This document shows positions 1-64,000 of a stretch of 64,000 nucleotides of DNA, one piece after another; position 1 is the first letter of the stretch; every line of letters starts with the position of its first letter. This stretch comes from Psychrobacter pasteurii (GTDB lineage: Bacteria > Pseudomonadota > Gammaproteobacteria > Pseudomonadales > Moraxellaceae). The stretch covers positions 1 through 64,000 of the forward strand of contig NZ_FUGD01000065.1 of the NCBI RefSeq assembly GCF_900162815.1, given 5' to 3'. A program made the position numbers and the translations under genes. The notes beneath the pieces were generated by a model, which was given only the letters and a program-made list of their open reading frames with translations, did not search any database and was not told where the DNA came from.

Positions 1-154
1 GGTTAGGTTTTGCGATAATATATTTATGAGCTGATTAAGGTTTGGCATAGTGTGGTTCGTAAGAAAAATTACTATTATGCCTTGTCCTTAGTCAGCTTTC
101 TTGTTTTTTGTCGTGTACAGAGAAAACAGATATAAAATTTAATCGCTTTTGGCT
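1..154. other. Left-edge non-coding stretch
   Basis: AT-rich sequence downstream of the minus-strand ABC transporter operon. I see no credible reading frame, strong hairpin with a T-run, or RNA gene. It may hold the 3' end of the operon transcript. Confidence 0.4.
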
Positions 155-898
155 CTAAGAGATAATGCGCTGTAAGAAAGCTTGAGTACGTGGGTGCTCG
201 GATTGCTCAAACAGCTGCTCTGGTGGCCCTACTTCTACCACATGCCCATCTTCCATCAGCATGACCACATCAGCGACATTACGAGCAAAGTTAATTTCAT
301 GAGTGACCACCACCATGGTCCAGCCCTCTGAAGCCAGCTGTTGCATGGTCTTTAATACCTCTTGAACCAGTTCTGGATCAAGTGCTGAGGTTGGCTCATC
401 AAAAAGCAGTAAGTCGGGCTCAATGGCAAGCGCGCGAGCAATACCTACTCGCTGCTGTTGACCGCCTGATAGCTGAAAAGGATATAAATCCACTTTATCA
501 GACAAACCCACCTTATCTAGAAGCTGTAAGGCCTTTGCGCGAGCATCGGCTTTATTTTTACCTTGAGCAATGACCGGCCCTAGCATTAAGTTTTCTACTG
601 CAGTTTTGTGCGGAAACAGGTTGTAGGACTGAAAGACCATGCCTGATTTTTGTTGTAACTTACGCATCAAGGCTTTAGAGGGTTTAGCACCAAAGTCTAC
701 CTTCAAGCTGCCATCATCAAACTCAATAACGCCCTGCTCAGGAACTTCAAGCGCATTAAGACAGCGTAAAAAAGTGGTTTTCCCTGATCCTGACGGGCCA
801 AGTATCACCACCACACTGCCTTTTTTGATATCCAAATCAATGCCTTTTAGCACTTCATTGTCACCAAAGGCTTTATGGATGTTGGTTATTTTTATCAT
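155..898 (-). CDS. Polar amino acid (probably cystine) ABC transporter ATP-binding protein
   Basis: A 247-residue ATPase that powers uptake of a polar amino acid through the permease encoded just upstream. Visible motifs are Walker A GPSGSGKT near residues 34-41, the ABC signature LSGGQQQR near residue 145, and Walker B LLLFDEP followed by the D-loop SALD. The length and the HisP/GlnQ-like ending match the PAAT family. It is the last gene of a three-gene minus-strand operon with its permease and a binding lipoprotein. The start is preceded by AGGATAT on the coding strand. Substrate identity comes only from similarity of the whole set to TcyABC/FliY-YecSC cystine systems, so other amino acids remain possible. 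Confidence 0.9.
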   Translation of the reverse strand: MIKITNIHKAFGDNEVLKGIDLDIKKGSVVVILGPSGSGKTTFLRCLNALEVPEQGVIEFDDGSLKVDFGAKPSKALMRKLQQKSGMVFQSYNLFPHKTAVENLMLGPVIAQGKNKADARAKALQLLDKVGLSDKVDLYPFQLSGGQQQRVGIARALAIEPDLLLFDEPTSALDPELVQEVLKTMQQLASEGWTMVVVTHEINFARNVADVVMLMEDGHVVEVGPPEQLFEQSEHPRTQAFLQRIIS

Positions 899-981
899 TG
901 AGATATCCTGTATCTTGCGAGTGCGTGCAAACGTTATGCTTTAGTGTGCTTATGCTAGTGTATGAACGAATTTACTGCCCA

Positions 982-1719
982 CTATTTGGCAACATAACGA
1001 TCCAATCGAGTTTCTAATCGGCCTTGCAGCGTACTTAATGCCAGACAAATCACCCAATAAATAATGGCTGCTTCTGTGTATACCAGCATAAACTCATAGT
1101 TACGGGCAGTGATAATCTGGGCCTGCTTAAACATCTCAGTCACTAAGATTAAAGACGCTAAAGAGGTGTCTTTAACCAGACTAATAAAGGTGTTCGATAA
1201 AGGAGGAACAGATACCCGTAGCGCTTGAGGCAATACCACATGACGAAACGTCTGCAAATAACTTAAGCCGACTGTAGAGCCTGCCTCCCACTGTCCTTTA
1301 GGAATAGATAAAATAGCAGCACGTACTGTTTCAGAAGCATAAGCACCGATGTTTAATGAAAAAGCAATGATTGCGGCTGGAAACGGTTCAAGCTTAACGC
1401 CGATACTGGGCAGGCCATAGAAAATAATGAACAGCTGCACCAGCATGGGAGTGCCCCGAATGGCCGAGACATAAGCGCGCGCTAAACGATAAGCAATCTT
1501 ATGCCACAACGCATTACGAGGAACCACTCGAATCAGCGCCACAACCAAGGCAATACACATGCCTAAAATAAATGAGGCAATGGCAAGAGGTATCGAATAG
1601 TAGATAGCCCCTTTAAGCATCGGCCAAAAGGATTGAATGACAATCTCTGCCCGCTCTGGTGACATAAATGGCAGCAGAGCAAGCAGACTTTTTATTGCTT
1701 CAAGTAATGAAGAAATCAT
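982..1719 (-). CDS. Polar amino acid (probably cystine) ABC transporter permease
   Basis: A 245-residue inner-membrane permease of the HisM/GlnP type. An early hydrophobic segment near residues 40-65 is followed by several more. The EAA-like loop reads [30 protein letters not shown], in pieces around residues 140-170, and would contact the ATPase. The product resembles TcyB/YecS. The ATG overlaps the stop of the binding-protein gene by four bases (ATGA), which indicates translational coupling. An 83-base gap separates it from the ATPase gene. The same amino-acid or cystine specificity is inferred for the whole transporter. Confidence 0.9.
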
Positions 1720-2549
1720 CTTTTGGTAATGTCCGCACCAAAGAATTGCTGGCTTAGCTCAGATAAAGTGCCATCTTCATGTAACTCTTTCATGGCCGCA
1801 TCAACTTTTGCTAGTACTTCATCGTTGCCTTTTAGCATAACGATACCCGCACCCGTTTTTTCTTCAGCAGGGGCAACCAGCTTCACTTCTAGATCACTGT
1901 TTGGGAATTTATTTAGGTAATCAAGAATGGCTAAGTGATCATTCAACGTCACATCAGCGCGACCTTGTTTAACCAGCTCAATGGCTTGTGCCATACCATC
2001 AACAGGAACCACTTCTGCTTCGTATTTCTGGGCAAGCTCACCATAGTTACTGCTTAATGATTGGGCAGACTTAAGACCCTTTAAAGATTCCCAAGAGTTA
2101 TAGCGGCTATCAGATTTTGGCGCAAGAATGGCCGCGCCAGACCAGTTGTAAGGCTCAGCGATGTCATATTTAGCTTGGCGCTCTGGTGTGGTTAGGGCCA
2201 CTTGGTTTGCCACCATATCAAAGCGTTTGGCATCAAGGCCGGCTAGCATGGCATCCCACTGAGTCTCTTTAAACTCAACCTTTACGCCTAGTTTATCAGC
2301 AACAGCGCGAGTCACTTCTACATCATAGCCCGTTAGGTTGTCTTGCTCATCGTGGTAAGTGTATGGAGGATATGTGCCTTCAGTGCCTACGTTAATTGTA
2401 CCGCCATTGTTGATGCGGTTTAGTAGGTCTGATTCAGTTGCAGAAGTATCCGTAGCTTCCGTCTTATCTGAAGGCGATTGACCACAGGCAGCAACCAATA
2501 CGGCTGTTGCAGCAACTGTTGTTATATTTCTAAAAGTGCGAAAGCTCAT
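1716..2549 (-). CDS. Extracellular solute-binding lipoprotein, cystine/polar amino acid type
   Basis: A 277-residue binding protein that captures the amino acid and delivers it to the permease. The N-terminus carries a lipoprotein signal with lipobox LVAAC near residue 22, so it is probably membrane-anchored. The family 3 binding-protein signature is visible from [11 protein letters not shown] through [17 protein letters not shown]. The stretch [18 protein letters not shown] is typical of FliY/TcyA cystine binders. It is the first gene of the operon, with AGAGGAAATACC before the ATG. It overlaps the permease gene by four bases. Cystine as substrate is an inference from the family flavour. Confidence 0.9.
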
Positions 2550-2920
2550 GGTATTTCCTCTAATTTAAAATAAAAGATAGTTATATGGTTTTTTATATCC
2601 ATAGCTGGCTGAGAGTCCTTGATGGGACTTCCCTGTCCTGATTCAAGTAAATTTATCATTCCAAAATAGCATTAATATATCTCGTTTTGGCATGGCTAGT
2701 ATCTAACTCCCTTGAAATCTACTCTACATTCTACCAAGATAAAGGGCTGTCAGGTCAAACATGAACATAAAAAGTACCTTTATAACCAATACTTTTAGCA
2801 GATGGCCAAAAAAAGACAAGTGTTTACTAAAAATTATTATTATAATAGCAAGCATTTGGTTATAATTGCTTAATATTTGTATAGATAAATTCATAAAATA
2901 AAAGAAGGTGTATAACACTA
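2550..2920. other. Divergent regulatory region between the cystine-type operon and sdaA
   Basis: 371 AT-rich bases separating divergent genes, so promoters for both should lie here. A compact GC-richer patch at 2604-2645 holds two mutually exclusive short stems: AGTCC 2614-2618 with GGACT 2625-2629, and GGAC 2625-2628 with GTCC 2635-2638. A TATAAT-like hexamer lies near 2863, ahead of sdaA. No gene is supported. Confidence 0.4.
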
Positions 2921-4393
2921 ATGATTAGCTTATTTGATATGTTCAAGATTGGCATTGGTCCCTCAAGCTCACACACTATGGGGCCTATGGTCGCCGCTGG
3001 CAAGTTTATAGATGAACTGCTGCAGCAATACGACCTGTCTGATATTGAGCGTATTCAAGTTGACTTGTATGGCTCGCTCGCCTCGACAGGTAAGGGACAT
3101 GCTACCGATACCGCTTGTATCTTAGGTCTCTTAGGTTTTAAAGCCGATAAAATTGATACCAATAAAGTCGACGAGTATCTAGCACCTGTACTAAACGAGC
3201 AACTATTAAATTTCGCTGGCAAGCAGGTTATCTCTTTTAATTATGATACCGACATCGTGTGGCACCCTCAAACTACATTGCCTCATCACCCTAATGGATT
3301 AAGCTTCACCGCTTATATTGAAGGTGAGATTGCTCTGGAAAAAAATTATTACTCAATTGGCGGCGGTTTTGTGGCAACTGAGGATGAGTACAGCTCAGAA
3401 GACACACAGAGCAGCAGTGAGGCAGATAGTGTCGCCATCACCAGCGATAGTAATGTGCCCTACCCGTTTCAAAACGGTAACGAGCTATTGGCTCAATGCA
3501 AAAAGCATAACCTTAGCATCAGTGACGTTATGATGGCCAACGAGCTATCCCTTCGTGATGAGGCGACAATTTATCAATACCTAGACGAAGTCTGGGAGGT
3601 TATGCAGCAGTGTGTTAAAAACGGCTGTAAAGGTGAAGGTATTTTACCTGGTGGATTAAAAGTAAAACGCCGAGCCAAAGACATGTATCGTCAGCTATTA
3701 GACGAGCTTGAGAGCCCAAAAAAGAGTGCCGATAAGCTAATGGCCATGGACTGGGTAGATTTATTTGCTCTAGCGGTGAATGAAGAAAATGCCAATGGCG
3801 GGCGTGTGGTCACTGCCCCAACCAATGGAGCGGCGGGTATTATTCCAGCTGTACTGCATTACTACCGTGATTTTCTGCCGCACTATAAGCAGCAAGGGGT
3901 TCGCGAGTTCCTACTAACAGCAGCTGCTATTGGCACTATTATCAAACAAAATGCCTCTATCTCAGGCGCTGAAGTGGGCTGCCAAGGCGAAGTTGGCTCA
4001 GCCTGTGCCATGGCGGCAGCGGGTCTGGCGCATGTCATGGGCCTGACCCCTTCTCAGTGTACCAATGCCGCTGAAATCGGTATTGAGCATAACTTAGGAC
4101 TCACTTGTGACCCTATTGGCGGGCTGGTACAAGTGCCTTGTATTGAGCGTAACGCTATGGGGGCCGTTAAGGCCATTAACGCGGCTCGTTTGGCCAGTCG
4201 CGGTGATGGTGAGCACCATGTGCCCCTTGATAAAGCCATTGCTACCATGAAGGCCACAGGCGCGGATATGATGGATAAGTATAAAGAGACGGCCATGGGC
4301 GGGCTTGCAGTGCATGCTTATAACCCTGAGCAGCATGCGGATGGCAGCCGCATTGATGTGGTTGAGATCGGTGTCGGTTATCCGCAGTGCTAA
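2921..4393 (+). CDS. sdaA: L-serine dehydratase (L-serine ammonia-lyase), iron-sulfur type
   Basis: Converts L-serine to pyruvate and ammonia with a [4Fe-4S] cluster. At 490 residues it is the fused single-chain form, with the beta domain (opening with [12 protein letters not shown]) before the alpha domain. Likely cluster cysteines lie in [16 protein letters not shown] and in [15 protein letters not shown]. An acidic, serine-rich insert at about residues 150-185 is low complexity and probably a surface loop. The start follows AAGAAGGTG. The gene stands alone on the plus strand, and a terminator follows directly. Its neighbour is an amino-acid importer, so the locus fits serine or cystine catabolism, though joint regulation is not shown. 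Confidence 0.95.
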
Positions 4394-4420
4394 TATTAAA
4401 CCCCTAAACAATATAACCAT

Positions 4421-4457
4421 AAAAAAAGACCCGTCTTATATCAGATTGGTCTTTTTT
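4421..4457. terminator. Bidirectional rho-independent terminator between sdaA and frnE
   Basis: A run of seven A, then GACC (4428-4431), a short spacer, GGTC (4448-4451) and a T-run. It sits between convergent genes and can end both transcripts. Confidence 0.75.
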
Positions 4458-4486
4458 ATTGGCTAATGATGAGTCGCTAGCTTAAG

Positions 4487-5146
4487 CTACTGGCCATTCA
4501 TTTCGTTATGAATTTGTCTTAATGTGTTCTCAAAATCTTGTTGCGACATAGCCCCAGGTATCGCATATTTATCATTGATCACAAAGTAAGGCACACCACG
4601 AACGCCTAGACTTGAGGCCTCTTGTTGATCGGCTATTACCTCTGCTTTAAATTCTTCACCCTCCAGCAAAGCCGCCACATCAATATCCAATCCCACCTTA
4701 TTAGCAATTGAAATCAGCACCTCACGGCTTGCTAACTCCTTTTGTTCAATAAAATAGGCTTTATAGATCGCTTTTTTGAGCGAATCAGCAAGTTCAGGTG
4801 CATTTTGTTGCACATACTTGGTCAAGCGATGGGCATCTGTAGTATTGGTAAACAAGGTATCAGCATAATCAAAGCCTATGCCTTCCTCTGCTGCCAATTG
4901 CGATATTTTTTGGACTTGTTCCCCAGCTTGCTCATAACTGATGCCGTATTTTTTGGCAAAGCGCTCTTGAGTGGGACCTGCAGAAGTTAGCGGTGCATTG
5001 GGATCTAGCTGAAAGGCCTTTAATTCAATCTCGATTTTATCAGGCAACTCACCTCGTGACTGCAGCTGAGCAATGGCTTTGTCTAATCTAACCTCGCCGA
5101 TATAGCAATAAGGGCAAGCATAGTCAGACCAATAAGTGATTTTCAT
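4487..5146 (-). CDS. DsbA-family thiol oxidoreductase, FrnE-like
   Basis: A 219-residue protein of the DsbA/FrnE branch of the thioredoxin fold. The redox motif CPYC is at residues 11-14 (SDYACPYCYIGE). The cis-proline loop appears as GVRGVPYFVINDKYAIPGA near residues 180-198. There is no signal peptide, so it should act in the cytoplasm, unlike periplasmic DsbA. Related proteins are annotated as polyketide-associated isomerases or oxidative-stress disulfide isomerases. The exact substrate is unknown. The start follows AAGAGAGAAA. It is convergent with sdaA, with a shared terminator between them. Confidence 0.85.
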   Translation of the reverse strand: MKITYWSDYACPYCYIGEVRLDKAIAQLQSRGELPDKIEIELKAFQLDPNAPLTSAGPTQERFAKKYGISYEQAGEQVQKISQLAAEEGIGFDYADTLFTNTTDAHRLTKYVQQNAPELADSLKKAIYKAYFIEQKELASREVLISIANKVGLDIDVAALLEGEEFKAEVIADQQEASSLGVRGVPYFVINDKYAIPGAMSQQDFENTLRQIHNEMNGQ

Positions 5147-5250
5147 AGTTTCTCTCTTTATTTCTCTCTTTGTTTTTCTCTTTACTCTTTCAACACTCTA
5201 TAGACTATCAAATTAGTCACAGACTCGCTTTATTATTAAATCTTACACAT

Positions 5251-5287
5251 AAAAAAAGACCAACCCCGAATGGGACTGGTCTTTTTT
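5251..5287 (-). terminator. Rho-independent terminator of the DEAD-box helicase gene
   Basis: An A-run, then GACCA with inner CCC, loop GAAT, inner GGG, TGGTC and a T-run (5251-5287). On the minus strand it lies just past the helicase stop. It reads in both orientations, but the minus-strand gene is the only one ending here. Confidence 0.8.
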
Positions 5288-5316
5288 GTCTGTTAATGAG
5301 CTACGAGAGCCATTAA

Positions 5317-6834
5317 CTAGCCATTGTTGCTACGACGGGCTGGGCGTGCTGGACGGCCTTCACCTGAACGAGCTGGGCCACTACGACGTTGTCCTGCTGG
5401 CTTAGCTGCTGCTGCGCCTGGCTTACCACCGCCGCCGAAACGACGACCTGAAGGCTTACCGCTTGGACGACCTGCGCCGTGACCACGTTTTTCGCCACTG
5501 GCATTGTCGTTAGACTTGCCACGGTAGCCACCGCCACCATTACCACCACGACGGTTACCAGCACCTGGTCCACCACGGCGATTGCCGCCACGACCACGTT
5601 TAGCGCCAGTACCTACCGCTAGGTCTTTGGTGTTTTTCTTAGGTTCCATGCCTTCAACTTCTTCAACTGACATAGTACGCTTCAAGTAACGATTGATGGC
5701 GTCAAGTTGTGGACGGTCATCAATGCTACAAATGTTGATAGCAATACCAGTACGGCCGGCACGACCACTACGACCGATGCGATGCACGTAATCTTCAGTT
5801 TGACGAGGAAGATCATAGTTAAATACGTGAGTGATACCACTTACGTCAATACCACGAGCTGCTACGTCTGTCGCTACTAAAATGGTAATTTTGCCGGCTT
5901 TCACATCATTGATGATGCGAGTACGCTTGGCTTGTGGTAAGTCACCATGTAAGAAGCTGGCTTTATGGCCTTGCTCTTTAAGACTCTTAGCTAAAGTCTC
6001 ACAGCTACGCTTAGTAGCAGCGAATATGATCGCTTGGTTCACATCTTTTTGAGTTAGCAAGTTGTCTAAAAGACGGTTTTTGTGATTGAAGTCATCAGCA
6101 TAATATACTGACTCATCAATGTGCTTGGTTTCTGCTTTAATCGCAATGCGCTCAGGGTTGTTGGTGAATCTGGCAGCAATCTTACCAACTGGGCCATCCC
6201 AAGTTGCAGAACACATAATGGTTTGACGGGTCTTAGGAGCCGCTTGCATTACTTTTTCGATATCTTCAGCAAAACCCATATCTAACATGCGGTCTGCTTC
6301 ATCAAGAATTAGAATGTCTAATTCAGATAAGTCAATGCGACCTGAGTTCATGTGATCAATAAAGCGACCTGGCGTTGCGATAATGATTTGAACGCCTTTG
6401 TTAAGGGCACGAATCTGGCCACCGTAAGGGGCGCCGCCCACTAAAGGTACGCTGAAGATATTGCGAGTTTTTGAGCTATATTGACGAACGCTATCACTTA
6501 CTTGGTTAGCAAGTTCACGTGTTGGTGTCAAAATTACCGTATGAATGGTTTTGTTGGTTGCTTTATCACGAATGATTTTATCAAGCATTGGCAATACGAA
6601 TGCAGCAGTTTTACCACTACCTGTTTGCGCAGACAACAATAAGTCACGACCGGCTAATGCTGGCGGGATAGATTGAGCTTGAATAGGGGTTGGTTGATCG
6701 TAACCGGCTGCTGATAGAGCAGATAGAAGTTCAGGAGAAAGGTCTAAGTCTACAAAGCTAATGCCGTCTTCAGAAGGGGTTACGCCTTCAATTTCGTCAG
6801 CTGCGTTGTTTAGGATGGTGTCTAAGTTTGACAT
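5317..6834 (-). CDS. DEAD-box ATP-dependent RNA helicase with RGG-rich tail
   Basis: A 505-residue RNA helicase that unwinds structured RNA using ATP, probably in ribosome assembly or RNA decay. The order is a Q-motif region (GYDQPTPIQAQSIP near residue 45), motif I AQTGSGKT near 70, DEAD near 180, SAT near 211, and motif VI HRIGRSGRAGRTG near 355. The last 100 residues are rich in Gly, Arg, Asn and Lys with RGG-like units, a typical non-specific RNA-binding tail. The general layout matches RhlE/CsdA-like helicases, but I cannot name the subtype safely. The gene has its own terminator and a long upstream leader with a perfect inverted repeat. Confidence 0.92.
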   Translation of the reverse strand: MSNLDTILNNAADEIEGVTPSEDGISFVDLDLSPELLSALSAAGYDQPTPIQAQSIPPALAGRDLLLSAQTGSGKTAAFVLPMLDKIIRDKATNKTIHTVILTPTRELANQVSDSVRQYSSKTRNIFSVPLVGGAPYGGQIRALNKGVQIIIATPGRFIDHMNSGRIDLSELDILILDEADRMLDMGFAEDIEKVMQAAPKTRQTIMCSATWDGPVGKIAARFTNNPERIAIKAETKHIDESVYYADDFNHKNRLLDNLLTQKDVNQAIIFAATKRSCETLAKSLKEQGHKASFLHGDLPQAKRTRIINDVKAGKITILVATDVAARGIDVSGITHVFNYDLPRQTEDYVHRIGRSGRAGRTGIAINICSIDDRPQLDAINRYLKRTMSVEEVEGMEPKKNTKDLAVGTGAKRGRGGNRRGGPGAGNRRGGNGGGGYRGKSNDNASGEKRGHGAGRPSGKPSGRRFGGGGKPGAAAAKPAGQRRSGPARSGEGRPARPARRSNNG

Positions 6835-7226
6835 AAATGTGTGTCCATTAAGTTACTGCCACTATCAATTCGGCCAATGCTGAAGGCCAGTAGTGATCAG
6901 TTAAAGTTTTTTAGGTACAACACAGATAAGCGTAAATTAAGAAGTACATCCTATGTACAAGTTAGATACGTATTTTGATGGTTGTTACCGGTGAATCGTT
7001 AGCGTCAATAGCTTCTAATATCAATAAGTTATTAGAGAGGTTATTGGAAAGGCTAACAGCAAAATCATCGGCAACAATTATAAAAGGTGTCTTCTCCAGA
7101 CGACAATTGCGGGCGATGTTATCAATCAGCAAGCGCGTAGTATAACACAATGATTTTAAATAGGTAGGTTATTTCAAAATTAATTAAAACAACCTACCTG
7201 TTTTATCCGCTATTTACCAATTAAGC
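6835..7226. other. Intergenic region upstream of the helicase gene
   Basis: 392 bases between two minus-strand genes. It must hold the helicase promoter and the 3' end of the yghU transcript. The main visible structure is the inverted repeat at 6944-6958. A 62-codon frame on the minus strand (6962-7150) begins with TTG, has no convincing ribosome site and looks like chance. Confidence 0.4.
6944..6958. promoter_or_regulatory. Perfect inverted repeat GTACAT-CCT-ATGTAC upstream of the helicase gene
   Basis: Six-base arms with a three-base centre about 110 bases upstream of the helicase ATG. On the coding strand a TTGTAC, a possible -35, overlaps one arm. The symmetry suggests a dimeric regulator site, but the regulator is unknown. 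Confidence 0.35.
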
Positions 7227-8078
7227 TTAGTTAATTGGCTTTAGCTCTAACTCTACAGCTCTTTTCACAGCAGGTCTTGCAGCGATTTGCTTCGCCCAGC
7301 GCTGTACGTTGGTATAACTTGAAGCATCTAAGAACTCTGCCCCATTTTCATACAACTGATCCAATACCACCTGTCCGTACCACGCCCAAATAATCATATC
7401 AGCAATAGTGTAGCGCTCTTCCCCATCACCAATCATATACTCTGAATTGGCCAAATGCTTGTCTAACACATCCAGCTGGCGCTTGGTTTCCATAGTAAAT
7501 CGATCAATAGGATATTGCATTGGGTACGGCGCATAGCTAAAGAAGTGGCCAAACCCGCCGCCAACATAAGGAGCACTACCCATCTGCCACATGGTCCAGC
7601 TTAAACAAGCCGCTCGCTTGTGTGCATTGTCTGTGGCCAGAGGGATAAATTTCTCAAACTTCTCAGCCAAGTACATCATGATCGCCCCTGATTCAAAGAT
7701 ATGGACAGGACCTTCTTCATTTGAGTAATCCACTAAGGCGGGAATCTTAGAGTTGGGGTTAATGGTCACAAATTCTGAGCCAAACTGATCGCCTTCCATA
7801 ATATCAATCTTGAAAGCGTCATACTTCGCACCTTCCACTCCCAATTCGGCCAACTCTTCTAGCAGCATATTGATTTTCACGCCATTAGGGGTGTTTAGCG
7901 AGTACAGCTGTAGTGGGTTTTCACCTTTAGGTAGCTTTTGTTTATGACGAGCGCCAGCGGTAGGCTTGTTAGTATTGGCAAACTTTCCTCCATTGCCTTC
8001 TACTGGCTTCCAAACTTTTGGTGGGGTGTAGTCATTGTTGTTAGTTGTAGTGTCTTTATTCATAGCATCTTGTGTCAT
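7227..8078 (-). CDS. yghU: Glutathione S-transferase family disulfide-bond oxidoreductase YghU
   Basis: A 283-residue glutathione-dependent disulfide-bond reductase of the Nu-class GST family. It matches remembered E. coli YghU along its length: an N-terminal extension with PPKVWKP and KFANTNKPTAG, then PLQLYSLNTPNGVKINMLLEEL, NPNSKIPALVD and FESGAIMMYLAEKF in the thioredoxin-like domain, and GGGFGHFFSYAP with RFTMETKRQLDVLDK in the helical domain. YghU enzymes bind two glutathiones and lack the usual catalytic Tyr/Ser. It is a single-gene unit, cytoplasmic, probably active in thiol stress. The start was kept at the first ATG. Confidence 0.92.
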   Translation of the reverse strand: MTQDAMNKDTTTNNNDYTPPKVWKPVEGNGGKFANTNKPTAGARHKQKLPKGENPLQLYSLNTPNGVKINMLLEELAELGVEGAKYDAFKIDIMEGDQFGSEFVTINPNSKIPALVDYSNEEGPVHIFESGAIMMYLAEKFEKFIPLATDNAHKRAACLSWTMWQMGSAPYVGGGFGHFFSYAPYPMQYPIDRFTMETKRQLDVLDKHLANSEYMIGDGEERYTIADMIIWAWYGQVVLDQLYENGAEFLDASSYTNVQRWAKQIAARPAVKRAVELELKPIN

Positions 8079-8434
8079 AGTAAATCCATTGGTTTAGTTA
8101 TTGATTAAGTTGTCTTTATTGTTAGTGGCACTTAGTTAGTGCAATGATTAGAAAAAGTATTTTTTGCGACAATGGCTGTCATTATATAGCCTTTCTTCAG
8201 TCAGTTGAGTATGAGTCTATTTACAAATGGGTGTGAATGAGTAAAGAGTCATAAAACCTGCTGTTTATCTTTATCGTCTATCTTTACTGTCTATAGTTAG
8301 TCGCATCAGGTCATGAGTGGTCGTAGATTCTCAGCAGTAGAGTTGCTATGCTCAAAAGCTGTCAATTAATAAAAAATCAAATAAAGACAGTACACCTAAA
8401 GCAAGTACAACATTTGGATTAAGGATAATCTTTT
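8079..8434. other. Divergent intergenic region yghU / alpha-beta hydrolase
   Basis: 356 AT-rich bases between divergent genes, expected to hold both promoters. I see no gene, no strong hairpin and no clear repeat apart from loose GTTAGT and CTATC-like echoes. Confidence 0.35.
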
Positions 8435-9265
8435 ATGCACAGCTTTAATTTTAAAACTAAAAAACAGTCCTATCCTGTCAAAGTCCGTATCAACGAACCT
8501 AGCGACAGTCAAAATAATAACTTAAATATCACCTTGGTGCTAATGACTGCCATTGGTGTGCCTCTCAGAAAGTATCGTACGTTCATAGACGCACTGACGC
8601 AAAAGGGCTTCACTGTGGTAAGCGCAGACTATCCTTGCTGTGGTGAAAACCGACCGCATATCAAAAGAGGTGTCGACTATGGCTATCGCGACTTGGTGGT
8701 TAGTTTCATACCTAAGTTGATTGACGTAGCAAAACAGACCACACCTGATAACCAAATTATATTGTTCGGACACAGCCTAGGTGCTCATATCGCCAGTCTA
8801 TATTGTGCCACAACCGACTTTGCGATGGTCGGCGTGGCTACTGGCAATATCCATTATAAAAACTGGAAAGGCTTCGGAAAAATTAAGATATTAGCTGCCA
8901 TTGTGACATTCGAGCTACTTATTCGGGTTTATGGCTATTTACCAGGTTATAAGGTTGGGTTTGGTCATAGGGAGGCTAAGACCTTGATGAAAGATTGGCT
9001 GCACACTGCCAAAACGGGGCGTTATGACTTTATGAGAAAGTCGTTAAATACCGGTCTTGGACGCGGCTTGTTTATCAACATTGTGGGTGATGACTTTGCA
9101 CCATATAAATCTACCAAACGGCTGTCTAAGTTATGTGCTGACTCACAGCTAAATAAAGTGAAGATTGACCCCTCACTTAAGGGTAACCCACACAGCGCTT
9201 GGCTAAAGTCGCCTAATGAGATCATTGATGAGGTATATAAAAATCTAGATTTTTTTGTAGATTAG
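8435..9265 (+). CDS. Alpha/beta hydrolase family protein
   Basis: A 276-residue alpha/beta hydrolase. The nucleophile elbow GHSLGAH lies near residues 112-118, with Ser as the probable nucleophile. An N-terminal strand region includes the likely oxyanion area (LVLMTAIGVPLRKY). A late histidine in GNPHSAW near residue 255 is the likely catalytic His. The segment CCGENRPHIKRGVDYGYRD resembles the lipase-like YheT/serine aminopeptidase group. There is no signal peptide, so it should be cytoplasmic. Substrate is unknown. The start follows AAGGATAATC, and a terminator follows the gene. Confidence 0.8.
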   Translation: MHSFNFKTKKQSYPVKVRINEPSDSQNNNLNITLVLMTAIGVPLRKYRTFIDALTQKGFTVVSADYPCCGENRPHIKRGVDYGYRDLVVSFIPKLIDVAKQTTPDNQIILFGHSLGAHIASLYCATTDFAMVGVATGNIHYKNWKGFGKIKILAAIVTFELLIRVYGYLPGYKVGFGHREAKTLMKDWLHTAKTGRYDFMRKSLNTGLGRGLFINIVGDDFAPYKSTKRLSKLCADSQLNKVKIDPSLKGNPHSAWLKSPNEIIDEVYKNLDFFVD

Positions 9266-9315
9266 GATTAAAAAATCAGGATTTTAGGTGGCTAACATTA
9301 ACACTAAAAAGTTTA

Positions 9316-9354
9316 AGCCGTCTTCATGATATTATAGACGGCTATTTTTTTAGT
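9316..9354 (+). terminator. Rho-independent terminator after the alpha/beta hydrolase gene
   Basis: AGCCGTCT, a 12-base loop and AGACGGCT, followed by a T-rich run. Confidence 0.75.
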
Positions 9355-9410
9355 TCATTGAATAAAATTATTCATACTCCCTCTTCAAACCTAAATCTTT
9401 AGGTCCTTAT

Positions 9411-10856
9411 ATGCCCAATAAAGAAAAACCAAATAACTCTTCGGCGGATGCTCCTTCGCCTGCGCTAGATACAGAACCCAAAGTTAAACTCTCGCCACTG
9501 CAGTCCAAATATTTACCCTATGTACTGGCAGTGGCTTTGTTTATGCAAATCTTGGATGCCACCATCCTTAATACAGCTCTGCCCGAGATGGCTTTAGCCT
9601 TAGGAGAGCCCCCACTACAAATGCAGTGGGCGGTAATTAGCTATGCCCTAACTTTGGCCATATTCATTCCAGTTAGTGGGTTCTTAGCCGATAAATATGG
9701 CACTCGAAAAGTCTTTTTAAGTGCCATTATTTTATTTAGTATCGGTTCAATATTGTGTGCCATGTCACCAAACCTAGATATGCTAGTTGCATCGCGGGTG
9801 GTGCAAGGTATTGGCGGGGCTATGATGACTCCGGTAGCTCGCTTAATCTTAGTGAAATCTTATCCGCGAAATCAGCTCCTGACCGTGATGAACTTCGCTG
9901 TCATTCCAGCATTGATTGCTCCGCTAGTTGGGCCACTGGTTGGTGGTTATCTGGTGCAATATGCCAGTTGGCACTGGATTTTTTTGATTAATATTCCGAT
10001 GGGCGTCTTGGGTCTTATTATGGGCTACAAATTAGTCCCTGATATCAGAGAGGCCGCTGGCAAGTTAGATTGGCTAGGTTTCGCTCTTTTTGCCATAGCG
10101 GCAGGCTTGCTAACCTTAGCGGTTGAGTTTTTATCTCAGCCAGGCGAGGCACTGCCTGGTATTACCATGTCAGCCATCGCCTTAAGCTTGCTGTTTATTT
10201 ATGTGCGTCATGCCCGTAAAGCAAGCAACCCGATATTTCCTTTGACCCTATTTAAGGTGCGTACCTTTAGAATTGGTATCACTGGTAACTTATTTACCCG
10301 TCTTGGTATCAGTGCTGTCCCCTATTTGCTACCGTTATTGTTTCAGGTAGCTTTCAAATACACTCCCTCGCAGGCAGGCTGGTTATTAACTCCGATTGCA
10401 GTGGGTGCTATGGGCATCAAGCCTTGGGTAAGCAAGATTATTCAACGCTTTAGTTACCGCAAAGTCTTGGTTGCTAACACCACTTTGCTAGGTATTTTAA
10501 TCATTCTTTTGGCACAATTAGATGCCTCAATTCCTTGGTATTATATTGCCCCACTATTGGTGGTTATGGGCGCTTGTAACTCCATGCAGTTTAGTGCCAT
10601 GAACACCATTACTATTGGTGATCTTGAGGGGCCTCAGACCAGTAGTGGCAATAGTTTAATGGCCGTCAACCAACAGTTGGCCATAAGCTTTGGTATTGCG
10701 TTTGGTGCGGCCATATTGACAGTATTTAGCGATAGACTCAATTTTGAAGTCGTGAGTGCTTTTAACGCCACTTACTATGTATTGGGTATCATCACTATCA
10801 TATCGGGATTGTCATTTTTACGATTGAAACCTGAAGATGGCCGCGGCTTATATTAA
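9411..10856 (+). CDS. MFS drug exporter, DHA2 (14-TM, EmrB/MdtD-like) family
   Basis: A 481-residue inner-membrane proton-coupled exporter. The polar, proline-rich N-terminus (about 35 residues) precedes repeated hydrophobic segments. DHA2 hallmarks are LDATILNTALPEMALAL near residue 48, the motif GFLADKYGTRKVF near residue 95, RVVQGIGGAMMTPVARLIL, and motif-C-like residues in LIAPLVGPLVGGYL followed by WHWIFLINIPMG. It is closest in flavour to MdtD (YegB). Substrates are unknown; MDR pumps and amino-acid exporters are both possible. The start follows AGGTCCTTAT. It appears to be a single-gene unit. Confidence 0.88.
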   Translation: MPNKEKPNNSSADAPSPALDTEPKVKLSPLQSKYLPYVLAVALFMQILDATILNTALPEMALALGEPPLQMQWAVISYALTLAIFIPVSGFLADKYGTRKVFLSAIILFSIGSILCAMSPNLDMLVASRVVQGIGGAMMTPVARLILVKSYPRNQLLTVMNFAVIPALIAPLVGPLVGGYLVQYASWHWIFLINIPMGVLGLIMGYKLVPDIREAAGKLDWLGFALFAIAAGLLTLAVEFLSQPGEALPGITMSAIALSLLFIYVRHARKASNPIFPLTLFKVRTFRIGITGNLFTRLGISAVPYLLPLLFQVAFKYTPSQAGWLLTPIAVGAMGIKPWVSKIIQRFSYRKVLVANTTLLGILIILLAQLDASIPWYYIAPLLVVMGACNSMQFSAMNTITIGDLEGPQTSSGNSLMAVNQQLAISFGIAFGAAILTVFSDRLNFEVVSAFNATYYVLGIITIISGLSFLRLKPEDGRGLY

Positions 10857-10904
10857 GCTGTACTTTTTTATATTTAAAAAAAATTAATTGAAAATGTCCT
10901 ATAA

Positions 10905-10927
10905 TAGGGGGAAGGGAGCTCCCCCTA
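10905..10927. terminator. GC-rich perfect hairpin without T-run, downstream of the MFS gene
   Basis: TAGGGGGA, loop AGGGAGC, TCCCCCTA: an 8-bp perfect stem. No T-tract follows on either strand, so it may be a non-canonical terminator, an mRNA 3'-end stabiliser, or a protein site ahead of gdhA. Confidence 0.45.
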
Positions 10928-11104
10928 AGACAGTCTATATCGGCCATAAAAACCATACTTTTGTTAATAAATGCTGTATAAAACATGCATAGCCTTTAGT
11001 AATGACTGAACACAAAAATATAAAAAAATGTTGAATTTATCACAACATTAGAGTATTTTTTTATTGCAACATCCATGTAATCTAATCTGATAAGGACAGG
11101 GCCT

Positions 11105-12457
11105 ATGAGCATGCAAGACGTCATTGAACGCATTGAAGAACGCTATCCACACCAACCTGAATTCATTCAAGCGGTAAAAGAGGTAGCGAGCACTATTGAC
11201 GTTGTTTATGATCGCGAACCACGCTTCGCAAAGCATAAAGTATTTGAGCGCCTAACCGAGCCTGACCGTATTATTAGCTTTCGAATCAATTGGGAAGATG
11301 ATGAAGGCAATATCCAAATCAACCGTGGTTGGCGTGTCCAATTTAGCAATGCCTTAGGTCCCTACAAGGGCGGCATTCGCTTCCACCCTACTGTAAACGA
11401 GTCTATCCTAAAATTCTTAGGCTTCGAACAAATCTTCAAAAACGCACTAACCGGCCTACCTATGGGCGGCGCAAAAGGCGGTTCCGACTTTGATCCTGAG
11501 GGCAAATCAGACAGCGAAATCCGTCGTTTTTGTTATGCGTTTATGCGTGAACTTTACCGTTACATTGGCCAAGACATGGATGTTCCAGCCGGTGATATCG
11601 GAGTAAGTGGCAAAGAAGTTAGCTACATGTTCGCGATGTATAAAAACCTAACCAATGAATACAATGGGGTGCTAACTGGTAAAGGTGTTGGCTTCGGTGG
11701 TAGTTTATGCCGTTCAGAAGCAACAGGTTATGGAGCAGTTTATTTCTTACAAAATATGCTAAAAGCTCATAACGACCGAATGGAAGGCAAAACGGTATTG
11801 GTATCTGGTGCCGGTAATGTCGCAGTTCACGCGGCAGAAAAAGCGATTGCTTTGGGCGCTAAAGTAATCACTTTGTCAGACTCAAAAGGTACTTTATACG
11901 ATGAGTTTGGCTTCGACCAAGAGAAGCTGGATTGGGTGAAAGAACAAAAAGCCAATCGTCAGCCATTATTTGAGTACCACAGAAAGTTTGGTGGTAGCGG
12001 TGTGTGGTTACCAGGTCAAAAACCTTGGCAATTTGATGGTGACATCGCTATCCCATGTGCTACTCAAAACGAAGTGACTGCCGCTGATGCTGAAGCCATG
12101 TACAATCATGGTATTCGCTATGTAGTTGAAGGCGCTAACATGCCTCTTGATGCCGATGCGATCGACTTTGTTCGTGAAAACAAAATGCGTTATGCGCCAG
12201 GTAAAGCAGCTAACGCTGGTGGCGTGGCAGTATCTGGTTTAGAAATGTCACAAAACTCAGTGCGTCAATACCGTACTTTCCAAGACGTTGATAAGCAGCT
12301 ACAAATTATCATGAGAAACATCCATGATGACGCTGCACAAGCTTCTGAAGAGTATGGCTTTAACCAAGATGGCTGTATTGACTATATGTCAGGTGCTAAC
12401 ATTGCAGGCTATAAGCGTGTGGCCAATGCTTTAGTGGCTTACGGTATCTTGAACTAA
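11105..12457 (+). CDS. gdhA: NADP-specific glutamate dehydrogenase
   Basis: A 450-residue cytoplasmic enzyme that makes glutamate from 2-oxoglutarate, ammonia and NADPH. It tracks E. coli GdhA closely: GPYKGGIRFHP, ILKFLGFEQIFKNALTGLPMGGAKGGSDFDP with the catalytic Lys, DVPAGDIGVSGKEV, the Rossmann motif VSGAGNVAVHAAEKA, and APGKAANAGGVAVSGLEMSQN. Length is normal for the hexameric NADP family. The start follows AAGGACAGGGCC. It is a single-gene unit with its own terminator. The window also holds a damaged NAD-type enzyme, so this may be the main glutamate dehydrogenase of the strain. Confidence 0.97.
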   Translation: MSMQDVIERIEERYPHQPEFIQAVKEVASTIDVVYDREPRFAKHKVFERLTEPDRIISFRINWEDDEGNIQINRGWRVQFSNALGPYKGGIRFHPTVNESILKFLGFEQIFKNALTGLPMGGAKGGSDFDPEGKSDSEIRRFCYAFMRELYRYIGQDMDVPAGDIGVSGKEVSYMFAMYKNLTNEYNGVLTGKGVGFGGSLCRSEATGYGAVYFLQNMLKAHNDRMEGKTVLVSGAGNVAVHAAEKAIALGAKVITLSDSKGTLYDEFGFDQEKLDWVKEQKANRQPLFEYHRKFGGSGVWLPGQKPWQFDGDIAIPCATQNEVTAADAEAMYNHGIRYVVEGANMPLDADAIDFVRENKMRYAPGKAANAGGVAVSGLEMSQNSVRQYRTFQDVDKQLQIIMRNIHDDAAQASEEYGFNQDGCIDYMSGANIAGYKRVANALVAYGILN

Positions 12458-12508
12458 GCAGCTATTAATGAACTAGGCTTAGACTTGGCTAATAATAGCT
12501 TGCTAAAC

Positions 12509-12546
12509 AAAAAGGGTGGACTGGAAAACAGTTCACCCTTTTTTTG
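12509..12546 (+). terminator. Rho-independent terminator of gdhA
   Basis: A-run, GGGTGGACTG, loop GAAAA, CAGTTCACCC and a T-run. The stem is long with one mismatched pair. It can also serve the convergent lipoprotein gene. Confidence 0.85.
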
Positions 12547-12592
12547 TGTTTTTAATTTGGTGCGTCTTGAATATGTGCATCTTAAATAAAGG

Positions 12593-13243
12593 TTATTTGA
12601 TAATCGACAAAATCTCTAGCGGTAACTCTATGGTTTCCAAAATAACCTTTAACGGTATGACCCCTACTTCAGCTTGAGTCTTGACCCGTTTGTCTTTCAC
12701 TGAATATATTTTGGCAGCCAACCCTTTATCTAGCTTAACGCTGCTATTAATAGGATTCAAAGGCGCATACATACCGCCTTGTAACTGCAGCTGACAGTTA
12801 TTAAACGAGGTATTAGAGCAAAGTTGGTTTAATAAGGCACGTTGCTGAGTACTCAAAGCGTCTTTTTTGATATTTTGAGTGTGCCCATAACGAAAACTTA
12901 AGGTGATATTGACACTGTTATCTGGATAACGGTTGATTAAAATCGGCTGATCAATCGTTATATCTGTTGCAGACAACTGCGAGACTAAATCGAGGCCCTC
13001 GTTACCCGTGGAAATAAGATAAGAGTAATTGTCTCCCACGAGCACACTGCCCTTTTGTCTGATTCCATTATGGGTGGGATATCCGATATTGCGAATTACT
13101 TCTGATGTCGCTGCCTGTTCTAGAATCTGTGAGGAGTTAACGGCGGGATGATAAATAGAATTACCACAACCCACTAAAACTAGGCTACTTAGACTCAGCC
13201 CTCCACAAAGAGCAATTTTTACGCAGCAACTTTGAGACAGCAT
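12593..13243 (-). CDS. Hypothetical lipoprotein
   Basis: About 216 residues, function not recognised. I chose the ATG at 13243 because CTAGGAG precedes it and it gives a clean lipoprotein signal with lipobox LVGC. The open frame extends upstream to 13348, but that extension overlaps the MgtC-like gene. The mature part has no cysteine-rich or repeat architecture apart from a late pair of cysteines in LCSNTSFNNCQL. It looks mixed alpha/beta. It follows the MgtC-like gene by 22 bases and probably shares its transcript. An envelope role is all that can be inferred. Confidence 0.7.
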   Translation of the reverse strand: MLSQSCCVKIALCGGLSLSSLVLVGCGNSIYHPAVNSSQILEQAATSEVIRNIGYPTHNGIRQKGSVLVGDNYSYLISTGNEGLDLVSQLSATDITIDQPILINRYPDNSVNITLSFRYGHTQNIKKDALSTQQRALLNQLCSNTSFNNCQLQLQGGMYAPLNPINSSVKLDKGLAAKIYSVKDKRVKTQAEVGVIPLKVILETIELPLEILSIIK

Positions 13244-13265
13244 TGGATACACACTCCTAGCAAGC

Positions 13266-13697
13266 TTAACTATTAGATTGAGTCTTAAAAGGCTCAGAGA
13301 ATTGCAGAATAACGAAGCCCACGATAGATAGGATGATGGCAATCTCATAGCGGCCCGTAGCCACAGAGATACCTATGGCTGCCGTGTTCCATAAACTGGC
13401 TGCTGTTGCCGTTCCTTTAGCCCCTTCCTCGCTTTTGAAGATAGCGCCACCGCCAATAAAGCCCATACCGGTGATAATGGCATACATAATCCTGGCTTCA
13501 GCATCGCCTTTATATATATCCATTCCAACTAACATAAAAGCACAGGAAGCAATGGTTACTAGCGGAAAGGTTCTAAGCCCTGCCCCACTATCCTTCATTT
13601 CTCGGTTCAATGCGATGGGCAATGACAGCATAAAAGCAATAAACAGCTTAAATAAGTGATAGCCCATCAATTGAAAATTGATATCTAAATCTAACAT
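13266..13697 (-). CDS. MgtC/SapB family membrane protein
   Basis: A 143-residue inner-membrane protein with about four hydrophobic segments. It carries the MgtC N-terminal signature: RLFIAF-like start, PIALNREMKDSGAGLRTFPLVTIASCAFML, and GMGFIGGGAIFKSEEGAKGTATAASLWNTAAIGI. It has only the transmembrane half and lacks the C-terminal ACT-like domain of virulence-type MgtC, so it belongs to the short form. Members are linked to magnesium stress or F-type ATPase regulation in other bacteria; the role here is unknown. The start follows AAAGGAGGCC. The next gene downstream is a lipoprotein, 22 bases away from its chosen start. Confidence 0.88.
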   Translation of the reverse strand: MLDLDINFQLMGYHLFKLFIAFMLSLPIALNREMKDSGAGLRTFPLVTIASCAFMLVGMDIYKGDAEARIMYAIITGMGFIGGGAIFKSEEGAKGTATAASLWNTAAIGISVATGRYEIAIILSIVGFVILQFSEPFKTQSNS

Positions 13698-13887
13698 ATC
13701 CGGCCTCCTTTCCTGATCTTGTTAATACCCTTATTGAACAAGATAGTAACGAAAATCAGGGGGTTAAACCGTTTAGAGTCCGTTAACTTTTAGCTTATTT
13801 GGTATGGATTTTGCTTTCTGGCCTTTGTAATTATCGTAAATTCTGTTTTATAAGATGAGTTTTGCAAAGTGGTACTGAGTTTGATTC

Positions 13888-13907
13888 TATTTGCTTAGGC
13901 TATTTTA
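13888..13907. repeat. ars intergenic direct repeat, copy 1
   Basis: TATTTGCTTAGGCTATTTTA, identical to copies at 14766 and 15332. This copy lies about 40 bases downstream of arsH on its transcript strand. Confidence 0.85.
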
Positions 13908-13948
13908 TATCTTATAACTATAAGAAGATATAGACCTAACAAACAGGC

Positions 13949-14704
13949 CTACATCTCTTTTTGATTAACGCGCTTCATTAGCTCTTCTGCGCTCTCAACC
14001 CTTTCTGAGTATCTATCAACCAGATAGTCGGCTTGGTCGCGAGTTAATAGCGTAAAGCGCATCAGCTCTTCCATCACATCGACGATACGCAAGTAAAACC
14101 CTGAAGGCTTCATACGTCTCGTCACTGTGCCATCTGCCTGCTCTACTTCTTCAAACTCTAAGAAAGCTTTGGTGACAGAAGATTGGTTTGGAATGGTGAT
14201 CATGCGCATCCAGCGTCCTAAGACTCTAAGTTGATTCACTGTATTAAACGATTGTGATCCCCCACATACCTGCATTACAGCTAAAGTCTTGCCCTGAGTT
14301 GGGCGCACTGCCCCAAGTGATAGTGGTATCCAGTCAATCTGTGACTTCATAATGCCGGTCATTGAGCCGTGACGCTCAGGAGAGCACCAAACCATACCCT
14401 CACTCCACTGTACGAGCTCACGCAGCTCAGCAACTTTTGGGTGAGTAACCTCTTCACTGTCTGGTAGTGGCAGACCTTCAGGATTAAAGATCTTAACTTC
14501 AGCGCCCATAGCCGTTAAGATACGTGCGCACTCCTCTACCACTAAGCGACTGTATGACACTTCCCGTAATGAGCCATACAGCAGTACAAATTTTGGTTTA
14601 TGAGTAGACAGCTGGCGTTTAAAGTCTTCAATATGAGGTACTTTAAACTGTTCTGGGGCAATGTTAGGTAGGTCGCTAAGGTCGGCTTGTGAGGAATTAG
14701 TCAT
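13949..14704 (-). CDS. arsH: ArsH-type NADPH-dependent FMN reductase
   Basis: A 251-residue cytoplasmic flavoprotein. ArsH enzymes oxidise trivalent organoarsenicals and also reduce quinones or azo dyes. Visible features are the flavin-binding start [23 protein letters not shown], the loop [31 protein letters not shown], and [21 protein letters not shown]. Length and the C-terminal extension match ArsH rather than short azoreductases. It is the last gene of the arsB-arsC-arsH run, 73 bases after arsC, with the 20-nt ars repeat between and after them. Confidence 0.93.
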
Positions 14705-14765
14705 AGTTATCTTCTTTGAAATTGGTTAATTAAGTAAGTTTTAGGGTTTTAAATAGGTTTATTTC

Positions 14766-14785
14766 TATTTGCTTAGGCTATTTTA
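14766..14785. repeat. ars intergenic direct repeat, copy 2
   Basis: Same 20-base sequence as the copies at 13888 and 15332. It overlaps the arsC stop codon (14778-14780). Confidence 0.85.
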
Positions 14786-15290
14786 CTAAATCTAATAACT
14801 CCTGCTTACGCTCTGATTCAGGAAGCTGTGCCACTTGCCAAAGCTGCAATACTCGCGCTTCTATGGTGGCAATGGCTTGTTCAAAGTTGGCCTTGGTTTG
14901 CTGCTCATCTTCGGTACTTTTTGAGGGATCAGCCAGACCCCAATGAAGCTTAGTTAAGCCTGGCAAACTGCCTAACCAAACAGGACAGGTCTCGCCAGCC
15001 GCATTATCGCAGACGGTAATCAGCACATCAGGCTCAAAGCCCTCAAGGTACTGTTTATCGTCCCAACTGTTGCTAGTTAACCCCTCAATGGGATATCTCG
15101 CCTCATCAAGGTAACGTAAAGTTAAAGGGTGCACCTCGCCTGCTGGTGTACTGCCCGCACTCTTAGCAATAATTCTAGGCTCACTGCCCTGCTCAGTGTT
15201 ATTAGCGGCATAATGATTGGTAATGGCTTCAGAGAGCACACTACGGCAGCGGTTATGAGTGCAGATGTACAAAATATTTAAGGGCTTCAT
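14778..15290 (-). CDS. arsC: Arsenate reductase, low-molecular-weight phosphatase type
   Basis: A 170-residue arsenate reductase that converts As(V) to As(III) for export by ArsB. The P-loop CTHNRCRS begins at residue 10, matching the CX5R phosphatase loop. A second redox region, VCDNAAGETCP near residues 95-105, supplies the Cys pair used by thioredoxin-linked ArsC. It lacks similarity to the glutaredoxin-type E. coli ArsC. A C-terminal extension of about 30 residues after the last core helix is modestly longer than usual. The gene is 112 bases downstream of arsB. No strong ribosome site is seen before its ATG. Confidence 0.92.
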   Translation of the reverse strand: MKPLNILYICTHNRCRSVLSEAITNHYAANNTEQGSEPRIIAKSAGSTPAGEVHPLTLRYLDEARYPIEGLTSNSWDDKQYLEGFEPDVLITVCDNAAGETCPVWLGSLPGLTKLHWGLADPSKSTEDEQQTKANFEQAIATIEARVLQLWQVAQLPESERKQELLDLVK

Positions 15291-15331
15291 AAAGTAGTTC
15301 GCTTATTAAGTGGCTTAATGGATTTAGATTT

Positions 15332-15351
15332 TATTTGCTTAGGCTATTTTA
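15332..15351. repeat. ars intergenic direct repeat, copy 3
   Basis: Same 20-base sequence as the copies at 13888 and 14766. It lies between arsB and arsC. Confidence 0.85.
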
Positions 15352-15402
15352 TAAAACAGGTTTGTTATTATTAAATTTAATAATGGGACATGTTAGCCGA
15401 CA

Positions 15403-16692
15403 CTAACTTATTACCGGCAACCATAATGCCAATGCCGTTAAAGTGGCCAGCAGCACAGGGACGGTTAAGATAACCCCCACCTTAAAGTAATAACCCCAAG
15501 TGATAACCACCTCTTTACTTGCCAGCACATGCAGCCACAGCAAGGTAGCCAGTGAGCCAATCGGAGTAATCTTCGGCCCCAAGTCTGAACCAATGACATT
15601 GGCATAGACCATCGCCTGGGTAATGGTATCAGGCTGAGTGCTATCGGCAATAGCCAAAGACTGAATCAGCACTGTGGGCATATTATTCATAATAGAAGAC
15701 AGGCCTGCTGACATAAAGCCAGTACCAATCGTAGCCGCCCATAGCCCCTGCTCACCTAACGCATTTAGTGCCACAGTCAAATAACCGGTCAGCCCTTCAT
15801 TCTTAAGCCCATACACCACCAAGTACATACCAAGGGAGAACACCACCACTTGCCAAGGCGCTTCTTTGAGCACATTAGGCACAGACAACTTATGATTAAT
15901 CAGCGCGGTAATTAACAAGGTAGCCGCCCCTACTCCCGCGATGGCGCTAATAGGAATCCCTATCGGCTCTAGTACAAAAAAGCCTAGTAATAAAGCGGCC
16001 AGTACCAGCCAGCCCATATAAAAGGTCGCTGGGTCTTTAATAGCGCTAACAGGCTCAGGCAAGCTATCGACATCATAGCTGCTCGGGATATCTCGTCTAT
16101 AAAACAGATATAGCACCAACAAAGAGCTCAGTACCGACACCAAGTTTACTGGGATCATAACTTGAGCATAGCGATCAAAGGGAATGTTAAAGAAGTCGGC
16201 AGAGACAATATTCACTAGGTTTGATACCACCAAAGGCAAACTTGCGGTATCCGCAATAAACCCAGCCGCCATGATAAAGGCCAAGGTCGTCGCAGGCGAT
16301 ACTCGCATCTTCACAAGCATGGCAATCACAATGGGCGTCAAGATAAGCGCCGCCCCGTCATTGGCAAACAGTGCGGCTACCACAGCCCCCAATAGCACGA
16401 TAAGCACAAACAGCTTATTGGCATTGCCCCCACCAAGACGGGCCACGTGTAGCGCAATCCACTCAAAGAAACCGGCCTGATCTAATAGTAGGCTGATGAT
16501 AATAATGGCAATAAAGGCGAAGGTGGCGTTCCAGACGATATCCCATACTACTGGAATATCACCCAACCCGATCACGCCAGTAATAAGCGCTAATATCGCT
16601 CCTAAAGTGGCACTAACCCCAATCCCCAAGCCCCGCGGCTGCCAGATAACCAATATTAGAGTAAATATAAAAATTAAAGCCGCAACGAGCAT
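15403..16692 (-). CDS. arsB: Arsenite efflux transporter ArsB
   Basis: A 429-residue inner-membrane pump that extrudes arsenite, driven by the membrane potential or through an ArsA ATPase, which is not in the window. It shows about twelve hydrophobic segments and ArsB signatures: [37 protein letters not shown] (seen in pieces near residue 48), [20 protein letters not shown], and [14 protein letters not shown] followed by [24 protein letters not shown]. It is the first gene of arsB-arsC-arsH on the minus strand. No arsR gene is found beside it, so control must come from elsewhere or from an untested site upstream. Confidence 0.94.
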
Positions 16693-16815
16693 AATAAGGT
16701 CTCTATTTAATAAGTTGTCAGTGTCAGTCTATAAATAAAAAAATGAGCAAATAGCTCAATAAACCAAAAGTCTAAAACATGGACTATGAGTAACTGCCCA
16801 GCTAGTAGTAATATT

Positions 16816-16862
16816 AAGCCTATTGATAAATAAATTTTTAATACTTATATTGGTAATAGGCT
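16816..16862. promoter_or_regulatory. Inverted repeat in the arsB / universal stress gene divergent region
   Basis: AAGCCTATT (16816-16824) and AATAGGCT (16855-16862), separated by 30 AT-rich bases. The right arm AATAGGCTAAG differs by one base from part of the ars repeat read on the other strand. It could be an operator for either divergent gene. Confidence 0.35.
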
Positions 16863-16894
16863 AAGTACTAATAATTACAATAAGGAGCTGGATT

Positions 16895-17833
16895 ATGACT
16901 AGCATCAATAAGGATTCCATTAATAATACCGCCACACGTAATGAGCGCGAGCCTGAAGCATTCAATGAAACCATTTTAGCCTGTATCGATGGCTCTAATG
17001 TGACACAGTCTGTTTGTGATTATGCAGCTTGGTATGCCAATGAGTTAAACCTACCCGTAAGCCTGCTGCATGTCATTGATGTTCCCAAATCCTACCGCCA
17101 CGATTTGAGCGGTGCTATCGGCATGGACAGCCGTCATAGCCTAATGCAGGAGCTGACCACACTCGATGAGCAAACGGCGCGTATCGCTAACCAACATGGG
17201 GAAGCCTTGTTACAAGATGCCAAAGCGCACATCTTAATCTCTTACCCTCAGGCCAATGTCTATAGCCACCTTCGCCGCAGTAAGCTGCTACCTGCTATCG
17301 AGCACCATGTCGATAAAAGCCGAGTTATTGTCTTAGGTCGCCGAGGTAAAGACCACCAAAACGATTACGTCAATATTGGTAGTCAAATTGAAAGCGTGGT
17401 GCGCGCTGTCAATCGTCCGATCTTAGTTTGCTCTGATGGCTTTATTACCCCAGAGTCGTTTATGGTAGCCTTTGACGGTAGTGAAACCGCAAAAAAAGTG
17501 GTGGATATTGTTTGCGAAAATAACATCGCTAAAAACTTAGTGGGCCACATCGTCATGGTCGGCCACAAAGACACAGTTAACGAGACCGAGCTGTATAAAG
17601 CACAAAAGAAAATGAGTGACGCAGGCTTTAATATCACCGCTCACTTTATCGACAGCACCAAGATGGATCATGCTGACGTGGTCTCTGCCTTAACCGCGTT
17701 CCGTAATGACAACAACATCAGTATGTTCGTTATCGGAGCTTATGGTCATTCTAAATGGCGCCGCTTCTTCGTGGGTAGTACCACCACTAAGTTATTAACT
17801 AAGACCACTGCCCCTGTAATACTTCTACGTTAA
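16895..17833 (+). CDS. Tandem-domain universal stress protein
   Basis: A 312-residue cytoplasmic protein with two UspA folds. The first domain runs from ETILACIDGSNVTQSVCDYAAWYA to VIVLGRRGKDHQNDYVNIGSQIESVVRAVNRPILVC (pieces near residues 25-180). The second runs from SFMVAFDGSETAKKVVDIV to VIGAYGHSKWRRFFVGSTTTKLLTKTTAPVILLR. The ATP-type G-2X-G-9X-G(S/T) signature is visible in the second domain (GAYGHSKWRRFFVGSTT). Architecture resembles UspE. It is expected to raise stress tolerance, mechanism unknown. The start follows AATAAGGAGCTGG. It is divergent from arsB and has its own terminator. Confidence 0.9.
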   Translation: MTSINKDSINNTATRNEREPEAFNETILACIDGSNVTQSVCDYAAWYANELNLPVSLLHVIDVPKSYRHDLSGAIGMDSRHSLMQELTTLDEQTARIANQHGEALLQDAKAHILISYPQANVYSHLRRSKLLPAIEHHVDKSRVIVLGRRGKDHQNDYVNIGSQIESVVRAVNRPILVCSDGFITPESFMVAFDGSETAKKVVDIVCENNIAKNLVGHIVMVGHKDTVNETELYKAQKKMSDAGFNITAHFIDSTKMDHADVVSALTAFRNDNNISMFVIGAYGHSKWRRFFVGSTTTKLLTKTTAPVILLR

Positions 17834-17883
17834 GGTGTTGCTACGTTAGAACATTACTACGCTAAAGCGGTCATATTAAAAAT

Positions 17884-17917
17884 AAAAAAAACCTGAGCCA
17901 GTCTCAGGTTTTTTTGT
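17884..17917 (+). terminator. Bidirectional terminator between the USP gene and cysA
   Basis: A-run, ACCTGAG, CCAGT, CTCAGGT and T-run. It sits between the convergent USP and cysA genes and can serve both. Confidence 0.82.
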
Positions 17918-17954
17918 TTTAGCAGTAATAAGCAGCGATAATAAGCTTTGATCA

Positions 17955-18677
17955 TTATACCAAATCTAAGAAGTCTGCCACAAACTCACTTGAAGGATTG
18001 GCGATTAGCTCTTCTGGCGTGCCAATCTGTTCTACTGAGCCATGGTTCATCACCACAATCTCATCAGACACATCGCGCGCTTCTTCTTGGTCGTGGGTTA
18101 CCATGATACTGGTTACCCCAAGCTCATGGTGAATGTTCTTCAGCCAAGTGCGTAGCTCTTTACGAACTTTGGCATCCAAAGCCCCAAACGGCTCATCTAA
18201 TAACAATAACTTCGGCTCAACCGCTAAGGCACGGGCTAGAGCGATACGCTGACGCTGACCGCCTGAGAGTTGGTGCGGATAAGCATTGGCTAAGGTTGGT
18301 AGTTGAACCAGCTCTAATAGGTAGTTGACGCGTTTTTTGATATCGGCATTGCTAGGACGGCGATCCTTAGGCAGTAGTTTTAAGCCAAAAGCGATATTTT
18401 CAGCGATGGTCTTATGACGAAACAAGGCATAGTGTTGAAACATAAAGCCAATTTGACGCTTTTGAACCGGAGTATCAGTGACATCGACACCGTCAAATAA
18501 GATATGACCTCTATCGGCATACTCAAGGCCGGCGATAATACGCAGTAAGGTGGTCTTACCACAGCCTGAAGGACCTAATAGCGTGGTTAGCTTACCGGTA
18601 GGCACAGTCAATGAAATGTCTTCTAGGGCCACGAAGTTACCAAAGCTTTTATGGACGTTTTGAATATCGATGCTCAT
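17955..18677 (-). CDS. cysA: Sulfate/thiosulfate ABC transporter ATP-binding protein
   Basis: A 240-residue ATPase energising sulfate or thiosulfate import. Walker A is GPSGCGKT near residues 34-41, the signature LSGGQRQR lies near 137, and Walker [55 protein letters not shown] is CysA-like (seen in pieces). The protein stops right after the ABC core ([10 protein letters not shown]). E. coli CysA is about 365 residues with a C-terminal regulatory extension, which is missing here. No remnant of that extension is evident past the stop. It follows cysW by 57 bases. Confidence 0.93.
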
Positions 18678-18734
18678 GTTTATACTCTTTATTTTTTAAT
18701 AGGGTCAAATCAAATTTGGGGCGAAATACGCAGC

Positions 18735-19682
18735 TTAAGAATTACTGTTGCCTGAGACGGTAGCGGCTTTAGGCTTAGATGAATTCACCACAAGCTTCGG
18801 TGCCACAATGGCCTCACGATCAATGCCTTTGGCGTATTTACGGGCCTGCATCTTACTCATGATTTGCTGAACGACTAGCGTTAATAACGCCAGACCAGCC
18901 AATAAGCTCGATAAAGCAAAAGCGGCGGTAAAGTTATATTCGTTATAAGCAATCTCAACCAATAGTGGCATGGTATTGGTCTCACCGCGAATATGCCCTG
19001 AGACCACACTAACTGCACCAAACTCACCCATAGCACGAGCATTGGTTAGGATAATGCCGTATAACAGTGCCCATTTAATATTAGGTAGGGTCACATGCCA
19101 AAACACCTGCCAGCCTGAAGCCCCTAGCGTTAACGCTGCTTGCTCCTCACTATCACCCTGAGACTGCATTAAAGGGATGAGCTCACGAGCAATAAACGGA
19201 AAGGTTACAAACAAAGTGGCTAGAACAATACCCGGTACCGCAAAGATAACCTGAATACCCATAGACTCAAGCCAGCCACCCACGGTTGAGTTAAGACCAA
19301 ATAACAGCACAAACATTAGACCGGCAACCACAGGAGATACCGAAAATGGTAGATCCAATAAGGTCGTTACCAACTGTTTGCCTTTAAACTGATAGCGGGT
19401 TACAAGCCAAGCAATGGCCAAACCCATGACAATGTTAATCGGCAACACAATAGCTGCGGTAATCAAAGTTAGCTTGATGGCCGCTAAAGCTTCAGGCTCA
19501 ACCAAAGCTGCCAGATACAAGTCCCAACCGCCTTTAAAAGCTTCATAGAATACGGCCATCAGTGGAATGACCAACATCACAACCATAAACACCGAAGCGA
19601 CACCAATAAACAAGGCGCGCACCCAAGGCGCATCGCGAGTAGCGGCATTGTCTTGATAGTTGTAATTATTAGAGATTTGCAT
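18735..19682 (-). CDS. cysW: Sulfate ABC transporter permease CysW
   Basis: A 315-residue permease, one half of the sulfate channel. An N-terminal segment near residues 25-50 is followed by further hydrophobic spans. The binding-protein-dependent loop reads EEQAALTLGASGWQVFWHVTLPNIKWALLYG near residues 180-210, then TNARAMGEFGAVSVVSGHIRGETNTMPLLVEI, typical of CysW. A hydrophilic tail follows residue 275. It lies between cysT and cysA; a gap of 106 bases separates it from cysT. The start is preceded by TTAGGACCGC. Confidence 0.94.
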   Translation of the reverse strand: MQISNNYNYQDNAATRDAPWVRALFIGVASVFMVVMLVIPLMAVFYEAFKGGWDLYLAALVEPEALAAIKLTLITAAIVLPINIVMGLAIAWLVTRYQFKGKQLVTTLLDLPFSVSPVVAGLMFVLLFGLNSTVGGWLESMGIQVIFAVPGIVLATLFVTFPFIARELIPLMQSQGDSEEQAALTLGASGWQVFWHVTLPNIKWALLYGIILTNARAMGEFGAVSVVSGHIRGETNTMPLLVEIAYNEYNFTAAFALSSLLAGLALLTLVVQQIMSKMQARKYAKGIDREAIVAPKLVVNSSKPKAATVSGNSNS

Positions 19683-19788
19683 AATGCGGTCCTAATTTTA
19701 AGTATTCTAGGTTTTCAGTTGGTACCAATCGTTGGTTTTAAGCTGGGTCTTTGGTCTTGGTCTATATTAATTAATTTGCTAGGTCGGC

Positions 19789-20673
19789 TTACTTAGCCCC
19801 AACACGGCGCGATAAATGCCACTGTAATAAGTTGATAGACAATAAGATCACAAAAGAAATCATCAGCATAAATAACGCCACTGCAGAAGCCCCTTGGATA
19901 TCAAACTGCTCAAGCTTACTAATAATGATCAGCGGCAGAATCTCTGACTGCATAGGGATATTACCGGCAATAAAGATGACCGAACCATACTCACCAGTGG
20001 CACGAGCAAACATCATGCCGGCTCCCATCAGTAGCGCAGGAAATAGCTCGGGCAAGATAACGGTACGAAAGGTAGTCAAACGATTGGCACCCAATACCGC
20101 GGCCGCTTCTTCATACTCTACTGACAGCTCTTCTAATACCGGCTGAACCGCACGTACAATAAAAGGAAAACTCACCACCACTAAGGCCAACCAAATACCA
20201 ATCGGTGTAAAGGCCACTTGAATGCCAACCTTGTCAAAAAACTGACCAATTAAGCCGTTTGGCGCGTATAAAGTCGCTAGTGAGATACCGGTAACCGCCG
20301 TAGGCAAGGCAAAAGGTAAATCTACCAAGGCATTGATGACTGACTTACCAAAGAAGTCATAACGCACCAATACCCAAGCCACCAAGGTGCCAAACACCAT
20401 GTTGGTTAACATCGCATAAAACGACATCTTCAATGACAAGATAATGGCTGCTTTAACTTGAGCTTGGCTAATGGCATCAATAAACCCAGTCCAGCCCATT
20501 TGGGTGGTGGTATAAGCCATCATCGCAAATGGCAAAATAACCAAAAGCGATAAGCTAAGTACGGTGATACCCATGGATAAGCCAAAGCCAGGTAGCACAT
20601 TACGTTGACGCAGCTTGGTGAGCCAAGAGCGTTGACGTACGGAAGTCGCTGTCGATGTGGTCTGCTGGGTCAT
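19789..20673 (-). CDS. cysT: Sulfate ABC transporter permease CysT
   Basis: A permease of about 294 residues, partner of CysW. Signatures include GFGLSMGITVLSLSLLVILPFAMMAY near the N-terminus, LPFALPTAVTGISLATLYAPNGLIG, and the loop VEYEEAAAVLGANRLTTFRTVILPELFPALLMG followed by ARATGEYGSVIFIAGN. I start it at the ATG at 20673, preceded by GTGAGATATCC, because the longer frame to 20721 begins with TTG and adds an atypical leader. Both starts lie downstream of the conserved promoter module at 20749-20817. It is the first gene of cysT-cysW-cysA. Confidence 0.92.
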   Translation of the reverse strand: MTQQTTSTATSVRQRSWLTKLRQRNVLPGFGLSMGITVLSLSLLVILPFAMMAYTTTQMGWTGFIDAISQAQVKAAIILSLKMSFYAMLTNMVFGTLVAWVLVRYDFFGKSVINALVDLPFALPTAVTGISLATLYAPNGLIGQFFDKVGIQVAFTPIGIWLALVVVSFPFIVRAVQPVLEELSVEYEEAAAVLGANRLTTFRTVILPELFPALLMGAGMMFARATGEYGSVIFIAGNIPMQSEILPLIIISKLEQFDIQGASAVALFMLMISFVILLSINLLQWHLSRRVGAK

Positions 20674-20748
20674 GGATATCTCACTGCTTTTTTTATTTAA
20701 GTTTGCTACTGCTAGAGCCAAATTACGGCGGTTTTCGTCATGGTCATC

Positions 20749-20817
20749 ATGCTAACAGGGCTTAGTTATTAAGTTTAATGATGAATAAGGCTATCGTAGT
20801 GAATAAAAGGAATATAG
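20749..20817 (-). promoter_or_regulatory. Conserved sulfate-promoter module upstream of cysT (copy A)
   Basis: On the plus strand it reads ATGCTAACAG, 15 variable bases, then a 44-base block containing AATAAGGCTATC and GAATATA. On the transcript strand the block is upstream and CTGTTAGCAT is placed like a -10 region. The same arrangement with identical spacing precedes both sulfate-binding genes. CysB is the likely activator by family knowledge. Confidence 0.65.
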
Positions 20818-20822
20818 CTCAA

Positions 20823-21974
20823 TCAGTTAGCCTGATTTAACGCCAGCTGATCAAACACGCCGCCTTCCTTAAAGTACTTGGTCATAATCTCATCCCAGCT
20901 GCCAAACACCTCATTAGCGCGAAACGTCTCAAGCGCCGGCAATTTATCGCTATTGGCGGCCAATATACTGGGGTTACTCGGGCGTAGATAAGTGTCCGCA
21001 GCCAACTGCTGAGCCTCATCACTCCATAAGTACTGCAAGTATTCTGTGGCCGCTTGAGTGGTACCTTTTTTGTCAGTGACTTTATGGACTACGGCCACTG
21101 GGTTTTCCGACTGAATAGAATAACTTGGGTACACAATTTGCACCTGCCCTTTACCAAACTTAGTCGCTGATAAATTGGCCTCGTTTTCAAAGGTGATTAA
21201 CACATCACCAATGTTGCGCTGCACAAAGGTGGTGGTCGCTGCTCGGCCGCCGTTTTCATAAACCTTCACATTGCTAAGCAGCTGCTTAACATAAGCTTGG
21301 GTCTTTACTTCATCGTTATTGAAAGTATGTAGACCATAACCATAAGCGCCTAAGAAGCTATAACGGCCACTGCCTGAAGCTTTTGGATTGGCAATGACAA
21401 TCTCCACCCCAGGTTTGGCCAAATCATCCCAGTCTTTAATCTGCTTAGGATTGCCTTGTCTGACCAAAAATACGGTAGCACTGGTAAAAGGCACCGCATT
21501 ATTCCCAAAAGCTTTACTCCAATCGTTCGCTACCAGACTTTTCTTCTGCAGCAATTCAATATCAGCGCCTTGGTTCATGGTAGCTACGTCAGCTTGTAGA
21601 CCATTGGCTACCGATAATGCCTGCTTACTTGAGCCACCATGTGACTGACTGACCGTGATATTGCTGCCTGGATGCGCCGCTTTATAATGGGTCACAAAAA
21701 GCGGGTTGTACTGTTTATAAAAATCACGAGAGATGTCATAAGACACGTTGAGCAGCTGTAGCTCTTTATTTTCAATGGTGGTAACCGTGCCATCAGCATG
21801 GGTCACTGTAGTTGACTGTTTTTGATTGCCGCAAGCACTTAAAGCTAGAGTTAATGCGCCTAAGCTAACAAGACTTGCTAAAGTGCCCCACTGCTTGATA
21901 GAGGCTGGCAAGGGATTGGAGGCCAGAGAAGGGTTATTTAAATAGCTGTGCTTGGCGTATTTATTGTTAGCCAT
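20823..21974 (-). CDS. Sulfate-binding protein, lipoprotein form (paralogue 1)
   Basis: A 383-residue binding protein for the CysTWA importer. The N-terminus ends in a lipobox (LALSAC near residue 48), suggesting lipid anchoring instead of the usual free periplasmic form. Family motifs are LLNVSYDISRDFYKQYNPLF, SHGGSSKQALSVANGLQADVATMNQ, NPKASGSGRYSFLGAYGYGL, GGRAATTTFVQRNIGDVLITFENEA and YLQYLWSDEAQQLAAD. It is close to the neighbouring 22342-23451 gene along its length. It has its own promoter module and is separated from the upstream paralogue by a terminator hairpin. Sulfate versus thiosulfate preference cannot be told. The start follows ATAGGAAAAAC. Confidence 0.93.
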   Translation of the reverse strand: MANNKYAKHSYLNNPSLASNPLPASIKQWGTLASLVSLGALTLALSACGNQKQSTTVTHADGTVTTIENKELQLLNVSYDISRDFYKQYNPLFVTHYKAAHPGSNITVSQSHGGSSKQALSVANGLQADVATMNQGADIELLQKKSLVANDWSKAFGNNAVPFTSATVFLVRQGNPKQIKDWDDLAKPGVEIVIANPKASGSGRYSFLGAYGYGLHTFNNDEVKTQAYVKQLLSNVKVYENGGRAATTTFVQRNIGDVLITFENEANLSATKFGKGQVQIVYPSYSIQSENPVAVVHKVTDKKGTTQAATEYLQYLWSDEAQQLAADTYLRPSNPSILAANSDKLPALETFRANEVFGSWDEIMTKYFKEGGVFDQLALNQAN

Positions 21975-22027
21975 GAGTTGTTTTTCCTATGCGGGCCGGA
22001 TAAGCCTATATCGGCCTAAGTATGCTC

Positions 22028-22096
22028 ATGCTAACAGCCACCCTTTATAGTATTTAGTGATTAATAAAGATATCTTAATGAAAAATAGGAATATAA
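22028..22096 (-). promoter_or_regulatory. Conserved sulfate-promoter module upstream of sulfate-binding paralogue 1 (copy B)
   Basis: ATGCTAACAG at 22028-22037, then 15 bases, then the 44-base block 22053-22096 with AATAAAGATATC and GAATATA. Spacing equals copies A and C exactly. Confidence 0.65.
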
Positions 22097-22169
22097 GAAT
22101 GGCTTAGATTTTTGATTCAAACAGAATAAATAGCTAAAACTTAAACAAAAAGCACCAAAAGTTTAAACA

Positions 22170-22228
22170 AAAAAAGCAGTGGCCCAAGCCAAGTTATCTT
22201 AAGAGGGATAACCGCTTGGGCGCACTGC
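22170..22228 (-). terminator. Long-stem terminator after sulfate-binding paralogue 2
   Basis: Outer arms GCAGTGGCCCAAGC (22176-22189) and GCTTGGGCGCACTGC (22214-22228) pair with one bulged base. Inner arms GTTATC and GATAAC extend the stem. On the minus strand the hairpin is followed by a T-run. It is unusually long for this window. Confidence 0.8.
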
Positions 22229-22341
22229 AGGGGTATTAATCAAAGCCTGATGTTAGGTGTTAAGTAAGTGCAAGCTTTGACCAATTTGGTATTACAAGTT
22301 GTTTAAGAGAAGTTAAGAGAGGTCTTAAAAAACATCCACTC

Positions 22342-23451
22342 TTATTTTGGGGCATTAATCGCTAACTGGTCAAATACACCACCATCGCTGAAGTAAGTGC
22401 CCATGATCTCATCCCAAGTACCAAACACATCGTTAGGACGGAAGGTATCTACTGGAGGTAGCTTATCGCTGTTGGCGTCTAATACTGACTGTACGCTTGG
22501 GCGTAAGTACAGATCTGCAGCCAATTGCTGAGCCTCATCACTCCATAAGTACTTCAAGTATTCAGTAGCCGCTTCGGTAGTGCCTTTTTTATCGGTTACG
22601 CCATTTACCACAGCCACTGGGCTTTCTGACTTAATAGAATAGTCTGGATAAACGATGTCTACTTGACCTTTACCAAACTGAGTAGCGGCTAAGTTTGATT
22701 CGTTTTCAAAGGTAATTAACACATCACCGATGTTACGCTGAACGAAGGTTGTGGTCGCAGCACGGCCACCGTTTTCATAAACTTTGACGTTCTTTAATAA
22801 GTCTCTTACGTACGCTTTGGTCTTGTCTTCATCTTTATTGAAAGTATGTAGACCATAGCCATAAGCGCCTAAGAAGGCATAACGACCATTACCGGTAACC
22901 TTTGGGTTAGCCATAACAATCTCAACACCTGGCTTGGTTAAGTCGTCCCAGCCTTGAATGCCTTTTGGATTGTCTTTACGCACTAAGAATACGATGGTAC
23001 TGGTAAAAGGTACTGAGTAATCAGGGAAAGCGTCAGTCCAGTCGTCCGCAACCAAGCCTTTTTTCTGTAATAGCTCAATGTCAGAGCCTTGGTTCATAGT
23101 AGCTACGTCAGCTTGTAGACCGTTTGCTACCGATAGCGCCTGCTTACTTGAGCCACCATGTGACTGGTTTACACTGATTTTGGCGCCTGGGTGTAGCTCT
23201 TGGTAGTGCTTGACGAACATTGGGTTGTAATCTTTGTAGAAGTCACGCGCCACATCATAAGAGACGTTTAACAGCTCAATGTTTTGGCCCTCTGCACTAG
23301 CGGCTGCACCGTCAGTGGTGTCTGCTGCTGTGTCTTCTTTTTGACCACCACAAGCGGTTAAGCCTAAAGCTAAAGTCGCTACAGTAGTAATAGAGGCCAG
23401 CTTAGCTGCCTTAGAAAAAGGGGTTTGTCCGAATTTAATGGTTATCGCCAT
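22342..23451 (-). CDS. Sulfate-binding protein, lipoprotein form (paralogue 2)
   Basis: A 369-residue sulfate/thiosulfate-binding protein, strongly similar to the adjacent paralogue. The lipobox LGLTAC lies near residue 33. Shared motifs are LLNVSYDVARDFYKDYNPMF, SHGGSSKQALSVANGLQADVATMNQGSDIELLQKK, NPKVTGNGRYAFLGAYGYGL and GGRAATTTFVQRNIGDVLITFENES, in pieces. The two proteins differ most in the signal and linker, suggesting an older tandem duplication. It has its own promoter module and a strong terminator, so it can be expressed apart from its paralogue. The start follows GAAGGATATAACC. Confidence 0.93.
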   Translation of the reverse strand: MAITIKFGQTPFSKAAKLASITTVATLALGLTACGGQKEDTAADTTDGAAASAEGQNIELLNVSYDVARDFYKDYNPMFVKHYQELHPGAKISVNQSHGGSSKQALSVANGLQADVATMNQGSDIELLQKKGLVADDWTDAFPDYSVPFTSTIVFLVRKDNPKGIQGWDDLTKPGVEIVMANPKVTGNGRYAFLGAYGYGLHTFNKDEDKTKAYVRDLLKNVKVYENGGRAATTTFVQRNIGDVLITFENESNLAATQFGKGQVDIVYPDYSIKSESPVAVVNGVTDKKGTTEAATEYLKYLWSDEAQQLAADLYLRPSVQSVLDANSDKLPPVDTFRPNDVFGTWDEIMGTYFSDGGVFDQLAINAPK

Positions 23452-23838
23452 GGGTTATATCCTTCAATAAGCGTTATTTGGTATTTCACATTTAAGCGCA
23501 AGCTAGAGTTAAACTAGGTTTGGATTGCTGAATCCACGGCAAAAATGTTATTTGATGGCGCCTATGCTAACAGCAGCGACATATTATGTTTAATAGCGAA
23601 TAAGGCTATCTAAGTGAATAATTAGAATATACCCAACAATATGCAAGAATTATTATCAAACTTGGGGCAAGTTATGGCATAATCGGTCTCTTTTTCTGTG
23701 TTAAATCTTGTAATAATTGTTTTTATCCGCATAATACTGATAAGCATTTGTGTTAATGAACAATGCACAGTATTTATTTGTAGCAAGGACGCTACAAATC
23801 GCAATTAAGCTATGTATAGCATTCAAGGCGGTATATTT
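23452..23838. other. Divergent region between sulfate-binding paralogue 2 and a lipoprotein gene
   Basis: 387 bases. The left half holds promoter module C (23564-23632), leaving an untranslated leader of about 110 bases before the sulfate-binding gene. The right half is AT-rich and should hold the lipoprotein promoter. I see no gene. Confidence 0.55.
23564..23632 (-). promoter_or_regulatory. Conserved sulfate-promoter module upstream of sulfate-binding paralogue 2 (copy C)
   Basis: ATGCTAACAG at 23564-23573, 15 bases, and the 44-base block 23589-23632 with AATAAGGCTATC and GAATATA. Same spacing as copies A and B. Confidence 0.65.
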
Positions 23839-24396
23839 ATGAACTCTATTCTGACCCCAATAGCGGTTATCAAAGTGCTATTGCTAGGTGCTTTATGCAG
23901 CAGCTCTTTGACCGCTTGTTATGTGCAGCCTCACTCTCAAGTGAGTGTCTCAGGCCAGCCTAAAGCCACGCAATTACAGTCTGCAGCCAACCAGGCAATG
24001 CCTATGGGCCGTTATGCCAAAGTGGATAGCCCTGCTGACAGCCAACTGGTCATTGAAGTTACCAAAACCGGTATGGCGATGCCGGCTAAAGCAGTCAAAA
24101 TCAACTTAACGGCTGAGTCCACCAACGCAAAAGCCAATCAAACTGCTTGCAGCTACCAAGGTGTGGCCACGCTTATGGGCCAAGATGCGCTACACGGCAT
24201 GGTTTATACCGCGCCTATCAGCAGCATTACCACCCAAACTGATGGCACTAAGCTAAACATGACTCGTGATAAAGGGCTGATCTTCTTCCGCTTTAAAGAC
24301 AATGTCTTAAGCTTAGACAGCAACAACCCTGAAGCTCTTAGCGTATTGTGTCAGGACGATGTGAAGCTAAAAGGCGACTACACTAAGCTTAAGTAA
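23839..24396 (+). CDS. Hypothetical lipoprotein
   Basis: About 185 residues, function not recognised. I start at the ATG at 23839, preceded by AAGGCGG, because it gives a lipoprotein signal ending in SLTAC; an in-frame ATG lies 27 bases upstream. The mature protein has a beta-rich look (KVDSPADSQLVIEVTKTGMAMPAKAVKINL) and a cysteine pair in TACSYQG and LCQDD. Some small envelope lipoproteins have this composition, but no family is claimed. It is followed by a nuclease-like lipoprotein gene 144 bases downstream on the same strand. Confidence 0.7.
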   Translation: MNSILTPIAVIKVLLLGALCSSSLTACYVQPHSQVSVSGQPKATQLQSAANQAMPMGRYAKVDSPADSQLVIEVTKTGMAMPAKAVKINLTAESTNAKANQTACSYQGVATLMGQDALHGMVYTAPISSITTQTDGTKLNMTRDKGLIFFRFKDNVLSLDSNNPEALSVLCQDDVKLKGDYTKLK

Positions 24397-24540
24397 CAGA
24401 TAGGCTTAAGTAGCGGATAGCTAAGTCCTAGCCCTAAGCTTAAGCCTCAGCCATAAACCTAAATAACTAGGTCTGCTTAATTACCGCCAGCTATGACCTT
24501 CTAAACCTAAGATAATGTATATGATAGAGGTGTTAGTAAG

Positions 24541-25677
24541 ATGCCTTTTGACCTACCGAAGTTAAAAACCCCTACCCTCGCTCTAATAATGGCTGCCACA
24601 CTGATGGTGGCTTGTGAGGGCAATGGCGATACGCCAACTTCAGCCCGCTCTTCTTCTTTAACCTACAATGACAGCGTTAGTGTTGATGAATTTGACGCAA
24701 ACTTTGATGCAAACTATCAAAGCCAACTAGACTCACAAGACAATACTCTCGACAATCCCTTCTCTACTCCTGCAGGCGCGGCCTTAACGGCGGCTGAAGC
24801 GGTGACAGCGAATGGTTCGTCTGCGCATACTCAGACCAGCACCCAGACAAACAATCAGCCCAACACTCACACCAATAGCCCCACTATAAACACTACTGCC
24901 TCTGCAGGCTCTGAATGCCCAATCACTGGTAATGTCATTGTCGCCAAAAGTGTACGGGTTATTGACGGTGATACAGTAGAGGTTATCCCAACTGAAGGAC
25001 CGTCTGAGCGTATCCGCCTGCTCGGTATTGACGCGCCTGAGTCCAATCAAGCCCATGGCGCTTATAGTACCCAAGTCTTGCAGCAGTGCGTCAGTCAAGG
25101 TCCAGTCACGGTAGAGTGGTTTGAACAAGATCGCTATCAGCGCCTGCTCGGTAAGGTTCGAGCTGGCGAGGTGGACTGTAACTTAAATCAAATCAAGCAA
25201 GGCGCAGCTTGGCACTACAAGCAGTATCAAAATGGTCAGTCTGAGCGTGACCGCTTCACATACGCCAACGCTGAGGTTAATGCCCGCCAGCACGCTTTGG
25301 GGCTTTGGGCCAATGCCATAGTAACCGCCCCTTGGGATTATCGCCGCGGTAAACAAAGCAGTTATCAATTTGACGATACTGTATATCCGGTCGAGGGCGC
25401 AAACTGCACTATGACGGGCCGCAGAACTACCAAGCACAGCAGCGTTAGTACAGCTCCGGTAAACAATACAACAAGCCAGCCCAACGCTCTGCTATCTGCC
25501 CCTGTTGTCTTACCTGACGCAGCCTCTGGCACTTTAGATTGTGGTTCTATGATTAAGAAGACTTGTTCGCAAATGGTCTCTTGTGAGGAAGCAAAAATGC
25601 AATTGGCTTGTGGCAATACCCGTCTAGATGGGGATAAAGATGGGGTACCTTGCGAGAGTATCTGTCCTGGCGGATAG
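24541..25677 (+). CDS. Thermonuclease-family lipoprotein with C-terminal Excalibur domain
   Basis: A 378-residue envelope protein. The signal ends in a lipobox (LMVAC near residue 25). A Ser/Thr/Asn-rich linker spans about residues 30-125. The staphylococcal-nuclease fold follows: VIDGDTVEVIP, ERIRLLGIDAPESNQ with Arg and Asp/Glu typical of the active site, QDRYQRLLGKV, and GLWA. The tail (residues 330-378) has cysteines and GDKDGVPCES, the calcium-binding Excalibur motif. It probably cleaves extracellular nucleic acids while tethered at the surface or periplasm. Activity and location are inferred. Confidence 0.88.
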   Translation: MPFDLPKLKTPTLALIMAATLMVACEGNGDTPTSARSSSLTYNDSVSVDEFDANFDANYQSQLDSQDNTLDNPFSTPAGAALTAAEAVTANGSSAHTQTSTQTNNQPNTHTNSPTINTTASAGSECPITGNVIVAKSVRVIDGDTVEVIPTEGPSERIRLLGIDAPESNQAHGAYSTQVLQQCVSQGPVTVEWFEQDRYQRLLGKVRAGEVDCNLNQIKQGAAWHYKQYQNGQSERDRFTYANAEVNARQHALGLWANAIVTAPWDYRRGKQSSYQFDDTVYPVEGANCTMTGRRTTKHSSVSTAPVNNTTSQPNALLSAPVVLPDAASGTLDCGSMIKKTCSQMVSCEEAKMQLACGNTRLDGDKDGVPCESICPGG

Positions 25678-25712
25678 TGCTAGCCGATAAGCCGATAAAA
25701 GCTATAAACAAT

Positions 25713-25748
25713 AAAAAAACCCAGTGCGATATCACACTGGGTTTTTTG
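25713..25748. terminator. Bidirectional terminator between the nuclease gene and a small secreted protein gene
   Basis: A-run, ACCCAGTG, loop, CACTGGGT with a T-run. It lies between convergent genes. Confidence 0.8.
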
Positions 25749-25773
25749 TTGTGTATTAATAAGCTATAAAAGC

Positions 25774-26121
25774 TTATTTAGCACACTTGTTGTAGTACTG
25801 ACGGATGAAGTTGTCTACTTGCTGGTCTTTGTCAGCTTTTGATTTGGCTTGTGGCACTTTGTAAGCATCGGCAATGATGTTTTTGGCTAAAGTTTGGTAA
25901 GCATCGTTATCGCTGCTGGTCTTCTTGGTCACTTGAGCCTTAGACACACCATTTTGTCTATCGTCCATGATGTTACCGGCCAAGCTAGCAATATCTACGC
26001 AAACTTCATTAAGGTCATTGTTTGCCGCTTGTGCGCCCACAGAAGGAAGCATCATAGTTGCTGCCAATGCTACTGCGGCTAAAGTTTTGTGTTTCATATT
26101 GGTCATTGTTGACTTGGCCAT
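25774..26121 (-). CDS. Small secreted protein of unknown function
   Basis: A 115-residue protein with a signal peptide (AAVALAATMMLPSVGAQA, probable cleavage after AQA). The mature part is about 80 residues, alpha-helical in look, with two cysteines (EVCVDIAS and YNKCAK) that could form a disulfide. I do not recognise a family. The ATG at 26121 follows AAGGATTTTAG; two further in-frame Met codons lie just inside. A four-copy 16-base tandem repeat sits 30 bases upstream of its start. Confidence 0.75.
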   Translation of the reverse strand: MAKSTMTNMKHKTLAAVALAATMMLPSVGAQAANNDLNEVCVDIASLAGNIMDDRQNGVSKAQVTKKTSSDNDAYQTLAKNIIADAYKVPQAKSKADKDQQVDNFIRQYYNKCAK

Positions 26122-26150
26122 AATCTAAAATCCTTGAATTTTAATATTTA

Positions 26151-26216
26151 ATTGTTTGATAGTTAAATTGTTTGATAGTTAAATTGTTTGATAGTTAAAT
26201 TGTTTGACAGTTAAAT
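26151..26216. repeat. Four-copy 16-bp tandem repeat
   Basis: Unit ATTGTTTGATAGTTAA repeats four times (26151, 26167, 26183, 26199); the last copy has one change (GACAG for GATAG). It lies in the 5' region of the small secreted protein gene. Confidence 0.9.
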
Positions 26217-26370
26217 AGCTAGGGCATTCACCCCATTAGGTTTATTGGTTCCCAGTATATGGATATTTCATTGCTACATTCATAATTATTCGTATCAATA
26301 AGGTTGCAGTAGTAAAACTCACTGTGCCATAAGCTCAGATTCTCATAAACCAGATGCCCATAATAAGAAC

Positions 26371-26404
26371 AAAAAACCTCTTAACCTAAGCTAAGAGGTT
26401 TTAA
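26371..26404 (-). terminator. Terminator of the WG-repeat gene
   Basis: AAAACCTCTTA, short loop, TAAGAGGTTTT: a symmetric stem just past the WG-repeat gene stop on the minus strand. Confidence 0.75.
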
Positions 26405-26450
26405 TATTTAATAGTTAGTGGTTAGCCAGTTACTTATTAGCAATGACCAG

Positions 26451-27425
26451 CTAGTAGTCTGGGCAAGCCACTGATTTACCAGACTTGTTGATACAGACCG
26501 TTTTATCATTAATGGTCGCAACTTCTGCAACACCCTCATTAAAGACAAAATAGTTGGCACCCATATAGTTAACACTATAGCGCTCTACGTTTTTATCAGA
26601 GTATTTAAATGGGATAATGGTTTTGTTAGCGCCGTTGATAAAACCCCATTTGCCATTTTTTAAGACGCCAGCCAGTCCTTCACTAAACGGTCTGATTTCA
26701 TCATAGACAAATGGCACAGCCACCTTACCGGTCTTCGTAATAAAACCCCACTTGTTACCATCATACACGCCAGCTAGACCTTGTCTAAAGCCATAAACCC
26801 CGCCAAAGTTACCATCTAGCCCTTCATATTTTGGCGGTACTACTTCTTTACCGTTCTTGTCCAAAAAGCCCCATTTGCCAGACTTAGACATAATAGGCGC
26901 CATACCCTCAGTCATGCCCTCAATCGTTCTATACTTACTGGTAAACGGCAGTATCACTTTGTTTGAGGTATCAATAATACCGAATTTACCATTTTTGGCG
27001 ACCACGATACGGCCCTCAGAGGCATCATTGGCCCAAGTTTCATCATACTTATCATCTGGATCAATCAGGTTGTCATAGATAGTCGGTACCACAAGCTTAC
27101 CTCGAGTATTGACGTAGCCGACCTTGTCATTTTTCATGACCGCAATGACCCCATCACTGACGGTCCAGCTTACTGAGTCATAGCCCTTTAGGCTAGCAAT
27201 GACTTTACCTTGTTTATTCAATAAGGCTTGTAATTGACGGTCTTTGTTAAATCCTAAGTAATAGTCACCGTCTGAGGTGCAGTCCACTTCTGCATAACTG
27301 GTCTTAGGCGGCTTACAATCATAATAGTTGGCTTGGGCTGGCAAGGCGAAGCAAGCACTCCCAATAACAGCAGCCAGCGGAATAAGTTTGGAAGTAGCAG
27401 AAGCTAAGGTAGGCTTGGTAAACAC
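26451..27425 (-). CDS. Secreted WG-repeat protein (paralogue 1)
   Basis: A 324-residue exported protein built of WG (KWG) repeats, which form beta-rich, propeller-like surfaces. A signal peptide ends near LPAQA. Repeat units include GKFGIIDTSNKVILPF, GKWGFLDKNGKEVVPPKYE, NKWGFITKTGKVAVPFVYDE and GKWGFINGANKTIIPFKY. The protein ends with VCINKSGKSVACPDY, matching the C-termini of two other WG-repeat proteins in this window. The start codon is GTG, supported by AAGGAATTTGCC. Ligand and role are unknown; a structural or binding role in the envelope is likely. Confidence 0.83.
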   Translation of the reverse strand: MFTKPTLASATSKLIPLAAVIGSACFALPAQANYYDCKPPKTSYAEVDCTSDGDYYLGFNKDRQLQALLNKQGKVIASLKGYDSVSWTVSDGVIAVMKNDKVGYVNTRGKLVVPTIYDNLIDPDDKYDETWANDASEGRIVVAKNGKFGIIDTSNKVILPFTSKYRTIEGMTEGMAPIMSKSGKWGFLDKNGKEVVPPKYEGLDGNFGGVYGFRQGLAGVYDGNKWGFITKTGKVAVPFVYDEIRPFSEGLAGVLKNGKWGFINGANKTIIPFKYSDKNVERYSVNYMGANYFVFNEGVAEVATINDKTVCINKSGKSVACPDY

Positions 27426-27763
27426 GGCAAATTCCTTCTCATTGTATTAAGCTATTTAGGTGTTTAGGTAAAATAAGGGAAGCAAAACTCCCTATTACTA
27501 GTGCGGATATTTCCGCTTTTTATTAAACAAATTATTGTAAAATTAGTCAATAATTAGTTTAGGGTTTTGGCTTAAGTTTTGCTTCATTTTATTTTATAGC
27601 CGCTCTTAAGGGTTAATTAGACGCTCTGACGACATATATTGTCGTATAACAGGCTGTTTAGATAGACTAATTTGGGTCTGTCGCTTATTATATTCATAGA
27701 GGGGCGTCTGCGTCTGCCTATCAGCATGCCCTTGTACTGCAGATGATCACTTTAGGAGTCGAT
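27426..27763. other. Divergent region between WG-repeat gene 1 and a small secreted protein gene
   Basis: 338 AT-rich bases expected to carry two promoters. The palindrome at 27629-27645 is the main structure. No gene is seen. Confidence 0.4.
27629..27645. repeat. Palindrome ACGACA-TATAT-TGTCGT
   Basis: Six-base arms around TATAT. A nearly identical palindrome (CGACAGTATATGTCG) lies in the left end of the tnpB element near 58785. It may be an operator, or a trace of a related element. Confidence 0.5.
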
Positions 27764-28183
27764 ATGATAAAAAAGGCAATGTTATTGTCTCTTAGCTTAT
27801 TACTAGCTCCTATGGCGTTTGCGGCTTCTGAACTTGACGAGGCGTTACAGTCGGTTGGTCTGCTAAATAGCAACTATGAATATACCCACAAAGAGTTGGT
27901 CTCTGAAGTTTTTCGCTTAGTCACCAATGATTATTCCCAGTCACTGCCTATGGACATCAATAACTACACGCGCAATCAAAGCATGATGTTAACTCCTCAT
28001 TACGGTAACGTGTCGGTGCTATATACCTTGCCTTTAACTCCCGAGGAAAGAGACTTTTTGACCGATGAGCTGTCCTCTAATGAGATCTTAAAAGAAAGCT
28101 GTCTCGACTACTATCTATCCAACAAGTTTATGCTAGCCAATCATTACACGTTGGTGTATTCCTATTCTGACCAAAACCACTGA
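27764..28183 (+). CDS. Small secreted protein of unknown function
   Basis: About 139 residues. I start at the ATG at 27764, preceded by TTAGGAG, instead of an in-frame ATG 21 bases upstream. A signal peptide (MLLSLSLLLAPMAFA) is followed by about 120 residues with no family I recognise. A single cysteine lies in ESCLDYY. It contains acidic helices and ends in a histidine. The next gene, 107 bases downstream, encodes a secreted WG-repeat protein, so a shared envelope role is possible but not shown. Confidence 0.7.
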   Translation: MIKKAMLLSLSLLLAPMAFAASELDEALQSVGLLNSNYEYTHKELVSEVFRLVTNDYSQSLPMDINNYTRNQSMMLTPHYGNVSVLYTLPLTPEERDFLTDELSSNEILKESCLDYYLSNKFMLANHYTLVYSYSDQNH

Positions 28184-28290
28184 CCTCTGACAGACATCAA
28201 GATGACTGCGGATACTTGCTTGGCTGCGCTTTTGAAATAACTGAAATTGAAAATTGTGCACGGTAATTTTTTTGTAAATAAGGAGATAAC

Positions 28291-29232
28291 ATGACTACCA
28301 AAGCCTCACTTTTGAAACTGGGACTATCAGGATTTTTTATGCTCTCGGCTGGCCCTGCCATGGCTTATACGGATATTTGCACTAAACCTAATATATCGGG
28401 GGTGTCTAAGGATTCCATGACCTGTCTAAGTAAAAACTTAGTCCTTGTATATGGCGAAAATGGTCCTGCAGCATATGACAGTAAGGGCAAAACCATCATA
28501 CCTGCCAACCGCTATACCTACATACTTCAAGAGTCAGAGGGATTAATTGCCGTCGCAAATGAGCGTGATGGTGATTTTTCAGCAGGCTATATTAGCCCAG
28601 CCACAGGTAAGCAAGTTATTCCGTTAAAATATCGCTCAACGGGTGAATATGATATTGGTATCAACTCCTTCAGTGAAGGCTTGGTTGCCTTATTAAATAA
28701 AGAGGATAAGTATGGCTTTTTAAATACCAGTGGTAAAACAGTCATTCCTTTTAAGTATAGTGATGCCGATAGTTTCTCAGAGGGCTTAGCAGCAGTAAGC
28801 ATCAGTTCCTACGACAAAGACGGATATGCTATTGACAGTAAGTATGGTTATATAGACAAAGCTGGAAAAACCGTTGTTCCTTTTAAATATGATTACGCCG
28901 ATAGTTTCTCAGAAGGACTGGCCGTTGTTCGCCAAGGCACATGGGATTCAGGAAAGTGGGGTGTTATCAATAAACAAGGCAAAACCGTTATTCCTCTTAA
29001 CCTTAAACACGCCATCGGTAAATTCTCTAACGGTTTGGCTTCAGTATTAAGAGCCGATGATACTTATGGCTTTATTAATACCAAAGGTAAGTTAGTTATC
29101 CCCTATAACTACCTAATTGAATCTTATGAAGGCGAGTTACCCCGTTTTGAAAATGGCAAAGCAAGAGTAATAAATAAGCAGGGTAAATCTTATTGTATTA
29201 ACACTAAGGGCAATAAAGTAAGCTGTGATTAG
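28291..29232 (+). CDS. Secreted WG-repeat protein (paralogue 2)
   Basis: A 313-residue exported protein with a signal peptide (FFMLSAGPAMA). WG-type units run along the chain: EDKYGFLNTSGKTVIPFKYSDADSFSEGLAAV, SKYGYIDKAGKTVVPFKYDYADSFSEGLAVV, GKWGVINKQGKTVIPL and DTYGFINTKGKLVIPY, seen in pieces. It ends with YCINTKGNKVSCD, like the other two WG proteins. The phrase FSEGLA recurs between units. Function is unknown. The start follows AATAAGGAGATAAC. It is separated from paralogue 1 by only one small gene and the intergenic region, and the orientation is opposite. Confidence 0.83.
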   Translation: MTTKASLLKLGLSGFFMLSAGPAMAYTDICTKPNISGVSKDSMTCLSKNLVLVYGENGPAAYDSKGKTIIPANRYTYILQESEGLIAVANERDGDFSAGYISPATGKQVIPLKYRSTGEYDIGINSFSEGLVALLNKEDKYGFLNTSGKTVIPFKYSDADSFSEGLAAVSISSYDKDGYAIDSKYGYIDKAGKTVVPFKYDYADSFSEGLAVVRQGTWDSGKWGVINKQGKTVIPLNLKHAIGKFSNGLASVLRADDTYGFINTKGKLVIPYNYLIESYEGELPRFENGKARVINKQGKSYCINTKGNKVSCD

Positions 29233-29254
29233 ATTTAAGTATGAGTTTTTGAAC

Positions 29255-29288
29255 AAAAAAAGACGCTAAATAACTTAGCGTCTTTTTT
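29255..29288. terminator. Bidirectional terminator after WG-repeat gene 2
   Basis: A-run, GACGCTAA, ATAAC, TTAGCGTC, T-run, between convergent genes. Confidence 0.82.
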
Positions 29289-29289
29289 A

Positions 29290-29685
29290 TTACTCTGCCG
29301 ACTCAACCACAGGCTGACGCTTGCCAGCTTCTAAGATAGGTAAGTTGGCTTCAGTAGGCACATAGATAACCTGATCAATTTTACCCTCACGTAGGGCCTC
29401 ACCGAAGGCACCGATAAACTCTTGCTCTCGGTATTCAGGATACTCTTTGGCAGTTTGACCGATAATTTTAATGGCTTCAGCTCTTAGCTGGGCTGACTCG
29501 AGCTCAGCTCGGGCCTGCTCAATTTGAATCATCTTTGACTGAGTAGCTTCTGCCAAAGCCGCTTTACCGCGCATTTCTTGCGACCAGACCTTATAGAAGG
29601 GATAACCGGCCATTACCACCAGTAATAAGACCACAGCCGTTATTACGCCCATGATGGTCAATTTAACTACAGATTCTGACTTCAT
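29290..29685 (-). CDS. Short membrane-anchored protein with coiled-coil and SPFH-like tail
   Basis: A 131-residue protein: one N-terminal transmembrane segment (about residues 10-30), then a charged alanine/glutamate/glutamine-rich helix (about 38-70, probable coiled coil), then a conserved-looking tail with VIYVPTEANLPILEAGKR. Similar short proteins resemble the tail region of SPFH/prohibitin-like proteins, but this lacks the SPFH domain. Its function is unknown. The ATG follows TATCC on the plus strand, i.e. AGGATAAAAAT on the coding strand. It is 44 bases downstream of the cardiolipin synthase gene and probably cotranscribed. Confidence 0.7.
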   Translation of the reverse strand: MKSESVVKLTIMGVITAVVLLLVVMAGYPFYKVWSQEMRGKAALAEATQSKMIQIEQARAELESAQLRAEAIKIIGQTAKEYPEYREQEFIGAFGEALREGKIDQVIYVPTEANLPILEAGKRQPVVESAE

Positions 29686-29729
29686 ATTTTTATCCTTGTC
29701 TTGCCTTGATGTATTTTCATTCTTCTGGC

Positions 29730-31169
29730 TTATAGAACCGGACCCATAGTAGATACAATATTAATCCAAATACGGTAATAAATTGGCCAATCTCTAACCT
29801 CGTCATGAGTGACCTCAACCGAGTCTTCGATATAGCTCTGCTGACGCTCGATAATCTGTTGGGTCAGTCCTTTATCATAAAAAATCACGTTGTTTTCATA
29901 GTTTAAGTCAAAGCTACGCAGATCTAAGTTAGTCGAGCCAACCAAGCTAATCTGATCATCAATGGTCAGCGTCTTAGCATGTAGCAGACCCGGCTTATAC
30001 TCGTAAATCTTCACGCCAGCCTCAAGTAGCTGCCAGTAGTAACTGTGACTGGTGGCGGCCACAATAAAAGAGTCATTGTGCTTAGGAAAGATAATGGTGA
30101 CATCGATACCGCGATAAGCCGTGGCACAAATCATATTGATCAAAGTATAGTCCGGTACGAAATACGGCGTCGATATGACCAAGGACTTCTTAGCATGACC
30201 CATTAAGATACTCAAAAACTGTGGTGTGGTGCCCTGACGCTGGGTAGGCCCATCTGCGAAGACCTGAGCAGGATAACCCTCTGGCTGCTGCTGTATCAAA
30301 TAAGGAAAAGTGTCATAAGGGGTATCTGGATTCTCCATTAGCCAGTCACTGGCAAACAGCATTTGGTTTTGAGCGACAATAGGCCCTTGCACTTTTAGCA
30401 TAATATCGACCCAAGGTGCGTATTTTGGCTTCACTCGAAACTCAGGGTCGGCACTGTTGCGACTGCCCACATAGCCAATCTTGCCATCGATAATCGTAAT
30501 CTTACGGTGATTGCGTAAATCAATACGGCTAAACAGCAATATCTTAAAGATATTATCGATGGGTAACGCCACACTCACCTCTACCCCAGCCTGCTTCATG
30601 CCCTCCCACAAGGGGGAACGTAGCAGCTTGCGTGAGCCCATGCCATCTACCATAGCTCGGCACTGAACCCCGCGCTTAGCCGCTCGCATTAGTGCTTCAG
30701 CGATGGCAGTTCCCATGCCATCATCTAGCCAAATATAGTACATCACGTGAATGTGATCAGTGGCGGCATCGAAGTCAGCAATCATACGCTGCTCGGTTGT
30801 CTTCGGGTCAGGCATCAGCTCCGCCTTATTGCCTAAAGTGGTATTAAAGCCATTGACCGAAGCTGAGTAAGTAAAGGCGGGTCGATACTCAGGATCAATG
30901 ACCTGCTCCATGGTGTCTTTGCTGCCCATGACCTGAGGGAAGTTGCTACGTAACTGTTGGCTGATCTTATTGTAGCGGTGCTCAAAGTTAAACCCTAAGT
31001 GCACCTCCCCAAACATCCAGTACACCACAAGACCTGCATACGGCAAGATAAATAGAATAACCAACCAAACCAAACGTGCAGGCGCTGTAAGATCGTAACG
31101 TGCCAGCACCCTAAGCGATACCGCCAGCCACGCCAATATGTGAATGCCAATCAGTATGTCTACTAACAT
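29730..31169 (-). CDS. cls: Cardiolipin synthase, phospholipase D family
   Basis: A 479-residue inner-membrane enzyme that makes cardiolipin by transesterification of phosphatidylglycerol. Two N-terminal transmembrane segments lie within residues 1-45, with the turn LPYAGLVVYWMFGEVHLG. The two catalytic motifs are HRKITIIDGKIGYVGSRN in the first half and HAKTLTIDDQISLVGSTNLDLRS in the second. Length and layout match ClsA. The ATG follows CAAGGAAGACGAC. A small membrane protein gene lies 44 bases downstream. Which of the Cls subtypes it is cannot be settled here. Confidence 0.93.
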   Translation of the reverse strand: MLVDILIGIHILAWLAVSLRVLARYDLTAPARLVWLVILFILPYAGLVVYWMFGEVHLGFNFEHRYNKISQQLRSNFPQVMGSKDTMEQVIDPEYRPAFTYSASVNGFNTTLGNKAELMPDPKTTEQRMIADFDAATDHIHVMYYIWLDDGMGTAIAEALMRAAKRGVQCRAMVDGMGSRKLLRSPLWEGMKQAGVEVSVALPIDNIFKILLFSRIDLRNHRKITIIDGKIGYVGSRNSADPEFRVKPKYAPWVDIMLKVQGPIVAQNQMLFASDWLMENPDTPYDTFPYLIQQQPEGYPAQVFADGPTQRQGTTPQFLSILMGHAKKSLVISTPYFVPDYTLINMICATAYRGIDVTIIFPKHNDSFIVAATSHSYYWQLLEAGVKIYEYKPGLLHAKTLTIDDQISLVGSTNLDLRSFDLNYENNVIFYDKGLTQQIIERQQSYIEDSVEVTHDEVRDWPIYYRIWINIVSTMGPVL

Positions 31170-31315
31170 AAGTCGTCTTCCTTGATAAATGGTTCGTTAG
31201 TGAACAAGGCCCCTAAGCGGCGCTCCATGCCTAGCCCAAAAATACAGTGCGTTATAACAGCTATTATCATTATTATTAAGTGGTTATCTGTTTTTTATTA
31301 ATGTCTACTGACTAT

Positions 31316-31337
31316 AAAGCCAGCATACGCTGGCTTT
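31316..31337 (-). terminator. Hairpin after the OB-fold-like gene
   Basis: AAAGCCAGC, ATAC, GCTGGCTTT. The stem core is the same as in the terminator at 31941-31968. The T-run is short, so its strength is doubtful. Confidence 0.6.
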
Positions 31338-31376
31338 AATAAACTTGCTTGGATGGAATGATTTTGGCTGAAGCCA

Positions 31377-31745
31377 TTAATCCGCCATTAATCTGATAAA
31401 CTGCGGGTTGGTAACGTTAATCTGCAAACGGTTTTGAGTGGCTGCAATAGCCCCTGAGACACAAAAACGATAGCCAACGTAGTTATCAATTTTGCCATAG
31501 CGATTTTCAAACCAGCGATAGTCCTTGTTCCATACCAGTGCCGTTAAGCTCTGATTGGGATATTTTTTATCAAAATTCATGTAATGACGGTTGGGTAAGT
31601 GATTAATCTCCGCCAACGTGCCACAAGCCATAACCCATTTGCCCACGTACAAAGACGCCTTGCTAGACTCAATCTTCGGATCAGCCGCAGTCACTATACT
31701 ACTCATCAATAGGCCACTGGCTAAAGCTGCCACCTGCTTCCACAT
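31377..31745 (-). CDS. Small exported protein, OB-fold-like
   Basis: A 122-residue protein with a signal peptide (ALASGLLMSSIVTA, cleavage probably after VTA-A). The mature protein starts with a stretch (KASLYVGKWVMACGTLAE) that resembles an exported OB-fold or nucleic-acid-binding-like domain, then MNFDKKYPNQSLTALVW. A pair of cysteines (MACGT and FCVSG) could form a disulfide. Related exported OB-fold proteins often lie near thermonuclease-type genes, as this window also has. Function is not known. A weak ribosome site precedes the ATG. Confidence 0.65.
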   Translation of the reverse strand: MWKQVAALASGLLMSSIVTAADPKIESSKASLYVGKWVMACGTLAEINHLPNRHYMNFDKKYPNQSLTALVWNKDYRWFENRYGKIDNYVGYRFCVSGAIAATQNRLQINVTNPQFIRLMAD

Positions 31746-31940
31746 AAAAAACTCACTATCATTTGTCTCAAAAATATAAGCAGAACTGCATTATAAAGTG
31801 CTTAATTTTCGCAGAAAAAACTGTTATACCTAATTAAAAAAACATTATAGTTTTTTTGATTATAAATTGCAGAGTAGTTATGTTCGATAATTGTTTACTA
31901 ACCCCACATTTATAATAGCGCTAGTAAAATAAATGAGACT

Positions 31941-31968
31941 AAAAAAGCCAGCGTGTGCTGGCTTTTTT
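31941..31968 (-). terminator. Terminator of sat
   Basis: A-run, GCCAGC, GTGT, GCTGGC, T-run: a perfect 12-bp symmetric stem including the A/T tails, just past the sat stop on the minus strand. Confidence 0.85.
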
Positions 31969-31990
31969 ATAATCAAACAACGGGCTATTT

Positions 31991-33250
31991 TTATTGAGCT
32001 GAAGCGCCTACTAGATGAACTTCTGCACGCTCTTCTTTGGCGATACCTGCGTAGTACTCACGTAAGATTTGTAGCACTTCTGGACGGCTGAAGTTTTCAG
32101 GAACTTCTTGGTCTTCTGATAATGCTTTACGTAGCTTAGTACCTGACACCTTGACATGATGCTCTGCGTCATGCGGGCAAGTCTTTGTAGAAGCCATCGC
32201 TTGACAGCCATTACACCAGAAAGTCCAGTCAATCTTCAGCGGCTGAGTCAACATCACATCTTTCTCAATCTCATCGAAGATGGCTTGTGCATCAAACGGA
32301 CCGTAATAGTCGCCCACACCCGCATGGTCACGGCCAACAATTAGGTGGCTACAGCCATAGTTTTGACGGAATAGCGCATGCAATAAGGCTTCACGAGGAC
32401 CGGCATAACGCATGTCTAGTGGATAGCCTGCTTGAATAACGGTGTCTTTTTTGAAGTAGTTATCAATTAGGGTCTTAATGGCTTCTTGACGCACTTCAGC
32501 AGGGATATCACCTGGCTTTAAAGCGCCCAATAGCGAGTGAATCATCACCCCATCACAGATTTCGATAGCAATCTTAGCTAAGTACTCATGTGAGCGGTGC
32601 ATTGGGTTACGGGTCTGGAAAGCCGCCACTGTTTGCCAGTTTTTTTCTTCAAACAAGGCACGAGTCTCAGCAGGCGTTTTATAAATCTCAGGGTATAAAG
32701 TGGGGAACTCACCTTGGCTAAATACTTTAACACTACCAGCGACGTTCACCTCGCCCTGCTCCATCACTTGTCTTACACCGGGATGCTCTTCTTCTGTGGT
32801 GGTGAAGACTTGCTGACACTCATGCGCCTTATCAATGGTATAAGTCTCTTCAACGGTGATGACACCCATAATCTCGCCATCTTCAGCAACCAAAGCCACC
32901 TCATCACCTGGTGCTAGCGTGTCGGCCTGTTCTTTGCTGGTCGATAACGTGATGGGGATTGGCCAAAATAGGCCTTTATTGTCCCCGGACTTCAAGGTCA
33001 TCTCATCGACCACGCCTCGCCAATCTGCTTGATTCATAAAGCCATCTAGCGGCGTAAAGCCCCCAATACCTAGCATGATTAAGTCACCACGCTCGCGTGA
33101 GCTTAGGATGATTTGTGGTAGGTCTTTGGCCTTTCTTAGAGCTTGGCTTAAAGCCTCACCCTCTAGTAATAAAGGCTTTAACTCTTCGCTACCATGTGGC
33201 GGTACGATGCTGGTTTTACCAAGGCGCTTTACAATCTTTTGTTCGGTCAT
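31991..33250 (-). CDS. sat: Sulfate adenylyltransferase (ATP sulfurylase), Sat type
   Basis: A 419-residue enzyme that activates sulfate to APS using ATP. It is the single-subunit form and not CysDN. Motifs are [13 protein letters not shown] (the QXRN and HXXH elements), [48 protein letters not shown], and [37 protein letters not shown], in pieces, the last being a cysteine-rich feature of bacterial Sat. There is no C-terminal APS kinase domain. It is a single gene divergent from cysI, with a strong terminator. It feeds the PAPS/APS reductase encoded 2.6 kb away. Confidence 0.95.
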
Positions 33251-33476
33251 ATTTCAATCCAGTTGGTTTGATTGGGGTTAAGTGGATGCTAATAATTAGG
33301 TCTAAATCAAACCCTTACACCCATTTCTCAATAGTGATGTCAGTAGACTAACGAAATTTACTTATTCTTATCTATGCTCTCTTTGGATATACATATTACA
33401 GATATGAATTTATAAAAAACTTAGGGCGTGGTTAGTATAGCTACATGATTTTTTGTTACCTAAGGGCATACTAACT

Positions 33477-35165
33477 ATGTATAAGTACACTCATGCCGAC
33501 CAAGCCATGGTTGATGAGCGGGTTGAGCAGTTTCGCGATCAGACCCGCCGCTTCCTAGCCGGAGAGCTACCCGAAGAGCAATATTTGCCACTGCGTTTGC
33601 AAAATGGCCTATATATCCAGCGCCATGCGCCCATGTTACGTATCGCTGTGCCTTATGGATTAATGGCAAGCTACCAAGTGCGCAAACTGGCAGAAATTAC
33701 GCGCAAATACGACAAAGGCTATGGTCACTTCACTACCCGTACCAACTTGCAATTAAACTGGCCCAAGCTTGAAGAAGTGCCTGATATCTTAGCTGAGCTG
33801 GCCTCTGTACAGATGCATGCCATTCAAACCTCAGGTAACTGTATCCGTAACACCACAACCGACCCTTATGCGGGCATCAATGCCAATGAGGTTGAAGACC
33901 CACGTCCGTACTGTGAAATCATTCGTCAGTGGTCAACCTTCCACCCTGAATTTGCCTTTTTACCTCGTAAATTCAAAATTGCGGTGATTGGTACTGCAGA
34001 AGACCGAGCAGCCACTCAGGTACACGATATTGGCCTTCATGTTGTCAAAAATGACGAAGGCGAAGTGGGCTTTGAAGTTATCGTGGGCGGTGGTCTAGGC
34101 CGTATCCCTGTTATCGGTAAAACCATTCGTGAGTTCTTGCCTCGTGAGCACTTATTAAGTTATTTAGACGCTATCTTACGTGTTTATAACCTTCATGGCC
34201 GCCGTGACAGTAAGGCAAAGTATAGATCTCGTATTAAGATTCTAGTTGAGAGCTTAGGCGCCAGAGAATTCACAAAGCTGGTCGAAAAAGAGTGGGAAAC
34301 CTTTACCAAAGATGGTGAGCTGACGTTAACTGAAGAAAACTTTGAGACGGCTAAAAGCTACTTCCCAGAGTTTGATTATGACAAAGTTGATGAATTAGAA
34401 AGCCAATCTCAACTAAAAAAACAGTTTGAAAACAAAGCTTTTGCCGATTGGTATGCTCGCAACACTGTGCCGCATAAAGTGGCCGGTTACCGCGCGGTTA
34501 TCGCCTCATTAAAAGCCGGTGTCGTTGATGGCAAATATGTCCCTGCCGGTGACGTGACTGATAAGCAATTAGACCGCCTAGCGGACTTAGCTGACCAATA
34601 CAGCTTTGGTGAAATCCGTGGTACGCATCAACAGAATTTAGTATTCGCGGATGTGAAACAGACCGATCTGTATGCTTTATGGGAAGCGTTAACTGAAATG
34701 GACTTGGCACGTCCAAACATTGGCACTTTAACGGACATGATTGTTTGCCCAGGCTTTGACTTATGTTCACTGGCCAACGCCACGACCTTTAACATCGCTG
34801 AGCAAATTGAAAAGCACTTTGATGATTTAGATTACTTGTATGACTTAGGCGAAATTAGACTAAATATGTCAGGTTGTGTGAACGCTTGTGCCCACCACCA
34901 TGTTGCTGATATTGGCATCTTAGGGGTGGACAAAAAAGGTGAGCATTGGTACCAGTTTAGCTTAGGTGGCAGCTCAAAATCAGATACCCGTCTGGGCGAA
35001 ATTTTAGGCCGCTCAGTGGCAACAGATGAAGTAGCACCAACATTACAAAAAGTATTAGACGTCTATACCCAGCAGCGTCATGTCGAGGGCGATAACCCAG
35101 AGCCATTCGCTGAATTCGTACAACGTGTGGGCATTCAGCCATTTAAGGAGGCGGTATATGGGTAA
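33477..35165 (+). CDS. cysI: Assimilatory sulfite reductase hemoprotein (CysI-type nitrite/sulfite reductase)
   Basis: About 562 residues; reduces sulfite to sulfide with siroheme and a [4Fe-4S] cluster. The cluster and siroheme ligands are seen as VCPGFDLCSLA (CX5C) and MSGCVNACAHHH (CX3C). The N-terminal half shows RLQNGLYIQRHAPMLRIAVPYG and GYGHFTTRTNLQLNWPKLEEVPDIL, in pieces. I start at ATG 33477 after TAAGGGCATAC; an in-frame TTG at 33453 is less likely. It is the first gene of cysI-DUF934-cysH. No CysJ flavoprotein is beside it, so the electron donor is likely ferredoxin or another reductase. Confidence 0.95.
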   Translation: MYKYTHADQAMVDERVEQFRDQTRRFLAGELPEEQYLPLRLQNGLYIQRHAPMLRIAVPYGLMASYQVRKLAEITRKYDKGYGHFTTRTNLQLNWPKLEEVPDILAELASVQMHAIQTSGNCIRNTTTDPYAGINANEVEDPRPYCEIIRQWSTFHPEFAFLPRKFKIAVIGTAEDRAATQVHDIGLHVVKNDEGEVGFEVIVGGGLGRIPVIGKTIREFLPREHLLSYLDAILRVYNLHGRRDSKAKYRSRIKILVESLGAREFTKLVEKEWETFTKDGELTLTEENFETAKSYFPEFDYDKVDELESQSQLKKQFENKAFADWYARNTVPHKVAGYRAVIASLKAGVVDGKYVPAGDVTDKQLDRLADLADQYSFGEIRGTHQQNLVFADVKQTDLYALWEALTEMDLARPNIGTLTDMIVCPGFDLCSLANATTFNIAEQIEKHFDDLDYLYDLGEIRLNMSGCVNACAHHHVADIGILGVDKKGEHWYQFSLGGSSKSDTRLGEILGRSVATDEVAPTLQKVLDVYTQQRHVEGDNPEPFAEFVQRVGIQPFKEAVYG

Positions 35166-35760
35166 TCACAGTATTTTAGACGCTCAAGCAAAAGACATTA
35201 CTGCTGACGATAGCTGGCAGGCTTTATACACCGCTGAGCTACCTGATGGCATTGCCACTAAGACCATTCATCTAAGCGAGCTGCTGCATAAGTCAGAGCG
35301 CTTAGATGTGGTGTTACCGTTATCAGATATCTTATCTTCAAAAGGCATATTGACCGAAGTACTAGAGCTGATTGCCAACTACACCAGCCGCCTAGGTCTG
35401 TGGGCAGATACCGATGTGTCAACCGAGCAATTAGATGAGCTTTTAGCCGCTTATCAAGACGGTGAGCGCTCTTTATTAAATGCGTTAGATCTTGTCGTGT
35501 TGTATCAGCCAAAATTTGCAGATGGGCGCAGCTTTAGTCAAGCGCGTCATTTACGCCAAAAAGGCTTCGAGGGCGAAATCCGTGTCACAGGACATTTCGG
35601 CCGTGACCAGATTGTTTACTTAAAGCGTGCCGGTGTGGACAGCTTCGTGATTAGTGCAGAAAACCTGACTGAAGACATTAAAGCCGCTTTCTCGGTCCTG
35701 CCCTCCTCTTATGATGGCAGTGTGGCCAGTCAGCTGCCTATGTTTAGAAAACATGCTTAG
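35158..35760 (+). CDS. DUF934 family sulfur-assimilation protein
   Basis: About 200 residues. The family DUF934 is known to sit beside cysI and cysH in many proteobacteria and probably helps sulfite reduction, but its biochemical role is not established. I start at ATG 35158, which follows AAGGAGG and overlaps the cysI stop by eight bases (ATG inside the GGTAA end), showing translational coupling. Seen in the chain: LDVVLPLSDILSSKGILTEVLELIANYTSRLGLWADTD, FADGRSFSQARHLRQKGFEGEIRVTGHFGRDQIVYLKRAGVDSFVI (in pieces), and VASQLPMFRKHA at the end. Confidence 0.9.
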   Translation: MGNHSILDAQAKDITADDSWQALYTAELPDGIATKTIHLSELLHKSERLDVVLPLSDILSSKGILTEVLELIANYTSRLGLWADTDVSTEQLDELLAAYQDGERSLLNALDLVVLYQPKFADGRSFSQARHLRQKGFEGEIRVTGHFGRDQIVYLKRAGVDSFVISAENLTEDIKAAFSVLPSSYDGSVASQLPMFRKHA

Positions 35761-35837
35761 GGGCTTATAAAGCAAGCATAAAAACAAACCAACTTTAAAA
35801 AAACAGACCATTTATAAAACTTTTAAGGAATTAAAGT

Positions 35838-36467
35838 ATGACTATCGAAATCAATATCGATCAAGCCAACCAAGAGCTACAAGGCAAAACTCCTGAGCAA
35901 ATCGTTGAGTGGGCTTTAGCCAAGGCAGAAAACCCAATCATCACTACCAACTTCCGCCCATACGAGTCAGCCATCTTGCATCTTGTGGCCAAGCAAAAGC
36001 CAGACATCACTGTACTTTGGGTAGACTCAGGTTATAACACTCGCGCAACTTATGACTTTGCTAACAAACTTATCAAAGACCTAAACTTGAACGTAGTGAC
36101 TTATATTCCTAAGCAAACCAGCGCTCACCGTGATGCCACCATGAACGGTATCCCAAGCGTAAACAACCCACTACATGACGAATTCACTGAGCAAGTAAAA
36201 CTTGAGCCATTCAAGCGCGCGCTTAGCGAATTAAAGCCAGACGTTTGGTTCAACGCCATTCGCAAAGACCAAACTGAATTCCGTCAAGGTCTTGATGTAT
36301 TGAGCCAGTCAAAAGACGGCGTATTAAAAGTAGCGCCTTTGTTCTACAAAAATGACAAAGACTTAGACGCTTACTTAGCAGAGCACGACCTACCTAACGA
36401 ATTTGACTACTTTGACCCAACTAAAGTAGAAGAAAACCGTGAGTGTGGCCTACATACTCAGCTGTAA
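35838..36467 (+). CDS. cysH: Phosphoadenosine phosphosulfate reductase
   Basis: A 209-residue reductase that turns activated sulfate into sulfite using thioredoxin or glutaredoxin. The chain shows ITTNFRPYESAILHLV, DSGYNTRATYDFANKL and DVWFNAIRKDQTEFR. The C-terminal ECGLH holds the catalytic cysteine. The cysteine pairs (CC...CXXC) that bind a [4Fe-4S] cluster in APS reductases are absent, so PAPS is the likely substrate. The start follows AAGGAATTAAAGT. It is 77 bases downstream of the DUF934 gene and completes the cysI operon. A strong terminator follows. Confidence 0.93.
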   Translation: MTIEINIDQANQELQGKTPEQIVEWALAKAENPIITTNFRPYESAILHLVAKQKPDITVLWVDSGYNTRATYDFANKLIKDLNLNVVTYIPKQTSAHRDATMNGIPSVNNPLHDEFTEQVKLEPFKRALSELKPDVWFNAIRKDQTEFRQGLDVLSQSKDGVLKVAPLFYKNDKDLDAYLAEHDLPNEFDYFDPTKVEENRECGLHTQL

Positions 36468-36529
36468 TTGACGCTTTAAGTGGGCAATAAAGCACCTAAC
36501 ATCATTTTTATCGCCTCACTTAATTGATC

Positions 36530-36569
36530 AAAAAACACCGCTTAATATCCCATTAGGCGGTGTTTTTTT
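36530..36569 (+). terminator. Terminator of the cysI-DUF934-cysH operon
   Basis: A-run, CACCGCTTAAT, ATCCC, ATTAGGCGGTG, T-run. Confidence 0.85.
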
Positions 36570-36706
36570 GTCTCAATAATTCTGGAATTGGGTTAATTAA
36601 CAAGCCGTTATGACATTTTCGCATTAAGTAATATCAAATCCCTCCATACTTGTTGCCATCGAATACGCCATAATGAAGGCATCTTATAATAAACAGTCTA
36701 CCGATT

Positions 36707-38173
36707 ATGAATACCTTTCCTTTATTTTTTAAATTTACCGATCAGCCGATATTAATCGTTGGCGGCGGTGAAGTGGCACAGCGTAAAGCTGACTTGCTGT
36801 CTCGTGCTGGCGCGCACATTACCATCGTGGCACCACAGATTAGCCATGAGATTCGTGAGCTACTTGGTGATGACAAACACAGCTTAATCACCGCTGAATA
36901 CGACAAGCAGTATCTGGCTGGCAAGCGTATTGTTATCGCTGGTACCGATGATGAAGCCTTAAACCATCAGGTGCATGCAGATTGCCAAGCGTTAAACATT
37001 CCGGTGAACGTGGTCGATACCCCGCCACTGTGTGATTTTATCTTCCCAGCCATTGTCGATAGAAGCCCAATCGTGATTGGTATCTCGTCTAACGGCAAAG
37101 CACCGGTGCTAGCCCGCCTAACCCGTGCCCGTTTAGAGACCTTAATTCCACAAGGCTACGGAAAATTAGCCAAACTTGCCGGCGATATGCGTGATGAGGT
37201 TAAATCAAAGATTCCAACGCTTACTGGTCGTCGTCAGTTTTGGGAAAAGGCATTTGAAGGTAAAGTCAGCGAATTGATGTTTGCTGGACGTAGCGTGGAG
37301 GCTGAACAGGCATTAAAGCAGCAGCTTGAACAAACCCATCAGCAGTTATCAAGCAAACATGGCGATGACGAGCAAGCTAATACTAAACCTGTGGGCGAAG
37401 TGTATATCGTTGGTGCAGGCCCTGGTGATCCAGAGCTACTCACCTTTAAGGCGCTGCGATTAATGCAGCAAGCTGATATTGTTTATTACGATGCCCTAGT
37501 GTCTGATGAAGTGCTGGATTTGTGTCGCCGTGATGCCGATAAAGTATTTGTCGGTAAAAAACGCAGTAATCATGCGGTGGCTCAGCAAAACATTAATCAG
37601 ATGATGATTGACGCTGCCAATACTGGAAAGCGCGTGGTACGTTTAAAAGGCGGTGACCCCTTTGTCTTTGGTCGTGGCGGTGAAGAGATACAGGCCATGC
37701 GCGCAGCCAACATCCCTTATCAAGTCGTACCCGGCATTACCGCAGCCAATGCTGCCGCTTGCTATACTGGCATTCCGCTAACTCATAGAGACCATGCGCA
37801 GTCAGTACGCTTTGTGACTGGATTTTTAAAGTCTGGTGAGCCGAATCAAGGCTTTGATAGCTTAACCAATCCCAAAGAAACCATTGTGTTTTATATGGGG
37901 CTACACTCAATTGAGCGTCTAACCACAGGCTTGATGGATGCGGGACGTGACAAAGACACGCCGATTGCGATTGTGTCGCATGCCAGCCTACCCACTCAGC
38001 AAGTGATGACCGGTACTCTAGAGGACATCGTTGCCAAACATGAGGCCAACCCATTACCCACACCCGCTTTATTAATCGTCGGTGAAGTAGCTAAGCTGCA
38101 TGATGAACTGGCTTGGTATGGTGAGCATATTAGCGACAGTGATCAGCAAGCACATGCTTTAAATATGGTGTAA
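36707..38173 (+). CDS. cysG: Siroheme synthase (uroporphyrinogen III methyltransferase / dehydrogenase / ferrochelatase)
   Basis: A 488-residue trifunctional enzyme supplying siroheme to sulfite reductase. The N-terminal half (to about 210) is precorrin-2 dehydrogenase/sirohydrochlorin ferrochelatase, with the NAD motif LIVGGGEVAQRKADLL and FIFPAIVDRSPIVIGISSNGKAPVLAR. The C-terminal half (about 232-470) is SUMT, with VYIVGAGPGDPELLTFKALRLMQQADIVYYDALV, LKGGDPFVFGRGGEE, and PGITAANAAACYTGIPLTHRD (in pieces). It is a single gene with a terminator, transcribed after the cysI operon in the same direction. Confidence 0.95.
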   Translation: MNTFPLFFKFTDQPILIVGGGEVAQRKADLLSRAGAHITIVAPQISHEIRELLGDDKHSLITAEYDKQYLAGKRIVIAGTDDEALNHQVHADCQALNIPVNVVDTPPLCDFIFPAIVDRSPIVIGISSNGKAPVLARLTRARLETLIPQGYGKLAKLAGDMRDEVKSKIPTLTGRRQFWEKAFEGKVSELMFAGRSVEAEQALKQQLEQTHQQLSSKHGDDEQANTKPVGEVYIVGAGPGDPELLTFKALRLMQQADIVYYDALVSDEVLDLCRRDADKVFVGKKRSNHAVAQQNINQMMIDAANTGKRVVRLKGGDPFVFGRGGEEIQAMRAANIPYQVVPGITAANAAACYTGIPLTHRDHAQSVRFVTGFLKSGEPNQGFDSLTNPKETIVFYMGLHSIERLTTGLMDAGRDKDTPIAIVSHASLPTQQVMTGTLEDIVAKHEANPLPTPALLIVGEVAKLHDELAWYGEHISDSDQQAHALNMV

Positions 38174-38200
38174 ATTTTTAGTTTTAGTTTTATATTTAAT

Positions 38201-38239
38201 AAAAAAGACCCTTTTAAATTGAGTTAAAAGGGTCTTTTT
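38201..38239. terminator. Bidirectional terminator between cysG and a methyltransferase gene
   Basis: A-run, GACCCTTTTAA, ATTGAG, TTAAAAGGGTC, T-run, between convergent genes. Confidence 0.88.
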
Positions 38240-38278
38240 CTATGTTGTACATTCAAAAGCTGCAGCGCTCTAAAATGT

Positions 38279-39466
38279 CTACTGCAAACACCACAGCGAA
38301 GTTACCTCTGCACTACGCGCAGCATATAACAGATCACTGGTGTCTTGACTCTTGCCATGGGTCGGCTCAGTATCTAGACGATATTTCACAGTTAAGCCAG
38401 CTTCTTCAAACCAGCCAAGCAGCTCTTCGCGAGTACGCAGCTTTAAGTGCTCTGCCAAATCAGACAGAATGAGCCAAACCTCGCCATTTTTTGCCAAACG
38501 CTGCTTTGCGCCCATCAAAAACCCACGTAGCATGGCGCTATTGGCATCATACACCGCATACTCTAAGGGTGAGCTTGGCTTAGCAGGAAGCCAAGGTGGA
38601 TTACAGACAATTAAATTAGCCGCTGGCACTTCAGTGGGATACAAATCTGCTTGTTGCAACTGCACATTGGATATTCCCAAACGATTTAGATTATCCTCAG
38701 CACACTCAAGCGCACGCGGGTTTAAATCAGTGGCTATGATTTGCTTAATGCCCCGTTTAGCCAAGACAATGGCGAGCAAGCCCGTACCAATACCAATATC
38801 ATAAGCGATGTCATGATTATCAGGGAGAGGAGCATCTAGTAGCAGTTGCACATATTCTTGACGAGTCGGCGCAAAGACACCGTAGTGCGGGTGAACCGAT
38901 ACACCCAAAGCTTCAACCGGTACGCCTTTTTTACGCCACTGCGCGGCACCTAACGCTCCTTGCAGGTCACGAAAAGCCATAACGCAGGACTCATTCATCT
39001 CTCCAAAAGCAGCAACACAGGCCTCACTAACTTGTGGTGCTCGGCGCAGATTGAGTTGATAGTTGGCATCGAATTGTAATAGCAATCGGCCTAATAGACG
39101 GGATCGCTGACTTTGAGCAAGACGGTTTTTATGAAATAGACTCGGCAGATCTTCTGAATCTGTGGTCGACTTTGAACTGGCGGCTGCTTTAGCGGCTTTT
39201 TTCGCGGCTTTTTCAATTTTACGTTGTTCAGCACGGTCAATACGACGCTGCAAGGCTTGGATAAGCTGTCTAGCATTATGATAGTCACCACGCCAGAGCA
39301 TCGAAGTACCGGCATTGGCCAGACGGTATGCTTCATTAGCTGTCGTCGTATCATCGATAATCACGATATCCTTTGGTGGGGCATGATTACTTTGCGACAA
39401 CCAGCGGGCTTTGTGTAAGGACTCACCCTCTTGCCACTGCAAATACTGATTTGATTTTATTAACAC
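38279..39466 (-). CDS. Class I SAM-dependent methyltransferase, RlmG/RsmC-like
   Basis: A 395-residue methyltransferase. The SAM-binding motif is IGIGTGLLAIVLAKRGIKQIIATDLNPRALECAEDNLNRLG (in pieces near residues 220-265). The catalytic NPPW lies in IVCNPPWLPAKP, as in N6-purine or N5-glutamine methyltransferases. The N-terminal 200 residues hold a KKAAKAAAS-rich charged patch and no motif I know. It is probably a ribosomal RNA or protein methyltransferase, target unknown. The start is GTG at 39466, supported by AAAAGGTAAGTTA on the coding strand. Confidence 0.82.
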   Translation of the reverse strand: MLIKSNQYLQWQEGESLHKARWLSQSNHAPPKDIVIIDDTTTANEAYRLANAGTSMLWRGDYHNARQLIQALQRRIDRAEQRKIEKAAKKAAKAAASSKSTTDSEDLPSLFHKNRLAQSQRSRLLGRLLLQFDANYQLNLRRAPQVSEACVAAFGEMNESCVMAFRDLQGALGAAQWRKKGVPVEALGVSVHPHYGVFAPTRQEYVQLLLDAPLPDNHDIAYDIGIGTGLLAIVLAKRGIKQIIATDLNPRALECAEDNLNRLGISNVQLQQADLYPTEVPAANLIVCNPPWLPAKPSSPLEYAVYDANSAMLRGFLMGAKQRLAKNGEVWLILSDLAEHLKLRTREELLGWFEEAGLTVKYRLDTEPTHGKSQDTSDLLYAARSAEVTSLWCLQ

Positions 39467-39594
39467 TAACTTACCTTTTTATTTACCAATATTTAATTTT
39501 AATCGAGCATCATACACTAAAGCATGCCAGCCCGCCCCACTAGCCTGCTTTGGCGTTATAATCAAATACAATAATCCCTATTGTGAGCGCTAAA

Positions 39595-40140
39595 ATGAAG
39601 TTTTGGTCTATTAGGACTCTCGATGAGTTAGACATACTAGTAAGTGGTCAGCCATTAAGAACCGACCCTGATAAAGCTGATAAGGATTTTAAACGGGCTT
39701 ATCAGTGGATTTCAAAGCAGCTAGCAAACAAGGTCACACCGCCGCCAGGGGTTGAGTATCCTATTTGGCTATGGCGGTATTGGGAAGGCAAACACAGAGC
39801 TAAGCCTGATCTAAGAGCTGGCGGGCATATCCAAAAAGGAAGTAAAGCCGTTAGGATTGAGCTAGAGATTCCCTCTGATAAAGTGCTGCTTAGTGACTTT
39901 GATAGCTGGCATGCGGTGCTCAACAATCATCACCTCTCACAAACTGATGCCGAGTATGAGTATTACGAGCAGTATGAAGAGCAGGAAAAAGATGAAAACT
40001 TACTGCGAAAAAGTAAGGAAGCCACTTGGCTTAAGATTTTTTCGATAGAAGACCTACCAGATGATTGGGCAGTACAAGGCGTTACTTGGGAAATTCTGCC
40101 TGAACATATAGTGAATTATAAAGTCTTTACAGGTCGTTGA
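39595..40140 (+). CDS. DUF3841 family protein
   Basis: About 181 residues. The domain resembles DUF3841, starting MKFWSIRTLDEL and containing GVEYPIWLWRYWEGKHRAKPDLR, then a Glu/Tyr-rich stretch (about 130-145) and IEDLPDDWAVQGVTWEIL. Function is not known; the family is scattered in bacteria and often in variable loci. I chose ATG 39595 over an in-frame GTG 12 bases upstream since the family starts at MKFW-like sequences. No signal peptide or membrane segment is seen. No terminator is visible after it. Confidence 0.75.
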   Translation: MKFWSIRTLDELDILVSGQPLRTDPDKADKDFKRAYQWISKQLANKVTPPPGVEYPIWLWRYWEGKHRAKPDLRAGGHIQKGSKAVRIELEIPSDKVLLSDFDSWHAVLNNHHLSQTDAEYEYYEQYEEQEKDENLLRKSKEATWLKIFSIEDLPDDWAVQGVTWEILPEHIVNYKVFTGR

Positions 40141-40310
40141 ATTAGCATAAATTCTGATAAGCAGTCAGTCGTTAAACAGTCTTCAAAAGCGAGACTGGTA
40201 AATTGCCATTTATGGTATGATTAATTAACTCCCATTGAAATAAAACTCACTTTTAAATCACTTATTGATTAAGCCATTTTCTTAATTATTTACGCGTTGT
40301 AATAACCTCT

Positions 40311-41861
<1,551 letters not shown>

Positions 41862-41971
41862 TTTTAAAAGCTTTTTATCACTTATTAAACAACGAACTTA
41901 TTGGCTCATCGAAGCTCATCATTTATTCAAATATCTCTTATTCCAATACCATTTAAACGGCTTGTTATCCC

Positions 41972-44900
41972 ATGCGACTGATTGAATTACGACTAAAAAA
42001 CCTAAACTCTCTTAAAGGCGAATGGCACATCGACTTTACCGATGAGGCGTATGTTAACGAAGGCATCTTCGCCATTATCGGGCACACTGGGGCGGGCAAG
42101 AGTACTATTTTAGACGCCATTTGTTTGGCCTTATACGGCAAAACGCCCCGAATTGATAATATTAGCAAATCAACAAACGAAGTTATGACACGGCAAACTG
42201 GAGAGTGTCTAGCAGAAGTCGTTATTGATATTAACGGTATCTTATACCGTTGCTATTGGTACCAACATCGCGCTCGCTGTAATCCAGACGGTAATCTTCA
42301 AGATATCACTCACGAGTTGTCACTAGCTAGCGATCATAATGGTCAAAAGGCGGGTACAATTCTTGAAGAAGTAGCTAAAAATACCAGGAAGAAAATTGTT
42401 GAACTCATTAATATGGAGTTTCAACAATTCACTCGCTCTATCATGCTTGCACAAGGTAGTTTTGCCGCGTTCCTAAAGGCTGGTACCGGTGAGCGTGCCG
42501 ATATTTTAGAGAAAATCACCGGTACTGATATCTACGCGACCATCTCTAAACAAGTACATGAGAAACGACGAGAAGAAGAGTCAAAGCTTGACGCACTGCA
42601 AGCCAAGCTGCAAGGGTTAGAGCTATTAGATAAAGATACCGAAACTGAATTAAATCAGCAGCTTAAAGACAATAACGCTCAATTGGTTGATAAGCGTAAA
42701 TCAGTTGCCAAGCTTGATGAGCAACTAAAATGGATTCATGAGATTGAACAACTGACACAGCAGATTGCTCAGCTTAAAACGGATGAAAAATCAGCAATTG
42801 AAGCAAAATCTGCTTTTGCAGAGGATGCTATAAGGCTTAATAATGCCAATAAAGTGTTGGAAGTTGAGAGTCTTTATACTCAAGTGCGTAGTTTTCGTGA
42901 ATCAAAACATAAACTTGCTCAAGAGCAAACACTTAAATCGCAGCAAATCCCTACTTTAAAACAGCAACTGACAGAGCAGCAGCAGCAAGTAGCCCAAGCG
43001 CAGAAGAATGAAAAACTGGCTGATAAGAGCTTGAGCGATACTTTGCCTATCATTGAGCAAACACGCGAGCTTGATAATAAAATCAGTCAGCAACAGATCA
43101 CACTCAAGCAGCAACAAGACTTACAGCAAACCCATCAGCACAGCTTATCTGACTATAATAAACAGTTAGAGAAATACATATCTAATAAAAATGATACACA
43201 GCAAAAGCTAAATGACATCAACAGCTACTTACAGAAAAACGAGCATCACCAGCAGCTTAATGTTGATATAAGCAGCTTAGACGCGCTCGGACAGAGTATC
43301 AAAGCACAGATAAAAGACAACTACGAACAATATCAACAGCAGCAACTTAAAGAACAAGATAATATTAAGCTCTCGAATCAGCTTAAACAGGTTCAAGATA
43401 AGCTTCAATCCAATCAAAAACGATACGATGACAAACTGGCTCAGCTGGCTGACGTAAAACAACAGCAAGATACCTTACTGCAAGGTCAGCCCTTGGCGAA
43501 GTTCCGTGAGCAGTTGCAGCATATTGATGCAACCAATACGCAGCTAACAAATATTCATCAGCAACTCGATACTGTTAAAGAGTTAGCGGCTAATATTAAC
43601 TCTGAAAAGTCTGCAACTACAAAGCTCAACACAGATATCGAAAACCTGAAAAAAGTAATCGATAGTGCCAATAAAGACCTTGAAGTGCTTGCTAGGAATA
43701 AACAAGACAAACAGGCGCAGGTCGAACAGCAACAGAAAATTATTGAGCTTGAAGCCAAGCTTGAGGATTACATTGAGCTATTAGAGCAGAATCAGCCCTG
43801 CCCGCTTTGTGGTTCTACTGAACATCCAAATGCGGGGAATAAGCCGTCGGATACCAGCGAGCAGCAATCCAAGCTGAATCAGTTAAAAGAGGCGCTTAAT
43901 CAGCTTGATACGCAAATCGATACCGCTAAAAATAAGCTAGATGATGATAAACTCTTATGCAACACCACAGAATATAAACTGAACGAAACCCAGTCACAAT
44001 TAACCCAAACTGTGCAGCGTCTTAATGATGCACTGACTTACATACGTGAGCATACAGAGTCCTTAAATGCTCAAATAGATAGCACACCTACTAGCGTACA
44101 ACAGCTGGTAAACAGTGCTGTTGATACAGCATCTAACGATACTTCTAATACAAGCGTACTGACTGATTTAGACCGATTAATTACCTTCGTTAATAGCACG
44201 CCAGCAGATGAGCGACTAGATGAATTACTGTCAATCTGCAAGTCTGTTTCTGATACTATCTATCAAACCCAGCAAGCACTGCAACAACAAAAGCAGCACA
44301 TCAATGTATCTTTAGATAAGCAGGATGAGCTGACTAAGCAAATAGCTAATATTGAGCAAGACACAAAGTCTATTGCAGACCACAATCAGCAGCTTGTTAT
44401 GGATAGTAAAGATATTGAGAGCAAACAACAGCTGAATCAGCAAAGCATTGATCAGATTAAAAACTCATTGTCACAAGGGTTTGACTCATTGTGCTCAGGA
44501 TTAGAGCAACTTCAAAAGTTAATCAATCGCTATCCAGAAAGCTCAGTAGATGTCAGTCCAGTTGATAATAATTCATCCCAGACCCTATCAGGCGGTGACC
44601 AGCCTATTGAAAAGCCACTCAAACAACTCATACACTGTATTGATAAGCAGCGCTATCTGGACGATGAAGAATGCCAAGAGTCTTTACAGCCCTTGCGTGA
44701 CTTGCGTCAATCAATGAAGAGACTGAATGAAAGGTACTTAGAGCAAACCTCTTTGCAACAGAAGATGTCTGCACAGGTGCAAACCTTAGAGACTCATATT
44801 GAAAACACGGAGTCCCTAATTGAAAAAGAACAAACTTCTCTACACTCATTATCTGAGGAGATAAAACAGCAGTCTAATCATCTGACGCAAATGCAAACTA

Positions 44901-45985
44901 AGCGCCGTGACTTGTTTGGCGATAAGCAAGTTAACATTGAAGAAAACCAACTACGCGCAGCACTCGATACCGCTAAAAGTCAGCTTAGCCAACTGCGTGA
45001 GCAATACAGCAATAGCCAACACCAATTAAACAGTGTCGAAGCAGATGCTCAGCGTATACAAACTCAGCTCTCTGAATTAGAAACAACTCTTGCTGAGCAA
45101 GAGCGCACATTCATCTCGCAATTAGGCACACTTGAGTTTGATTCTGAAGCGTCTTTTGTGGCTGCTCGACTATCAAAAGAAGAGCGTGATGCTCTTAATC
45201 AAAAGCAGCAGCAGATTAATAATGCGCTAACCTATGCACAAACAACATTAAAGTCAAACGAGCAACAACTGAAACAGAAAACTGATAATCCGCAAACTAC
45301 GGAATCTAAAGAGGATTTACAACAGCAGCTACAACAGCAACAAAGCTTGGTCGATAAGCTCATTGAGCAAGTTGGCGCTATCAGTCAACAGCTGAAAGCC
45401 AATGAAGACCGTAAAGGTCAACAACAGTCTCAGCTTGACGAGATTGATAAACAAAAAGAAAAGCTTAAAGTTTGGCGTGAACTACACTCACTTATCGGCT
45501 CAAATGATGGTAAGAGATACCGCACGTTTGCTCAGGGTCTTACCTTTGAAATTATGGTGAGTAACGCCAATACTCAGCTACAAAAAATGAGCGACCGTTA
45601 CGTGCTGGTTCGTGATGAAGAAAATCCGCTTGAGCTGAATGTGATTGACGACTATCAAGGCGGTCAGATACGCAGTACCAAAAACTTATCGGGCGGTGAA
45701 GGCTTCTTAATTAGTCTGGCTCTGGCGCTCGGTTTATCAAGTATGGCCAGCCAAAACATTCGCGTAGACTCCCTATTCTTGGATGAAGGCTTTGGTACGC
45801 TGGATGAAGACTCACTGGATGTGGCGCTTAGCACCCTGACTAACCTGCAACAAGAAGGCAAATTAATCGGTATTATCTCGCACGTACAGGCACTAAAAGA
45901 CAGAATCCATACTCAGATTAGAGTGGATAAACTCTCAGGCGGCTATAGTAAAATCAGTGGTCCTGGGTGTTCTTCGAAGGGTTAA
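41972..45985 (+). CDS. sbcC: Exonuclease SbcCD subunit C (SMC-like ATPase)
   Basis: A 1337-residue ATPase that partners SbcD at DNA ends. Walker A GHTGAGKSTILDAICLALYG lies near residues 34-53. The zinc hook CPLCGS is near residue 610, at the apex of two long, Gln/Lys-rich coiled coils. The signature and Walker B are at the C-terminus: NLSGGEGFLISLALALGLSS and LFLDEGFGTLDEDSLDVAL. Length is somewhat greater than E. coli SbcC (about 1050), owing to longer coiled coils. The start is ATG in CCCATGCGACTG. It is the last gene of the sbcDC pair, followed by a shared terminator. Confidence 0.95.
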   Translation: MRLIELRLKNLNSLKGEWHIDFTDEAYVNEGIFAIIGHTGAGKSTILDAICLALYGKTPRIDNISKSTNEVMTRQTGECLAEVVIDINGILYRCYWYQHRARCNPDGNLQDITHELSLASDHNGQKAGTILEEVAKNTRKKIVELINMEFQQFTRSIMLAQGSFAAFLKAGTGERADILEKITGTDIYATISKQVHEKRREEESKLDALQAKLQGLELLDKDTETELNQQLKDNNAQLVDKRKSVAKLDEQLKWIHEIEQLTQQIAQLKTDEKSAIEAKSAFAEDAIRLNNANKVLEVESLYTQVRSFRESKHKLAQEQTLKSQQIPTLKQQLTEQQQQVAQAQKNEKLADKSLSDTLPIIEQTRELDNKISQQQITLKQQQDLQQTHQHSLSDYNKQLEKYISNKNDTQQKLNDINSYLQKNEHHQQLNVDISSLDALGQSIKAQIKDNYEQYQQQQLKEQDNIKLSNQLKQVQDKLQSNQKRYDDKLAQLADVKQQQDTLLQGQPLAKFREQLQHIDATNTQLTNIHQQLDTVKELAANINSEKSATTKLNTDIENLKKVIDSANKDLEVLARNKQDKQAQVEQQQKIIELEAKLEDYIELLEQNQPCPLCGSTEHPNAGNKPSDTSEQQSKLNQLKEALNQLDTQIDTAKNKLDDDKLLCNTTEYKLNETQSQLTQTVQRLNDALTYIREHTESLNAQIDSTPTSVQQLVNSAVDTASNDTSNTSVLTDLDRLITFVNSTPADERLDELLSICKSVSDTIYQTQQALQQQKQHINVSLDKQDELTKQIANIEQDTKSIADHNQQLVMDSKDIESKQQLNQQSIDQIKNSLSQGFDSLCSGLEQLQKLINRYPESSVDVSPVDNNSSQTLSGGDQPIEKPLKQLIHCIDKQRYLDDEECQESLQPLRDLRQSMKRLNERYLEQTSLQQKMSAQVQTLETHIENTESLIEKEQTSLHSLSEEIKQQSNHLTQMQTKRRDLFGDKQVNIEENQLRAALDTAKSQLSQLREQYSNSQHQLNSVEADAQRIQTQLSELETTLAEQERTFISQLGTLEFDSEASFVAARLSKEERDALNQKQQQINNALTYAQTTLKSNEQQLKQKTDNPQTTESKEDLQQQLQQQQSLVDKLIEQVGAISQQLKANEDRKGQQQSQLDEIDKQKEKLKVWRELHSLIGSNDGKRYRTFAQGLTFEIMVSNANTQLQKMSDRYVLVRDEENPLELNVIDDYQGGQIRSTKNLSGGEGFLISLALALGLSSMASQNIRVDSLFLDEGFGTLDEDSLDVALSTLTNLQQEGKLIGIISHVQALKDRIHTQIRVDKLSGGYSKISGPGCSSKG

Positions 45986-46022
45986 CCTCTTTGCTTGTTA
46001 ATACTAAAACCATGAACTAAAT

Positions 46023-46055
46023 AAAAAGACCTCTTTATATATAAAGAGGTCTTTT
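46023..46055. terminator. Bidirectional terminator between sbcC and the NAD-GDH gene
   Basis: A-run, GACCTCTTTA, TATA, TAAAGAGGTC, T-run between convergent genes. Confidence 0.85.
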
Positions 46056-46094
46056 CTTAGAGAGATATCATTCTAAATATCTAGTGTTAGCCAA

Positions 46095-49000
46095 TTATTC
46101 AGAAATCAGTTTATTAATCTCGCTAATCATAACCGATAACGCAGATAACCCAACCTCAGTAGCATCAAGTTTAGACATTTGCTCTGCCATATCTTCGATA
46201 GACTGCTTGTGTACTTGCTGCCACCGTTCAAGTGCTTCAGCTGGTTTCTCTTGTGACAACAGCTTATTCATCATCTGACGCAGACTTCGTGTCAGCTCAT
46301 TAAACAAGGCATAACGAGCGCGTCTATCCCAATGATTTTGCTGTGGTAAATGCTCTACATTTAGCATCAACCAATCAATATGCAAGTTCTGATACACCTC
46401 AAAATACAGCGTTGCAATCTCGTCTACCGGACGATTGTATTGCTCTGCTAATAGTGCTGTATCGAGCGCATCAATGGCATATGGCAATATCGCAAAGCTT
46501 TGCGCTTGATCCTTTTGTATTCCCAAATCAGTTAAATCTGACACATCTTCTTCAAGATGCGCTTCAAACTGCTGGGCAATGATGCCTTGTGACTGGGTTA
46601 ACTCAGAAACACCTTGTTTAAATCTATCAATGGTTGGCGCTACTTGCAAGTCGCTACCAAAGGCGTTGACTAGCCATACAATACCTTGCTCAAGCACTGA
46701 GCGGATTCTGATTTCAAGCTGTAACAGCGTTACCGCATCAACCTTATTATCAAGCGACTCAAGCGTTTTCCAGTTCTCTGTCACACTAAAGATATCTCTG
46801 ACAATCGCATAAGCACGGATTAGAGTCGCCACGCCTTGATTGGTCTCTTCAAATAAGCGGAAGATGGCCTCAATACCAAGACGGTTGACCACGCTATTGG
46901 TCAGATACGTACTGATGATTTCGCGGTGTAAGCGGTGACGTGTCATTTCATCAAAGAAGCGACCTGCCAGCTCATCAGGGAAATATTTACGCAGCTCATT
47001 GGTAAAGTACGGATCATCTGGTAAATCTGACTCTAGTAGCTGCTCATATACCCACATTTTGCCATAAGCAAGTATCACTGATAGCTCAGGGCGCGTCATG
47101 CCTGTACCCGCTTTCATACGCTGCTCAATGACGTCATTGCTAGGCAAGAACTCAATCGCTCTATCAAGACGACCTTGCGCCTCAAGATAATCGATAATAC
47201 GTTTATGGTCAGTTAAGTTCTCAGCGCCATCTAAATGACTCAGCTCAAGCGCTTGCGGCTGCAAGTAATTTTGACGTAATACCAGATGAGCCACTTCATC
47301 AGTCATGCTCTTAAGCAGGTCATTACGCTGCTTGATGGTCATATCGCCCTGCTCGACCACTTTGCCTAGCAAGATTTTGATGTTCACTTCATGGTCAGAG
47401 CAGTTCACGCCAGCTGAGTTATCAATCGCATCGGTGTATAAATGACCGCCCTCATGATCAGGACCACCAGATAGAGCGTATTCAATACGGCCCTGCTGTG
47501 TACACCCAAGGTTACCGCCCTCACCGATTACACGAGAGCGAATGTCTTCACCGTTCACTCGCACTGCATCGTTAGCACGGTCGCCCACATCCGCATCACT
47601 CTCTGCACGGCTCTTGACATAAGTCCCAATACCACCGTTCCAAATCAAATCAACTGGCGCTGTTAATAATCGATTGATCAGCTCATTTGGCGTTAGGTTA
47701 TCCTCGGAAATATCAAACGCTTCTTTCATCTCATCGCTAATGGCAATCGACTTATCTGAGCGTGAGAACACACCGCCACCTTGGCTAATCAATGACTTGT
47801 CATAATCATCCCAAGTTGAGCGTGGTAAATTAAACAAACGCTCGCGTTCTTCATAAGACGCTTTGGTGTCCGGGTTTGGATCAATAAAGATATGCAGGTG
47901 GTTAAAGGCCTCTTGCAGTTTAATATGCTTGGATAACAACATACCGTTGCCAAACACATCGCCGCTCATATCGCCAATACCAACGACAGTAAAGTCATCT
48001 TTATTTTGGATATCTAAGCCGAGCATTCTAAAGTGACGTTTGACTGATTCCCATGCACCGCGAGCCGTGATACCCATCGCTTTATGGTCATAACCGACTG
48101 AACCACCTGACGCAAAGGCATCATCAAGCCAAAATCCGTACTCTTTAGCCACGCCATTGGCGATGTCAGAGAAGCTGGCTGTTCCTTTATCGGCTGCAAC
48201 AACCAAGTATGGGTCATCTTCATCATGACGCACGGTATTATCAGGGTGTACGACATTACCATCGACCAAGTTGTCGGTCACATCAAGCATACCGCGTAGG
48301 AATGTTTGATAACATTCAATGCCCTCTTTTTGAAATACTTCTCGGCCATCGGCAGGGGTTTTCTGCTTAACGATAAAGCCGCCCTTTGACCCGACTGGAA
48401 CGATTACTGCATTTTTCACCATTTGCGCTTTAACCAAACCTAATACCTCGGTACGGAAATCTTCCATACGATCTGACCAACGCAAACCGCCACGCGCGAC
48501 TTTACCACCACGTAAGTGAATGGCCTCAACGCGCGGTGAGTAAACAAAAATCTCAAACATTGGTTTTGGTTTAGGCAGGTTTGGAATCTCACTTGCCGCA
48601 AATTTAAATGACAGACGATCTTTACGATTGCCATCACTATCACGCTGATAGAAGTTAGTACGTAACATGGCGTTGATTAAATCTAAGTACCAACGCAGTA
48701 TTCTGTCTTCATCTAAACTGTCTACTTTAGCTAGTGCTGCTTTTAATTGCTCTTGGCAGGCTTTGGTTTTGTCTGCTCGCGCATTGTCGCTGTATTCAGG
48801 ATTCATACGCGCATCAAACAAGTCAGCAATCATCACAGCGATATCGCCATTTTTAACCAAAGTCTGCTGAATGTATTGACTTGAAAACGGCGCTTTAGCT
48901 TGCAGGATATAACGCATTAATGCACGTAACACGACCACTTCAAAGGTGTCTAGACGAGTAGCTAATACCAGCTCATTGAGCGAATCACTCTCTACATGCC

Positions 49001-50012
49001 CTGCCCAAATTTGAGCCAAACTGTCTTCAAACTGCTCACGAACTACCGCTAAATCAATGGTTTTCTCATTGCGTAGCGTTAGCTCATATTCTTGTAGCCA
49101 CATTGGCTGTTCTGGTACATCAAACTCATAGGTTTGAGCCGATACCACGAGCACGCCGAAGTTTTCTAAGATAGGTAGAATATTGGACAAGATAGTTGGC
49201 TGATTAAGACCGTACAATTTTAGATGTAGCTGATTGCTGTCATCACCGGTTGATTGATACAGCTTCCAAATCATTGGATTGCTGTCACTTAAACTCGCCA
49301 AGCGCTTGGTATCCGCCACGCCTGTGCGCACATCAAAGTGCTCTTTATACGCCGCAGGAATCGTATTCAAGTAACGCTTGAATATGCTATTGGCCTTTTG
49401 CTCACCCAGCGTCTCTAGCATGACTTGCTGATACTGATCACTCCAATCTTCCACCAGACCATTGAGCTCATCTTCAAGTTCGGTCAAATCAACCGAGTTA
49501 ATCTCACCCGGCTCAGTGCGCACATGCACATGAACTCTGGCGTGATACGATTCATCAAATTCGGTAGTAAATCCTGAAGACGTACCATTGAATGCATCGA
49601 CTAACGCCTTTTGAACTTTCACACGCATACTGGTGTTGAATTTATCGCGAGGGATATAAACCAAGCACGACACAAAACGCTGATAATGATCTAAGCGGGT
49701 AAATAGGCGCAGACGTTTTTTGTCTTTAAGCTGCGCAATACCAGCAACGATAGGATACAGCTCATCGATACCGGCTTGGAATAAGCCATCACGTGGCAGG
49801 CTATTAATGATGTGCATATACTTGTGATAGTTGTAGCCATTTTTAGGAAAGTCAGCCTGCTCCATGATTTTGTTGGCTTTTTCACGCAGTAGAGGAATCT
49901 GCTCAACGCTCAGCTGATATGCCTGTGAGGTTAGCAAGCCGATAAAGCGATACTCACCGATTAGATGACCAGATTCATCATATTTATGGATACCTAAGAA
50001 ATCCATATACAC
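46095..50012 (-). CDS. gdhB: NAD-specific glutamate dehydrogenase, large type, N-terminally disrupted
   Basis: The 1305-residue remainder of a GDH_N-type 180-kDa glutamate dehydrogenase, which normally is about 1600 residues. The catalytic domain is present: GGKVARGGLRWSDRMEDFRTEVLGLVKAQMVKNAVIVPVGSKGGFIVK (pieces near residues 500-545), DMSGDVFGNGML, and VIGEGGNLGCTQQGRIEYALSGG. The upstream 112-codon frame at 49984-50322 encodes the normal N-terminus, but is out of frame with it. The homology also suggests a gap of about 180-200 residues between the two pieces. The first codon of this frame is GTG at 50012, without a clear ribosome site. Function may be lost or much altered. Confidence 0.85.
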   Translation of the reverse strand: MYMDFLGIHKYDESGHLIGEYRFIGLLTSQAYQLSVEQIPLLREKANKIMEQADFPKNGYNYHKYMHIINSLPRDGLFQAGIDELYPIVAGIAQLKDKKRLRLFTRLDHYQRFVSCLVYIPRDKFNTSMRVKVQKALVDAFNGTSSGFTTEFDESYHARVHVHVRTEPGEINSVDLTELEDELNGLVEDWSDQYQQVMLETLGEQKANSIFKRYLNTIPAAYKEHFDVRTGVADTKRLASLSDSNPMIWKLYQSTGDDSNQLHLKLYGLNQPTILSNILPILENFGVLVVSAQTYEFDVPEQPMWLQEYELTLRNEKTIDLAVVREQFEDSLAQIWAGHVESDSLNELVLATRLDTFEVVVLRALMRYILQAKAPFSSQYIQQTLVKNGDIAVMIADLFDARMNPEYSDNARADKTKACQEQLKAALAKVDSLDEDRILRWYLDLINAMLRTNFYQRDSDGNRKDRLSFKFAASEIPNLPKPKPMFEIFVYSPRVEAIHLRGGKVARGGLRWSDRMEDFRTEVLGLVKAQMVKNAVIVPVGSKGGFIVKQKTPADGREVFQKEGIECYQTFLRGMLDVTDNLVDGNVVHPDNTVRHDEDDPYLVVAADKGTASFSDIANGVAKEYGFWLDDAFASGGSVGYDHKAMGITARGAWESVKRHFRMLGLDIQNKDDFTVVGIGDMSGDVFGNGMLLSKHIKLQEAFNHLHIFIDPNPDTKASYEERERLFNLPRSTWDDYDKSLISQGGGVFSRSDKSIAISDEMKEAFDISEDNLTPNELINRLLTAPVDLIWNGGIGTYVKSRAESDADVGDRANDAVRVNGEDIRSRVIGEGGNLGCTQQGRIEYALSGGPDHEGGHLYTDAIDNSAGVNCSDHEVNIKILLGKVVEQGDMTIKQRNDLLKSMTDEVAHLVLRQNYLQPQALELSHLDGAENLTDHKRIIDYLEAQGRLDRAIEFLPSNDVIEQRMKAGTGMTRPELSVILAYGKMWVYEQLLESDLPDDPYFTNELRKYFPDELAGRFFDEMTRHRLHREIISTYLTNSVVNRLGIEAIFRLFEETNQGVATLIRAYAIVRDIFSVTENWKTLESLDNKVDAVTLLQLEIRIRSVLEQGIVWLVNAFGSDLQVAPTIDRFKQGVSELTQSQGIIAQQFEAHLEEDVSDLTDLGIQKDQAQSFAILPYAIDALDTALLAEQYNRPVDEIATLYFEVYQNLHIDWLMLNVEHLPQQNHWDRRARYALFNELTRSLRQMMNKLLSQEKPAEALERWQQVHKQSIEDMAEQMSKLDATEVGLSALSVMISEINKLISE

Positions 50013-50322
50013 GTCGGTTGAACGCTACCAATTGCAGTACGCTACGGCCACTGTGGAAATGATGCTCTTCAACGCTCGGGTTAAACAAACGTAGTGCTGG
50101 CTCGTTGTCTTGATAAGATTTTAATAATACAAAATGATGCAGTGCCATGCCTGCTAGGTCGGTATCTGACTCTAGCCCAGCCAAGCGCCCTGCGACGTTG
50201 CGGTAATAGACTGAAATAAAATCTTCCAGCAATGCCTGGTCTTTACTGATATAGCCACTGGCAATATTGGTGATATTTTTAAGACGTTCAGCGCTTAATA
50301 TAAGCGTGTTTTTCATATTCAT
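49984..50322 (-). pseudogene. N-terminal fragment of the NAD-glutamate dehydrogenase gene
   Basis: A 112-codon frame with about 99 residues resembling the GDH N-terminus, with LLEDFISVYYRNVAGRL and ALRLFNPSVEEHHFHSGRSVLQLV, then 13 out-of-frame residues and a stop. The downstream frame resumes at RSTDVYMDFLGIHKYDESG (50024 leftwards). The junction lies around 50024-50030. The family sequence expected after LQLV, including the PFLVDS-like region, is missing. This fits a deletion whose length is not a multiple of three. An assembly gap is an alternative. Confidence 0.75.
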
Positions 50323-50348
50323 TCCCTTGTATTTATCTCAACAATTAA

Positions 50349-50385
50349 TTTTTAGTTATGATGAATTGTTTTTTTAGTTATGATG
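50349..50385. repeat. Two 15-base direct repeats near the NAD-GDH promoter
   Basis: TTTTTAGTTATGATG at 50349-50363 and 50371-50385, 22 bases apart, about two helical turns. They could be regulator sites for the GDH gene. Confidence 0.6.
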
Positions 50386-50694
50386 CAAAATCTTTTGTTA
50401 TGGAATTTTATTCTACGCCTAGTTTTATTGAGACTAAAGGCTTAAACAATGTTTCATCAATTGCCGTTTTACTCATAATTATTAGTAGGTAGTTAGCAAT
50501 GAAACTCGTCTTGAAATCTGAAATTTTTTATTAAATTATTGATAGATATAACAGATAAGCAGTCGTGCCAGCAACTTAAAAGCAATAAACGCGCTATTTG
50601 ATGATTTATAAAAGAAAGTATTACGTTTAGAATATGGACTTTTTGCCTCAGAAGGTTCTTAATAGACTACCTGCGCAACCTGACTGACTGACTG

Positions 50695-50705
50695 GTCTAA
50701 TAGAC
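50695..50705. promoter_or_regulatory. Candidate TetR operator upstream of the TetR gene
   Basis: GTCTA-A-TAGAC, a perfect palindrome, with another TAGAC at 50663-50667. NemR-like repressors are known to bind TAGACC/GGTCTA boxes, and the same half-sites recur at 51947-51961. Confidence 0.5.
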
Positions 50706-50797
50706 TGGAAACTCATGATATTGCAACAATATATAGTTATAGCCAAACGCTAAAAATATAGAAACAGACTTATTAAATAAAAATCGGATCATTATTT

Positions 50798-51472
50798 ATG
50801 ACTTCATTATCAACCTCTACGTTTAATACACCGCCCCCCGCTGAAAAGAATCGGGAATACTTAACACCGGATAACTGTGGTTTTTTCCAAGACACCAGCG
50901 ACACCAAGTCGCATTTGTTGGCAACTGGATACAAACTGCTTGCCCATAAAGGCTTTACAGCCGTTGGTATTAAACAAATACTAGACACCGCTGGCGTGCC
51001 AAAGGGCTCTTTTTACCATTACTTTGCCTCTAAAGAAGCCTTTGGTGAGGCCATCATTAAAGGGTACTTTGAGCATTATAAAAACCGCCTTGAAGCCATC
51101 TCAGATCAAGAAATCAATGCTCAACAAAAGCTATATAACTATTTTCAGTTCTGGTACAACACTCAGCAAAACGAATGTGACCACGAAAAGTGTCTGGTGG
51201 TTAAGCTAAGTGGTGAAGTATCAGACATCTCTGACCCCATGCGTGAAGCGCTGGCGGGCGGCTATATGCAAACCATCAACTGGATTAGCAAACAAATCAA
51301 AGAAGGCTGGGAAGATGGTTCAATACCTAAGACTGAGAACCTAGCTGCAGAGAGTATCGCCAAACGTTGGTATTATGCTTGGCTGGGTGCGAGTTTGATT
51401 GCTAAGACCAGTCGCTCTAATATTCCCCTTGCTGAAGTGTGGCAAATGACGACATCAGAGCTTGGTCGTTAG
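50798..51472 (+). CDS. TetR/AcrR family regulator
   Basis: A 224-residue repressor. The helix-turn-helix is at about residues 55-85, reading GFTAVGIKQILDTAGVPKGSFYHYFASKEAFGEAII in pieces. The C-terminal ligand domain has two cysteines in QNECDHEKCLVVKLSGEVSDIS, which resemble a thiol sensor for electrophiles as in NemR-like regulators. It is followed by a small VOC-like gene, then an aldehyde reductase cluster. Palindromes of TAGAC/GTCTA lie upstream of it and upstream of the yqhD-like gene, suggesting that it controls both. This is inferred, not shown. Confidence 0.88.
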   Translation: MTSLSTSTFNTPPPAEKNREYLTPDNCGFFQDTSDTKSHLLATGYKLLAHKGFTAVGIKQILDTAGVPKGSFYHYFASKEAFGEAIIKGYFEHYKNRLEAISDQEINAQQKLYNYFQFWYNTQQNECDHEKCLVVKLSGEVSDISDPMREALAGGYMQTINWISKQIKEGWEDGSIPKTENLAAESIAKRWYYAWLGASLIAKTSRSNIPLAEVWQMTTSELGR

Positions 51473-51536
51473 AATATTAAATATAAAAGGCGTTTATTGA
51501 CGTAAGTAACGATATATAGAATAAAAGGGATTTAAA

Positions 51537-51848
51537 ATGAAGTTCAATCATATCGGCATTCCTACTCAAGAAAGATTTGAAGGTGAAATTGATTTGCCGC
51601 ATTTAAAAATGACAGTTTCTGATCACGAAAACAACCCTTACGGTATACAGTGGCAGCGCTATTGGGATGATGCGCCTTATCCTGATATTGTAAAGACTAT
51701 CCCCCATGTGGCTTTTGTGGTCGATGACCTAGAAAAAGAGCTTGAAGGTAAGAAGGTTATTATTGAGCCCAACTCCCCTAGCGAAGGCTTAATCGTAGCT
51801 TTTGTTGAAGTCAACGGTGCGCCTATCGAGCTTATGCAGTACTTATAG
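51537..51848 (+). CDS. Small VOC/glyoxalase-like protein
   Basis: A 103-residue protein with VOC-type features: FNHIGIPTQ at the start, KTIPHVAFVVDDLEKELEGKKVI in the middle, and VNGAPIELMQYL at the end. His and Glu residues of the pattern could bind a metal as in glyoxalases, but the protein is short, so it may be a half-size domain that pairs with itself. It is 64 bases downstream of the TetR gene and probably cotranscribed. The start follows AAAAGGGATTTAAA. The substrate is unknown; electrophile detoxification fits its neighbours. Confidence 0.75.
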   Translation: MKFNHIGIPTQERFEGEIDLPHLKMTVSDHENNPYGIQWQRYWDDAPYPDIVKTIPHVAFVVDDLEKELEGKKVIIEPNSPSEGLIVAFVEVNGAPIELMQYL

Positions 51849-51946
51849 CTCACAACACAATCCATAACACAACTGCAATTATTACCGAATATAATTGGTA
51901 GGCGATTGACCTCCTCACCATTTATTAGATAGTTTTGTAAAAATAC

Positions 51947-51961
51947 TAGACGACCGGTCTA
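51947..51961. promoter_or_regulatory. Candidate TetR/NemR-type operator upstream of the yqhD-like gene
   Basis: TAGAC-GACCG-GTCTA. A TATTAT at 51971 is compatible with a -10 box, so a bound repressor would overlap the promoter. Confidence 0.55.
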
Positions 51962-52098
51962 ATCCACCTGTATTATATCCATTATCAATTACGAACTAGC
52001 CTGTCTTAACCATCTAATTTGTAGGCCTAGACTTAATCATTTAACTCCATTTTTTTAAAAAAGCTTCTAACCACATATTCTCAAACTTATTTTCTAGC

Positions 52099-52138
52099 AC
52101 AAATATTACCGTTTAAAAACAAATATCAGCGTTTAAAA
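52099..52138. repeat. Two-copy 20-base tandem repeat in the leader of the yqhD-like gene
   Basis: ACAAATATTACCGTTTAAAA and ACAAATATCAGCGTTTAAAA, head to tail, 18 of 20 bases identical. Confidence 0.8.
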
Positions 52139-52185
52139 GAAGCTTTTTTTCATCCTCATTTTTAGCAAATCAACCAAGGATTTTT

Positions 52186-53406
52186 ATGAATAACTTTCAG
52201 TATTTCAACCCAGTACGTATCGTTTTTGGCGAAGGTCAAATCAAAGAGCTATCAAATTTGGTGCCTAACAATGCTCGCGTGTTAATCACTTACGGTGGTG
52301 GCTCAGCACAGCGTACTGGCACACTTGACGAAGTAAAAGATGCTTTAAATGCTGAGGGCAGCAAACGTGAAGTGTTTGAATTTGGCGGTATTGAGCCAAA
52401 CCCTGAATTCACCACGCTAATGAAAGCGGCTGATATGGTCAATGAAAATAACGTCGACTTTATCTTAGCTGTTGGCGGCGGTTCTGTTATTGATGGCAGT
52501 AAATTTGTCGCATTGGTATCTCACTTAACCGAAGAAGACAGCCCGTCTTCAAATAAGGTATCACGTGAAAAAGCATGGGACGCTTTGACCAGCTTTACTA
52601 AAGGTATCGACTCAGCCATTGATTTAGGCGCAGTATTAACCATTCCAGCAACAGGATCAGAGATGAACTCTGGCGGCGTAATTAATTATAGTGAACGTCA
52701 AGCCAAACTCCCTTTTGGCAACCCACTTACTTATCCTAAATTCTCAATCTTAGACCCTACTAAGACCTTGACCTTACCTGAGCGTCAAGTAATGAACGGT
52801 GTGGCTGATGCCTTTGTTCACGTAATCGAGCAGTATTTAACCTATCCAGTGAATGCTAAAGTACAAGATGCTTTTGCCGAAAGCCTGCTAAAAATCTTAA
52901 TCACTGAAGGTAAAGCCGTTAAAGCCAATCCAGACGACTTAGAGGTACGCAAAAATATCATGTGGACAGCGACTATGGCATTAAACGGCCTAATTGGTGC
53001 TGGCGTGCCACAAGACTGGACCACACACATGATTGGTCACGAATTAACGTCATTACACAGCATCGACCATGCTCGTACGTTAACCATAGTTCTGCCATCA
53101 CTAATGCGTGAGCTAAAAGTCAGCAAAAAAGACAAGCTTCTACAATATGCGCAAAACGTTTGGAATATCAGCACCGATACCGCTCAAGACGAAGACGCTA
53201 TCATTGAAGAAGCCATTGTTCGCACTGAGAACTTCTTCAAAGACTTAGGTTTACCAATCAGTCTTGCTGATGCCAACTTAGATGAAAGCGCTATTGATCC
53301 TATCATCAAGCAATTAGAAGCGCACGGTATGACTAAACTTGGTGAGCACAAAGCCAATGATCTAGAAGTCTCTCGCCGTATCTTACAGCGTGCCGCTCAA
53401 GCTTAA
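52186..53406 (+). CDS. yqhD: Iron-dependent alcohol dehydrogenase / aldehyde reductase, YqhD-like
   Basis: A 406-residue NADPH-dependent aldehyde reductase that detoxifies short-chain and lipid-peroxide aldehydes. It tracks E. coli YqhD: LITYGGGSAQRTGTL, FGGIEPNPEFTTLMKAADMV, LAVGGGSVIDGSKF, VLTIPATGSEMNSGGVI and GVADAFVHVIEQYLTYPVNAK (in pieces). Metal ligands are in DAFVH and HMIGHELTSLHSIDHA. The active form binds iron or zinc. It is preceded by AACCAAGGATTTTT. It heads a run of four detoxification genes and lies after a candidate operator at 51947, consistent with repression by the TetR protein. Confidence 0.93.
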   Translation: MNNFQYFNPVRIVFGEGQIKELSNLVPNNARVLITYGGGSAQRTGTLDEVKDALNAEGSKREVFEFGGIEPNPEFTTLMKAADMVNENNVDFILAVGGGSVIDGSKFVALVSHLTEEDSPSSNKVSREKAWDALTSFTKGIDSAIDLGAVLTIPATGSEMNSGGVINYSERQAKLPFGNPLTYPKFSILDPTKTLTLPERQVMNGVADAFVHVIEQYLTYPVNAKVQDAFAESLLKILITEGKAVKANPDDLEVRKNIMWTATMALNGLIGAGVPQDWTTHMIGHELTSLHSIDHARTLTIVLPSLMRELKVSKKDKLLQYAQNVWNISTDTAQDEDAIIEEAIVRTENFFKDLGLPISLADANLDESAIDPIIKQLEAHGMTKLGEHKANDLEVSRRILQRAAQA

Positions 53407-53465
53407 TTTGTATCATATTGGCCTACTTGCAATCGTTTATAAGCCTTGTACAAAAGCACGGCATT

Positions 53466-53507
53466 GGCACAGCTTACCTACTCTACAATGAAATAGGCAA
53501 CTGTGCC
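53466..53507 (+). terminator. Weak inverted repeat after the yqhD-like gene
   Basis: GGCACAG (53466-53472) and CTGTGCC (53501-53507) with a 28-base loop and no T-run. It could reduce read-through to the next gene or stabilise the mRNA; terminator function is doubtful. Confidence 0.35.
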
Positions 53508-53568
53508 CTTCTCCAATACAAGTTAAATTAATTAAAACAAACGCGAATAACAATAAAGGATGACTCTC

Positions 53569-54618
53569 ATGACTTTTGATACTACCCAATCAGATACCCT
53601 AAATCGTCAGGTAAAACTGGCCAGCCGTCCTCACGGTAAACCGGTGGATGACAACTTTGAATTAACCACGACAGAGGTCCCCACGCCAAGTGACAGCGAG
53701 ATGCTACTACGCACCTTGTATCTATCCCTTGACCCTTACATGCGCGGCCGTATGAGTGACACCAAAAGCTATGCCGATCCCCTAGAAGTGGGCGATGTCA
53801 TGCTAGGCGCCACCGTATCGCAAGTGGTTAGCTCAAACGTTGAAGGCTTTAGTGAAGGTGATATCGTGGTTGCTTACGGCGGCTGGCAGGACTATAGCGT
53901 CAGCAACGGTGAAGGCGTATACAAGCTAACCAAAGACATGAGCAACCCGTCCTACGGCTTAGGCGTACTCGGTATGCCAGGCTTCACCGGCTATATGGGC
54001 CTAACCGATATTGGTAAACCTCAAGCCGGCGAAACTTTAGTAGTGGGTGCAGCAACCGGTCCTGTAGGCGCAACTGTCGGCCAAGTGGGCAAAATTCATG
54101 GCCTAAAAGTAGTTGGCGTGGCAGGTGGTGCTGATAAGTGCAAATATGCGGTAGAAGAATTAGGCTTTGATGTGTGTCTTGATCACCGTGCCGATGACTT
54201 TGAAGCGCAATTAGCAGCAGCGTGTCCTAATGGTATTGATATCTACTATGAAAACGTTGGTGGCCGGGTATTTGATGCGGTATTACCGCTACTCAACGCC
54301 CACGCTCGCATCCCTGTTTGTGGCCTTGCAGCTCACTATAACCAAACCGAACTGCCTGATGGCAAAGACCGCTTAAGCCTGCTAATGAGCACCATCTTAA
54401 GACAGCGCCTAACCGTGAAAGGCTTTATTATCTTTGAAGAGTACGGCGATCACTTCCCGCAGTTCTTACAAACTATGGGCAAATGGGTCACTGAAGGAAA
54501 AGTTAAAACCAAAGAACATATGGTTGATGGTTTGGCTAATGCCCCACTAGGCTTCGTGGATATGCTTGAAGGCAATAACTTTGGTAAAACCGTGGTTAAA
54601 GTTGCTGATCCTAAATAA
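53569..54618 (+). CDS. NADP-dependent oxidoreductase, MDR family (YncB/CurA-like)
   Basis: About 349 residues; a zinc-independent medium-chain reductase that reduces alkenals and alkenones such as curcumin. Family signs are SLDPYMRGRMSD, the GXGXXG-like run VGAATGPVGATVGQVGKIHGLKVVGVAGGADKC (pieces), and IDIYYENVGGRVFDAVLPLLN. I chose ATG 53569: AAAGGA sits eight bases before it, while the upstream ATG at 53560 overlaps the ribosome site. It is 162 bases after the yqhD-like gene, and a DJ-1-like gene follows. Confidence 0.9.
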   Translation: MTFDTTQSDTLNRQVKLASRPHGKPVDDNFELTTTEVPTPSDSEMLLRTLYLSLDPYMRGRMSDTKSYADPLEVGDVMLGATVSQVVSSNVEGFSEGDIVVAYGGWQDYSVSNGEGVYKLTKDMSNPSYGLGVLGMPGFTGYMGLTDIGKPQAGETLVVGAATGPVGATVGQVGKIHGLKVVGVAGGADKCKYAVEELGFDVCLDHRADDFEAQLAAACPNGIDIYYENVGGRVFDAVLPLLNAHARIPVCGLAAHYNQTELPDGKDRLSLLMSTILRQRLTVKGFIIFEEYGDHFPQFLQTMGKWVTEGKVKTKEHMVDGLANAPLGFVDMLEGNNFGKTVVKVADPK

Positions 54619-54687
54619 TAAATAATGAAGCTTAAAATCTCACTCAAAAAACTTACTTAAAAATAGATAATAATCAAAGGACAATAT

Positions 54688-55365
54688 ATGAAAATTTTAA
54701 TGGTACTGACCTCACACGATAAGCTGGCAGAAACTGGCAAAAAAACGGGCTTCTGGTTAGAAGAATTTGCCGCTCCTTACTATGCTTTCAAAGATGCTGG
54801 CGCTGAGATTACATTAGCCTCTCCTGCCGGCGGTCAGCCACCCCTTGACCCAAGCAGTGATGTGCCAGAAGCACAAACTGAATTTACTGAACGCTTTAAA
54901 GCAGATGAAGCAGCCAATAAACAGCTAGCCACTACTCATAAGCTTGCTGAGATTAAGGCAACCGATTATGACGCAGTATTCTATCCAGGCGGTCATGGTC
55001 CTATGTGGGATTTGGCAGTTGATCTAAAATCCATCTCACTTATCGAAGACTTTGTTAAATCAGACAAACCCGTTGCCTTTGTTTGCCACGCACCCGCTGC
55101 TCTGAAAAACGTAAAAGTAGACGGCGAGTACTTGGTAAAAAATAAAAAAGTCACTGGCTTTAGTAACACTGAAGAAGAAGCCGTTGGCCTGACTGACGTG
55201 GTGCCTTTCTTATTAGAAGACGTACTTCAAGAAAATGGCGGTCATTATGAAAAAGGTGCGGACTGGCAATCATACGTGGTTGAAGATGGCTTATTAATTA
55301 CCGGTCAAAACCCTGCTTCATCAGAAGATGTGGCCAAGGTTCTTATTGAACGATTACAAGCCTAA
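54688..55365 (+). CDS. DJ-1/PfpI family protein, type 1 glutamine amidotransferase domain
   Basis: A 225-residue protein of the DJ-1/Hsp31 class. The nucleophile cysteine is in AFVCHAPAAL near residue 134, and YPGGHGPMWDLAVD lies just upstream. Family members act as chaperones or as glyoxalase III that converts methylglyoxal to lactate without a cofactor. The genomic context (aldehyde reductase, alkenal reductase, GST) supports an aldehyde-detoxification role, though no substrate is shown. The start follows AAAGGACAATAT. A GST gene starts 9 bases after its stop, so the two are cotranscribed. Confidence 0.88.
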   Translation: MKILMVLTSHDKLAETGKKTGFWLEEFAAPYYAFKDAGAEITLASPAGGQPPLDPSSDVPEAQTEFTERFKADEAANKQLATTHKLAEIKATDYDAVFYPGGHGPMWDLAVDLKSISLIEDFVKSDKPVAFVCHAPAALKNVKVDGEYLVKNKKVTGFSNTEEEAVGLTDVVPFLLEDVLQENGGHYEKGADWQSYVVEDGLLITGQNPASSEDVAKVLIERLQA

Positions 55366-55374
55366 GGCGAATTT

Positions 55375-56004
55375 ATGATTAAACTTCACCATCTAAACCA
55401 GTCACGCTCACTGCGTATCTTATGGTTATTAGAAGAGCTGGGCCAGCCTTATGAAGTGGTTAGTTATCAGCGTGATGCGACCACTCATTTAGCACCCGAG
55501 AGCCTAAAACAAGCGCACCCACTGGGTAAATCACCAGTGATTGAGCTTGATGGTCAAGTGGTTGCTGAATCTGTCGCCATTACCGAGCTGTTAATTGATC
55601 GTTTTGCTGCCGATACCCTGCGCCCTGCACCTGATAGTGCTGAATACGCTCTATATCTACAGTGGATGAACTTTGCTGAAAGCTCATTGATGGTGCCTAT
55701 GCTACTTGAACTATTCACTCAGGCTGCTGGTGTTGGTGACAACGAGTTCCTAAAAGGCTATATCGCCAAAGAGAAGCAAAATCTGCTTAGCTACTTAAAT
55801 GATGAGCTTGAAGGAAAATCATTTATTGTGGCTGACAAGCTAACTGGCGCTGACTTTATGTTGTCGTTTGATTTAATCATGCTAGAGCAGCGCGGGATCT
55901 TAGCAGAGTACCCTAACATTGCCGCTTACGCACAGCAGTTGGCCAAGCTTGATAGCTATCAGCGAGCTTTGCAGCTTGAAGCTCAGTACGATGAGTCTAA
56001 ATAA
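55375..56004 (+). CDS. Glutathione S-transferase
   Basis: A 209-residue cytoplasmic GST. The thioredoxin-like half shows LHHLNQSRSLRILWLLEELG with Ser as the probable catalytic residue, then HPLGKSPVIELDGQVVAESVAITELLIDRF (pieces, the GSH-binding ES motif). The helical half includes GKSFIVADKLTGADFMLSFDLIML. It likely conjugates glutathione to electrophiles made or handled by neighbouring enzymes. The start follows AAGGCGAATTT. It is the last gene of the cluster, followed by a terminator. Confidence 0.9.
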   Translation: MIKLHHLNQSRSLRILWLLEELGQPYEVVSYQRDATTHLAPESLKQAHPLGKSPVIELDGQVVAESVAITELLIDRFAADTLRPAPDSAEYALYLQWMNFAESSLMVPMLLELFTQAAGVGDNEFLKGYIAKEKQNLLSYLNDELEGKSFIVADKLTGADFMLSFDLIMLEQRGILAEYPNIAAYAQQLAKLDSYQRALQLEAQYDESK

Positions 56005-56080
56005 GCGGTCACTGACACTGACTTCTGATATAGTTATGCTCTGAAGCGTTATGTTTTAGACAAAAAAAGTTTTAGACAAT

Positions 56081-56119
56081 AAAAAGCAGCCCTTTAATAT
56101 ATTAAAGGGCTGCTTTTTT
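56081..56119. terminator. Bidirectional terminator between the GST and WG-repeat gene 3
   Basis: A-run, GCAGCCCTTTAA, TATAT, TAAAGGGCTGC, T-run between convergent genes. Confidence 0.88.
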
Positions 56120-56190
56120 ATTCATATAAACTATGCAAATAAACAAGGTATTACCTAAGCCTCTTGGAGCAGGCTTATACTAGAAACCTA

Positions 56191-57234
56191 TTAAGAGCAG
56201 CTGACATAGTTTCCTTTATTATCAATACACATCTGGGCGCCATTGGCTGCGTTGCCTACCCAAGCTTTGCCATCTTTAAACACAAAAGGCTCGGCCCCTT
56301 TATAAGTTGCGCCTCTACCTCGGCGAACTTTTGACTCTTCATAGTTGAACGGGATGACAAGCTCTCCAGCCAAGTTCACAAAGCCCCATTTATTATCCAT
56401 ACGCACCCCAGCAAGACCTTCAGAGAAAGGCATTGCTTGCTGGAATAAGAATTTAATCATAGGTACGCCGCTATAGTTAACATAGCCCCATTTCCCATCA
56501 CGCTTTTCTGGCTGCCAAACTTGCGCATTGGCCGTATTGGTAAAGCTTTGAGTCTGTGTTGGTGTCTGCGTAACACTTGGGCTTTGAATCACTGTGGTGG
56601 TATTTACCACAGGTTTAGAAGCTATTGTTGTTGCATTACGGTTAGGGACAGTTTTAGCTGGATTTGCAGTCGGTCGTCCATTGATATCCACCCACTGCGT
56701 ACCGCTTCGGGTGGTAATGGTTGCTAGGTTGCCATTAAAGTCACTGATGCTTCTATTGTTCGCTGAAAAAGGAACAATGACTCTATTTTTGGTATCAATC
56801 ACCCCAAAGCTACCGGCTTTTTTTACCACAATACGATTATTACTTACCGCACGTGACCAGCCTTTGGTTTGACTGTCTCCAGCAATCACATCATAAACTG
56901 CAGGAATAACCTCTCGACCTGAAGTATTGATATAACCTACTTTGCCTCGTCTTTGAACGGGAATAAGCCCATCTTTAAGCTTGCTGACATCAATACCATT
57001 GTACCGCGATAAATCAGCAACTCGCTTCCCTCTCTTATCAATTAAAGCTACCGGCTGACCTGAGTCTTTTAAAGCTAAGAAATAATCACTACTGGCCGTA
57101 CAAAAAACATTGGAGTAGTAGCTTTTGGGTACCTGACAGGCATAAGCCGGTACACTCAGCACCCCTAAAGTGGCACAGAGTGAGAGGGCTTTAATCAGAT
57201 GCGATTTTGAATTACGGGTTGTATTTAATGTCAT
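56191..57234 (-). CDS. Secreted WG-repeat protein (paralogue 3)
   Basis: A 347-residue exported protein. The signal (ALSLCATLGVLSVPAYA) precedes an N-terminal region similar to paralogue 1 (CQVPKSYYSNVFCTASSDYFLALKDSGQPVALIDKRGKRVA, in pieces). WG-type units include GKVGYINTSGREVIPAVYD, GSFGVIDTKNRVIVPF, GKWGYVNYSGVPMIKFLF and NKWGFVNLAGELVIPFNYEE. A Thr/Asn/Gln-rich spacer (about residues 195-240) breaks the repeats. The C-terminus is MCIDNKGNYVSCS, like the other two. It is far from the other two genes but clearly related. Function is unknown. Confidence 0.82.
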   Translation of the reverse strand: MTLNTTRNSKSHLIKALSLCATLGVLSVPAYACQVPKSYYSNVFCTASSDYFLALKDSGQPVALIDKRGKRVADLSRYNGIDVSKLKDGLIPVQRRGKVGYINTSGREVIPAVYDVIAGDSQTKGWSRAVSNNRIVVKKAGSFGVIDTKNRVIVPFSANNRSISDFNGNLATITTRSGTQWVDINGRPTANPAKTVPNRNATTIASKPVVNTTTVIQSPSVTQTPTQTQSFTNTANAQVWQPEKRDGKWGYVNYSGVPMIKFLFQQAMPFSEGLAGVRMDNKWGFVNLAGELVIPFNYEESKVRRGRGATYKGAEPFVFKDGKAWVGNAANGAQMCIDNKGNYVSCS

Positions 57235-57377
57235 ATCTCTAATAAGTAGTAAATAGATTGTGTGTTTATTGAAAAATAACAGAATTTAAATAGATATACC
57301 ATGCTTGCAATAAAATATTGCAATCAAGTAGTAATAAGGAAACTCTGTTTCGACTATTTTACCTACTTATGCAGCCA

Positions 57378-57605
57378 TTAGTTGGATAAAAACTTTTGTT
57401 CAAGCCAACTGTTCATAAACACATTATCTGGGTCATATTTTTTCGTATTTCTAAAAAACGTGCTATTTGTGGATATAGCTCGTGTAACTCAGCGGTACTC
57501 AGCTTATTTACCTTACCCCAATGCGGATGGCCGTTCCACTTTTTCATATAATCGTATAGCCAATTAAATAACGGCTCGCTATCCATACCCCTATAGACGT
57601 GGAAA
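57378..57605 (-). pseudogene. C-terminal remnant of a sugar-lactone oxidase (D-arabinono-1,4-lactone oxidase-like)
   Basis: Minus-strand translation gives FHVYRGMDSEPLFNWLYDYM and NGHPHWGKVNKLSTAELHELYPQIARFLEI, then, after a one-base slip in a run of A near 57438-57444, KKYDPDNVFMNSWLEQKFLSN and a stop. The HPHWGK and YDPDNVFMN motifs are characteristic of the C-terminal half of FAD-linked ALO enzymes. Everything upstream is replaced by the tnpB element, whose right end abuts the fragment at about 57606. Truncation plus frameshift make it non-functional. Confidence 0.75.
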
Positions 57606-57760
57606 GTTGACTTCCTCCCCTCGCTAAACCGAGGGGATTCCTACAGCTAGACGGTCAAGCCCGACCGCAAGGATGTTCTTAGCAGCATTGATATCTCTAT
57701 CATGCCATGTGCCACACTCAGCACACCTCCATCCTCTTATTCGCAAACCTGCTCTACCTC
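57606..57760 (-). ncRNA. Candidate omega RNA (guide RNA) of the tnpB element
   Basis: By family knowledge, TnpB guide RNAs cover the 3' part of tnpB and the right-end hairpin, and their guide is the flanking sequence. Here that flank would be TTTCCACGTCTATAGGGG, which is the lactone-oxidase remnant. The 5' limit is an estimate. Confidence 0.35.
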
Positions 57761-58730
57761 TCGGACTACTGTCACTTATCTTGTGGCAGCACGAGCAGGT
57801 CTGGGTAGTGTAACTCTCATTTACGATCTCAAACTGACAACCTGCATGCTTGCATTTGTATTCCAGTTGTCGTTTAAGTTCAAACCAACCTGCATCGTAT
57901 GTCGATTTAGCTAGCTTGGTCTTTTTATTGGTAAATGAGCGTGATTTAACATCACCAACCACAATCAAGGCATTGCCCTGCACTAGCTTTGTGGTGAATT
58001 TATGAATTAAGTCTAATCTTGTGTTTTTGATTTTGGCATGGATTGCTTTGACACGCTTTTTATTCTTAGCACGCTGAGCGGTTGCTAATTTATTCGCCCA
58101 TTTTTGAGTCTGTTTAATCTGTAGTTTGTGGCCCGTTGATGTGGTAGCAGCTTCCTTTAAACCTAAGTCAATACCAACGCTACCCATACCACTTGCTTGT
58201 TTGGGGTAGTCTTTAACGGTGATACACGCATACCAACGATTACGACTGTCTTGTACTATCTCTAAGGTGTTGATTTGATATAGGCTTAGGTTGTAGCTAT
58301 CGAATACATCTATGATGAGCTTTTGACCTTTAGAAAGTGATAGCTGAATTTTTGATTTAAGTGCTTTCTTTCCCGTTTGTCTTGTGCTTAGATACTTGAT
58401 AGCAGACTTTTTAAAAGGTATCCAACCTAGTGATTTACGTTTGGTATCAGGACGGTTGGTGCGCCAGTTAAGTTTGGCTTTTTTAAACTGTTTACGTGAT
58501 TTAGCGTGAGTCTCATTGATAGCTTGTAAGGTCTGACTGTGTAATCCTAAATACTCACCGCTACCTTTGGTATACTCACTTAAATCATAAGCACTAAAAA
58601 ACTTACCGGTACGTTTTAAATGTTCAAAGCACAGCGCATTAACATAGTTCCACACGAAGTTTACTGAACCGCTTAGCTGATTCAGCTCTTTTATGTGCTT
58701 GTCTTTAATGCGTAGTTTGAGGGTTTTCAT
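57624..58730 (-). CDS. tnpB: TnpB-family RNA-guided endonuclease of the IS200/IS605 superfamily
   Basis: A 368-residue TnpB, related to Cas12. The first RuvC aspartate is D188 in VGIDLG. The zinc-ribbon cysteines are in TCSCC (312-315) and CAEC (336-339), and DRDINAA follows near 344. The canonical second RuvC glutamate position reads VVGDV (G259), so it is not Glu. A glutamate in IVNESYTTQTCS (E305) may replace it, as known for a subset with a rearranged catalytic site. The gene has no TnpA partner. The frame is intact from MKTLKLRIKDK to the stop in the right-end hairpin. Confidence 0.9.
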   Translation of the reverse strand: MKTLKLRIKDKHIKELNQLSGSVNFVWNYVNALCFEHLKRTGKFFSAYDLSEYTKGSGEYLGLHSQTLQAINETHAKSRKQFKKAKLNWRTNRPDTKRKSLGWIPFKKSAIKYLSTRQTGKKALKSKIQLSLSKGQKLIIDVFDSYNLSLYQINTLEIVQDSRNRWYACITVKDYPKQASGMGSVGIDLGLKEAATTSTGHKLQIKQTQKWANKLATAQRAKNKKRVKAIHAKIKNTRLDLIHKFTTKLVQGNALIVVGDVKSRSFTNKKTKLAKSTYDAGWFELKRQLEYKCKHAGCQFEIVNESYTTQTCSCCHKISDSSPRGRAGLRIRGWRCAECGTWHDRDINAAKNILAVGLDRLAVGIPSV

Positions 58731-58936
58731 ACCTTTAGTATGCCGAGATTAATTTTAGCTTACAACCCTTTAACTGCTTCTTACGACAGTATATGTCGCC
58801 TTATATCCACCCCCTGAAGTGGGTGGTTTTACGGCGACCGGTGATAAATTTACAAGCAAGGTCAATCACATCCCTTTGCTTAACACTCTTTTTTAACAAC
58901 CCCTTTTAACACTCTATATCTGTGAGGCCCTACCTT

Positions 58937-60262
58937 ATGTCAAAAACCACCAGATTAAGCTCAAATAATAAAATCAAAATGACCTTACTAAAGAGCGTGT
59001 TGGTCCTTGGACCTGCCATCATACTTGCCAGCTGTGCCAGCCAAGCCCCAGTACAACAAGTGCCTGTAAGCAAGCCTGCCCCAGTGGTAATTGTTAAGCC
59101 CAAACCAAAGCCTGCACCACAGCCCAAGCCTGCACCAGAGCCAAAGGCCACTTATAGCAGCTTCTATGAATGGAAATCTGACTTTAGTACGCGTGCGGTA
59201 AATCAAGGTTATAACGCCTATGATGTGAGCCGTATTTTAGACTCAGCACAGTTAAACAGTCAGGTAATCTCACTAGATTCTAACCAAGCTGAGTTCGTAA
59301 AAATGCCTTGGGACTATGCGGATTCCGCGGTATCTGGTGGACGTATCAGCACAGGTAAGAGCAAATTTAACGACCAACGCTCATTGCTAAGCCGCCTTGA
59401 ATCTCAATATGGAGTAAATGCTGAAATCATTACTGCTATTTGGGGCATGGAGTCTTCTTACGGTGCGGTTACTGGTAACAGCTATATTCCAAGTTCACTA
59501 GCCACCTTAGCTTATGATGGTCGCCGCCGTGCTTGGGCGGAAGATCAGTTATTGTCCTTAATCAAACTGATCCAAAGTGGCGATGTTTACCCTTCACAGC
59601 TAAATGGCTCATGGGCTGGCGGTATGGGTCACACTCAATTTATCCCAGGTACTTGGTTAGAGTTCGGTGTTGATGGTGATGGCGATGGCCGCCGTAGTCC
59701 TTGGGTAACTGCGGACGCTTTATCTTCTACGGCTAACTATCTAAGCAAATCAGGCTGGGTACGCGGTCTATCTCCGTTCTACGAAGTGACTTTACCTGCC
59801 AACTTTGACTTCAGCTTATTAGGCCAAAAGCTTCCAGGTTCAAGCTGGCGTAATATGGGTATTAGCCCAATAGATGGCGCTTATCTTGATGCCAACACTG
59901 CGTTTGAAATGTGGCTGCCAGCGGGTAAAGACGGCCCTGCTTTATTATTAAGCCCTAACTTCGATGTGATTAAGGTATACAACAACTCTTCAAACTATGC
60001 GTTAGGAGTGAGTTTACTAGGTCGAGGTATCAACGGTCAGTCAGGTATTCAAAAATCATGGCCTCGTTATGAGAAGCCTTTAACCAGCGCTCAAGTTCGT
60101 AATCTACAACAGCGTCTAACCAATGCTGGTTACGACACCAAAGGTGTGGATGGCATTATGGGCACCAATACCCGTAACGCTTTTGCTCGCTGGCAAGCTG
60201 CCAATGGTCAGACACCTGATGGCTTTGTGACACTAAACAGTGCTTCTTCCTTAATTTGGTAG
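58937..60262 (+). CDS. Lytic murein transglycosylase, MltB-like, lipoprotein with peptidoglycan-binding domain
   Basis: About 441 residues; cleaves peptidoglycan glycan strands, yielding anhydromuropeptides. The signal ends in the lipobox LASC near residue 33, then a Pro/Lys-rich linker with PKPKPAPQPKP. The transglycosylase domain has the catalytic glutamate in WGMESSYGAVTGN, then ATLAYDGRRRAWAEDQL and GSWAGGMGHTQFIPGTW. The C-terminal domain (about 378-441) is peptidoglycan-binding, with LQQRLTNAGYDTKGVDGIMGTNTRNAFARWQ (pieces). I start at ATG 58937 after GAGGCCCTA; an in-frame GTG at 58922 is less likely. Confidence 0.92.
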   Translation: MSKTTRLSSNNKIKMTLLKSVLVLGPAIILASCASQAPVQQVPVSKPAPVVIVKPKPKPAPQPKPAPEPKATYSSFYEWKSDFSTRAVNQGYNAYDVSRILDSAQLNSQVISLDSNQAEFVKMPWDYADSAVSGGRISTGKSKFNDQRSLLSRLESQYGVNAEIITAIWGMESSYGAVTGNSYIPSSLATLAYDGRRRAWAEDQLLSLIKLIQSGDVYPSQLNGSWAGGMGHTQFIPGTWLEFGVDGDGDGRRSPWVTADALSSTANYLSKSGWVRGLSPFYEVTLPANFDFSLLGQKLPGSSWRNMGISPIDGAYLDANTAFEMWLPAGKDGPALLLSPNFDVIKVYNNSSNYALGVSLLGRGINGQSGIQKSWPRYEKPLTSAQVRNLQQRLTNAGYDTKGVDGIMGTNTRNAFARWQAANGQTPDGFVTLNSASSLIW

Positions 60263-60290
60263 CCCCTCACTGGTTAACGAAAACTGATTA

Positions 60291-60322
60291 AAAAAATAGC
60301 CGTTCAATGAACGGCTATTTTT
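60291..60322. terminator. Bidirectional terminator between the transglycosylase gene and tesB
   Basis: A-run, TAGCCGTTCA, TGAACGGCTA, T-run: a near-perfect stem with a minimal loop between convergent genes. Confidence 0.88.
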
Positions 60323-60385
60323 TATGGTTAGTATGCAGAATGGCATAGGGTTAGTAGGGTAATAAGCTTCCTAAGCTGTCAGCTA

Positions 60386-61279
60386 TTATCCTCGCAAGCG
60401 CATCAAGCCCTCTTGCTGCACTGTGGCCACTAAATTACCGTTTTGCCAAAACTGACCATGATTCAAGCCTTTTGAATGAGAGGTGGTATCGCTCCACATG
60501 TCATAAAGTAGCCACTCATTGATATCAAAAGGACGATGAAAATGCATTGAGTGATCAATACTAGCCGCTTGTAGCCCTTTGGTCATAAAGCTAATGCCAT
60601 GTGACATAAGCCCGGTGCCAACTAAGTAATAATCTGAAGAAAATGCCAATAAAGCTTGCTGTATGGCTACTGGCTGCTCACCTAACTCACGAATACGTAG
60701 CCAGTTGGCCTGTTTTGGTTCCATCGGCTCAGGGTAAACAGGGTCACGTGGTTTTACTGGCTTAATTTCAACATGACGGGGACGCATAAAACGCTCACGC
60801 AACGGCTCGGGTACACTTCCCACGTGATGCTCTTTTAAAGACTGCTCTGACTCTAAATCTTCTGGCGGTGGGTAAGCTGGCATTTCTTCTTGATAGTCAA
60901 GCCCTCCCTCCATCGGAGAGAAGGAAGCAATCATGGTAAATACAACCTGCTCTAACTTATTGCCCTGTTGGTCTTCTTTGTATTGTATTGCAGTTACTTC
61001 ACGTGCAGATAGACTACGGCCATCTCTCAGATGACGGACTTTATAAATAACCGGCTGATTAATACTACCACCGCGCAAAAAATAACCATGCAAAGAGTGA
61101 CATGGTTTGTCTTCATTTAAGGTATGCGATGCTGCCATAATTGCTTGAGCCAGCACTTGACCACCAAAAATGCGCTTTCCTACATAATCAAAGCTCTCTC
61201 CTTCAAATACATCAGGAGCCACTTCTTTTAATTTCACGGTATTTAATAATTGATCAACAAGCTGTTTATAATCAAACAT
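60386..61279 (-). CDS. tesB: Acyl-CoA thioesterase II
   Basis: A 297-residue thioesterase hydrolysing medium- to long-chain acyl-CoAs. It has two hotdog halves: EGESFDYVGKRIFGGQVLAQAIMAASHTL (pieces), SLHGYFLRGGSINQPVIYKVRHLRDGRSLSAREVTAIQ, and ASIDHSMHFHRPFDINEWLLYDMWSDTTSHSKGLNHGQFWQNGNLVATVQQEGLMR. The Asp in SIDHSMHFHRP and the later Gln and Thr fit the TesB active site. The start follows CTGGAGAGTTAA. The neighbour plsB also uses acyl-CoA, a functional match only. Confidence 0.94.
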   Translation of the reverse strand: MFDYKQLVDQLLNTVKLKEVAPDVFEGESFDYVGKRIFGGQVLAQAIMAASHTLNEDKPCHSLHGYFLRGGSINQPVIYKVRHLRDGRSLSAREVTAIQYKEDQQGNKLEQVVFTMIASFSPMEGGLDYQEEMPAYPPPEDLESEQSLKEHHVGSVPEPLRERFMRPRHVEIKPVKPRDPVYPEPMEPKQANWLRIRELGEQPVAIQQALLAFSSDYYLVGTGLMSHGISFMTKGLQAASIDHSMHFHRPFDINEWLLYDMWSDTTSHSKGLNHGQFWQNGNLVATVQQEGLMRLRG

Positions 61280-61645
61280 TTAACTCTCCAGCAACCCTAA
61301 ATAATCTTAGCCCTACGCCCCAAAAAATACTGTGTAACCCTTATAATACGAGTCATATTATACATACTAAGTTAGTGTAAATAATAATACTTATCGTAAA
61401 GTCCCAGTTTCGTAAAAATGAATAAAAGTAGTTTGACCAACTTTACTCGCTCAAAACTGCGACATTATGACTGAATATTTGATGGTTACTTTTTGGCACA
61501 AATTGAGTTTTGAATGAGGAGCATCAAAGCATCCAATACTCTATAATAAAGCTATAGCTTCATATTTTCAGAGAACAACTGTATTACTTTATTGTATTTT
61601 GTGGCAATATAGCCCTATCATTATTAATAGGTTTGACTAATACTT
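61280..61645. other. Divergent region between tesB and plsB
   Basis: 366 AT-rich bases that should carry both promoters. Several TATAAT-like hexamers exist, for example at 61541-61547, but I cannot assign one. There is no gene. Confidence 0.4.
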
Positions 61646-64000
61646 ATGCTACCATCTCGCTTAATGCATTCTTTAAAAAAGCGCCTAAAACAGCAGCGCC
61701 AAGCCCAAAAATCCACTAAGAACATTGCGTCAAATGCTCAACGCTCTACTTCGAGCTTACAAGAGCAAGCTGCTCAAGCCAGTGCAGCTATTTCTCGCTC
61801 TGGTCGCTCTGTAAACCAGTTATATCGAAAACTATCTGGTAAAACACTCGATTTGGCAGTGAAGCCAAAGGTCATTGGTGACCTACCCACCATCAACACC
61901 GAAGATGAAGCGCTCACCTTCTATGTATTACGCGAGTACTCTCGGTCTAATAGTATTCTAGTCGACTTACAGACCAAAGAGCATAACTTCCCGCCAGCTT
62001 TAGTGGGTGTGGAAAACCCTGCCCTTAATATTAGCGAAAACGCGGCGATTATTTTTCTAAACCATCCTAATGCAGATGGCCGTAAGGTGTCTCCAAGACT
62101 ATCCCGCTTGGTAACCGCTTGCCGTGAAAACCCAGCCGTAAAGATTAATCTGGTACCCGTTTCAATCTTATGGGGCCGCGCTCCAGATAACGAAGACTCT
62201 TTGTTTAAGCTTTTAATGGCTGATAACTGGGAAGAACCTTCTATTACCAAGCAGCTGTTTAACATCGGTATGATGGGACGTGATACCTTCGTTCAGTTTC
62301 ACCCACCCCAGTCTTTGCATGATTTGGTGGAGTCCTTATCTACTTCACAGACAGACAGCTCTGAGCAGTCCTCTCAATTATCACAGCAACTGTTTGACTC
62401 TGTCGATTTAGAAAACAGTCAGACGCCAAACAGTGACAAAGAACTGCTACTTGAGGCCAAAAGAAATGTTGAGGCTGACTGCTTATCCACCTCTACCGCT
62501 TTGGTTACTGCTTCAGAAGCCAACTTTAGCTTAGCGTTGCTGGTACAGCACAAATTAAATGCTTACTTAGACAGTCAGCGTCAAAGTATGATTGGCCCCG
62601 ACTTATCTGATAGACGCAACTTAGTAGACAAGCTGGTTAATTCCCCGGCGATTCATTACGCCTGTCAAAAAGAGGCAGAAGAGTCAAACATTAGCTTTGA
62701 TGAGGCCAAAAAACTGGCTCGCGGTTACATCAACGAGATAGCCAACGATTATAATTACTCAGTTATTCGCTTCTTCTACAGATTTTTAACTTGGCTGTGG
62801 ACTCAGCTTTATGACGGCATCGAGGTCCATCACTTTGAGCAAGTACGTGAGCTGGCTACGACTCATGAGCTTATCTATGTCCCTTGTCACCGAAGCCATG
62901 TGGACTATCTGCTACTGGGCTATGTTATCTTCCAAAAAGGCTTAAGTTTGCCTTATGTCGCAGCTGGAAACAACTTAGACGTTCCTGTACTTGGCCCTAT
63001 CTTACGCAATGCAATTGCGTTCTATATTCGTCGTAGCTTCAAAGACAATGAGCTATACAAAGCCGTCCTACGAGAATATCTACATACTCTAATCCAACGC
63101 AATACGCCTATCGAATACTTCATCGAAGGGGGCCGCTCACGCTCAGGTCGCTTACTACCCCCTAGATTAGGCATGCTATCAATGACAGTACACAGTCATC
63201 TAAGAGGCTCAAATAAACCGATGGCATTCATCCCAACCTATATCGGTTATGAGCGCATCATGGAGGGTGGTACTTATATTGGTGAACTTAAAGGTAAGCC
63301 AAAAGAATCAGAATCTATACTAGGTCTGTTAAAAGTCAGCCGCAAAATTGAGCGTATCTTCGGTCACGTACACCTAAGCTTCGGTACTCCCCTACTCATG
63401 GAAGACTTCATGGAAAAGTTTGACGTCAAGCCTAACAGCTTACCTGTTGATCGTACTGACACGCCGCTAAGTGATAATGCGATGGCCATGGTAGATAATC
63501 TTGGCATTAAAATCATGCAAAATATCAATAAGGCAGCCGTAGTTAACCCTATCGCCTTGCTGTCTTTGGTATTACTCTCTACCCCAAAAGCAGCTCTAGA
63601 TGAAGACAGCTGCCGTGAACAACTGGCTCTTTATCAAAAAATAGCCCATGGCTCTCCTTATTCTGAAAGCACTATCATTACCGATATGTCGCCACAATCC
63701 ATCATTGATTACGGCATTAAGCTTAAGCTGGTAGAGCGTACCCCGCATATCTTAGGGGATATGATTAAAGTCTTGCCAAAGCAGATGGCAATCTTAAGCT
63801 ACTTTAGAAACAACATCTTGCATGTGTTCATCATGTCATCATTCCTATCGGCCTTAGTCTATAGTAATGGCCGTATTCAGCGTGAGCACTTAGATAATAT
63901 CGTCACTCAGCTTTATCCTTTCTTACAAAGTGAGCTGTTTTTATACCGTGCTGCTCGTAACTTGCCTGCTATGATTGATGAGAAGTTAAATAACTTGATT
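61646..64000 (+). CDS. plsB: Glycerol-3-phosphate 1-O-acyltransferase PlsB (partial, runs off the right edge)
   Basis: The first 785 codons of an inner-membrane enzyme that starts phospholipid synthesis by acylating glycerol-3-phosphate at position 1. It is open from ATG 61646 to the window edge. The acyltransferase HX4D is CHRSHVDYL (His near residue 415, Asp near 420). EGGRSRSGR follows near residue 494. Further downstream, AFIPTYIGYERIMEGGTYIGEL fits the binding site. The N-terminus is basic with an SRSGRS-type low-complexity stretch. Family size is about 800-900 residues, so most of the protein is here. It is divergent from tesB. Confidence 0.94.
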   Translation, partial: MLPSRLMHSLKKRLKQQRQAQKSTKNIASNAQRSTSSLQEQAAQASAAISRSGRSVNQLYRKLSGKTLDLAVKPKVIGDLPTINTEDEALTFYVLREYSRSNSILVDLQTKEHNFPPALVGVENPALNISENAAIIFLNHPNADGRKVSPRLSRLVTACRENPAVKINLVPVSILWGRAPDNEDSLFKLLMADNWEEPSITKQLFNIGMMGRDTFVQFHPPQSLHDLVESLSTSQTDSSEQSSQLSQQLFDSVDLENSQTPNSDKELLLEAKRNVEADCLSTSTALVTASEANFSLALLVQHKLNAYLDSQRQSMIGPDLSDRRNLVDKLVNSPAIHYACQKEAEESNISFDEAKKLARGYINEIANDYNYSVIRFFYRFLTWLWTQLYDGIEVHHFEQVRELATTHELIYVPCHRSHVDYLLLGYVIFQKGLSLPYVAAGNNLDVPVLGPILRNAIAFYIRRSFKDNELYKAVLREYLHTLIQRNTPIEYFIEGGRSRSGRLLPPRLGMLSMTVHSHLRGSNKPMAFIPTYIGYERIMEGGTYIGELKGKPKESESILGLLKVSRKIERIFGHVHLSFGTPLLMEDFMEKFDVKPNSLPVDRTDTPLSDNAMAMVDNLGIKIMQNINKAAVVNPIALLSLVLLSTPKAALDEDSCREQLALYQKIAHGSPYSESTIITDMSPQSIIDYGIKLKLVERTPHILGDMIKVLPKQMAILSYFRNNILHVFIMSSFLSALVYSNGRIQREHLDNIVTQLYPFLQSELFLYRAARNLPAMIDEKLNNLI

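Follow-up and report, generated by a model that had tools for sequence, protein, structure and literature searches.

What becomes of a gene for a large NAD-dependent glutamate dehydrogenase (GDH) that appears to have lost an internal piece, and is its function gone, altered or merely obscured by the assembly? This question is raised by positions 46095-50322 (minus strand) of the window, by which we mean the whole stretch of 64,000 nucleotides of Psychrobacter pasteurii that was analysed. Judged by its sequence, the gene is a standard L-GDH180, a NAD-glutamate dehydrogenase of the gdhB type with predicted NAD-GDH activity.

The span is divided over two open frames. The first (49984-50322, minus strand, 112 codons) encodes the first half of ACT*1, after which a handful of codons are read out of frame up to a TAA stop. 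Its likely start is the ATG at 50316, which is common to the relatives (MKNT start) and is preceded by the ribosome-binding-site-like sequence AAGGGAATGA; with this start the N-terminal fragment is likely to be about 110 aa long. The second frame (46095-50012, minus strand, 1305 codons) runs from HM1 through the C-terminal domain and has an in-frame TAG stop just upstream. The overlap between the two amounts to 29 bases, the small piece ending 26 bases inside the remainder. The first-pass annotation had described fragment and remainder as lying in different frames, and both are indeed present as such; the start of the fragment, which it put at 50322, probably has to be moved.

The break had been attributed to an internal, frame-breaking deletion. 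Alignment to full-length Psychrobacter GDH bears the attribution out, with homology on both sides of the junction and a single clean gap. The closest intact copy, locus L152 of the two-contig genome G069, is a single frame of 1634 aa that is 92% identical over 1066 core columns and carries a complete ACT1. In the core tree the window gene is sister to L152, followed by the copy of G071 (a single frame of 1625 aa). The window DNA matches L152 well up to ...GCGTTCAACCG and resumes at GTGTATATGGATTT..., which puts the junction at 50010-50018 (minus strand); about 650 bases are absent, with a net shift that is not a multiple of three. The missing segment is present in all full-length copies of the genus. 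Between the flanks of the gap the intact Psychrobacter copies have 199-226 residues (219 in L152), so that the loss proposed earlier is borne out and its size slightly larger than the 180-200 residues then given. The sequence RSTDVYMDFLGI that had been taken for family sequence does not hold: its 'RSTD' was read from junction bases, and relatives read H-R-[P/S/A]-V-Y-M-D-F-L, or close variants of it, at the right edge. For the same reason we discarded a 12-base direct repeat, CGTTCAACCGAC, as a feature of both deletion ends, since the right edge of the relatives reads HR[P/S/A]V and not RSTDV. No long direct repeat is demonstrable at the break; the junction possibly involved a few bases of microhomology at most. 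With the corresponding segment of the P. pygoscelis copy (the nearest named match, 77% identity) as query, we found no second copy of the missing segment in the genome, and no stray piece of it on another contig either. In other genomes the same protein family is matched over its whole length.

The domain content reflects the same loss. Pfam matches in the small frame are confined to positions 1-66 of the 144 of ACT1, and the large frame contains HM1, ACT2, HM2, ACT3, HM3, the catalytic domain and the C-terminal domain, in that order. The two domains that mark the enzymatic part of an L-GDH180 are matched very strongly in the 1305-aa frame (Bac_GDH_CD, PF05088, E = 7.7e-267; GDH_C, PF21074, E = 5.6e-94). 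The complete series ACT*1-PAS-HM1-ACT*2-HM2-ACT*3-HM3 in one frame is not found in the window gene, and instead of a single frame of about 1600 codons, as in the intact relatives (about 1607-1661 aa), there are 112 + 1305 codons. In the mycobacterial L-GDH180 the catalytic and C-terminal domains are preceded by an N-terminal segment with three ACT-like domains, three helical motifs and a PAS-type domain (PMC8175468). By this published architecture the gene lacks, besides the second half of ACT*1, presumably also the PAS-type region; we infer the latter by position because Pfam matches nothing between ACT*1 and HM1, even in intact copies.

The remainder itself is undecayed. Its 1305 codons are free of stops, and pairwise dN/dS against L152 is about 0.02 at a dS of about 2.4, which is near saturation. 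Because saturated synonymous sites make branch-wise dN/dS unreliable, private amino-acid changes were used instead. None of the 216 columns that are invariant among 92 other large GDHs is changed, and within the genus 4 changes fall at 597 otherwise invariant columns, an ordinary count. Columns that are at least 95% conserved across the genus copies make up 64% of the protein and hold 7 of 52 private changes in the window lineage (5 of 28 in L152); as neutral drift would place 64% there, few or no changes have accumulated unconstrained. The total number of private changes is 52-53 in the window lineage versus 28 in the sister L152, against 64 versus 67 in four neighbouring control genes taken together (Fisher p about 0.02), and this 1.7-1.9-fold excess, which lies mostly at variable sites, hints at slightly relaxed constraint. 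The first domains after the break have 12 private changes versus 2 in the sister (p = 0.12). Many of the private changes (46098-50012, minus strand) introduce acidic residues (A to E, Q to E, N to D), which may reflect adaptation of the lineage to its environment. Of the usual marks of a pseudogene the disrupted frame is present; relaxed selection as such and further lesions were not found. This leaves three possibilities: a very recent break, a core that remains in use, or an error of assembly.

We lean towards the first of these, and consider it probable that a single recent, out-of-frame deletion of about 650 bases in a standard L-GDH180 has abolished or greatly reduced the full-length function. 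Ribosomes that initiate at the native start would then stop after some 110 codons, and the remainder would be translated poorly or not at all, a good ribosome-binding site being absent. Full-length NAD-GDH activity would be lost or greatly reduced, and glutamate catabolism would be carried by the small GDH (gdhA) or by transamination plus aspartase. A recent deletion would explain the lack of decay in the remainder; indeed, given that lack, the event must have been very recent. With neighbouring genes that look intact and no N in the window, the assembly is not generally noisy, which helps this reading. Moreover, the genus tolerates a loss of L-GDH, four of its near-complete genomes having no such gene beside purD (see below). 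The presence of gdhA and of an aspartase-like gene, and the slight excess of private changes, point the same way. A loss of NAD-GDH function, which the first-pass annotation had suggested as one possibility beside an alteration, is likely, but has to be set against a catalytic core that is whole and undecayed, and against naturally shorter forms, with even less of the N-terminus, that are kept in six other Psychrobacter genomes.

These last observations would also fit a remainder that is translated and yields an active, de-regulated NAD-GDH lacking PAS and a full ACT*1. GTG 50012 and ATG 50006 are the starts closest to the break. They lie about 20-26 bases before the end of the first frame, which makes coupled re-initiation conceivable. 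So is a +1 frameshift in the overlap that could join the frames. In frame 1 the overlap is read as CTT AGG and in frame 2 as TTA GGT, an arrangement familiar from +1 frameshift sites of yeast. The full conservation of the core is in line with such a functional truncation, as are the private changes in the first domains after the break and the maintenance of forms without ACT*1, PAS, HM1 and ACT*2, with native ribosome-binding site and start, in the six genomes. ACT*1-2 and PAS of the mycobacterial enzyme are distal, flexible parts, cryo-EM having resolved ACT*3, HM3 and the catalytic and C-terminal domains (PMC8175468). However, the established short forms are in frame and have a normal start, whereas no start with a good Shine-Dalgarno sequence lies near the break in the window (GTG 50012, -2.9; ATG 50006, -0.2; native ATG 50316, -5.3 kcal/mol), and the long overlap is unfavourable to re-initiation. 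With no good ribosome-binding site ahead of the remainder, we favour a recent lesion by which the full-length enzyme is abolished or strongly reduced, and regard translation into an active enzyme as unlikely, if still a serious alternative.

Rather improbable as well is an artefact in which flanking reads or contigs were misjoined and the gene of the strain is intact. The assembly is a draft in 229 contigs (2.94 Mb), noisy assemblies do cause false splits in other genomes of the genus, and an undecayed remainder is just what an intact gene would show. However, the break is located inside a contig of 86.6 kb and in a window without N, there is no long repeat at which the sequence could have collapsed, and a search of the other contigs did not find the missing segment. 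In addition, the slight excess of private changes would be unexpected. We are more doubtful still that the window gene is one recent step of a trend already fixed elsewhere in the genus, in which the sensory N-terminus is cut repeatedly, the core is kept and the regulated L-GDH180 becomes a de-regulated enzyme like L-GDH115, produced in this case by way of re-initiation or frameshifting. A long-decaying, old pseudogene can be dismissed as highly improbable, as nothing but the broken frame itself speaks for it, whereas the remainder is free of stops despite near-saturated synonymous sites, leaves all 216 invariant columns unchanged and has private changes that avoid conserved sites.

The preferred reading of a recent deletion gains perspective from the variation of L-GDH across the genus. 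Matches to the full-length protein were obtained in 100 of 105 Psychrobacter genomes. Six of the 105 (G117, G011, G024, G116, G086 and G046; loci L141-L146) have a short L-GDH of about 1115 aa, which matches from residue about 515 on (frames of 1124-1141 aa). The short forms share the locus of the long form, with sbcC, one conserved gene, GDH and purD. Five of them, which belong to a single clade, have a ribosome-binding site of the AAAAGGAT type and an ATG-CCA-AAC or similar start, as do the long forms of their relatives (MPNS...). The HM2 region lies within about 40 residues of the start, and G046 is similar in layout. In the two forms that were scanned (G011 and G046), ACT3, HM3 and the catalytic and C-terminal domains are kept, and ACT1, HM1 and ACT2 have no Pfam match. 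The short forms therefore look like in-frame internal deletions of ACT*1-PAS-HM1-ACT*2 that spared promoter, ribosome-binding site and start. In a quick tree the clade of five is nested within the long forms (SH-aLRT 100) and G046 branches apart, as a long branch at the genus base, so that the N-terminus was likely lost twice within the genus, the placement of G046 being uncertain. Splits of the GDH gene in G093 (Psychrobacter sp. WY6, L147) and G072 (JCM 18901, L148) were considered as parallels and rejected, because the neighbouring genes are split too; these breaks are probably sequencing errors.

No L-GDH was found in four near-complete genomes among the 105 (G061, G022, G065 and G092), where an unrelated operon takes its place beside purD (L166-L169). 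The window has ABC-transporter-like ATPase genes to which the first gene of this operon is about 40% identical. A short second L-GDH with frames of 1175-1206 aa is found beside a full-length copy in G185, G207, G244 and G158, which belong to another family of the order (L170-L172 in G185, G244 and G158).

The metabolic context offers possible substitutes for NAD-GDH. The gdhA-like gene for a small glutamate dehydrogenase of the 50 kDa class (11081-12454, plus strand; PF02812 and PF00208) is intact, as had been noted from the start, with NADP as its putative cofactor. Elsewhere in the genome there is an aspartase-like gene with a score of 667 bits, just below the curated cut-off of 681. Both genes could replace NAD-GDH in the breakdown of glutamate. 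We dropped the idea that the presence of gdhA is linked to a damaged or short L-GDH, as most genomes have it (88 of 105, including all six with short forms and three of the four near-complete ones without L-GDH). Near gdhA, two frames overlap on the minus strand, one of the MgtC family (13269-13721) and one of 259 codons without Pfam match (12596-13372); this stretch (12596-13721) is possibly a split gene or non-coding.

For the strain, a defect or change in growth on amino acids of the glutamate family is predicted. Taken alone the window gene is an ordinary broken gene; of somewhat greater, if mild, interest is that the sensor end has been lost repeatedly. The sensory domains of L-GDH180 have been proposed to transmit metabolic signals (PMC8175468), and long and short enzymes could be compared in their regulation by amino acids to probe this. 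The genus provides a natural test set for these poorly understood domains, with variants that are full, without ACT*1-PAS-HM1-ACT*2, frame-broken or absent.

Among known systems, the window gene is closest to the 180-kDa L-GDH180 class (the mycobacterial mL-GDH180 and the gdhB type of Pseudomonas and Psychrobacter), with which it shares the domain order and the strongly matching catalytic and C-terminal domains; the sbcC-adjoining locus is common to it and the intact Psychrobacter genes. Unlike these, it has only the first half of ACT*1 and no PAS-type region, and its frame is broken. The 115-kDa L-GDH115 class, which includes the enzyme of Nocardia farcinica (PMC8175468), has subunits of about 1000-1120 aa with a short N-terminus in a single normal frame. 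The 1305-codon remainder differs from it in keeping HM1 and ACT*2 and in having no normal start. Our literature search, which was thin on subscription papers, returned nothing specific on short L-GDHs of gammaproteobacteria beyond that same study. The six short Psychrobacter forms (HM2 region-ACT*3-HM3-CD-CTD) do agree with L-GDH115 in size and frame, having a shorter N-terminus on the same catalytic core. Going by the tree, however, they would be local trimmings of L-GDH180 and not descendants of other L-GDH115. The short second copies of the other family likewise begin shortly before HM2, but these coexist with a full-length copy, whereas in Psychrobacter the short form replaces it.
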